NCBI GenBank assembly: GCA_020832825.1
Contig: JAJHRL010000004.1
Location: 1 to 37,604 of the forward strand
From: Candidatus Aenigmatarchaeota archaeon
GTDB lineage: Archaea > Aenigmatarchaeota > Aenigmatarchaeia > CG10238-14 > SpSt-28
Direction: 5' to 3'
Length of the DNA: 37,604 nucleotides
Shown here: piece by piece, positions 1 through 37,604 of the stretch
Numbering within the stretch: position 1 is the stretch's first letter
Layout of the letters: the number at the start of each line of letters is the position of its first letter
Notes under the pieces: generated by a model
What the model was told of the DNA's origin: nothing
The model's database searches: none
Seen by the model: only the letters and a program-made list of their open reading frames with translations
Position numbers and translations under genes: made by a program

Positions 1-3000
1 AAGGTTTAACTAATTTTGCTATTGTGAATGTTAAAAATTACAGAAACGATTCATTCATTCCAGGAGCTTTTATAAATTGTTCTTATGGTAGCTATTATAC
101 TACTAATTTCACAGATTATGGGAATGGAACTTACTTGGTGAATTTTACCTCACCTCCATATGGAAACTATATTCTAGTTTGTAATGCAAGTAAAGACGGA
201 AATTATGGTATTGGTCAAGATACTTTCTTTTCTCAGGCTGCAAAAACTCAAGTTAAAATAGAACCTATTCCATCTTCAGTAGTTTTAGCTAACGTTTCTT
301 ACTATTATGGTGAAACTTTTGGGTTTTATGTAAATGCATCTAACATTGGTTATGGAATTGCATATTCAGCAAACATAAGCTTTGAAGTCCCTAGCGGGTG
401 GAGTTATCCATCTGAACCAAATTCTTGTGGCAATATTGGTCTGGGAGAATTTTGCTATAAATATTTCACTATAACTGCTCCTCAAAACACAATAGGAAAC
501 TTTAGTGTTAATATAACAATTAGATGGGGAAATCCAGATGGAACAATTTCTACAAACGAAACTCAAATCAATGTAACAATTTTGCCAAATCCTATACTCA
601 ACATCTTAGAACAATCTATAACAACAAAAGCTAAAGATGGTTTGTTGACATTTCTAACAAACTTCACAATTTCATCAGAAGGAAACTATCCTCTAGAAAA
701 TATTCAGATTTCATGCATTGAAAGCATTTGTCAAGATTTCAACATATCATTTAGCCCTTCTTCAATTTCAAGTTTACCACAAGGACAAAAGATTAATGTT
801 AGTATAACATCTCAAATACCATTAGGTTATCCAGCAGGATCATACAAGCTAACGATAAATGCTTCTACAAATTACTCATACGATACATTCAATTTAACGG
901 TAGTATTAGATCCAAAAACGAATGTTTCAATCGATTTAGACAGATATAGCTTTATAACATCAACAATTACCCAATATTCCGGAGATTCATTTGTTTTTAG
1001 CTCGACTGTGAAAAACATTCTTAATACAAGCGCAAGAGATGTTAACATAACTTTGAGTTTGCCATCAGGCTGGTCTTCAAACTCTTCCTTAGAAAGCTGT
1101 GGCGATTTGAGAAGTGGAGAAACGTGCATTAAATCATTTAATGTTAGCATACCAGCGAAAACCCCAACTGGTACTTACAATGTTTTTGTTTATGTATATT
1201 GGAAGAACTTAGACAATAGCGTTTCCTCTAATTCTACAACTATTCAAGTAGCAGTCTTATCAAATCCTTTGTTAGATGTATTTGAAAACAATTTGAGCAA
1301 AAAAGTTGAACCAAGTAAAAATTCTTACATAGGAAACTTTACAGTTCTTTCTATCGGTAACGATAGGTTATACAACATAAGATTTTCTTGTGTTGAAGGA
1401 AAATGCGACGACTTTAATTTTATTTTCACACCAAACTTAATTTCATCTTTAGAAGCGGGCACAAATTATAGCGTTGCTTTGAACGTTAGCATTCCATTCA
1501 ACTATCTAGCAGGAAGCTATCAGAGTTTAATAAATGTAACTTCAGACAATTCAAAAAACTACGATACTTTGCTTGTAATAATTAATGTTAGCGAAAATAG
1601 AACTTGGGATATTTATCCAATAGAGTGTAAAAAATCTGAATTTCCTACTGAAGGAATAGCCTGCGAACTAAATGTGTATAACTTGGGTAACGCAAACATA
1701 ACTTTTTCAATTTCTCCAGAATACGGTAATTACACTAAAGTCAATGAAACAAGTTTTGTAATTGAGGCAAATAAAACCAAAAAAGTTTCTATATTTTACA
1801 ATGTTACTGGTGTTCCAGAAGGAGTTTACAACTCAACCTTTACAATTTCAGCTTTAGAAGATGATGCTAATCCTAAAAATAAGACATTCTATGTTACTCT
1901 TTTGCCTTATTCTCCTCCAGAAATCCAAATTTATTTTGATAAAGATGAAATAGAACAAACTCGAAATGTAAGGATTTTTGCTAATGTTACTGATAAAAGC
2001 GGAACTGGAATCAAATCGGTTAATGTGTCAGTTCTACAGCCAAACGGAAGTATATATACTTCTCAAATGGCGTTTTTGACTTCAGATGGCAATGTTAGCA
2101 TTTTCTATGCAGACTATCCATTTGTTAGTGGAGGAAGCACATATGATGTTGGAATTTATAATGTAACTGTTACTGCTGAAGACAATGTAGGTAATATAGG
2201 AAACAATACGTCTTCCTTCAAGGTAAGAAGGAGTTTTGTTGCTATAGTATCAACATTTTCTGATAAATATTACCAAGGAGATACAGGTTCAATTTACTTT
2301 TTGGCAAGAGATTTTGAAGGAAATCCAATAAAAGATGTTAAAGTTTCTTTTGAAATTTACAATCCTCAAGGAGTTTTGATTTTTAAAAGTCAAAATTACA
2401 CTACAAACGATGATGGAACAATATTGCCACCTCCTAGCTTTTATTTGCCATCAGATTCTATTGTTGGCAACTATACTTTGATTGCTAATGCAGTTTTAGA
2501 GCTAGGAGATATTATAACAACAAAGAATGCTAGTTATAACTTTTCTGTTTTGTTGAGAAGCATAACAGTTACTGGTTTGTTTGCTGATATTTCAACTTCT
2601 GTTGTTTGGTATCCAAACAATATCATGAAATTCGGAATTTTGGTTTACAATGGAGAAGGAAAGCCTGTAGATCCGGATTCCATGAACTTGACAGTTTATG
2701 ACCCAGCTGGGAATGTTTATCTTTCAGTTAGTCTAGCACAAATGAATAGAGAATCAATTGGGTTTTATTCTTACAGATACGCAATGCCTGTTAATACACC
2801 AAGTGGAATGTATTTGGCAGTTTTGAACGTTTCAAAAGGAGACTTCAATACAATGAGGTTAACTTCATTTAGAGTGGCAATGGGAGGACCATACGACCTT
2901 AAAGTCATTCCATTGCAATATGAAGTCGCTCAAGGGGAAGAACTACCATTCAACATTTTGGTTATAAACATGGGAGAGGTCTCACAAGATGTTTTCATTG

Positions 3001-4211
3001 AATACTGGGTTTCTTCTGTTGATGGTAGAAATTACTTCTATTCTTCTGAAGCAGTTTATACTCCATCTCTAGCAAACAAAACATTCTTGAGGACGGCTTA
3101 CATATTTAGTGATCAGCCACTAGGAACTTACTTCATAAATGTTAAAATGACTTATGATTATGTTCAACCACCAATTTTAGCTAATGCGACTTTCTTAGTT
3201 GTTGCAAGAAATGTTACTCAAGTTACAAGACCAATACAACAAGTTCCAATACCAACTGGTCAAATTATACTTCCTACCCCATTGCCAATACCAACAGCTA
3301 ATTTGACAGCTTCAATATTGATTGAGAAATTCAATCCTAATATTTCATTAGCAAGAAATTCAATAAAAACAGAGTTGGTAACTGTTAGAAACACCGGTTC
3401 TCTGGATTTGTCTAATGTTAGTTTGATGTTAGTAGGTTTTCCGGTAAGTTGGTTTAACATAACTCCTTCTAATTATTATTCTCTAGTTCCAAACGCAACT
3501 GCAGTTTTTGCTATAACTTTCAATGTTCCAAAAGAAGTAAGCATTGGTAATTACGTAGCAACTTTAGTTGCGTCTTCTAATCTAATTTCTGATAGTAAAC
3601 AAATCAACATAATAATCTATAGAAGCATTAGAGAATTATTGGAAGAAGAGATTTCTAAGTTAGAATATGAGTTAGCTCAGCTAGTTATTGATACAAAAAT
3701 TGCTGAGAAAGAAGGAAAGGATGTTAGTGTTGTTAAGGACATGATAAACTCAATAAGAGATGAAATTATTAAGGCTAGAGACAATTTGAGTAAAGAGAAT
3801 TATGAAGGTGCGATGAAGAATGTTGAGAATGCTAAAATACTTTTGGAGAGGGCAAGAGATTTGCTATCTAAGCTTACAGTAAAAGCTAGAGCTTTTGTAA
3901 TACCATTTTGGTTAATAGCTGCAATAGCGATATCAATATTAGCAATAGCTAGTACAGTTTTGATTTTGAGAAAGAAGAAGAAAGAGGGAGAAAAAATAAG
4001 ATTACCAACATTCTTACCAGCTGTAAAGCTTGCAGAACAAATTAGAAAGAAACCAAGCAAGGAAGAAATACTAGCAGAAAAAGAAAATGTTTTGAGAGCT
4101 TTGAGAGCTTTGGAGAAAAGTAGAGAAGAAGGGCTAATATCAGAAGCCGCTTATAGAGCAATGAAGAAGAGTTTAGAGGAAAAATTAGAAAAAATAGAAA
4201 AGAAGTTGTAG
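1..4211 (+). CDS. Large surface/adhesion-like protein: tandem Ig/CARDB-like domains, C-terminal helical hairpin, TM segment, basic cytoplasmic tail with SHOCT-like end; 5' truncated by the window edge
   Basis: The frame stays open upstream of the listed GTG at 24 (GLTNFAIVNVKNY...), so the true start is probably outside the window. Many NxS/T sequons, two tandem 224-aa units, TM near 'FWLIAAIAISILAIASTVLIL', tail 'EEGLISEAAYRAMKKSLEEKL'. Confidence 0.85.
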   Translation, partial: GLTNFAIVNVKNYRNDSFIPGAFINCSYGSYYTTNFTDYGNGTYLVNFTSPPYGNYILVCNASKDGNYGIGQDTFFSQAAKTQVKIEPIPSSVVLANVSYYYGETFGFYVNASNIGYGIAYSANISFEVPSGWSYPSEPNSCGNIGLGEFCYKYFTITAPQNTIGNFSVNITIRWGNPDGTISTNETQINVTILPNPILNILEQSITTKAKDGLLTFLTNFTISSEGNYPLENIQISCIESICQDFNISFSPSSISSLPQGQKINVSITSQIPLGYPAGSYKLTINASTNYSYDTFNLTVVLDPKTNVSIDLDRYSFITSTITQYSGDSFVFSSTVKNILNTSARDVNITLSLPSGWSSNSSLESCGDLRSGETCIKSFNVSIPAKTPTGTYNVFVYVYWKNLDNSVSSNSTTIQVAVLSNPLLDVFENNLSKKVEPSKNSYIGNFTVLSIGNDRLYNIRFSCVEGKCDDFNFIFTPNLISSLEAGTNYSVALNVSIPFNYLAGSYQSLINVTSDNSKNYDTLLVIINVSENRTWDIYPIECKKSEFPTEGIACELNVYNLGNANITFSISPEYGNYTKVNETSFVIEANKTKKVSIFYNVTGVPEGVYNSTFTISALEDDANPKNKTFYVTLLPYSPPEIQIYFDKDEIEQTRNVRIFANVTDKSGTGIKSVNVSVLQPNGSIYTSQMAFLTSDGNVSIFYADYPFVSGGSTYDVGIYNVTVTAEDNVGNIGNNTSSFKVRRSFVAIVSTFSDKYYQGDTGSIYFLARDFEGNPIKDVKVSFEIYNPQGVLIFKSQNYTTNDDGTILPPPSFYLPSDSIVGNYTLIANAVLELGDIITTKNASYNFSVLLRSITVTGLFADISTSVVWYPNNIMKFGILVYNGEGKPVDPDSMNLTVYDPAGNVYLSVSLAQMNRESIGFYSYRYAMPVNTPSGMYLAVLNVSKGDFNTMRLTSFRVAMGGPYDLKVIPLQYEVAQGEELPFNILVINMGEVSQDVFIEYWVSSVDGRNYFYSSEAVYTPSLANKTFLRTAYIFSDQPLGTYFINVKMTYDYVQPPILANATFLVVARNVTQVTRPIQQVPIPTGQIILPTPLPIPTANLTASILIEKFNPNISLARNSIKTELVTVRNTGSLDLSNVSLMLVGFPVSWFNITPSNYYSLVPNATAVFAITFNVPKEVSIGNYVATLVASSNLISDSKQINIIIYRSIRELLEEEISKLEYELAQLVIDTKIAEKEGKDVSVVKDMINSIRDEIIKARDNLSKENYEGAMKNVENAKILLERARDLLSKLTVKARAFVIPFWLIAAIAISILAIASTVLILRKKKKEGEKIRLPTFLPAVKLAEQIRKKPSKEEILAEKENVLRALRALEKSREEGLISEAAYRAMKKSLEEKLEKIEKKL
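243..1586 (+). repeat. Two tandem 672-nt (224-aa) domain repeats inside the large surface protein
   Basis: KTQVKIE...ISFEVPSGW...C...C...LPNPIL...SCIESICQDFN...YPAGSYKLTIN aligns with KTNVSID...ITLSLPSGW...C...C...LSNPLL...SCVEGKCDDFN...YLAGSYQSLIN at an exact 672-nt offset (243 to 915). Confidence 0.85.
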
Positions 4212-4260
4212 ATTATTATCAAAATAGTTGCATAAAGTTTTCTAAAAAATAAAAAAGAAA

Positions 4261-5154
4261 TTAGTAAGAAGCAACAACTGTTAGCGTTCCTAACTTTAAT
4301 TGGCCTGCTGGAATTCCTTTTGGAACATATGCACTTATGTATGTTATTCTATAGATATCTCCAGGTACTAATGTTCTTGTTGTCAAATATGCTGAATTTC
4401 CGCAACTTCCAAAACCAGGTCTCTTATCATATCTGTAAATGTAAATCTTACTACAATCTGATGCTACAGCTACACATACTGGCTCACCACCAAAAGCTGC
4501 TCTTCCAGTAACGCTAAAGTAACCGAAGTTTGCATCTCCTCCGCTTCTAGAAATTCCAGTTATTGTTGGTGTTCTTGCTACTGTACTTCCATCATCTGGT
4601 ATATCTGATATTGCAAATTTTGCGCCTGTATCATTACATCTATTGGTTGTTGTATCAGCACCTGCAGCCCATACATATTCAAAGCTTGTGTTTTTGTAGA
4701 AACCCCAAGCCTTTACATTAGTTACACCACTAAAGTCAGCTCCACTAATAGCATCTGTCCAGTTCCACTCTATTCTTCCTACAAACTTTGGAAGATTATC
4801 AGGATCTCCTTTTACTACAATAACTCCAGCAGCACTGTATTTGCTTGGATCACCAGTTCCATAGGGTCTTGTCGTTTCATCATCTAAAGTACTTGCATAG
4901 ATGTAAATGTTAGACACGTTTAATGAACCAGTGTTTTTTACATCAACACCTTGAACAACACCAGCGGATCCTGGATATATGTTGGTCCAATTCAGATAAT
5001 TCGGAACTACTGTTATTTCAGCTACTGCAGCTACTGTTACATTAACTGTTATGTTTGCTGACGTTTCAGCAGCTATTGCTGGAACTAATGGCATTACTAG
5101 AAAAACTGTAGCAAAGATTATTGGCAGAAGTGTTTTCAGTGGCATGTTTCTCAT
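4261..5154 (-). CDS. Secreted surface protein (signal peptide, no C-terminal TM), candidate surface or filament structural subunit
   Basis: 297-aa ORF; N-terminus MRNMPLKTLLPIIFATVFLVMPLVPAIAAE is a signal peptide; beta-rich, sequon-containing body; TTTATAAA about 25 nt upstream on the minus strand. Confidence 0.75.
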   Translation of the reverse strand: MRNMPLKTLLPIIFATVFLVMPLVPAIAAETSANITVNVTVAAVAEITVVPNYLNWTNIYPGSAGVVQGVDVKNTGSLNVSNIYIYASTLDDETTRPYGTGDPSKYSAAGVIVVKGDPDNLPKFVGRIEWNWTDAISGADFSGVTNVKAWGFYKNTSFEYVWAAGADTTTNRCNDTGAKFAISDIPDDGSTVARTPTITGISRSGGDANFGYFSVTGRAAFGGEPVCVAVASDCSKIYIYRYDKRPGFGSCGNSAYLTTRTLVPGDIYRITYISAYVPKGIPAGQLKLGTLTVVASY

Positions 5155-5181
5155 AAAAATTATTGGTTATCTGCATTTATA

Positions 5182-5247
5182 AACGTTAATGTTTAACTAT
5201 AATGTATATTTTGGAGTTAACAATTAATGTTAAACGTTAATGTTAAA
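5182..5247. promoter_or_regulatory. Divergent intergenic operator-like repeats (three TTAATGTT(T)AA copies) overlapping both promoters
   Basis: CGTTAATGTTTAA at 5184-5196, AATTAATGTTAAA at 5222-5234, CGTTAATGTTAAA at 5235-5247; the last two are a 13-bp tandem repeat. TATA-like elements TTTATAAA (minus) and TTAAATA (plus) abut or overlap them. Confidence 0.6.
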
Positions 5248-5269
5248 TACTCATGAAACAAATAAAAAT

Positions 5270-5530
5270 ATGGCAAAAAGCTCGGAAGAAACAAAAGAAA
5301 AAATTTACAGGATAATAAAAGAAAATCCAGAAGGGTTAACAATTCAGGAAGTTGCGAAAAAAGCTGGTGTTAGTAGAATAACAGCGAGCATTTACATTCA
5401 TGAACTTCTTGGTGAAGGAAAAATTACCCAAAGAAAAATAGGTGCATATAGAATTCTTTTCCCAAAAGAGAAAGTAATTGAAGAAGTAAAAATGAAAGAA
5501 CTGGTAGAGAAACTGAAGAAAAAATCTTAG
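5270..5530 (+). CDS. Small winged-helix/HTH transcriptional regulator
   Basis: EETKEKIYRIIKENPEGLTIQEVAKKAGVSRITASIYIHELLGEGKITQRKIGAYRILFP is a classic wHTH. ATG at 5270 preferred over 5240 because the earlier start lies inside the repeat/TATA region. Confidence 0.8.
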   Translation: MAKSSEETKEKIYRIIKENPEGLTIQEVAKKAGVSRITASIYIHELLGEGKITQRKIGAYRILFPKEKVIEEVKMKELVEKLKKKS

Positions 5531-5600
5531 AACCCTTGTTTCATTTGACTTTATTTTAAATTTAGCGATTCGTTTTAATTATCCGCTCAGAAAAGATATT

Positions 5601-6518
5601 ATGAAGAAAGGAATTTTGATATTGTTTGTTTTTATCGCTAGCTTGTTCTTCTCTAAAATTTCCTTATCTCAACAATACACAGTTGGTGTTTCTCCACCAA
5701 TAATAGATTTAGGAGATGTGAATAGAGGGGAGACAAAAAATGTAAAATTTTACATTGTTTCTCCCTCAAACGAAGAAATGTTAGTACATCTTATTCAATA
5801 TCCAGACAACTTAGATTTCGTAAGAGCTTACAATTCTAGCATTATTGCCAATTATTCTGAAGAAGATGTTTCAAGTTGGATTAAGTATTTTTCAAATCCA
5901 GTTCCTCTAAAACCACAAACACAACCATTACAAACCCCAATTGGCAAGATAACTAACTGGAGGGAAATAAGTTTCCTTCTTTCCATTCCAAATAATGCAG
6001 AACCAGGATATCATTCTTTTGGCATTCAACCAGAGCCAGAATTTACTGGTCAAGCTGGTGGCCAAGTTGGTGTTGGGATAATTGCTGTTACAAAAGTAAA
6101 CGTTATCTTTAGAGTTCCGGGAGAAGCGATAAGAAGTGGAGAAATTATAGATGCTTTGGGAGAGGGAAACAAAGTTAGAATTTTCTTTAAAAATACAGGA
6201 ACAGTAACGATGAAAGTTATTGCTAGCGGAGAGATTTATTACAACAATAAAACTTATTCTTTTTCTTCTGCTAGGGAAACTGTGAGACCAAATGAACTAA
6301 AAGAAATTGTTGCTTTTGTAAGTGAGCCATTAGAGGGAAATCTTGACTCAAAAATAACTGTTGATTATACTAGCGATAAACTTGAGAAGAAAATGGTTAT
6401 AAATTTTGTGAAAAAACCAATTCAAACTCAAAAACCAATTGACTTAACGTTTCTAATTTATATCATCTTGGCAATAGTAATAATTCTAGTAGCAAGGTGG
6501 ATTTATGAAAAGAGCTAG
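5601..6518 (+). CDS. Secreted, C-terminally membrane-anchored beta-domain protein
   Basis: Signal peptide MKKGILILFVFIASLFFSKISLSQ, 'VGVSPPIIDLGDVNRGETKNVKFYI' immunoglobulin-like N-domain, C-terminal TM 'LTFLIYIILAIVIILVARWIY'. Confidence 0.7.
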   Translation: MKKGILILFVFIASLFFSKISLSQQYTVGVSPPIIDLGDVNRGETKNVKFYIVSPSNEEMLVHLIQYPDNLDFVRAYNSSIIANYSEEDVSSWIKYFSNPVPLKPQTQPLQTPIGKITNWREISFLLSIPNNAEPGYHSFGIQPEPEFTGQAGGQVGVGIIAVTKVNVIFRVPGEAIRSGEIIDALGEGNKVRIFFKNTGTVTMKVIASGEIYYNNKTYSFSSARETVRPNELKEIVAFVSEPLEGNLDSKITVDYTSDKLEKKMVINFVKKPIQTQKPIDLTFLIYIILAIVIILVARWIYEKS

Positions 6519-7053
6519 AAAAGATAAAAAGCTGATAAATTTGTTATTTATGCCGCTCTTTGCTATACTTTTGTTTTTCATAATCTTCTTTCCAAAAGAG
6601 GAAAAGCAAGCTTTTGTAAAAAATTATACGATAGAGAAAAAAAGTAGAATCTTTTTTGATTATGAGATTACACGATATTATTCTGCTGCTAAGGTTATTG
6701 AGGTAAAACCTGGGGAAAACTATACTCTTGGGGTTGTTACAGATCCTTGGAATTTGAATTTTGGTGAAATTCCAGGAGGAGGAAGTTATGCAAGAAGATT
6801 TATCGATTTACAAAATTTAAGAGACAAGAAAGTGAGAGTAGAGTTGTATTCAATTGGAAACATTTCTAAGAAAGTAAAGTTTAGCGAAGATTCATTCTGG
6901 CTCAATCCAAATGAAAAGAAAAGAATAGATGTTTATTTCTTCACTAATGAAACAATTTCTGGCTTCTTTGAAGGAGAGATTAGAGTTGAAGTAAAAATAC
7001 CAAAGTACGACTTTATATATTCTTTGTATGGAATTTTTGGTGATCTAAAGTGA
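6505..7053 (+). CDS. Membrane-anchored extracellular protein of unknown function
   Basis: 182-aa ORF overlapping the upstream and downstream genes; N-terminal TM 'LLFMPLFAILLFFIIFF'. Confidence 0.65.
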   Translation: MKRARKDKKLINLLFMPLFAILLFFIIFFPKEEKQAFVKNYTIEKKSRIFFDYEITRYYSAAKVIEVKPGENYTLGVVTDPWNLNFGEIPGGGSYARRFIDLQNLRDKKVRVELYSIGNISKKVKFSEDSFWLNPNEKKRIDVYFFTNETISGFFEGEIRVEVKIPKYDFIYSLYGIFGDLK

Positions 7054-7751
7054 AGAAGCTTTTGCTGCTTTTTTTGATTATTCTTTTCGTTTTTACTGTT
7101 GGAAAATCTTTGATGGTTAATGTTGATGTAAGAGATGTTTGTTCTATTGAGATAAAAAGTTTGAATGTTTCTTTAGAAGGTTTGCCAAAAATAGATGCAG
7201 AAATTTACAATTCTGGCAGCCTTCCCTATACATTTAGAGTTTTGATAGAAGGAGAAAATAGAGTTTGGAGTTCAAAGATTTCTGAAGCTCCAGGAGACTT
7301 GAAGAGAGTTATCTTGTACTTTCTGCCTTCTAATGAAACAAAAATGAAAATTTATTTTTGCAACAAGATTTTTGAGAGAGAAATAGAACCAAAAGAAAAA
7401 GCATTTCACGAAGGAGGCTGGTTTTCTATAAACAAAGCAAGAGTTTATTCTGATTTTATTGTTTTGGAAGTCTATTCTAATGTTAGTGAAGAAGTTGTTA
7501 TCATGCCTTTACAATATCCGGAGAATTTGATTATTGAGAGTTATGTTGGAAGACTAAAAACTGGAAAAAACTTCGTCAAGATAAATTTTGAAGGGGAGAT
7601 AACAAGCGAGAGAAACATAAGTTTTGTTGTAGCTAGTATAGATGGAAAGTATTTTTCGATGAATGAAGTAAAGCTTGAAAAGAAGGTTGGATTAGAGTAT
7701 TGGTTTTTCTACATTTTGGATATTTTTAGAATTTGGTTATCTCGACAATAA
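7050..7751 (+). CDS. Secreted/membrane protein of unknown function
   Basis: 233-aa ORF with signal peptide KKLLLLFLIILFVFTVGKS, overlapping the upstream stop by 4 nt. Confidence 0.65.
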   Translation: MKKLLLLFLIILFVFTVGKSLMVNVDVRDVCSIEIKSLNVSLEGLPKIDAEIYNSGSLPYTFRVLIEGENRVWSSKISEAPGDLKRVILYFLPSNETKMKIYFCNKIFEREIEPKEKAFHEGGWFSINKARVYSDFIVLEVYSNVSEEVVIMPLQYPENLIIESYVGRLKTGKNFVKINFEGEITSERNISFVVASIDGKYFSMNEVKLEKKVGLEYWFFYILDIFRIWLSRQ

Positions 7752-7837
7752 GCGAGCAATTGTCTAGAAAGCGTGTGTCAACAATCAAATTTTCCATATT
7801 GTATCAATTTTGTTTATATACTGAAAATTTATTTTTT

Positions 7838-7878
7838 CAATATTGAAATAATGTTTTTAAATTATGGAAACAATATTG
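7838..7878. promoter_or_regulatory. Paired CAATATTG palindromes flanking a TATA-like element upstream of the wHTH-ectodomain gene
   Basis: CAATATTG at 7838-7845 and 7871-7878 (33-bp spacing) with TTTTTAAATTA between them; ATG at 7883. Confidence 0.6.
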
Positions 7879-7882
7879 AAAA

Positions 7883-10321
7883 ATGGATGAATCTCAACAA
7901 AAAATAGAAGATAAGCTTCTTGAAATTTTAAGCAAAGAGATTTTATCCATTTCTGAACTTTCTAGGAGATTGAATGTTAAAAGGTACATTCTTGCTGGCT
8001 ATCTAGAAGCTCTGAGAGAGCAAGGTAAGGTTGACGTTTTTAAGGTTGGAAAAGCTAAAGTTTATGTCGCTAAGGAAAAAACTAAAAAAGGACTTTGGTT
8101 GATTTTCTTTTTGGCTTTAATACCATTCTTTTTGCCTATGCCAACTCTTGCAGACATAAGCGTAAACTTTACACCATCCAACAAAATCTGGATAATAGAC
8201 ATAAATGGAAATCTAATGTATTTGCCAGAAGTTTTGAACGTAGGTGTCTATAATAATTCTGAACAATGTAACATCATCTCATCTTATTTAAATGTTTCAA
8301 CAGATGAAGGTTACAATAAAATTTCATTGAACTATTTTATTAGTAATGGAAAGCTTGTAATAGAAACAAAAAATATTTTAAGGAAAGAAGTAATTTCTGA
8401 GCAAGCCAGTTATTATCTACATTCAGACTTCTCATGTAGGAATGGAAATAGTTCCGATGAAACCAATTTAAATGTAAGTTATTTGTCAATTCGTACTAAT
8501 GTTTTTGATCGTGTCACTACTTCTAATACAATTTACGAAGATTCAGATGTAGTAGCCAGAATATATTTTGAGGAAAATGGAGTGCCTGTAGATGTAAGTA
8601 GTAATATTTTGAGTGTAAAGATAGACAATAATCAAATAAAAGTGTTACCCATCTATAATTCAAACCTGAATTCGAACGATATTTATTTGGGACAATTGCC
8701 TCAGGGAACTCATAAAATTAGCATTACACTTTCATATAAAGATCTAACCATACCAGTAATCCAGAGTGTTTATGTAACAAAGAAAATAAGTATAGACTCA
8801 ATTTCGTCCAGATACTTGTATCCAAATGCCACTTTGCTTGTATACCTTAACACTTCTATTCAACAATTTGATTTAAATTCTTTAGCAGTTTTTATTGATA
8901 ATACGCAAGCAAAAATAGTTTCAATTTCCGGAAATGCAATTAACATTTTAGCTCCATCTCTTTCTCCAGGAGAACATACTCTAACTGTTAGATATGGAAA
9001 CTATAGCGATTCAACTAAAGTATACTATGTTTCAAAGATAACTGGAAAGCTTTTAGATGATTCAAAGAAAGCAATCTTCACAAGATTTACACTATTCAAA
9101 GATGGAAATTCAGTTTTATCCACTACAACAAATTCGAGCGGAGACTATGAGATCGCTTTACCTCCTGGCTATTATGACTTAAAAGTCGAATTCCCTCAAG
9201 CAACTCTCTACTTCAAAAACTTTTACTTTAGAGACACAGATGGCTTGATAAATTATGTCTATAAAGATTCCGTTCCAATCAAAGGTTTGAGAGTTTATGG
9301 TTTCTACATTTTCGAGTTTTCTGGAGATTATTCTTCAGTTAGTTTAGATTTGAGATATAGTAAGATGAACGTAGAAGATGAAGACAGTATGAAAGTTTTC
9401 TATTGTAGCAATTGGAATTTTGCTAGTAATTCTTGCAATTCAAATTGGAAAATTTTAGATTTTACTTTAGATAAAATAAACTCGAAGGTTTCACTGAATT
9501 TAGACCATCTTTCAGCTTTTGTTGTTGGAAGGGAGGTTTCTCTAAAAGTTGCTTGTTCAATAAACAAAAACTCATTTTACATAAATGAAACAGCTTCAAT
9601 AAGTTGTTTAGTTGAAGACGAAGATGGCGATGCTGTTGAAAACGCTTCAATAACTCTAAACTTTAAAGGAAAAGTCATCAACGGTAAAACCGATGCAAAT
9701 GGAATATTTACTTACGAATATTTGGTTGATAGAGAGGGAAACTTTAATGTTAGCGTTTCTGCTTATAAAAATCCATATCTGAATGCTTCAAATTATTTCA
9801 CATTTTCTGCAGAAAAGAAAAAAGAGATTTTCATATCTTTTCCAGAGTTGGTAAAAGCTGAAGTAGGAGCAAACACAACTCTCGAATTTTCAATACTTAA
9901 CACTGGTCAAGCAGATTTAACAAATTTGCAAATTTATTTTGAAGACTTGCCTTTTAACTATATTATAACTCAAGATTACTTAGATAAAATCTCAGTTGGA
10001 GAAAGAAAGAATTTTACATTAATAATTTTCATTCCAGAAAATGCTTCAGTTGCAACTTATTCACCAAAGATTAAGGTTGTATCAAAAGAATTAGAAGCAA
10101 GCAAAAACTTTGGTTTGACTTTAATAAAAACAGAAAAATCCCAACCACAATCTGGTTTTGTTGTAAAATTACCACAAATCAATATAGACTCTCGTTACTC
10201 TTATTTAATAATTTTTGCAGCAATTTCCTTTTCTCTTGCTTTCTTTTTGAAAAGAGTGAAAAAGAGTAGGGAAAGAAGAGTTAACTACGATGACATATTT
10301 AGCAAATTGGAGGTTAGATAA
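7883..10321 (+). CDS. wHTH-TM-ectodomain-TM protein, putative one-component membrane transcriptional regulator/surface sensor
   Basis: N-terminal wHTH (KIEDKLLEILSKEILSISELSRRLNVKRYILAGYLEALREQGKVDVFKVGKAKVYVAKE), hydrophobic segment 'GLWLIFFLALIPFFLPMPTLA', about 650-aa sequon-rich beta ectodomain with CARDB-like region, C-terminal TM 'YLIIFAAISFSLAFFL' and cytoplasmic tail. Confidence 0.8.
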   Translation: MDESQQKIEDKLLEILSKEILSISELSRRLNVKRYILAGYLEALREQGKVDVFKVGKAKVYVAKEKTKKGLWLIFFLALIPFFLPMPTLADISVNFTPSNKIWIIDINGNLMYLPEVLNVGVYNNSEQCNIISSYLNVSTDEGYNKISLNYFISNGKLVIETKNILRKEVISEQASYYLHSDFSCRNGNSSDETNLNVSYLSIRTNVFDRVTTSNTIYEDSDVVARIYFEENGVPVDVSSNILSVKIDNNQIKVLPIYNSNLNSNDIYLGQLPQGTHKISITLSYKDLTIPVIQSVYVTKKISIDSISSRYLYPNATLLVYLNTSIQQFDLNSLAVFIDNTQAKIVSISGNAINILAPSLSPGEHTLTVRYGNYSDSTKVYYVSKITGKLLDDSKKAIFTRFTLFKDGNSVLSTTTNSSGDYEIALPPGYYDLKVEFPQATLYFKNFYFRDTDGLINYVYKDSVPIKGLRVYGFYIFEFSGDYSSVSLDLRYSKMNVEDEDSMKVFYCSNWNFASNSCNSNWKILDFTLDKINSKVSLNLDHLSAFVVGREVSLKVACSINKNSFYINETASISCLVEDEDGDAVENASITLNFKGKVINGKTDANGIFTYEYLVDREGNFNVSVSAYKNPYLNASNYFTFSAEKKKEIFISFPELVKAEVGANTTLEFSILNTGQADLTNLQIYFEDLPFNYIITQDYLDKISVGERKNFTLIIFIPENASVATYSPKIKVVSKELEASKNFGLTLIKTEKSQPQSGFVVKLPQINIDSRYSYLIIFAAISFSLAFFLKRVKKSRERRVNYDDIFSKLEVR

Positions 10322-10322
10322 G

Positions 10323-11084
10323 ATGAGAGTTATAGGCATACTATCCACAAAAGGAGGAGTTGGAAAAACAACAATAGCTTCAAATTTAGCTTTAGCTTTA
10401 CAAAGTTTTGGAAGACCAACTGTTTTGCTCGATTTTAACTTTACAACTCCACATGTTTCACTCTATTTCAACATTTTGCAAGCAGAGAAAACTCTAAACA
10501 ATTTCTTAAAGAACGAATGCAGTTTTAATGATATAATTTATAGACATTCATCAGGATTATCAATAGTACCAACTTCATTGAGTTTGAGCGATGTTGTTAG
10601 CATAGATGGTAATTTGAAGAATGTTATAGAGGAAAACCTAAATAATTTTGAGTTTGTTATAATTGATTCAGCTCCAGGTTTAGGAAGAGAAGCAATGATA
10701 TCTTTGAATAGCTGTCAAGAAGCAATTTTTGTCGCAACTCCAGATTTTGTTTCGGTTTTTGATGTGGCAAAAACTTACAAATTGATTAACAATTTGCCAG
10801 AAAAACCTATAGTTCTTGGAATTATTTTGAATAGAGTTAAAGGAAAAAGCTATGAGATGAGGAGAGAGGAAGTAGAAAGATATTCTGGTTTGCCAGTTTT
10901 AGCAGAGATTAAAGAAAGCGAAACTTTTCTAAAAAGCTTGAGCTTAAGAACTCCAGCTTTTCTTTTTGACAAGAATGTTTCTGAAACTTTTAAACAATTA
11001 GCTGCAAAAATCGCTGGAATTCCTTATGAGAAAGAAAAGATGATTGATAAAATACTAAAAATCTTTGGGTTGAGAAGATGGTGA
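10323..11084 (+). CDS. MinD/ParA-family ATPase
   Basis: Deviant Walker A 'STKGGVGKTTIASNLA', 'IIDSAPGLGREA', C-terminal amphipathic helix 'KMIDKILKIFGLRRW' (MinD-like membrane-targeting sequence). ATG 10323 preferred over 10290. Confidence 0.9.
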   Translation: MRVIGILSTKGGVGKTTIASNLALALQSFGRPTVLLDFNFTTPHVSLYFNILQAEKTLNNFLKNECSFNDIIYRHSSGLSIVPTSLSLSDVVSIDGNLKNVIEENLNNFEFVIIDSAPGLGREAMISLNSCQEAIFVATPDFVSVFDVAKTYKLINNLPEKPIVLGIILNRVKGKSYEMRREEVERYSGLPVLAEIKESETFLKSLSLRTPAFLFDKNVSETFKQLAAKIAGIPYEKEKMIDKILKIFGLRRW

Positions 11085-12910
11085 GAGATTTTTTTCTTTT
11101 GTTTCTTTTTTCTTTTTTTATTTTTCAAATTTCTTTGGCTCAAACAATTTCAGTTTCAAGTTTCAATCAAACTCAAACAACTAACATTACTGGTATTGCT
11201 TCAACAATTGACCAAGCAACAATTAATTCTTACTTGAATGTTAATGGAGATGGTCTAACTTGGGATGTTGATGAAGCTGCTATAACATTAGCTCCATTAA
11301 GAAATTCAACAATGGGGGGAGATACTACTCCTCCAGATGCTTGGGTAACTTCAGCAACTGTAACTCAAGGAACAGCTGCTTATGGTTATAACGTTACTGG
11401 AGGAAATCCAGCACCCTCATACTTCCATAAAGCAACAAGTTCAGCTGCAAAAGCAGCCGATATAACATTTTACACAAATCAAAGTTTCTATTATGATGGC
11501 TCACCTTCAGTTGTTACATTGAGCTGGGATTACCAAATTCTTGGAAATTCTTTTGGTACTGGAAACCAAATAAACATAATACTTTACAGACCTGATGGAA
11601 GTAGTTCAGTATTGGACACTATTACATTTTCAGCTGCCGTGCCTACATGGACAAGAAGGACAATTAATATTAACCCAGCTAATTTCACTCTGGCTGGAAC
11701 TTATGTTATTCAGCTGAAGTCAAGGTTAGTAGCAGCCGCAAAAGGAACATCTAATTATGTTCAAGCTCAGTATGATAATGTTTTTCTAAATTTTACCAAA
11801 TATCAGCTTTCAGTAGAACACAACGCAACAGTTAGCTACATAGGAACTTTAAGAAACATAAGCGTTTTAATAAACTTTACATCAACTAATAGCAAAACTT
11901 TCAACATGTCAATTTACGATTTTGTAAACTCTAATTGGGTAGCTTGTCAAAACATTTCTGCTTCTCCAAACGTTTATTATGATATTTGGTGTAACACAAC
12001 TTCCAATCCTTCTAAATTCATTTCTTCAGACGGAAAAATAAGGGTAAGATTAAACACAACTATAAGCAATATTTCAACTACATTGAAAGAAGAATACGTT
12101 CAATTCTACTTGTTTTATTCTGTTGGATATCTAGAAGTTAAGCTTATTTCTCCAGATGTAACAACCACTAATTACATAGTTCAAAACCAAACTTTTTGGG
12201 TTAATGCAACTGTAACTTGCAGAAATGGTGATTGTGGAATTGTCAATGGTACAGTTTTGTACAACCTAACATCAAGCTATCCAGACACTCCAATAAACAC
12301 TACTTATGGTGATAAACCATTTTTCATTAATGAAACTCCAGCTTCTGCAACAAAAACTTGCGGAGAATTGCTAGAAGATCAAAATTGTACTTTAAGCTGG
12401 CTTGTTAATGCTACTGGCGATGTTTATACTGCATGGAAGATTGCAGTTAATTTTAGTTCCAATTTTTCATATATTAATCAAAACACTACAGAAAACGCAA
12501 CCATTAAAATCTTACCATGCTCAATAGATTTTACGTTAACTTGGAATTCAATAGATTTTGGAGTTTTAAATCCATCAACTCAAGGAAATCCTGCTCCAGG
12601 AAATTCGCAACTTTTATACAACATAACAGTTAATCCAGGAAGCTGCAACTTAGATTTTTACATAAAAGGAGATGATCTTTACAATTCACAAACTAATACT
12701 TACTTGAAAATAAGCAACATGACGTTTAGCAACACAACAAATTCTTACTCATCTTCATATAGACTATTGAACACTTATCAGCTTCTCTTTTTCAACAAGG
12801 GCTTTGGAAATTACACTACCTATTATTGGATTGATATTCCTCCAATCTACGCTGGAACATACACATCAAAAATATATATCTTGGGTGTTTTGAGTGGCAC
12901 ATCTCCATAA
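11078..12910 (+). CDS. Large secreted beta-rich surface protein
   Basis: Signal peptide 'FFLLFLFSFFIFQISLAQ', many sequons, paired Cys, no obvious C-terminal TM; overlaps the end of the MinD gene. Confidence 0.75.
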   Translation: MVRDFFLLFLFSFFIFQISLAQTISVSSFNQTQTTNITGIASTIDQATINSYLNVNGDGLTWDVDEAAITLAPLRNSTMGGDTTPPDAWVTSATVTQGTAAYGYNVTGGNPAPSYFHKATSSAAKAADITFYTNQSFYYDGSPSVVTLSWDYQILGNSFGTGNQINIILYRPDGSSSVLDTITFSAAVPTWTRRTININPANFTLAGTYVIQLKSRLVAAAKGTSNYVQAQYDNVFLNFTKYQLSVEHNATVSYIGTLRNISVLINFTSTNSKTFNMSIYDFVNSNWVACQNISASPNVYYDIWCNTTSNPSKFISSDGKIRVRLNTTISNISTTLKEEYVQFYLFYSVGYLEVKLISPDVTTTNYIVQNQTFWVNATVTCRNGDCGIVNGTVLYNLTSSYPDTPINTTYGDKPFFINETPASATKTCGELLEDQNCTLSWLVNATGDVYTAWKIAVNFSSNFSYINQNTTENATIKILPCSIDFTLTWNSIDFGVLNPSTQGNPAPGNSQLLYNITVNPGSCNLDFYIKGDDLYNSQTNTYLKISNMTFSNTTNSYSSSYRLLNTYQLLFFNKGFGNYTTYYWIDIPPIYAGTYTSKIYILGVLSGTSP

Positions 12911-13478
12911 AATTTTTTCATTGGTAGTATTTTTCATTTTAGTATTTCACGCAGCTTTTGCATATGGAAGTTTGCCTATTTCAAGCTATGCAAAAACAAA
13001 AGTTGGAGAAACAGTCACTTTTGAAATTTTATTCTGGTCTGATGTTTCAGAAAAGATAAATTTTTATGCTGATAGCAATGAGAATTTTTTGGTCAATATA
13101 TTGCCAAACCCTCTATATTTGAATCCTTTCAAAAGAGAGGGAGAGATTTTAGTCGGAGGAAAGCCATACAACGTAACAAAAGTTAGAGTTTTCGTAACTC
13201 CAAAATCTGTAGGAAACTTTAGTGTTATTTTACATGCTAGAAAAGATGTTCCAACAAAAGATATAACTTTTGTAGATGAGAGAGTCTTCAAATTTTCTAT
13301 AGAAGTGCTAGGAAATCAAGAGAAAGAAACCAATCTTCAAGAATCCCAGCATGCAATAATCACTAAAGAAAGTCAAAGTGAAACTAATAAACAGCAAGAC
13401 AATACTCAGATGCTCATTTTTATCTTTTTGATAGTTCTAATAATTTTTATCTCAATTCTTATCTTCAAGTATTCTTGA
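12894..13478 (+). CDS. Membrane-anchored extracellular domain protein
   Basis: GTG start within the preceding gene; signal peptide 'IFSLVVFFILVFHAAFA'; C-terminal TM 'MLIFIFLIVLIIFISILIF'. Confidence 0.65.
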   Translation: MAHLHKIFSLVVFFILVFHAAFAYGSLPISSYAKTKVGETVTFEILFWSDVSEKINFYADSNENFLVNILPNPLYLNPFKREGEILVGGKPYNVTKVRVFVTPKSVGNFSVILHARKDVPTKDITFVDERVFKFSIEVLGNQEKETNLQESQHAIITKESQSETNKQQDNTQMLIFIFLIVLIIFISILIFKYS

Positions 13479-13539
13479 GATGATTTGAGGTAAAACAGAA
13501 AATATCAAAGAATTTAACGCTTTTTAACGAAAATTTTTA

Positions 13540-14775
13540 ATGGAAAGATATATCTTGATTTTCATCTTACTCTTAGTATCTATTCTTCTATTCTCAAGAT
13601 ATTCTGGCTATTTTGTATCTCCAACGGTTAGCGTTTCTATTGAACCAAAAAAGGAAGCAAAAATATTGTTGAACTACAAGCCGATAATAGATATTAGTGA
13701 AAAAGAGAACATAACTGCTGAAGTCGTCAATACAGGCTCAGTTAGTATTTATGAAGAGCTAATGGTAAGAATTTATTTTTACAACATAAGTTTAAGACCG
13801 ATTGCAGAATATTATGATTCTCCAAGAAATCTTTTGCCAGGAGATAGAACTGCATTTTTCCTCGTTTTTGTCCCAAACTCTACTGGAACTTATTTCATAC
13901 AAGCAAAGTCTACATACGATGGTAAAACAACTGAAACCTGGGGGAGATTTGATGTAATTATAACTCCGATACTTCAGCCAGTAATATTGCCTCCAGAAAA
14001 GGTGCCTCAATATATACCAACCCCAGTTTTCTTAGTACCACCGAAACTTTCAATCCAAATAAAAAACATAACAGATGCTTATCAGGACTCCTTCGTTTTA
14101 ATTCCAGTAACTTTAATTAATAGTGGTGAGAGAGACGCTTATGAAATAAGACCATATCTTTCTTATCCGAAATCTTTAGAGGTTTCAATTTCTCCACTTT
14201 ACATAAAGCAACTTTCTCCCGGAGAAAACGTTACATTCTTGCTTAACATAAAAATACCAAAAGATTTTCAAGTTGGTGTTTATCAGCTTTTGTTTGAAGC
14301 ATCTTCAAACGAGACAAGAGCATCAAAGGAATTTTATTTGAATGTATCTTCAAAGCCAATTGATTTGACTCAAGACATTTACGAAAAAATTTTGAGCGTT
14401 GAGTATATGCTTTCTCAAGCCAGAACAAGGATTAGTGCTTTAGAAATTAGAGGAATAGATGTTTCAAAGATAAATTCTACTTTAATTTTGGCTGAAATAC
14501 ACTTGAAAAAATCTAAAGATTATCTATCAAACAAACAGTTCGATGAGAGTTTATATGAATTGAATGAAGCGAGCAAATTGATAGCAGATGCTTTAATAGA
14601 GATAGAAGTTCTGATGATTGTAGCACCGAAGGCCTACTTGAATTATTTTATAATAGCAATAATTCTTATAGTAATTTTGACAATCGTTCTATTCATTATT
14701 CTTTACAGAAAAAGGAAAAAGAAGAGACCAAAACTATTGAGAGAATTGGAGAGCGAGAGCCAAACAACTGAATAA
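13540..14775 (+). CDS. CARDB/NEW3-like surface protein with helical hairpin, TM and basic tail
   Basis: Extracellular beta domain followed by 'KILSVEYMLSQARTRISALEIRGIDVSKINSTLILAEIHLKKSKDYLSNKQFDESLYELNEASKLI', TM and 'YRKRKKKRPK'. Confidence 0.75.
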   Translation: MERYILIFILLLVSILLFSRYSGYFVSPTVSVSIEPKKEAKILLNYKPIIDISEKENITAEVVNTGSVSIYEELMVRIYFYNISLRPIAEYYDSPRNLLPGDRTAFFLVFVPNSTGTYFIQAKSTYDGKTTETWGRFDVIITPILQPVILPPEKVPQYIPTPVFLVPPKLSIQIKNITDAYQDSFVLIPVTLINSGERDAYEIRPYLSYPKSLEVSISPLYIKQLSPGENVTFLLNIKIPKDFQVGVYQLLFEASSNETRASKEFYLNVSSKPIDLTQDIYEKILSVEYMLSQARTRISALEIRGIDVSKINSTLILAEIHLKKSKDYLSNKQFDESLYELNEASKLIADALIEIEVLMIVAPKAYLNYFIIAIILIVILTIVLFIILYRKRKKKRPKLLRELESESQTTE

Positions 14776-14802
14776 TCTTTAATTCTAGCTAGAATAAATT
14801 AT

Positions 14803-15066
14803 ATGGGACTTTTTGGTCCTTATGTTTACAAGGCAAAAAATGGAAAAAAATACTATTTACACATGAAAGCAAGGGGAAGAGCAATCATTTATTATTTTTC
14901 TGAAGATCCAACAGATGCTCTTTGGGATTTGCCAGCTGGTTATGAAGTTGTTGAAAATCCAAAAACCGGATTACCATTTTTAAGAAAGAAAAAGTTCGGT
15001 GGATTCTTTGGTTTATTTGGCGGAGGAAAGAAAGAGGAAGAACAACAAGAATCTCAACCAAAGTAG
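14803..15066 (+). CDS. Small conserved-looking protein of unknown function
   Basis: 87-aa ORF MGLFGPYVYKAKNGKKYYLHMKARGRAIIYYFSEDPTDALWDLPAGYEVVENPKTGLPFLRKK...; coherent codon usage. Confidence 0.65.
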   Translation: MGLFGPYVYKAKNGKKYYLHMKARGRAIIYYFSEDPTDALWDLPAGYEVVENPKTGLPFLRKKKFGGFFGLFGGGKKEEEQQESQPK

Positions 15067-15530
15067 TTTTTTATAAAAATGCCAATCCAATTTGCCAAAA
15101 TTATAACCACAATAGCTACGATCAAATGTTCTAAAATAACTTTCCATGCAACTTCTCTTTCCCATTTTGCCAAAAAGTAGCTAAGTAGTGAAAGTAGAGA
15201 AAGACCATAGGCGACATTTATGACTGCAGCTAATGAAAGAGGGAAAATTAATACCGCTGGTAAAAAAGAAAGACCAAAGATTGCTTTAAAAAAGAAAGTT
15301 GCCAAAGAAGCTTCCCAAATTTCTTTTCTCGTATGTTTACCTTCAGATTCCTCAGACAAATGAATTCCTAAAGCATCTGAAAAAGCATCTGCTATAGCAA
15401 TTGTTAGTATACCACCTATAACAACTATTTTTGATTCTGTTCCAGAAATTAAACCAATCATTAAACCAAGAGTTGTAATTATAGCTGAAGTTAAACCAAA
15501 GCTTAAACCAGTTTTCAATTGATGGTTCAT
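15054..15530 (-). CDS. VIT1/CCC1-like integral membrane protein
   Basis: 'FGLTSAIITTLGLMIGLISGTESKIVVIGGILTIAIADAFSDALGIHLSEESEGKHTRKEIWEASLATFFF' resembles the VIT family. Confidence 0.65.
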   Translation of the reverse strand: MNHQLKTGLSFGLTSAIITTLGLMIGLISGTESKIVVIGGILTIAIADAFSDALGIHLSEESEGKHTRKEIWEASLATFFFKAIFGLSFLPAVLIFPLSLAAVINVAYGLSLLSLLSYFLAKWEREVAWKVILEHLIVAIVVIILANWIGIFIKNYFG

Positions 15531-15613
15531 TCTTTGATTTTATATTTTGACCTTAAAAACTCCATAAAAATAAAAGATAAATTTATTGCAATAAACTATT
15601 AATTGAGGAGAAA

Positions 15614-16396
15614 ATGGCAAGAATAATATCTGTTTTTTCATCAAAAGGAGGAGTTGGTAAAACAACAATAACAGCTAATTTAGGAGCCATACTTGCATCT
15701 AAGTTTCAAAAGAAAGTCACTCTTATAGATTGTAATTTAACATCTTCTCATTTGGCATTGTATCTTGGAATTTATTATTCGCCAATAACTTTGAATAAAG
15801 TTTTGAGAGGAGATTATCAAATCAGTGAAGCAATTTATATTCACTCAAGTGGAATGCAAGTTGTTCCTGCTTCTCTTTCAGTTACAGAGCTTGAAGGTTC
15901 AGATCTCTTGAAGTTGCCAAACGTTATATCATCTTTAGAGCCAACAAACGATTTTCTAATTTTAGATTCAGCTCCAGGCTTAGGAAGAGAAGCATTAGCT
16001 TCTTTAAAATCTTCAAGAGAAGTCTTGCTTGTTACAACACCAATTGTTTCTTCTGTTTTGGATATTGTTAGGGCTCAGGAAGTTTTGAGAGAGATTGGAG
16101 TAAAACCAATAGGAATTGTTGTTAATATGGCAACTGGAGCTAGCTATGAAATGAGAAAAGAAGAGATAGAACAATTGACTGGTTTGAAAGTAATAGCAAC
16201 AATACCATATGATAAAGATGTTTATAGGAGCACTGCATTAAAACAGCCAATATTTCTTTTGAATCCAAACAATAGAGCGAGCAAAGAACTTGTAAAGCTT
16301 GCAGCTTTTATAAGTGGAGTAGAATATTCTGAGAAGAAAAGTTTGTTTGAAAAAGTGGCTGATAAATTTAGAATTATAGGAAGCTATTTTAGCTGA
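15614..16396 (+). CDS. MinD/ParA-family ATPase (second paralog)
   Basis: 'SSKGGVGKTTITANLG', 'LDSAPGLGREA', amphipathic C-terminus 'SLFEKVADKFRIIGSYF'. Confidence 0.9.
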   Translation: MARIISVFSSKGGVGKTTITANLGAILASKFQKKVTLIDCNLTSSHLALYLGIYYSPITLNKVLRGDYQISEAIYIHSSGMQVVPASLSVTELEGSDLLKLPNVISSLEPTNDFLILDSAPGLGREALASLKSSREVLLVTTPIVSSVLDIVRAQEVLREIGVKPIGIVVNMATGASYEMRKEEIEQLTGLKVIATIPYDKDVYRSTALKQPIFLLNPNNRASKELVKLAAFISGVEYSEKKSLFEKVADKFRIIGSYFS

Positions 16397-16406
16397 TTTA
16401 TCTTTT

Positions 16407-17951
16407 TTATCTTTCTAAGATGAACCTCTTTTTTGCTATTTGACTATCTTCTATTCTTTCAATCAACATTTTTCTCTTCTTACCAATTCCGATTATCGTT
16501 TCTTCTTTCAAAACCTTCAAAGCATCTTCTAGTTTACTCTCGCTTTCAGCATAAATTGTGAAAACTTTTTCTCCTTTTTTGACAACATCTCCAACCTTTT
16601 TGTATAATAAAACTCCAGCTCCTTTGAAAATTGGAGAACCAGCAGCTCTAGCTAAAGAAGCAAAACCACCATTATCCATCCATATAACAAAACCATCTTC
16701 TTCAGCAACAAAATCATAAGTATATTTACCAATTGGAATGTCTTCTGGTTTAATGCTTGGATTTCCACCCTGAGCTTCTATTATTTCTCTAAACTTCTTT
16801 TCTGCTTCTCCGCTTTCTAAAATTTTCATAGCAAGCTCTTTTCCATTCTTTTTTCCAACCATTTCTAATAATATTCCAGCAATGCTTGTCACCTTATCTA
16901 TTTGATCTTCCACAACTTTCCTTCTCATCAAAATTTCCAAAGCCTCTTTAGCTTCCAAACCAGCACCAATGGAATAGCCAATCGGTTGTTCTCCATAAGT
17001 TATTGCTGCATTGACTTTGATGTTGAGTAAACTTCCCAATGTTATAAAATCTTTTGCAAGGATTTGAGCGTCTCCTATTGTTTTAATTTTTGCTCCCCTT
17101 CCGGTTGGTATATCTATAACTAAATGAGTTGCACCAACTGCTTTCTTCTTTGCCATTATTGAAGGGAATAATAATGGATCGATTTCAAGTGGATATTCGA
17201 CTTTGATAAAAATGTCATCAGCTGGGGCCAAATGTAAAGCCCCTCCCCAAACCAAACAACCATTTGTTTTTTCCACCACTCTTTTCATTTCTTCTATACT
17301 TAAATTAACTGGCATGATTGTTTCCACTTTATCGGCTGTTCCTGCAGGAGAAGTTATTGCTCTTGAAGAAGTTTTTGGGATTGCATAACCTAAGGAGGCA
17401 ATTATTGGAACTAAAAGCATACTTGTCTTATCACCAATTCCTCCACCAATAGAATGTTTATCTAGAACTACCTTTTTAGTAAGCTCTAATTTTTCTCCAG
17501 TTTCGACCATTGCTATAGTTAAGCTTGCTGCTTCATTCAAATCTAAACCAAAAACATGTAAGCCAACAACAAAACCCGCTATTTCAGCTTCCGTTAGATT
17601 ACCATCGATAACATCTTTGACAATCTTATAAAATTCCTCGTATTCAAGCTTCTTGCCTTTCAATTTCTTTTTTATGTAAGTTAGAGATTCTGGAAATGGA
17701 GCTAGATCTACGTCTAACTCTTCCCCATCTTTTACTTTTAATACAGAAGAAACTTCTTCATATAAACCAATGTAGCCCTTTTCCACAAGGGTTTCAGTTA
17801 CATTTGGTATTGCTGTTATTGTTTTGTCTTTATATGAAATTTTCAATCTGGTTGGAATTCTTGTCCCAAAATTGTGTAAATCGGCTTCATTAATGATTAC
17901 TATCTTTTTACCTTCTGCAAAAGTTTTCAAATTTTTCGCTTTTAAGAGCAT
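16407..17951 (-). CDS. deoA: AMP phosphorylase (archaeal thymidine phosphorylase family)
   Basis: 514 aa; 'DKHSIGGGIGDKTSMLLVPIIASLG', 'KTSSRAITSPAGTADKVETIMPVNLS'; N-terminal extension typical of archaeal AMP phosphorylases; adjacent to RuBisCO and R15P isomerase. Confidence 0.93.
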   Translation of the reverse strand: MLLKAKNLKTFAEGKKIVIINEADLHNFGTRIPTRLKISYKDKTITAIPNVTETLVEKGYIGLYEEVSSVLKVKDGEELDVDLAPFPESLTYIKKKLKGKKLEYEEFYKIVKDVIDGNLTEAEIAGFVVGLHVFGLDLNEAASLTIAMVETGEKLELTKKVVLDKHSIGGGIGDKTSMLLVPIIASLGYAIPKTSSRAITSPAGTADKVETIMPVNLSIEEMKRVVEKTNGCLVWGGALHLAPADDIFIKVEYPLEIDPLLFPSIMAKKKAVGATHLVIDIPTGRGAKIKTIGDAQILAKDFITLGSLLNIKVNAAITYGEQPIGYSIGAGLEAKEALEILMRRKVVEDQIDKVTSIAGILLEMVGKKNGKELAMKILESGEAEKKFREIIEAQGGNPSIKPEDIPIGKYTYDFVAEEDGFVIWMDNGGFASLARAAGSPIFKGAGVLLYKKVGDVVKKGEKVFTIYAESESKLEDALKVLKEETIIGIGKKRKMLIERIEDSQIAKKRFILER

Positions 17952-17979
17952 TTACTAATTTGTATTTTGATTAAAAAGT

Positions 17980-18372
17980 TTATTTGCTCGCGTTACAAGT
18001 GCCGTTTATGCATTTGCATTCTACTTTCGGTTTTGGTATAGAAATGTTTGGGCAAAGAACAAGCTTACTTTTACAATCAATATAAGAATTCTTATTCAAA
18101 CATTGCCACTCAGCTCCAGCATCTTCTTTACAGCAATTTGTTATTAACCAGTCGCAGTCTTTATCTTTACTGCAATTGAATATTATTTCGGTAGGTCTAA
18201 AAGTAGCGTTTTCCTCTTTTGAAAGGTTGATATTTTCAAAGCTCCCAATCTCCACGATTCCTAAATTTTGGATTTTCGGCCTTCTAAAATAGAGGAAAAT
18301 GTTTAAAATAATCACAAAACTCAATATAAGAAAAAGAACTTTAACCGAGGGTAGTTTCTTATTTTTTTCCAT
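17980..18372 (-). CDS. Small membrane-anchored Cys-rich extracellular protein
   Basis: N-terminal TM 'VLFLILSFVIILNIFLYF'; eight or so Cys in 'NCSKDKDCDWLITNCCKEDAGAEWQCLNKNSYIDCKSKLVLCP...CKCINGTC'. Confidence 0.65.
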   Translation of the reverse strand: MEKNKKLPSVKVLFLILSFVIILNIFLYFRRPKIQNLGIVEIGSFENINLSKEENATFRPTEIIFNCSKDKDCDWLITNCCKEDAGAEWQCLNKNSYIDCKSKLVLCPNISIPKPKVECKCINGTCNASK

Positions 18373-18435
18373 TATTAATTTTGTATTCGAATTTAATAGT
18401 ACTTAAACCTTCGCGACTTTTTTCCGACTAGTTTC

Positions 18436-19734
18436 TTATTTTGGTTTCCTTCTTCCCCATACCTTTAGTGCAACCTTTAATTCTTTGTATTTTTTGGCAT
18501 GCTCTTCTAGCGAGATTCCATTTTTATATGCCTCTATAGCTTGCATTACCGCTCTGGCACCTGCTTCTATTCCAAGAGGATGACCGTATATGCCACCACC
18601 CACTTGAATGATAATGTTTGTTGTTCCATATATATCAAAAAGTTCTGGAAGAATTCCAGGATGAAGCCCACCTGATGCTACAGGCAATATTGGTTTTATG
18701 TGATACCACTTTTGATGCAATCTTAAGTTTTTAATTTCATCTACTTCTTCTTGAGTTACAAGCTCTTTTGTTGCTAATACTTCTTCCTTCTTTCCTTCCA
18801 ATTTTCCTATTACAGTCCCGATGTGAAGATTATCAATACCAGCAATTCTCATGAGCTTTGCCAAGAACAAGAAAGAAATTCCATGTTTTTCATTTCTTGT
18901 AAATGCGGCATGCATTGCTCTATGACCATGAATAGCCATTTTGAAATCATGAGCGATTTCCGTTGCTGTTTGAACTGCTGTAAATCCAGAAACAACAACA
19001 TCAAGCATGAAATACCTAAATCCATAATCATGTATCAACTTTATTCTTCTTTCCATTTCTTTGAGAGTAGGAGCTGTAACATTTATGAAAGCATCTTTTA
19101 CTTCACCAGTTTCTCTTTCAGCTTTCTCTCTATATTTAGCTAAAAGTCTTACTCTTTTTTCAAATCTGTTGAACTTTTGGCTCGAAAGATTTTCATCGTC
19201 TTTAATACAATCAAGCCCATTTCTCCAAAGCAAATATCCAATTTTTGCGTGTTCCTCGCTAGTATAACCAACTTTCGGTTTTGGAACACTAGCAACGATT
19301 GGTCCTTCTTTCTTTTTGAAAATCTCCTTAATAGCTTTAAAGCCAAAAGTTGCTCCTCTGAAATATTTCAAATATTCTTTTGGAAATTCAACATCCATCA
19401 ATCTCAAATTTTTCACAGCCTTCATTCCAAAAATATTTCCGGCTATTCCAGAAAGTAAGTTTGGTAATGAACCTTCTTCAAAAAGTTCTATAGGATAGGA
19501 AATTTTAACAAAATTTCCATTTATTTCAAAAACTTTTGCTTTCAATTTTTCTATTCTTTTTGGAGCATGTATTAAATTGCTCCAAGTTCCACATGAAGAT
19601 TCGCTAGCAACCCTGGAAGAAGCATCTTTCATGCTAAAGCCTTTTGCTGGTTCAATCCTAAACAAAGCTACTATTTCATCTTTTGGTTTATGCTTTAAGT
19701 CAATAAAATCTTCGTACTTCATTCTATCAACCAC
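18436..19734 (-). CDS. rbcL: Form III ribulose-1,5-bisphosphate carboxylase/oxygenase large subunit
   Basis: 'PKPKVG', 'GLDCIKDDENLSSQ' (carbamylated Lys motif), 'HGHRAMHAAFTRNEKHGIS', 'LHIGTVIGKLEG', 'PVASGGLHPG', 'QVGGGIYGHPLG' all present. Confidence 0.97.
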   Translation of the reverse strand: MVDRMKYEDFIDLKHKPKDEIVALFRIEPAKGFSMKDASSRVASESSCGTWSNLIHAPKRIEKLKAKVFEINGNFVKISYPIELFEEGSLPNLLSGIAGNIFGMKAVKNLRLMDVEFPKEYLKYFRGATFGFKAIKEIFKKKEGPIVASVPKPKVGYTSEEHAKIGYLLWRNGLDCIKDDENLSSQKFNRFEKRVRLLAKYREKAERETGEVKDAFINVTAPTLKEMERRIKLIHDYGFRYFMLDVVVSGFTAVQTATEIAHDFKMAIHGHRAMHAAFTRNEKHGISFLFLAKLMRIAGIDNLHIGTVIGKLEGKKEEVLATKELVTQEEVDEIKNLRLHQKWYHIKPILPVASGGLHPGILPELFDIYGTTNIIIQVGGGIYGHPLGIEAGARAVMQAIEAYKNGISLEEHAKKYKELKVALKVWGRRKPK

Positions 19735-20546
19735 CTATATACTCTTTTAACTTCTTGAATAAAAGTTTCTGGTTTTAGAACGCCAAGCTCGCTAATTATT
19801 CCAGTTATTAGTTTTGGATTAATTTTTTCAAAAACATAATTTGAAATTTTTACCCCTCTTGGAGGTCTATCCCAAACTTCTTTGGTAGCTCTTTTCTCTA
19901 TTTCAACTTCAAAACCAAAGAAAGTTAAAGGATCAAATTTTAAGGAATGAGTAGCGACATAAACAGGAACGTCATATCTGTTTGCAACTTCAGCAAAAAG
20001 CTCACTACCAATTTTATTTATGACTATTCCTTCAGCTGTTATAGCATCACATCCTATCATCATGATATTTGCTTTTTTCAAAGCCAATCTAGCTGCAGAA
20101 TCGACAAAAATTGTAACTGGAATGCCTTCTGTAGCTAGCTCTTTTGCTGTTATTCTTCCTTGGAAGAAAGGTCTTGTTTCTGTTACATGAACTTCAAACT
20201 TTTTCCCATCTTTCCACGCTCTTTTCAAAATAGAAGTTACGGTTGAAGAGTGACAATGTGTATAAACTATGAAACCATCTTGAATTTTTTTACTACCAAT
20301 CTCTTCTATCTTTTTTCTATCTTCATCTAACTTTTTCAAAAGGCCTTCGGCATCACCAAATTTTTCTAAATATTTTAATGCATTTCTTAACATTGGTTCT
20401 GTTGGTCTCGCTTTAGCCAATTTTTCAAAAGCCTTCTTTTTGTCTTTTGCCTTGCTCCAAGCAACTATGGCTGCCCTTGCTATGTTTTCAGCACCTTGAA
20501 TTTTCAGCTCTTTTATCTCTTTAACGGTCTTATCAACAATATCCAT
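19719..20546 (-). CDS. Ribose-1,5-bisphosphate isomerase (eIF2B-like family)
   Basis: 'IVYTHCHSSTVTSILKRAWKDGKKFEVHVTETRPFFQGR', 'MIGCDAITAEGIVINKIGSELFA', 'DRPPRGVKISNYVFEKINPKLITGIISELG'; overlaps rbcL. Confidence 0.95.
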   Translation of the reverse strand: MDIVDKTVKEIKELKIQGAENIARAAIVAWSKAKDKKKAFEKLAKARPTEPMLRNALKYLEKFGDAEGLLKKLDEDRKKIEEIGSKKIQDGFIVYTHCHSSTVTSILKRAWKDGKKFEVHVTETRPFFQGRITAKELATEGIPVTIFVDSAARLALKKANIMMIGCDAITAEGIVINKIGSELFAEVANRYDVPVYVATHSLKFDPLTFFGFEVEIEKRATKEVWDRPPRGVKISNYVFEKINPKLITGIISELGVLKPETFIQEVKRVYRWLIE

Positions 20547-20577
20547 TATAATTATTGTAGCGTTGAGAATAAATTTT

Positions 20578-21222
20578 ATGGAAGAAGTCGAGAGGCTTAT
20601 CGAAGAATATAAAAGCTTGGGTTATTTGAAGAGCAAAAAAGTTGAAAAAGCATTCAGAAAAGTTAAAAGGGAATTTTTTGTCCCAGAGGAATTGAAAGAG
20701 CAAGCTTATGTTGATACTCCTCTTCCAATTCCAGGAGGAGTAACGATTTCCGCTCCTCATATGCATGTTATTTGTTTAGAAGAGTTAGATTTGAAAAGAG
20801 GAGAAAAATTTTTAGAAGTTGGTGCAGGAAGCGGAATTTTTCTTGCATATGCTTATGAAATTATAAAGAAGAAAAATAGAGTTTTTGGAATTGAGATCAA
20901 CGAAGAAACATATAACTTTGCTTTGAGAAATTTAAAAAAAGCAGGATATGCGAACAAAGTAAAGTTAATTTTAGGAGATGGAACTTTAGGTTTACCAGAA
21001 GAAGCGCCCTTCGACAAAATTTTAGTTAGTGCTGCTGCTCCAGATTTTCCTAAGCCGTTAGTAGAGCAATTGAAAGTTGGAGGAACAATTTTAGCGATAA
21101 TTGGTTATCATGAGCAATATTTGGTAAAAGGAATAAAGAGGAATGAAAACGAAATAGAACGAAAAGCTATTTTGCCTGTTGTTTTCCTACCATTGAAAGG
21201 AAGGTATGGATGGAAATTTTAA
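20578..21222 (+). CDS. pcm: Protein-L-isoaspartate O-methyltransferase
   Basis: 'FFVPEELKEQAYVDTPLPIPGGVTISAPHMHVICLEELDLKRGEKFLEVGAGSG', 'DKILVSAAAPDFPKPLVEQLKVGG'. Confidence 0.93.
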   Translation: MEEVERLIEEYKSLGYLKSKKVEKAFRKVKREFFVPEELKEQAYVDTPLPIPGGVTISAPHMHVICLEELDLKRGEKFLEVGAGSGIFLAYAYEIIKKKNRVFGIEINEETYNFALRNLKKAGYANKVKLILGDGTLGLPEEAPFDKILVSAAAPDFPKPLVEQLKVGGTILAIIGYHEQYLVKGIKRNENEIERKAILPVVFLPLKGRYGWKF

Positions 21223-21240
21223 AGAGATTGATTTATCTAT

Positions 21241-21414
21241 TTATCTTTTCAGAAGAGAAGGAATCTTCCTCTTCATCAAATTTCTACAACCAATTTCTTT
21301 GCTTATTTTGATTGGTTTTTCTTTCTTGGTTATCGTTGTGTCATGAAGCTTCGAAGGATTAAAATAGAGGTGATAATCTTTCATCAAGAACTCTAGTGAT
21401 TTTGCTATTTTCAT
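21241..21414 (-). CDS. Possible small basic ORF (57 aa), unverified
   Basis: Minus-strand ATG-to-stop reading MKIAKSLEFLMKDYHLYFNPSKLHDTTITKKEKPIKISKEIGCRNLMKRKIPSLLKR in an otherwise empty gap of about 287 bp; below the ORF-track cutoff. Confidence 0.3.
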   Translation of the reverse strand: MKIAKSLEFLMKDYHLYFNPSKLHDTTITKKEKPIKISKEIGCRNLMKRKIPSLLKR

Positions 21415-21509
21415 GCTTCTAATTTCCTAAATAGCAGTGATATCAATTTCTTCTTTTTGTATCCAATCTAAGGAGATGGTTATAAAATCATTCTAAAAAC
21501 TTGAAGTTT

Positions 21510-21607
21510 GGGGCTGCTGGGATTTGAACCCAGATTAGCCGGTTTCCTCATTCTATCAGAGCTCCATTGCTGGAGCCGGCCGTCCTACCTGGTTAGACTA
21601 CAGCCCC
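21510..21607 (-). tRNA. tRNA-Trp(CCA) with a ~26-nt anticodon-loop intron
   Basis: Acceptor GGGGCTG/CAGCCCC, T arm CTGGG-TTCAAAT-CCCAG, anticodon stem GCCGG/CCGGC enclosing CTCCAG^CAATGGAGCTCTGATAGAATGAGGAA^A; intron at the canonical 37/38 position. Confidence 0.87.
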
Positions 21608-21645
21608 TTATAAATTATTTTCTATTTTCAGGTTTTATCAAGCTT

Positions 21646-21716
21646 GGGTCCGCTGGGAGTCGAACCCAGCTCTCCGCCGTGTGAGGGCGGCGTCCTGACC
21701 GCTAGACTACGGACCC
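21646..21716 (-). tRNA. tRNA-Val(CAC)
   Basis: Acceptor GGGTCCG/CGGACCC; anticodon stem CCGCC-CTCACAC-GGCGG; T arm CTGGG-TTCGACT-CCCAG. Confidence 0.9.
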
Positions 21717-21747
21717 AATAAATATTTTGAGAAACAAAAATTAGTTT

Positions 21748-22272
21748 ATGATTTTGAGTAGCCAAGAAATAAAAGAAAGAATTTTGAAGGAAAGACTTAT
21801 TGAGAACTTCATTGATTTAGAGACCCAGCTACAACCAGCAAGCTTTGACTTAAGTTTAGATGAAATCTATTTGTTAACATCTTCCGCTTCAATAGATTTT
21901 ACAAATAAAGAAAGGAAGCTACCAAACTATAAAAAAATAGAATTCATTAATGATTGGATTGACTTAAGTGAAGGGATTTATCTAGTCAGTTTTAACGAAA
22001 TTGTCAATATACCAAACGATTTGATCGCTTTTGTGAGGCCTAGATCATCTTTAGTAAGAAGTGGTGCTACCATTTTTTCTTCCTTATGGGATCCAGGATA
22101 TTCTGGAAAGAGCAATTGTTTGCTTGTTGTTTTAAATGAAAATGGAATTAGGATAAAGAAAAACGCGAGAATAGCTCAAATGGTATTTTTCAAGCTTTCT
22201 TCTCCTACAACCAAAACCTATTCAGGAATCTATCAAAAGGAAGGAATAAAACAATTTAAAGAAGAATCTTAA
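21748..22272 (+). CDS. dcd: dCTP deaminase / dUTPase-family protein
   Basis: 'LQPASFDLSL', 'AFVRPRSSLVRSGATIFSSLWDPGYSGKSNCLLVV', 'ARIAQMVFFKL'. Confidence 0.88.
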   Translation: MILSSQEIKERILKERLIENFIDLETQLQPASFDLSLDEIYLLTSSASIDFTNKERKLPNYKKIEFINDWIDLSEGIYLVSFNEIVNIPNDLIAFVRPRSSLVRSGATIFSSLWDPGYSGKSNCLLVVLNENGIRIKKNARIAQMVFFKLSSPTTKTYSGIYQKEGIKQFKEES

Positions 22273-22281
22273 GTAAAGTGT

Positions 22282-22842
22282 ATGAACGGTATTTTTCTTG
22301 AAAAGAGGGAGATTTTTGAGTACATTCTTGCTATTTTTGTTTTGACTTTCATATTTTCTTTCGAGGGTAGCAAATTTGTTTTTACTAATCTGACTAGAAG
22401 CTTTTTTGCTGTTGTTACAGCTTTTTTACTTCATGAAATAGCTCATAAATATGCTGCATCAAAACTTGGTTATTATGCTAGATTTCATTTCTACTTTCCT
22501 TCAGCAATCTTAGCTTTCCTATTAGCATTTACAGGTGTAAAAGTTGCTGCAATAGGCTACACAGTGCTTTATCCTTACAAATTCAAAAGCTGGATGTATA
22601 GAAGGTTAAAAATCTCGTTAGAAGAGGTCGGAAAGATAGCATTAGTTGGGCCGCTTGTTAACATATTTCTGGCTTATACTTCTTTCTTCCTTGGTTTTAG
22701 CTTTTTTAAAGATGTTAATAAATGGTTTGCTCTCTTCAATTTATTGCCAATCCCACCTCTTGATGGCTCTAAAGTGCTGCACTGGAAACTAGGAGGCTGG
22801 GCTTTCTTTTTTGCTCTAACAATTATTTTGATGATAATATGA
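22282..22842 (+). CDS. M50-family (site-2-protease-like) membrane metalloprotease
   Basis: 'HEIAHKYAA' (HExxH) and 'NLLPIPPLDGSKVLHW' in a multi-TM protein. Confidence 0.88.
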   Translation: MNGIFLEKREIFEYILAIFVLTFIFSFEGSKFVFTNLTRSFFAVVTAFLLHEIAHKYAASKLGYYARFHFYFPSAILAFLLAFTGVKVAAIGYTVLYPYKFKSWMYRRLKISLEEVGKIALVGPLVNIFLAYTSFFLGFSFFKDVNKWFALFNLLPIPPLDGSKVLHWKLGGWAFFFALTIILMII

Positions 22843-23279
22843 TAGAGAAGGTAAGAAAAGAGTTACAAGAAAAAAGGTATCTTGACACGGTTATTCATAC
22901 AGTAGCGGCAATCCTTCTTTGCATTCTTTCTTCTTTTACCTTTCATCATTATGATAAAAATCTATTAGTGCTTACAATCTTTATAGGATCTTTTGCTCCA
23001 GATTTAGATCATCTTCTTCTTTATAAGAAATCTAGATTCTACAATTTTAAAACGTTCTTGAGATGGGTCGTGCATAGCAATAGATATAGGTTAGCTTTTG
23101 AGCTTTTCCATAACTTTCTTTCTATTTCTGTTCTTATGTTTCTTCTTCCATTTGTCTATATTAAAAACAAGCTTGTTTTTTTATTTTTCTTAGCGTTCCT
23201 CATTCATTTATTAGTTGATTTAATTATTGACAAAATTGTTTTGAGAAATGTGAGATTTTGGAGGTTTGGCTTAGCTTAA
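22839..23279 (+). CDS. Membrane-bound metal-dependent hydrolase-like protein
   Basis: 'IGSFAPDLDHLLLYKKS' and 'LIHLLVDLIIDK' within a multi-TM protein. Confidence 0.6.
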   Translation: MIEKVRKELQEKRYLDTVIHTVAAILLCILSSFTFHHYDKNLLVLTIFIGSFAPDLDHLLLYKKSRFYNFKTFLRWVVHSNRYRLAFELFHNFLSISVLMFLLPFVYIKNKLVFLFFLAFLIHLLVDLIIDKIVLRNVRFWRFGLA

Positions 23280-24017
23280 TCCGAAATATTTCATAGCCTC
23301 CCATATGTTTTTTACTTCTACAACTTCAATCCCCACGCTTTTACCCACGTTTTCGATTTTCCTTTTATACGTAGTCGTGCAAAATGTAAAGTAACCTATT
23401 TGTTCGCATTTCTCTTCAGGAATGTAATTTACTTGTGTTCCTTGACCGCTTGGTACTAAGAATGTTGTAGCACCAGCATCTTTAGCGGCTTGGGCCTTTG
23501 GAATTATTCCACCTACAGGACCAATAGTTCCGTCCGGATTTATAGTTCCTGTAATCATAACTTTAGAATTTATTTCTTTCCCTTTTATAACGGCTATCGT
23601 TGCAATAGCTATTGCTGCTCCAGCAGAAGGACCTTCCACAACGCTAGCATTAACATTTTCAAGAGAGTAAATTAAATCAATTTTAGAAAGGTCAGCTTTT
23701 GTTACTTCTTGTGCAACTTTTTTTGCAGTTTGAATTGATTGCTGAGTATCTAACCAGAACAAAATATTGTTAATGTCGACTAAAACTTTCCCATCTCCAG
23801 GCTTCATGCTAACCTTTAGAACTGTAGCTATTCCTCGACCTTCGCTATCAACTGCAGGTATATATATCTTAACAACCTTTTCTTCACTTAAATTTAGAGT
23901 TGGAAAGTTTTCAACAGTTTTTCTCTCATTTGGCCACACAAATCTACTAGTAACAAAAACTAATGCAATTAACAAAACAGCTCCTATCAGGCTGATTTCC
24001 TTTCTCTTCTCTCTCAT
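23271..24017 (-). CDS. Membrane-anchored Lon-like serine protease domain protein (no AAA+ domain)
   Basis: N-terminal TM followed by S16-like 'VEGPSAGAAIAIATIAVIKG...MITGTINPDGTIGPVGGIIPKAQAAKDAGATTFLVP' (Ser/Lys dyad). Confidence 0.88.
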   Translation of the reverse strand: MREKRKEISLIGAVLLIALVFVTSRFVWPNERKTVENFPTLNLSEEKVVKIYIPAVDSEGRGIATVLKVSMKPGDGKVLVDINNILFWLDTQQSIQTAKKVAQEVTKADLSKIDLIYSLENVNASVVEGPSAGAAIAIATIAVIKGKEINSKVMITGTINPDGTIGPVGGIIPKAQAAKDAGATTFLVPSGQGTQVNYIPEEKCEQIGYFTFCTTTYKRKIENVGKSVGIEVVEVKNIWEAMKYFGLS

Positions 24018-24048
24018 AAGTTTTTTCCCAAATCAACAATTAAAAATT

Positions 24049-24321
24049 GCGGGTGGCACGCTCTCGGTGGATACACACCCTCAGATTGCTTCTCCAATTG
24101 CTTTTCTCAATTCCGTATCTCCACAGCACCCAGCCACCTTCTTACCCTTGCTGCATTCCTGCCCTGGGGGATTCGAAGGTGGCTAGGTCCATGGAGGCGA
24201 AATTTCATAGTCAAGCAATTGGGACAATCTGAGGGTGTGTACCGCCCTCGAGCTTCGGTCCGGCCATTATGGACCATTTGCCGTTACAGGCGAGGCCCAG
24301 CCGCCCGACCTAGCCACCCGC
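24049..24321 (-). ncRNA. Archaeal signal recognition particle (7S/SRP) RNA
   Basis: Long self-complementary rod (5' GCGGGTGGCTAGG..., 3' ...GTGCCACCCGC; ACACCCTCAGATTG pairs with CAATCTGAGGGTGT). Helix 8 motif CAGGGCAGGAATGCAGCA with GGAA tetraloop. T-rich stretch directly after the 3' end. Confidence 0.92.
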
Positions 24322-24348
24322 AAATAACATTTCTCTTCCAATCAAAAA

Positions 24349-24358
24349 TATTTAAATA
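24349..24358. promoter_or_regulatory. Palindromic TATA box TATTTAAATA between divergent SRP RNA and microprotein gene
   Basis: Perfect 10-bp palindrome, 28 nt from the SRP RNA 5' end and about 40 nt from the ATG at 24395. Confidence 0.6.
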
Positions 24359-24394
24359 CCTTCTCATTATTAGTATAGCGAAAAAGGTGAAAAG

Positions 24395-24490
24395 ATGGCA
24401 GAAGAAGAATGGGAAGAAGAGGAAGAGGAAGGAGAAGAAGAATGGGAAGAAGAAGAATGGGAAGAGACTGAAGAGAGCGAAGAATTCTAG
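24395..24490 (+). CDS. 31-aa hyperacidic microprotein with EEEWEEE repeats
   Basis: ATG...TAG encodes MAEEEWEEEEEEGEEEWEEEEWEETEESEEF; SD-like AGGTGA just upstream; TATA upstream; T-rich tract downstream. Missed by the ORF-length cutoff. Confidence 0.7.
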   Translation: MAEEEWEEEEEEGEEEWEEEEWEETEESEEF

Positions 24491-24596
24491 CTGTTCCCCC
24501 CTTTCTTTTATTTTTTATTCTATATTCACCTATTAGTTGTTAACAAATCTGATTCAAGCTTTTAAAGCATTTTTCTAAATTTAAATTGGTGAGAGA

Positions 24597-24884
24597 ATGC
24601 CAATCTTTGGCGGCCTAGTTGACTTAGGAATAGCATTCCTCTTAGCTGCAGTATTCGCAGAGTATCTGAAGTTCAGAAATGTTGCAAAGAAAGGCTTTAA
24701 TTGGTTAATCTTAGCAGGAGTATTTTTCCTCTTCGCCGGAACATTCCCAGTAGCAACAACCTTGGGTGGATACTTGGGAACATCAGTATGGAACGGACTA
24801 GCTCAACTCTTTGAAGTCTTAGGATGGCTCTTTGCCTTACTAGGAACTTTGTTCATAGTCTATGAAGCTTTCATAGAGAAATAG
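24597..24884 (+). CDS. Small multi-TM membrane protein of unknown function
   Basis: 95 aa with about 3 TM segments; GGTGA SD, TTTAAA promoter element, T-rich tract after the stop. Confidence 0.75.
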   Translation: MPIFGGLVDLGIAFLLAAVFAEYLKFRNVAKKGFNWLILAGVFFLFAGTFPVATTLGGYLGTSVWNGLAQLFEVLGWLFALLGTLFIVYEAFIEK

Positions 24885-24943
24885 TTTTTACCCTCTTTTT
24901 TCTTTTTTATTTTTTGAGAGGTAAGAGTAGGACAACGTTTTCG

Positions 24944-25560
24944 TCAATGTCCGAGGGTTTTTTGTAATTTAATTAGAGGTAGTGTGGAAATTAAGGAAAT
25001 GGATCCGCTAATTAAAAATACCATACGGAAATCTAATATATCCGCAATTATACCAGCAATTAACATGGCTAGGGCACCACTATACCCCATAGCCATGTAA
25101 ACATAGCCAAGTTCTTCACCTCTCCTCTTTTTTGAAGTTATATCTGTCATCATAGCTTGCTAAGAAGGGGAAGCAAGGGAAGAACCTATTCCTAATAAAA
25201 GAAAGTTGTAGAGAACAAACATGATAGACATTCGTTACAAAAATATAACCAAAAATACCGGCTGAATTTACGAGGTTTGCAATAATAGAAAATTTTATTC
25301 TACCATACTTATCTGCTAATTTCCCCATAAAAGGTTGTATTGTTGAAAATACTATACCATAGATAGCATAGGCAATTCCGACAGAAAGCATATTTTCTCC
25401 AATATTTTTTACGAATATTGCATATATGGGTGCTATCATTTCAACGGTAAATGTAAAAAACACACTCCATAAAATCAGTAAAACTAGTGGCTTACGGTTG
25501 CTTATTATTTGGAATTGTAGCGGAAGATTAAAAATACAAAAAGGTAGACCGACTAATGAA
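24944..25560 (-). pseudogene. Degraded MFS transporter (half-length, frame-disrupted)
   Basis: 'MLSVGIAYAIYGIVFSTIQPFMGKLADKYGRIKFSIIANLVNSAGIFGYIF' (25116-25592 ORF) and 'TSKKRRGEELGYVYMAMGYSGALAMLIAGIIADILDFRMVFLISGSISLIS' (24944-25153 ORF) are consecutive MFS segments in different frames; the 5' end of the ORF runs into a tRNA. Confidence 0.75.
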
Positions 25561-25568
25561 TTGATTTT

Positions 25569-25696
25569 GCAGGGGGTGGGATTTGAACCCACGAAGGGAC
25601 TAACCCAGCAGGTTTCTTCTTACCACCTAAGCCTCGGCTAATTCTGAGCTTCAGCTTTTTTATCTGCCGCCATCGACCAGGCTAGGCGACCCCTGC
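25569..25696 (-). tRNA. tRNA-Leu(TAG), apparently with two introns (31 nt at 30/31 and 12 nt at 37/38)
   Basis: Acceptor GCAGGGG/CCCCTGC, T arm GTGGG-TTCAAAT-CCCAC, long variable arm GGGTTAGTCCC. Removing ATAAAAAAGCTGAAGCTCAGAATTAGCCGAG and TGGTAAGAAGAA gives anticodon arm GCAGG-CTTAGGA-CCTGC. Confidence 0.85.
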
Positions 25697-25771
25697 ACTA
25701 ATAAGAAATTGTACGGGAAAAATTTAAACTCCATCGACTTTTTGTTCCATAGCTTCTTTTAGACAAAATAT

Positions 25772-25856
25772 GCTCCCGGCGGGATTTGAACCCGCGTCTG
25801 AGCCTTTCTCTATCTTCGAGAGGGCTCTATCCTTGACCTGGCTAGACGACGGGAGC
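25772..25856 (-). tRNA. tRNA-Glu(CTC) with an 11-nt intron
   Basis: Acceptor GCTCCCG/CGGGAGC; anticodon stem GAGCC/GGCTC; loop CTCTCG^AAGATAGAGAA^A; CTCT pairs with intron AGAG to form a bulge-helix-loop. Confidence 0.9.
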
Positions 25857-25881
25857 ACTAATGAGAATTATCGCTAGTAAA

Positions 25882-26157
25882 TTAAAAGATAATGCGAAAA
25901 TCGGGAAAATCTATTTCCATGTCTACTTTCTCAACTTTAAAATCTTCAATTTCTGCTAAAGGATGATTACTCCTCATTATTTCTATCATTTTCTCTACAT
26001 CGTCTTTTTCCCCGCATAGAATAGCTTCAACTTTATTTCCTGGTAGATTTCTAACATATCCTCTTAATCCCAACATTTTGGCATATCTCTCCACAAACCT
26101 TCTGTATCCAATTCCTTGGACTTTTCCAGAAACCAAAACTCTAACTTTTTCTTCCAT
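25882..26157 (-). CDS. acyP: Acylphosphatase
   Basis: 'VRVLVSGKVQGIGYRRFVERYAKMLGLRGYVRNLPGNKVEAILCG'. Confidence 0.95.
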   Translation of the reverse strand: MEEKVRVLVSGKVQGIGYRRFVERYAKMLGLRGYVRNLPGNKVEAILCGEKDDVEKMIEIMRSNHPLAEIEDFKVEKVDMEIDFPDFRIIF

Positions 26158-26205
26158 ATACTTTTAGAATCATCAAGCCTATAAATTTCTTAGGTAAAAG
26201 ATGGA

Positions 26206-27249
26206 ATGAAAGAAGAGAAAGAAGCAGAAGTGAGGGAAGGGAAAATAAGGATAGATGAAGAGTTGACTAAAAAACTGAGACATGCCCACTATGGAGTTTT
26301 TGGACATTCAACAGTTGATGTATGTCATTACACTAAAAAGGCATTGAAGAAAGAAAAAGTTTGCTATAAAAGGAAGTTTTTCGGGATAGAAACGCATAGA
26401 TGCATGGAATTTTCTCCAGCAGGTCTATTCTGTCATAATAGATGCATTTATTGCTGGAGGCCAACAGATTTTTACAAAACATTAAAATTAGATGAAGATA
26501 AGGTTGATGATCCAGAAGAAATAGTTGAGAATCTTTTAAAAGAAAGAAATAAATTGCTTACAGGTTTTGGAGGAAATGAAAAGGTTGATAAAAAACTCTA
26601 TAAAGAAGCTTTAGTTCCAACTCATTTTGCTATTTCATTAAGTGGAGAACCAACTTTGTATCCAAAACTACCAGAATTAATAAAATATTTAAAGTCCTTA
26701 CCTCACACAAAATCAATTTTTTTGGTGACAAATGGTCAAGAACCAGAAATGTTAGAAAGATTGGAGAGAGAAAATGCCTTACCCACGCAAATTTACTTGT
26801 CGATGAATGCAGGAAAGTTAGGAACTTTTAAAAAAGTAAATTGCCCTTTAATGACCGATGCATGGGAGAGATTCAATAGAAGTTTAGAGTTTTTATCAAA
26901 AACAAAAACCAGAACACTAATAAGAATAACGTTGATAAGAGGTTTTAATGATTCTAAAGAAGAAATTAAGTATTTTGCAGAATTGATAAAAAAAGGAAAC
27001 CCGCATTTTGTCGAAGTAAAATCCTATATGCATGTTGGTTACTCTAAAAGCAGGTTAACTGAAAAGGAAATGCTGACAATGGAGGAAATAAGAGAATGGA
27101 CAAAGGAACTTCAGAAATTCTTGCCAAATTTCGAGTTTATGGATGAAGATGAAGATGCGAGAATTGTTGTTTTACAAAACAGAGAAAGGTATGTTGACAG
27201 ATGGATTGTAAAGCCAGAAGAGAGCACACTATTCGAGTTTGGATTGTAG
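26206..27249 (+). CDS. taw1: tRNA 4-demethylwyosine synthase (radical SAM)
   Basis: 'CMEFSPAGLFCHNRCIYCWRPTDFYKTL', 'HFAISLSGEPTLYPKLPELIKYLK', 'FLVTNGQEPEML' match Taw1/TYW1. Confidence 0.93.
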   Translation: MKEEKEAEVREGKIRIDEELTKKLRHAHYGVFGHSTVDVCHYTKKALKKEKVCYKRKFFGIETHRCMEFSPAGLFCHNRCIYCWRPTDFYKTLKLDEDKVDDPEEIVENLLKERNKLLTGFGGNEKVDKKLYKEALVPTHFAISLSGEPTLYPKLPELIKYLKSLPHTKSIFLVTNGQEPEMLERLERENALPTQIYLSMNAGKLGTFKKVNCPLMTDAWERFNRSLEFLSKTKTRTLIRITLIRGFNDSKEEIKYFAELIKKGNPHFVEVKSYMHVGYSKSRLTEKEMLTMEEIREWTKELQKFLPNFEFMDEDEDARIVVLQNRERYVDRWIVKPEESTLFEFGL

Positions 27250-27262
27250 AAAACTACAAAGT

Positions 27263-27335
27263 GGGACGGGTGGGATTTGAACCCACGACGCACCGGTCTT
27301 CAGCCGGTCGCTCTCCCGGGCTGAGCTACCGTCCC
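27263..27335 (-). tRNA. tRNA-Phe(GAA)
   Basis: Acceptor GGGACGG/CCGTCCC; anticodon stem ACCGG-CTGAAGA-CCGGT. Confidence 0.95.
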
Positions 27336-27393
27336 TCTAATTAACATTTTCTGTTTTCTTTAAAATTTTTAAACTTGAGCATCAAAAAAATGC

Positions 27394-28569
27394 ATGCAAA
27401 ATTTGAAGATTAACTCTTTTAACTACACTCCACCTAGAATTGAGATAGTAGAGAGAAAGGGAATAGGACATCCCGATACTATATGTGATTCAATTGCAGA
27501 GAGATTTGCGTTGAACTTAACAAAATATTACCTGAAGAAGTTTAATCGCGTCCTTCATTTTAATGTTGACAAAGCTTTGTTAGCTGCTGGAGAGGCAAAA
27601 ACTAAGTTTGGAGGAGGAAAAATATTGAAGCCTATGAAGATATTTTTTGGGGATAGAGCAACATATTGTGTTGAGAATGAAGTAATTCCAGTTGATGAAA
27701 TATTGATTGACTCAGTTTACAGCTGGTTAAAGGAAAACTTGAGATTTGTGAACGAGGAAAATCTGGAAGTAATAAATGAAATAAAACACGGCTCAGAAGA
27801 ATTAGCTTCAATTTTTAGAAAAGAAGAAGAATATTTGCCAGCTAATGATACTAGTGCTCTCGTTGGTTATGCTCCTCCTACACTTTTAGAGAAATGTGTT
27901 TTAGAGTTGGAACAGTATTTAAACTCTAAGGAATTTAAGAAAAGGTTTCCCGAAAGCGGAGAAGACATAAAGGTCATGGGTTTAAGAGAGGATAATAACT
28001 TCAGCTTTACGATTGCCATGGCTTTTGTTGATAGATTTGTAAAGGATGAGAAAGACTATTTTAGGAAAAAAGATGAAATTTTAGAGGAAGTGAGAAGATT
28101 CTTGAGTATGAAATTTGGAATTAATGCAGAATTGTATTTGAATACATTAGATGAAAAGAATAAAGGCGAGGAAGGATGTTATTTAACTGTTACAGGTACT
28201 TCAGCCGAGTCTGCTGACTCCGGTGAAGTTGGGCGAGGCAATAGGGTAAACGGAGTGATTGCGTTGAATAGACCAGCTGGCTCTGAAGCTGCCCCTGGAA
28301 AAAATATGGTTAGTCATGTTGGAAAAATCTACAACATTTTAGCTTTTGATCTAGCGAATAAAATTTATGAGAGAATAGGAAAGCACAATTATGTTTGGCT
28401 CCTTAGCCAGATTGGACGTCCTATTGACAAACCTTTAATAATTTCTATTGAGGTTGATAAGCTAGAAAAGGGAGAAGAGAAAATAATTGAAGAAATTGTT
28501 GAAAAAAGGTTTGAGACTTTGAAAGATTTTATAAATGATCTGATAGAAGGAAAGTTTAAAGTTTGCTGA
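27394..28569 (+). CDS. mat: Archaeal-type S-adenosylmethionine synthetase
   Basis: 'ERKGIGHPDTICDSIAERF', 'TSAESADSGEVGRGNRVNGVIALNRPAGSEAAPGKNMVSHVGKIYN'. Confidence 0.96.
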   Translation: MQNLKINSFNYTPPRIEIVERKGIGHPDTICDSIAERFALNLTKYYLKKFNRVLHFNVDKALLAAGEAKTKFGGGKILKPMKIFFGDRATYCVENEVIPVDEILIDSVYSWLKENLRFVNEENLEVINEIKHGSEELASIFRKEEEYLPANDTSALVGYAPPTLLEKCVLELEQYLNSKEFKKRFPESGEDIKVMGLREDNNFSFTIAMAFVDRFVKDEKDYFRKKDEILEEVRRFLSMKFGINAELYLNTLDEKNKGEEGCYLTVTGTSAESADSGEVGRGNRVNGVIALNRPAGSEAAPGKNMVSHVGKIYNILAFDLANKIYERIGKHNYVWLLSQIGRPIDKPLIISIEVDKLEKGEEKIIEEIVEKRFETLKDFINDLIEGKFKVC

Positions 28570-29227
28570 GTCTATATTTTATCCCTTCTATTAGAATGAA
28601 AATTAATACACCGAGAACCACTTTTATCCCTCTAGGTATTTTGCTTATCCTATGATAAAAAACTTTTACCGGAATTTGCTTAATTCTTAAATTGTTTTTT
28701 ATAACATCCGCCAGTATAGAATTTTCGATTATATAGCCACCATGAATATTTTTAACTTTTTTTATTGCTTTCTCTCCAAATGCCATAAACCCACAGTTAG
28801 TATCTCTTAAATTTACTCCAAACAAAAAGTTGAAAGCCTTTCTCCATAGAAAATTTCCAATTTTATGTCTAAAAGGAACTTCTTTCCAATTTCTAAAACC
28901 TATCACAAAGTCTGCTTCCCCACTTTTTATTGGCTTTAACAGATTTTTTGCCTCCTCCGGCAAATACTGCAAATCAGCATCTATGATCACGATATTTTTA
29001 AGATTCTTTTTCCTAGCATATCTGAATGCTGTTCTTAACGCTTCTCCTTTACCTTTGTTTACTTTATGCCTTAAAACTACAGCTCCAGCCTTCATTGCTA
29101 GTTCATAAGTTCTATCCTTGCTTCCATCATCCACAACAATTACTTTAAATCCCAATTTCCTTAACCTCGAGACAACTTCATAGATGTTTTTCTCTTCATT
29201 GTATGCGGGAACTATTGCATAGTCCAT
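28556..29227 (-). CDS. Family 2 glycosyltransferase (dolichol-phosphate sugar synthase-like)
   Basis: 'IVPAYNEEKNIYEVVSRLRKLGFKVIVVDDGSKDRTYELA', 'NKGKGEALRTAFRYA', 'IDADLQYLPEE', C-terminal hydrophobic helix. Confidence 0.92.
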   Translation of the reverse strand: MDYAIVPAYNEEKNIYEVVSRLRKLGFKVIVVDDGSKDRTYELAMKAGAVVLRHKVNKGKGEALRTAFRYARKKNLKNIVIIDADLQYLPEEAKNLLKPIKSGEADFVIGFRNWKEVPFRHKIGNFLWRKAFNFLFGVNLRDTNCGFMAFGEKAIKKVKNIHGGYIIENSILADVIKNNLRIKQIPVKVFYHRISKIPRGIKVVLGVLIFILIEGIKYRLSKL

Positions 29228-29248
29228 TAATTAATTTTTCTAGATAGT

Positions 29249-29809
29249 ATGAATAAAATGATATGTCCACGTTGTGGAATGAATGTTGATAAGTTGTATG
29301 AAAACTTATGTCTTTCCTGCTATTTAGAGAGGCTTGAAGTGCAAGAAATTTTCGTGAGAAAATGTAAAATCTGCGGAAAATACTTTGTATCTAAAAAAAG
29401 TTTTGAGAGCATAAACGAAGCACTTGAATTTTACAAGAAAAAGTTTCTCTCAAAAAAATGGGGGGAGTTAATTGCGGTCTTGCCTCCTGAAAAGATTAAA
29501 ATAATAGAAAAAGAGTTTGTTTGTAAAAAATGCGAGAAAAAAGTAACTAAAAAAGTAGAGGCTATAGTTCAATTAAGAGGGGAAGATGTGGAAGAAATAG
29601 TAAAAGAATTTGAAGTGCTTGGAACAAATGTTAAAGAAGGAATTGACTTGAACTTCTCTTCCAAAAAGGATGCTTATGAGTTTGTTAATAAATTGAGAAA
29701 GAAATATAAATTATTGATAAAAATTTCAAAAAAGCTTGTTGGAATGAAAGGAGGTAAAAGGGTATACAAAGATACGATAGTGGTGAGAATCGATGGTAAA
29801 AGAAAGTGA
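29249..29809 (+). CDS. NMD3-like zinc-finger protein (60S export/ribosome-related family)
   Basis: 'ICPRCGMNVDKLYENLCLSCYLER...KCKICGKYF...CKKCEKKV'. Confidence 0.8.
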   Translation: MNKMICPRCGMNVDKLYENLCLSCYLERLEVQEIFVRKCKICGKYFVSKKSFESINEALEFYKKKFLSKKWGELIAVLPPEKIKIIEKEFVCKKCEKKVTKKVEAIVQLRGEDVEEIVKEFEVLGTNVKEGIDLNFSSKKDAYEFVNKLRKKYKLLIKISKKLVGMKGGKRVYKDTIVVRIDGKRK

Positions 29810-30113
29810 ACTTAGCGAAGAAGAGTTAGAAATAGCTAGGATTAGGTTGCCGAGAGAAGGAGAAGTATTAGGTGTTGTTGAGGCTATGGTTGGTGGAGAT
29901 AGAATGAGGGTTCTTTGTGAGGACGGGAAGGAAAGAATATGTAGAATTCCTGGAAAATTGAGAAAAAAGGTTTGGATTAAGGAAGGAGATCTAATCTTGG
30001 TGATGCCTTGGAAAGTTCAGAGTGATAAGAGGGGAGATGTAATTTTTAGATATACACCAACTCAAGCTTCTTGGCTAAAGAAAAAAGGATACATAAAGAA
30101 CTTGCAGGTATAA
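29793..30113 (+). CDS. eif1A: Translation initiation factor aIF1A
   Basis: 'IRLPREGEVLGVVEAMVGGDRMRVLCEDGKERICRIPGKLRKKVWIKEGDLILVMPW'. Confidence 0.96.
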   Translation: MVKESELSEEELEIARIRLPREGEVLGVVEAMVGGDRMRVLCEDGKERICRIPGKLRKKVWIKEGDLILVMPWKVQSDKRGDVIFRYTPTQASWLKKKGYIKNLQV

Positions 30114-30115
30114 AA

Positions 30116-30829
30116 ATGGAAGATTTTCTTTCGGAAGGAAAAATAGAAGGAAAAGTTTATGACAAAAGGACACTAATGGCAATTTTCAAGCTTATGAAAA
30201 GAGGAATAATAAAAACTCTTGAATCTACAGTGAAGGAAGGAAAAGAAAGCGTGGTTGTAGCAGCCAAGAACAAAGATGGAGAATGGCTTGCACTAAAAAT
30301 CTATAGAGTGGAGCATTGTGATTTCAAGAGTATGTGGAAGTATTTAATTTCTGATTATAGGTTTGAAAGAGTAAGAAATGATAGGTGGCACGTTGTTACA
30401 AATTGGGCAAGGAGAGAATTTAAGAACATGCAGATAGCTTTAGAGGCTGGCGTTTCTGCACCAAGACCAATAGCTGTTTATGAAAACATTTTAGCAATGA
30501 GCTTTATAGGGGAAAATGGAGTGCCCGCGCCAACTCTTGCTCAGCTTGAGAAAGAAGAGCTGGATTGGAAAGGAATTTATGAACAGATTAAAGAGGAAAT
30601 ATTTAAATTGACAAAAGCTGGAATAATTCATTCGGATTTAAGCGCTTTCAACATACTTTATTATGATAAAGCTTACATCATAGACTTTAGTCAAGGAGTA
30701 ACAAATAGACATCCTTTAGCTGTTAGCTTCTTAGAGAGAGATGTGAAAAATATAAATGAATTCTTTAAGAAAAAGAATGTAGAAGTTGATGAAAATCTCT
30801 TTGAGAAGCTGAGAGGGCTGATAGAATGA
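30116..30829 (+). CDS. rio1: RIO1-family serine/threonine kinase
   Basis: 'STVKEGKESVVVAA...ALKIYRVEHCDFKSMWKYLISDYRFERVRNDRWHVVTNWARREFKNM', 'GIIHSDLSAFNILYYDKAYIIDFSQGV'; ATG at 30116 follows the aIF1A stop. Confidence 0.94.
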   Translation: MEDFLSEGKIEGKVYDKRTLMAIFKLMKRGIIKTLESTVKEGKESVVVAAKNKDGEWLALKIYRVEHCDFKSMWKYLISDYRFERVRNDRWHVVTNWARREFKNMQIALEAGVSAPRPIAVYENILAMSFIGENGVPAPTLAQLEKEELDWKGIYEQIKEEIFKLTKAGIIHSDLSAFNILYYDKAYIIDFSQGVTNRHPLAVSFLERDVKNINEFFKKKNVEVDENLFEKLRGLIE

Positions 30830-31326
30830 GAGAGACTGTTGTTTTAACAGAGGAAAGAGCAAAAATGCTTAGAAGAAAAAAAGAATGGATAGAAAGAATA
30901 GAGAAACTTAGCAATTGTAAAATTTCTATTGAAGATCAAGAGGCCGTAATTGAGGGAGAAGATCCTTTAATCATTCTAAGGGTCAAAGAAGTTTTTAGAG
31001 CTTTAAATAGAGGTTTTGACTTAGATTCAGCTCTTTATTTGCTTGATGAAAACTATTTCTTGGAAATAATTGATGTTAAGGAGTATGGAAAAACAAGAGA
31101 GAGACAACTCCAACTTAAAGGAAGGGTTATTGGAAGAAAGGGAAGCATTAAAAAAATGATTGAAGAAAAAACGAATACGAAAATTTGCATTCATGGCAAA
31201 ACAATTTCTATAATTGGTAGATGGGAGAATTTGCAAGTTGCAAAAAGAGCGATAGAGATGCTTCTTGAAGGTAAAATGCATTCCAGCGTTCAAAGGTTTT
31301 TGGAGAAGAATATTGTTGGTTATTAG
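30826..31326 (+). CDS. KH-domain RNA-binding protein (archaeal Dim2/Pno1-like)
   Basis: 'LQLKGRVIGRKGSIKKMIEEKTNTKICIHGKTISIIGRWENLQVAKRAIEMLLEG'; follows RIO1, the usual archaeal neighbourhood. Confidence 0.9.
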   Translation: MRETVVLTEERAKMLRRKKEWIERIEKLSNCKISIEDQEAVIEGEDPLIILRVKEVFRALNRGFDLDSALYLLDENYFLEIIDVKEYGKTRERQLQLKGRVIGRKGSIKKMIEEKTNTKICIHGKTISIIGRWENLQVAKRAIEMLLEGKMHSSVQRFLEKNIVGY

Positions 31327-31363
31327 TTAATGATTTATAGTAGTAGAACAAGAATATTGTGTT

Positions 31364-32959
31364 ATGGAAGGAGTTTCTCCTGAGGAAATAGCAGAGAAAA
31401 TAAGAGAAGTGAGTATAGCTGAGTTTTTTGAGAAAAATAGACATTTGCTTGGCTACGAAAATCCAACTAAAAGTTTATTCACAGTAGTTAAGGAGGGAGT
31501 TGATAATTCGATTGACGCATGTTTAGAAGCTAGAATTTTACCTAAAATAAAGGTTAGTGTTAAGCATGTTGGAGAGAATGTTTATAGAGTGAAAATTGAG
31601 GATAACGGTCCTGGATTACCTCCAGAAAAAATCCCTATTGCTTTTGGCAAATTTTTAGTTGGAAGCAAGTTCTATCGGTATAGACAATCTATTGGAACCC
31701 AAGGTATAGGAATTAAAGGAGCAATTTTGTACGCTCAGCTAACTACAGGAAAGCCAGCCAAGATAATAAGTTACTACAAGAAGAAAAAACACACATTTGA
31801 GCTTATGATCGATGTTTTAAGAAATGAACCAAAAGTGGTTTCTTATTCTGCTGAAAATATAAGCGAAGAATTACATGGCCTATCGATAGAACTTTTTGTA
31901 GAAGGAAGGTATGTAGAGAAAGGACAATCTATACCAGTCTACTTAAAATATCTCTGGCTTGCAAATCCTTATGTTGAGATAACCTATGATGGTCCTGAAA
32001 ACGGGTTTAAATTAGAGCCTGTTGTAAATGAGCTACCACCAGCGCCTAAGGAAATTAAGCCGCATCCATATGGAGTTGAGTTAGGGAGATTTAGAAGAAT
32101 GTTACAATTAACTAATGCAAAAACAGTTTCAGGATTTCTTTCCTCTGAATTTTCTAGAGTTAGTCCACAAACCGCAGAAAAAATTTGCAAATTAGCAAGA
32201 GTTGATCCAAAAAAACACCCGAAAAATATAAGCGATGAAGAAGCAGAGAGATTGCATAAAGCAATGCAAAGCATAAAACTAAAAGCACCACCTACCAATT
32301 GTTTATCACCCTTAAAGGAGGATTTCCTTGCAGAGGCATTAAAAAAAGAATTTCAACCAGAATTTGTTACAGTTGTAATAAGAAGGCCAAACGTTTATAG
32401 AGGGAATCCGTTCCAAGTTCAAGTTGCTTTAGCCTATGGTGGAAAAATTAATGAGATACAATCAGGCCAACAGGCAGCTATTTTACTGAGGTTCGCAAAT
32501 CATACTCCCTTGCTCTACAATCAATCAGATTGCGCAATTACAAGGGCTGTAGAAGAAGTCGATTGGAGAAACTATGGTTTAAGTCAATCAGCTGGTAGCT
32601 TCCCACAAGCACCTCTCGTAATTTTTGTTGATTTGCTTTCAGTTTGGATACCATATAAAAGTGAAGGGAAGCAAGCAATTGCAGAGTACCCAGAAATAAT
32701 AAAAGAGATAAAATTAGGACTCCAGGAGGCTGGTAGAAGATTAGCTGTTTTTCTGCATAAAAAAATAATGAGGGAACAGCTGAGAATGAGGGCTAACATT
32801 TTTGAAGCATATTCAAATGTTTTTAGCGAGTTTGTTGCCGAGCTCACAGGGAAAGATTTAGAATACATAAAAAGAAAGATTTTAGAGTTAATTAAAAAAG
32901 GAGAATTTAAAGAAGGAGAAGAAAAAAGATTAAAAGAAGAAGTTATTGAGGTGAAATAG
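31364..32959 (+). CDS. top6B: DNA topoisomerase VI subunit B
   Basis: GHKL motifs 'VKEGVDNSIDAC', 'VKIEDNGPGLPPEKIP', 'SIGTQGIGIKGAILYAQLTTGKP'. Confidence 0.97.
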   Translation: MEGVSPEEIAEKIREVSIAEFFEKNRHLLGYENPTKSLFTVVKEGVDNSIDACLEARILPKIKVSVKHVGENVYRVKIEDNGPGLPPEKIPIAFGKFLVGSKFYRYRQSIGTQGIGIKGAILYAQLTTGKPAKIISYYKKKKHTFELMIDVLRNEPKVVSYSAENISEELHGLSIELFVEGRYVEKGQSIPVYLKYLWLANPYVEITYDGPENGFKLEPVVNELPPAPKEIKPHPYGVELGRFRRMLQLTNAKTVSGFLSSEFSRVSPQTAEKICKLARVDPKKHPKNISDEEAERLHKAMQSIKLKAPPTNCLSPLKEDFLAEALKKEFQPEFVTVVIRRPNVYRGNPFQVQVALAYGGKINEIQSGQQAAILLRFANHTPLLYNQSDCAITRAVEEVDWRNYGLSQSAGSFPQAPLVIFVDLLSVWIPYKSEGKQAIAEYPEIIKEIKLGLQEAGRRLAVFLHKKIMREQLRMRANIFEAYSNVFSEFVAELTGKDLEYIKRKILELIKKGEFKEGEEKRLKEEVIEVK

Positions 32960-34063
32960 ATGCATTTTTATTTGAAACCAAAGAAGAAAGAAGAAATATT
33001 ACTCACTTTAAAAGCTCTTGGAGATAGTTTTTTAAAGGAGATAGAGGAAGGGAAAAACCCTAGTGTTGAAATTCCTACCAGAACGCTTAGGAATGTTAGG
33101 TTCGATGAAAAAAACAGAAGGTTGTACCTCGGTGGCTATGTTTCTAGAAGATATTTGCTGCATTTAGCGCAAATAAGAAGTTTTACTCAATTGGCAGGAG
33201 TGGCAGCGCTTGCAAAGAAGCTTATAGAAGAAGACAAGCATGTTAGCTTAAGAGAAACATTTTACATACTCAAAAGAACAATACCAGGTTTAAAGAGAAA
33301 CATAGTTGATGAACAGGAGGAATCAAACAGAGCGGTTGAAGACTTAGAATTAGTAATAAATGCTTTAAGAGAACAACTACACATAAATGCAAATAAATTG
33401 GGTGCAGTAGCTGGTAATGTTGTTATTAGAGATAGAGGAGATTTAATAGATTGGTCTAAACTTGGTTCTGGAGGTTGGTCCGTTCCTAGCAATGTCGAAG
33501 ATATAGAATTTGTTAAAGTTGACGCGAAATTCGTTCTCTACATAGAAAAATCTGCAGTATGGGAAAGACTGCATGAAGATAAAGTTTGGAAGAAACTTAA
33601 CTGTATAATCGTTGCCTCTCAAGGCCAAGCTACGCGAGGAATAAGGAGATTACTGCAAAGACTAAATTATGAACATGGCTTACCAATTTTTGTACTAACA
33701 GATGCCGACCCATGGGGAATTTATATTTATTCTGTTATAAAATTTGGCTCTATAACGCTTGCTCATGTTAGCGATAGGTTGGCTGTTCCTTCCGCCAAAT
33801 TCTTAGGGCTGAAACCATCTGATGTTAAGAAGTATGGGTTAGAGAAGCATTTAATCAAGTTAAAGGAGATAGATAAGAAAAGATTGAATGAAGTAAGAAA
33901 TTATGAGTGGTTTAAGAAGAATAAAGAATGGCAGAGGGAGTTTGATTTAATGGCAAAGATGGATGCAAAAGCAGAATTAGAGGCATTAGCAGCTAGAGGA
34001 ATTACTTTCATAAGCGATAAGTATCTACCAGAAAAGCTAAAAAATGAAGATTGGCTTGACTAG
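32960..34063 (+). CDS. top6A: DNA topoisomerase VI subunit A (Spo11-like)
   Basis: 'SLRETFYILKRTIPG', 'IVASQGQATRGIRRLLQRLNYEHGLPIFVLTDADPWGIYIYSVIKFGS' (Toprim DxD). Confidence 0.97.
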   Translation: MHFYLKPKKKEEILLTLKALGDSFLKEIEEGKNPSVEIPTRTLRNVRFDEKNRRLYLGGYVSRRYLLHLAQIRSFTQLAGVAALAKKLIEEDKHVSLRETFYILKRTIPGLKRNIVDEQEESNRAVEDLELVINALREQLHINANKLGAVAGNVVIRDRGDLIDWSKLGSGGWSVPSNVEDIEFVKVDAKFVLYIEKSAVWERLHEDKVWKKLNCIIVASQGQATRGIRRLLQRLNYEHGLPIFVLTDADPWGIYIYSVIKFGSITLAHVSDRLAVPSAKFLGLKPSDVKKYGLEKHLIKLKEIDKKRLNEVRNYEWFKKNKEWQREFDLMAKMDAKAELEALAARGITFISDKYLPEKLKNEDWLD

Positions 34064-34114
34064 TGAATTTAGGAAATAAAAGTTAAGATTTAAATTTAAG
34101 AAATAAAGTTGAAG

Positions 34115-34408
34115 ATGGACTTGCTTTTATTCAGTAAAAAAGAAAATTGTAAGAAAGTGGAAGAAAAGTTAAAAAAGGATGAGTTAGTTTCTGGAGCTTC
34201 TATAAAAATTAGAGATGCAAGCATTACAAACAAAGATGGAGTATATTTCTATTTAGAAGGAACTGAAGATAAAATTGAAAAAGCAAGAGAGTTAGTTAGA
34301 GGTCTAGCTGAAGAGATTTCTGGAGAGGAAAAAGAGAGAGTTGTTAAACTTTTAAAAGAAGAAGAAGAAAAAGCGATGGAAGGTTTTGGTTTAATCCTCG
34401 GTAAGTAA
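34115..34408 (+). CDS. Small uncharacterised protein
   Basis: 'MDLLLFSKKENCKKVEEKLKKDELVSGASIKIRDASITNKDGVYFYLEGTEDKIEKARELV...'; alpha/beta character, coherent codon usage. Confidence 0.65.
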   Translation: MDLLLFSKKENCKKVEEKLKKDELVSGASIKIRDASITNKDGVYFYLEGTEDKIEKARELVRGLAEEISGEEKERVVKLLKEEEEKAMEGFGLILGK

Positions 34409-34588
34409 CTTGTTTAAGTCTGGATTTAACTCTGGAGTCATCTCTGTCTGAATGGTTCTGACTTTATAGTCTGTAAGTTCATACGATGGGTGTTCCACTC
34501 CTCTTATCTCATAGTCGTTTTCTTGAGGAGGATAACTCTGTAAAGAATAAGTTTTGATACTCGAGCCAGGCTCTTCCTGCTCACCCAT
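34391..34588 (-). CDS. Small acidic uncharacterised protein, convergent overlap with the preceding ORF
   Basis: 65-aa ORF MGEQEEPGSSIKTYSLQSYPPQENDYEIRGVEHPSYELTDYKVRTIQTEMTPELNPDLNKLLTED filling the gap before tRNA-Gly. Confidence 0.55.
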   Translation of the reverse strand: MGEQEEPGSSIKTYSLQSYPPQENDYEIRGVEHPSYELTDYKVRTIQTEMTPELNPDLNKLLTED

Positions 34589-34684
34589 CTTTTTCTCACC
34601 AGCTTTTCAATTATAACTTGTTGTTCAACTTAAAAAGTTTAGTGTCTTGTCGAATCTTATAAATCTTGTAAAAAATTAAAATAT

Positions 34685-34757
34685 GCGCCAGTAGTCTAGC
34701 CTGGTTAGGACACGAGCTTGCCAAGCTCGGGGCCCGGGTTCAAATCCCGGCTGGCGC
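34685..34757 (+). tRNA. tRNA-Gly(GCC)
   Basis: Acceptor GCGCCAG/CTGGCGC; anticodon stem CGAGC-TTGCCAA-GCTCG; T arm CCGGG-TTCAAAT-CCCGG. Confidence 0.95.
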
Positions 34758-34780
34758 AAATTTATACTTTGCCACAAAAA

Positions 34781-35293
34781 ATGAGTATGAAGTGGAGAAA
34801 TTTTGTTCTAATTTTAACGATTGTGTTTCTCTTTCTTTCTATACTACTTCTAATTCCTACTAAAATTTCACCATCCTCCTATTTTCTATTTTTACCATCT
34901 GCATTTACACTCCTATTTTCATTTCTCCTTCTTTTCGTCTATTTGGTATTTAGTGAGAAAAAGGAAGGAATAAAAGAAAGGTACGAGTTGCCTTCTCCAT
35001 TTGTTGAAACAGTTGAGAACCTCTATGAGATTTTGAAGAAAGGTGGAGAAAAAAACTGGAACGCAGAAAGGATACTATCTCAAATTTTCCCATTTATCGA
35101 AAAGATAGTGAGAGAGTATTCGGATGCGTTGAGAAAATTTGATCGTTCTGTGTCCGGTCCTTTCTTTGATATCTACTATTCCGTTGAAGGAAAGCATAGT
35201 CACTACTATATAAAAAGGTTAGTGAGAGATATAAGGCATTTAAAAAATAGCTGCGAGGAGATAATTAAATATGCAAGCAAGAGAGTGTATTAA
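34781..35293 (+). CDS. Two-TM membrane protein with cytoplasmic helical domain, unknown function
   Basis: 'FVLILTIVFLFLSILLLIP' and 'YFLFLPSAFTLLFSFLLLFVYLVF' TMs; ATG at 34781 avoids the tRNA-overlapping start at 34718. Confidence 0.65.
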   Translation: MSMKWRNFVLILTIVFLFLSILLLIPTKISPSSYFLFLPSAFTLLFSFLLLFVYLVFSEKKEGIKERYELPSPFVETVENLYEILKKGGEKNWNAERILSQIFPFIEKIVREYSDALRKFDRSVSGPFFDIYYSVEGKHSHYYIKRLVRDIRHLKNSCEEIIKYASKRVY

Positions 35294-35747
35294 AGATGTG
35301 CTGGAAAAATTATATAGGCTAACTTCTCCTATACTGATAGGAAAAGAGGTGGTTACACTTTTTGAAGAAAAAAGTCCGTATCCGATTTCTCAATTGAATT
35401 TCGTTGTTAGAGAAGAAGAGTTGAGGAAACTACAAGCTATTTATGCACATGCAGAGAGTAATAAAGAGTGTGTTATTTTTGAGGAGTGCGGTATTGTATT
35501 TAGCTTTGGCCTTCCAAGTTATTATGGAATTACAACCTTTCCACATAACTACGAAGAAAGGAACTTCAGAGGAATAAAACTAAATGTTCGTCCTCTTCTT
35601 CTTGTTATTAAAGATTATAAAGAAATGAAAAAAAGGATGGAAGAAGCAGCTAAGCAGATTGGAGACGAAGGTTTGAGTTCTCGTCCTATCTACAAAGAGA
35701 TAAAACAAGTAATAGCATACCTTTACGAGCATTTACGAGCGTCTTAA
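35271..35747 (+). CDS. Uncharacterised soluble protein
   Basis: 158-aa ORF overlapping the upstream gene by 23 nt; coherent codon usage. Confidence 0.6.
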   Translation: MQARECIKDVLEKLYRLTSPILIGKEVVTLFEEKSPYPISQLNFVVREEELRKLQAIYAHAESNKECVIFEECGIVFSFGLPSYYGITTFPHNYEERNFRGIKLNVRPLLLVIKDYKEMKKRMEEAAKQIGDEGLSSRPIYKEIKQVIAYLYEHLRAS

Positions 35748-35779
35748 TTTTTAAATCTTCAAAACAAAAATTAAGCCTT

Positions 35780-36145
35780 ATGGTAAAAAGGACAGGTCCA
35801 ACAAATCCGATGTTGAAAAAATTGATTGAAGAACTTAAAAGAAAATCGCTAGAGGAAAATGTGAGAATTTGGAAGAGGGTAGCAGAGATTCTTGAAAGAC
35901 CTACTAGAAGAAGAGTTGAAATAAACTTGAAGCATATAGAAAGAGAGGCAAAAGAAGGAGAAACTATTGTTGTTCCTGGAGTAGTTTTAAGCGAGGGTGA
36001 ATTAAAAAAGAAAGTTACCATAGCTGCCTGGAGATTTTCAGCTAAAGCCAGAGAAAAAATTGAAAAAGCTGGATCGAGAGCAATTTCTATTGAAGAATTA
36101 ATTAAAGAAAATCCAAAAGGAAGTAATGTTAGGATAATGGTGTGA
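35780..36145 (+). CDS. rpl18e: Ribosomal protein L18e
   Basis: 'RTGPTNPMLKKLIEELKRKSLEENVRIWKRVAEILERPTRRRVEINLKHIER'. Confidence 0.96.
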   Translation: MVKRTGPTNPMLKKLIEELKRKSLEENVRIWKRVAEILERPTRRRVEINLKHIEREAKEGETIVVPGVVLSEGELKKKVTIAAWRFSAKAREKIEKAGSRAISIEELIKENPKGSNVRIMV

Positions 36146-36147
36146 GC

Positions 36148-36570
36148 ATGAAGATATACGATGCTACCAATCAAATTGCAGGAAGACTAGCAACTTATGT
36201 AGCAAAAGATTTGCTGAATGGAGAGCAAGTAATTATTGTTAATGCGGAAAAAGCTGTGTTATCTGGAGATCCAAAAATGAAGTTGAGAGAGTTTAAACAA
36301 AAAAGAGATAGAGGAGATCCTAAAAAGGGACCTTTCTATCCGAGATATCCAGACTTAATTTTAAGGAGAATTATTAGAGGAATGCTGCCTTGGCATAAGG
36401 ATAAAGGAAGGAAAGCTTACAGAAGACTTAAGGTTTACATTGGTGAGCCAGAAGAATTTAAGAATAAGGAGAAAATTAGAATAAAGGAGGCTGATGCAAG
36501 CAAATTAAAGTGTAAGTACATTACTCTTGGAGAGTTGTCATTGATGTTAGGGGCTGAGAAAAGATGGTGA
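36148..36570 (+). CDS. rpl13: Ribosomal protein L13
   Basis: 'YDATNQIAGRLATYVAKDLLNGEQVIIVNAEKAVLSGDPK', 'RIIRGMLPWHKDKGRKAYRRLKVYIG'. Confidence 0.96.
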   Translation: MKIYDATNQIAGRLATYVAKDLLNGEQVIIVNAEKAVLSGDPKMKLREFKQKRDRGDPKKGPFYPRYPDLILRRIIRGMLPWHKDKGRKAYRRLKVYIGEPEEFKNKEKIRIKEADASKLKCKYITLGELSLMLGAEKRW

Positions 36571-36989
36571 AGAAAGAAAAAACAATATTGGAAGTTGGGA
36601 AAAGAAGGTTAGCAATTGCTAGAGCTGTTATTAAGGAAGGAACGGGCAAGGTTTTCATCAATTCTAGACCTTTAGATCTCTGGGGTACACCAGTTTTAAG
36701 GCTTTGGGTTAAAGAACCATTAATTTTGGCAGGGGATTTAGCAAAGGTTGTAGATATTCATGTTAATGTTAGAAGTGGCGGAATTGTTGGGCAAGCTGAA
36801 GCTGTTAGACAGGCTATTGCTAAGGCCTTAGTTAAGTATTCAAAAGACAAAAAATTGAAGCAGAAGTTTTTGGAATATGATAGGAATCTTCTAGTTTATG
36901 ATCCAAGAAGAAACGAGCCGCATCATGCAAGCGGAAAAGGGGCTAGCAAAAGAGGAAGCAGAAGACACAAACAAAGATCTAAAAGGTAG
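36564..36989 (+). CDS. rps9: Ribosomal protein S9
   Basis: 'VGKRRLAIARAVIKEGTGKVFINSRPLDLWG', C-terminal 'ASKRGSRRHKQRSKR'. Confidence 0.96.
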   Translation: MVKKEKTILEVGKRRLAIARAVIKEGTGKVFINSRPLDLWGTPVLRLWVKEPLILAGDLAKVVDIHVNVRSGGIVGQAEAVRQAIAKALVKYSKDKKLKQKFLEYDRNLLVYDPRRNEPHHASGKGASKRGSRRHKQRSKR

Positions 36990-37012
36990 TTGTTAGGTTT
37001 ATAGAAAGAGAG

Positions 37013-37384
37013 TTATTCGAGTGCATCTTTGTACTTTCTGCAAAGGTTAGAGATTGATTGAATATCGTTTCTACTTATTGATTTTAGGATTCTACCAACT
37101 TTTTCTCTGAAAAACTCATCAATTTTCCTCTCTCCTATTTCCTTTTTTATTCTTTCTGCAATCTTTATTCCTTCCTTGTCAAAATCTGTTAGTATTACAG
37201 CTTTCCCCTCTTTTATTCTCTTTAGTTTATTTGCATAAACAATTTTACCCTTGTACCCGAGTTTTCGCAAAGCTTCTTTATCTTTCCTCCCTTCTACAAT
37301 AACATAGGTAACATCTTCATTCATATTTTCAACTAAATTTTTCAATTCGAGAAACGCTTGTTTCTCTCTCATTTCTTTTCTCAT
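37013..37384 (-). CDS. Small Toprim-domain protein
   Basis: 'VTYVIVEGRKDKEALRKLGYKGKIVYANKLKRIKEGKAVILTDFDKEGIKIAERIKKE' (VEGxxD...TDxDxEG). Confidence 0.85.
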   Translation of the reverse strand: MRKEMREKQAFLELKNLVENMNEDVTYVIVEGRKDKEALRKLGYKGKIVYANKLKRIKEGKAVILTDFDKEGIKIAERIKKEIGERKIDEFFREKVGRILKSISRNDIQSISNLCRKYKDALE

Positions 37385-37421
37385 AGAGATTTTTAATGCA
37401 TAGAGGGAAATAATTCTTGAA

Positions 37422-37494
37422 GGGCCTGTAGCTCAGCCAGGTAGAGCAGCCGGCTCTTAACCGGTTGGTCGCGGGTTCGAATCCCGCCAGGCCC
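37422..37494 (+). tRNA. tRNA-Lys(CTT)
   Basis: Acceptor GGGCCTG/CAGGCCC; anticodon stem GCCGG-CTCTTAA-CCGGT; T arm GCGGG-TTCGAAT-CCCGC. Confidence 0.94.
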
Positions 37495-37604
37495 AAAATA
37501 AAAATGGGATATAGATACCTTTTTGAAATTTGGTGGTTTTCAGAAAAATTTAAACCAAATTAGCAAACTTAAGAATAATATGAATTATTTGGAGAACGAA
37601 TGAG

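What the first reader, a model, noticed from the sequence alone, without database searches (positions are those of the whole stretch)
7838..13478. Candidate undescribed surface-sensing operon: wHTH-TM-ectodomain protein + MinD ATPase + surface proteins
Seen: an 812-aa protein with an N-terminal winged helix, a hydrophobic segment, a large sequon-rich ectodomain, and a C-terminal TM with a cytoplasmic tail. Its gene is followed with 0-17 nt spacing or overlap by a MinD-like ATPase (10323), a secreted protein (11078) and a membrane-anchored protein (12894). Known: MinD/ParA ATPases position cellular machinery on membranes, and the C-terminal amphipathic helix suggests membrane binding. Inference: one transcription unit couples surface-state sensing, spatial positioning and surface-structure production. 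The first hydrophobic segment also resembles a cleavable signal peptide (PTLA|DI). Cleavage there could release the wHTH, and an M50 protease lies at 22282, though nothing beyond shared replicon links them.
Basis: partly seen in the sequence, partly recalled or inferred. Interest (0 to 1): 0.8.

Follow-up and report, generated by a model that had tools for sequence, protein, structure and literature searches.

The report
Archaeal surface-protein operon with MinD
A tiny, uncultured (DPANN) archaeon carries a widely conserved but undescribed gene cluster that pairs cell-surface proteins with a membrane-positioning ATPase and its own small DNA-binding regulator, whereas the striking "sensor fused to a DNA-binding head" is most likely two ordinary neighbouring genes joined by one missing letter.

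Summary
The genes are real and densely packed, and the neighbourhood is conserved, but the centrepiece is misread. The window is from an Aenigmatarchaeota-like DPANN archaeon. In 27 of 29 strong relatives the N-terminal winged helix (residues 1-68) is a stand-alone 64-143-aa ORF. No other full-length ectodomain homologue found carries it, and those aligned begin with their own signal peptide. In five relatives with the window's gene order the wHTH ORF abuts or overlaps the ectodomain gene. Adding one A to the A6 run at 8076-8081 restores both genes here. The fusion is therefore a one-base indel (artefact or recent), not a conserved membrane-bound regulator.

What is conserved is larger: U1-U2-U3-(wHTH)-MinD/ectodomain(-P3-P4-P5), with secreted S2 proteins alongside. 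MinD adjoins the ectodomain gene in about 35 of 45 loci across several DPANN lineages. A CAAT/ATTG motif brackets the TATA box (7813-7820) and is shared by six promoters (0 of 500 shuffles), pointing to autoregulation by the wHTH. U1 is predicted to fold like WxL-interacting protein.

Best model: an autoregulated surface-assembly operon whose cytoplasmic MinD works with the ectodomain protein's short tail. Sensing and wHTH release are unsupported.

The parts
7794..7808 (+). Upstream operator-like element CCATATTGTATCAAT, just upstream of the TATA box
   Evidence: ATATTGTATC(A/T)AT motif shared by 6 wHTH-ectodomain promoters, 0 of 500 dinucleotide shuffles reach it; best match in own genome
7813..7820 (+). 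TATA box (TTTATATA), putative promoter of the wHTH-ECTO-MinD unit
   Evidence: read directly from sequence; transcription start not mapped
7835..7848 (.). Palindrome TTTCAATATTGAAA at the expected transcription start
   Evidence: TCAATATTGA recurs among fetched loci only at the G055 wHTH promoter
7870..7879 (.). Second CAATATTG copy (ACAATATTGA) just before the start codon
   Evidence: the paired arrangement is unique in the own genome
7883..8086 (+). wHTH domain (residues 1-68); a separate gene of about 70 aa in nearly all relatives
8064..8085 (+). Junction: latent ATG (8064-8066), A6 run (8076-8081), latent TAA (8083-8085); one added base gives two overlapping genes
8087..10321 (+). ECTO: signal peptide, Ig-like/CarboxypepD_reg ectodomain, C-terminal TM and basic cytoplasmic tail
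10323..11084 (+). MinD-type ATPase (KGGVGKT) with basic hydrophobic C-terminal tail
11078..12910 (+). P3: secreted protein with variable N-terminal part and conserved ~170-aa C-terminal domain
12894..13478 (+). P4: signal peptide, Ig-like region, C-terminal TM
13540..14775 (+). P5: membrane-anchored CARDB/NEW3-like protein
5601..6518 (+). U1: two Ig-like domains plus C-terminal TM, WxLIP-like predicted fold
6505..7053 (+). U2: conserved membrane-anchored protein
7050..7751 (+). U3: conserved secreted/membrane protein
4261..5154 (-). S2: secreted protein, up to four copies at some relatives' loci
5240..5530 (+). Second, different wHTH gene (96 aa) between S2 and U1; similar small HTH ORFs lie beside S2 in some relatives

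Best explanation
This is an autoregulated DPANN-archaeal operon for a cell-surface assembly. U1-U2-U3 and the ectodomain protein (ECTO), with P3-P5 and S2, are secreted or membrane-anchored surface components. A cytoplasmic MinD-type ATPase is encoded beside ECTO and most likely binds the membrane and ECTO's short basic C-terminal tail, to place or gate the assembly in the envelope. The wHTH is normally a separate regulator of about 70 aa. It most likely binds, as a dimer, CAAT/ATTG palindromes that bracket the TATA box and start site, and so sets (probably represses) transcription of its own operon. In this assembly the wHTH and ECTO genes read as one ORF because of a one-base indel, most simply in a poly-A run. 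Shown: gene conservation and order, MinD-ECTO adjacency, separateness of the wHTH in relatives, the shared promoter motif, and U1's predicted WxLIP-like fold. Inferred: wHTH binding to the motif and its sign, the MinD-tail interaction, and the assembly function.
For: 27 of 29 strong wHTH relatives are stand-alone ORFs. No other of 39 full-length ectodomain homologues carries it, and those aligned have their own signal peptides. In five relatives with the same gene order the wHTH ORF abuts or overlaps ECTO. One A added to the A6 run restores both genes. MinD adjoins ECTO in 21 of 30 plus 14 of 15 loci, in at least two MinD lineages. Promoter motif shared by six promoters from three families, 0 of 500 shuffles. 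U1 best fold match is WxLIP, E 7.4e-11. FleN/MinD ATPases associate with archaeal surface structures (PMC4858521).
Against: No binding, expression or localisation data. G025 and G026, which also have the wHTH, share the promoter motif poorly. MinD is not adjacent in about 10 of 45 loci, though some of these are contig ends. wHTH is absent from most MinD-ECTO clusters, so it is not essential to the module. The indel restoration has a 5-9% chance rate in codon shuffles. Deep MinD branches are weakly supported.
Confidence: 0.62

Rival explanations
1. One reading: a genuine wHTH-TM-ectodomain one-component sensor (CadC/ToxR-like in topology) reads the surface state and regulates its operon, optionally with cleavage at PTLA|DI releasing or tethering the wHTH.
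For: The ORF is open as assembled, with a lysine-rich stretch before the hydrophobic segment. The promoter carries plausible operators. A second fusion of the same wHTH, to MinD, exists in G022.
Against: Fusion absent from every other relative; the hydrophobic segment aligns with cleavable signal peptides; one added base gives two canonical genes.
Confidence: 0.08
2. The fusion or its A6 run is real and used: transcript slippage or -1 frameshifting at A6 yields both separate wHTH and ECTO proteins and some fused, membrane-tethered wHTH that feeds back on the operon.
For: A6 lies exactly where a -1 slip ends the wHTH frame at TAA, and the ECTO-frame ATG (8064) enters the ECTO frame by the same slip.
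Against: No other member of the family has this arrangement; no canonical slippery heptamer in frame; no RNA or protein data.
Confidence: 0.1
3. The cluster is an accessory part of an archaeal type IV pilus-like machine, with MinD acting as the FleN/MinD regulator of that pilus.
For: In three relatives (G008, G012, G016) the cluster directly follows a large membrane protein and four small pilin-like proteins. FleN/MinD ATPases are linked to archaeal type IV pili (PMC4858521).
Against: No secretion ATPase seen, and no confirmed TadC or pilin family hit (T2SSF E 0.57). No such genes beside the cluster at most other loci.
Confidence: 0.12
4. Co-location without shared mechanism: a general surface-protein (S-layer-like) locus next to one of five MinD paralogues.
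For: The genome has five MinDs, and some ECTO loci lack an adjacent MinD.
Against: Adjacency in about 35 of 45 divergent loci, with overlapping or near-abutting ORFs, and from at least two MinD lineages.
Confidence: 0.08

Closest known systems
WxL / WxL-interacting protein (WxLIP) gene clusters of Firmicutes (PMC10599100)
   Same: U1 is predicted as two tandem Ig-like domains plus a C-terminal TM helix and matches WxLIP best of all solved structures. The cluster also holds a secreted protein with variable N-terminal part and conserved C-terminal domain (P3).
   Different: No significant sequence match to WxLIP (one of 12 members, E 0.11); no WxL domain found in S2 or P3; archaeal host without the Gram-positive wall; MinD and wHTH present.
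FleN/MinD ATPases linked to archaeal type IV pili and archaella (Makarova et al. 2016, PMC4858521)
   Same: A MinD-family ATPase encoded in or near surface-structure operons in archaea, proposed as a regulator.
   Different: Here the constant partner is a single-pass ectodomain protein and a WxLIP-like protein, not a secretion ATPase and TadC.
Haloferax volcanii MinD2 and MinD4 (PMC11588486, PMC11621097)
   Same: Archaeal MinD-family proteins reported to affect motility, cell shape and localisation of other proteins.
   Different: Different operon partners; no surface-protein partner like ECTO in the text read.
Membrane-bound one-component regulators (CadC, ToxR; from general knowledge)
   Same: Topology of the ORF as assembled: N-terminal wHTH, hydrophobic segment, ectodomain.
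   Different: The fusion is not conserved, and the hydrophobic segment is a signal peptide in relatives.

Membership tests
MinD/ParA ATPase (archaeal MinD) | Deviant Walker A motif KGGVGKT and ParA/MinD family match | tested here: met
   Invariant KGGVGKT; AAA_31, ParA and CbiA above Pfam cut-offs. TIGR01969 minD_arch E 8.6e-47 but below its curated cut-off (159 against 202 bits) for P0002; the second MinD passes.
MinD/ParA ATPase (archaeal MinD) | C-terminal membrane-targeting amphipathic helix | tested here: inconclusive
   Basic, hydrophobic C-terminal tails recur (window ...KMIDKILKIFGLRRW). Membrane binding not assayed.
WxLIP (DUF916-DUF3324) | Two tandem Ig-like domains plus C-terminal TM helix | tested here: met
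   Predicted model, pLDDT 86.7; best PDB matches 9i25_C and 9i1y, E 7.4e-11 and 3.7e-10.
WxLIP (DUF916-DUF3324) | Sequence match to the WxLIP families | tested here: not met
   WxLIP_HBD in 1 of 12 members at E 0.11; no WxLIP_PGBD.
WxLIP (DUF916-DUF3324) | WxL-domain proteins in the same cluster | tested here: not met
   No WxL match in members of S2 or of the P3 C-terminal domain.
Membrane-bound one-component regulator (CadC/ToxR type) | Conserved wHTH-TM-ectodomain fusion in one polypeptide | tested here: not met
   Only the window; 27 of 29 strong wHTH relatives stand alone, 1 is fused to MinD.
Archaeal type IV pilus locus | Secretion ATPase, TadC-like platform and class III pilins in the cluster | tested here: inconclusive
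   A possible T2SSF-like protein and small pilin-like proteins only beside three relatives' clusters; none in the window.
ArsR-like wHTH regulator | Family match above the curated cut-off | tested here: inconclusive
   HTH_5 in 10 of 13 members, best E 6.1e-7; for the window's domain 17.5 bits against a cut-off of 22.
ArsR-like wHTH regulator | Binding to an inverted-repeat operator | not testable with these tools
   Conserved CAAT/ATTG motif found; binding not assayed.

The most novel reading that the evidence does not exclude
U1-U2-U3-MinD-ECTO is a dedicated, previously undescribed DPANN envelope machine: a MinD ATPase docks on the cytoplasmic tail of a bitopic surface protein to place a WxLIP-like surface apparatus, perhaps the host-attachment site, and in some lineages a tiny autoregulatory wHTH sets its dosage.
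Probability: 0.3. Interest if true: 0.78.

Novelty: new variant of a known kind. Interest (0 to 1): 0.55.

Why it matters
DPANN archaea mostly live attached to hosts, yet how they build and place surface structures is largely unknown. A gene set conserved over several DPANN lineages that couples a MinD ATPase to one particular membrane protein gives named, testable components for spatial control of the archaeal surface, and U1 suggests a structural parallel with the WxL surface systems of Firmicutes. The case also shows how a one-base indel can mimic a membrane-bound transcription factor.

Tried and rejected
S2 as a TasA/AbpA or donor-strand pilus protein: no fold or sequence support (TasA only at E 1.1). 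P3 C-terminal domain as WxL or pilin: one weak Fimbrial hit in one member (E 0.0032), no WxL. U1 by sequence in the PDB: only TM-helix chance hits. ECTO in the PDB: nothing convincing. The genome-contig scan with the whole 812-aa protein found nothing; the U1 alignment worked. The excess of CAATATTG in the window (7 against 1.05 expected) is not all regulatory: the other five copies are not in this promoter. That some single indel of any kind restores two genes is uninformative (81% of random controls); only the homopolymer version carries weight, and not much. The M50 protease and wHTH-release idea: no evidence beyond a shared contig. Literature searches found no description of this cluster, or of MinD with surface operons in Aenigmarchaeota.

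Full report
Setting. The window is contig C24 of a 703-kb, 86-contig draft (82.5% complete) with five MinD paralogues. The relatives that carry record titles are Candidatus Aenigmatarchaeota and other DPANN lineages, so the organism is a DPANN archaeon, very probably an aenigmatarchaeote.

The observation. The reported ORFs exist and are packed as described. MinD most likely starts at 10323, one base after the 812-aa ORF's stop. Pfam finds CarboxypepD_reg above its cut-off in the 812-aa protein, TIG just above, and sub-threshold Big_1, HTH_11 and NEW3-type matches; it finds clear ParA/MinD matches in the ATPase. The ectodomain is not unusually rich in sequons: 16 against 11.3 in shuffles, maximum 20.

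The fusion. Searching 57 genomes with the 812-aa protein gave separate matches for residues 1-68 and for the rest, the wHTH part lying in small ORFs. A wHTH profile (A2) run on 156 genomes of the phylum gave 29 strong hits: 27 stand-alone ORFs (open frames of 64-143 aa), one (G022) fused to MinD, and one, the window, fused to the ectodomain. An ectodomain profile (A3) found 39 full-length homologues including the window's, and no other is joined to a wHTH. The homologues aligned begin with a signal peptide of their own. In G055, G058, G060, G071 and G082 the gene order matches the window's and the wHTH ORF abuts or overlaps the ectodomain gene.

The junction. One extra A in the A6 run (8076-8081) gives ...VGKAKVYVAKEKN* for the wHTH and, from the ATG at 8064, MSLRKKTKKGLWLIFFLALIPFFLPMPTLA|DI for the ectodomain protein. 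A homopolymer indel would do this in 5-9% of codon-shuffled controls, so the comparative evidence carries the argument. Whether the missing base is an assembly error or a real, recent mutation cannot be decided here. A frameshifted MFS gene in the same contig shows that indels of one origin or the other occur in it.

The conserved unit. The cluster is larger than the finding. U1 (5601-6518), U2 and U3 precede the wHTH; P5 follows P4; S2 and a second wHTH lie upstream. U1-U2-U3-(wHTH)-MinD-ECTO, or U1-U2-U3-wHTH-ECTO-MinD-P3-P4-P5, recurs across Aenigmatarchaeota; clusters with U1 and ECTO also occur in records titled Nanohalarchaeota, Altiarchaeales and Nanoarchaeota. MinD is immediately beside ECTO in 21 of 30 loci and in 14 of 15 further ones. 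MinDs placed before ECTO mostly fall in one supported clade (99/98). The MinDs placed after ECTO, including the window's, lie outside it, so the pairing probably arose more than once, although the deep branches are weak.

The wHTH as autoregulator. Six promoters of wHTH-ectodomain operons share ATATTGTATC(A/T)AT close upstream of the TATA box; the window's best 10-, 12- and 14-mers were not matched by any of 500 dinucleotide shuffles. The six promoters come from three families, so they are not six independent cases. The window adds TTTCAATATTGAAA at the expected start site and ACAATATTGA before the start codon. The paired arrangement is unique in the genome, and TCAATATTGA recurs among the loci then held only at the G055 wHTH promoter. 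Sites on both sides of the TATA box and over the start suggest repression; that is inference. The G025 and G026 promoters do not share the motif well. Members of the same wHTH family also stand directly before giant surface-protein genes (1,000-2,500 aa) in other genomes, so pairing this wHTH with surface genes looks like a general theme.

The surface parts. The U1 model (pLDDT 86.7) has two Ig-like domains and a C-terminal TM. Its best solved-structure match is the WxL-interacting protein of Enterococcus faecium (E 7.4e-11, probability 1.0, TM-score 0.44 on the query), a protein with the same domain plan (PMC10599100). Sequence-family membership fails, and no WxL domain is recognised in S2 or P3. 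U1 therefore looks like, but is not shown to be, a WxLIP. S2 is predicted well (pLDDT 87.6) but matches nothing.

Mechanism. ECTO is a single-pass protein once its signal peptide is removed, with a short basic cytoplasmic tail that in many members ends in an IKxEI-type segment. MinD carries an intact KGGVGKT motif and a basic, hydrophobic C-terminus. The most economical model is that MinD binds the membrane and the ECTO tail to position or gate the surface assembly. FleN/MinD ATPases linked to archaeal pili are a precedent (PMC4858521). No step of this was tested.

Verdict. The membrane-tethered sensor is very probably the product of a one-base indel. The conserved operon, its autoregulatory-looking promoter and the MinD-ECTO pair are the real finding. 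I found no earlier description, but only open-access papers were searched.

Noticed in passing
window 15614-16396 (+): A second MinD (42% identical to the first) lies 3' of the operon; a similar second MinD lies close downstream of the cluster in G055, G060, G071 and G082.
   Followed up: partly
window ~24900-25592 (-): MFS transporter gene broken by a frameshift and a stop: a pseudogene or indel errors in the contig.
   Followed up: partly
L113, L119, L123, L124, L125, L126, L051, L054, L055: The same small wHTH family stands directly upstream of giant (1,000-2,500 aa) surface proteins in many Aenigmatarchaeota, often in otherwise unrelated loci; a possible general regulator of surface proteins.
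   Followed up: partly
L040:7606-8613 (-) (G022:C57): Natural fusion of the wHTH to the operon's MinD (335 aa).
   Followed up: partly
L039:1171-5286, L044:13150-17225, L046:1313-5375: In three relatives the U1-U2-U3-MinD-ECTO cluster follows a conserved large membrane protein plus four small pilin-like proteins, perhaps an unrecognised pilus.
   Followed up: partly
window 4261-5154 (-) and relatives (alignment A4): S2 family: confidently predicted fold (pLDDT 87.6) with no match in the PDB or viral structure libraries.
   Followed up: partly
window 21509-21607 (-): ARAGORN reports a tRNA of undefined type with a four-base anticodon (gcaa) beside tRNA-Val; possibly an intron-bearing tRNA or a false call.
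   Followed up: no
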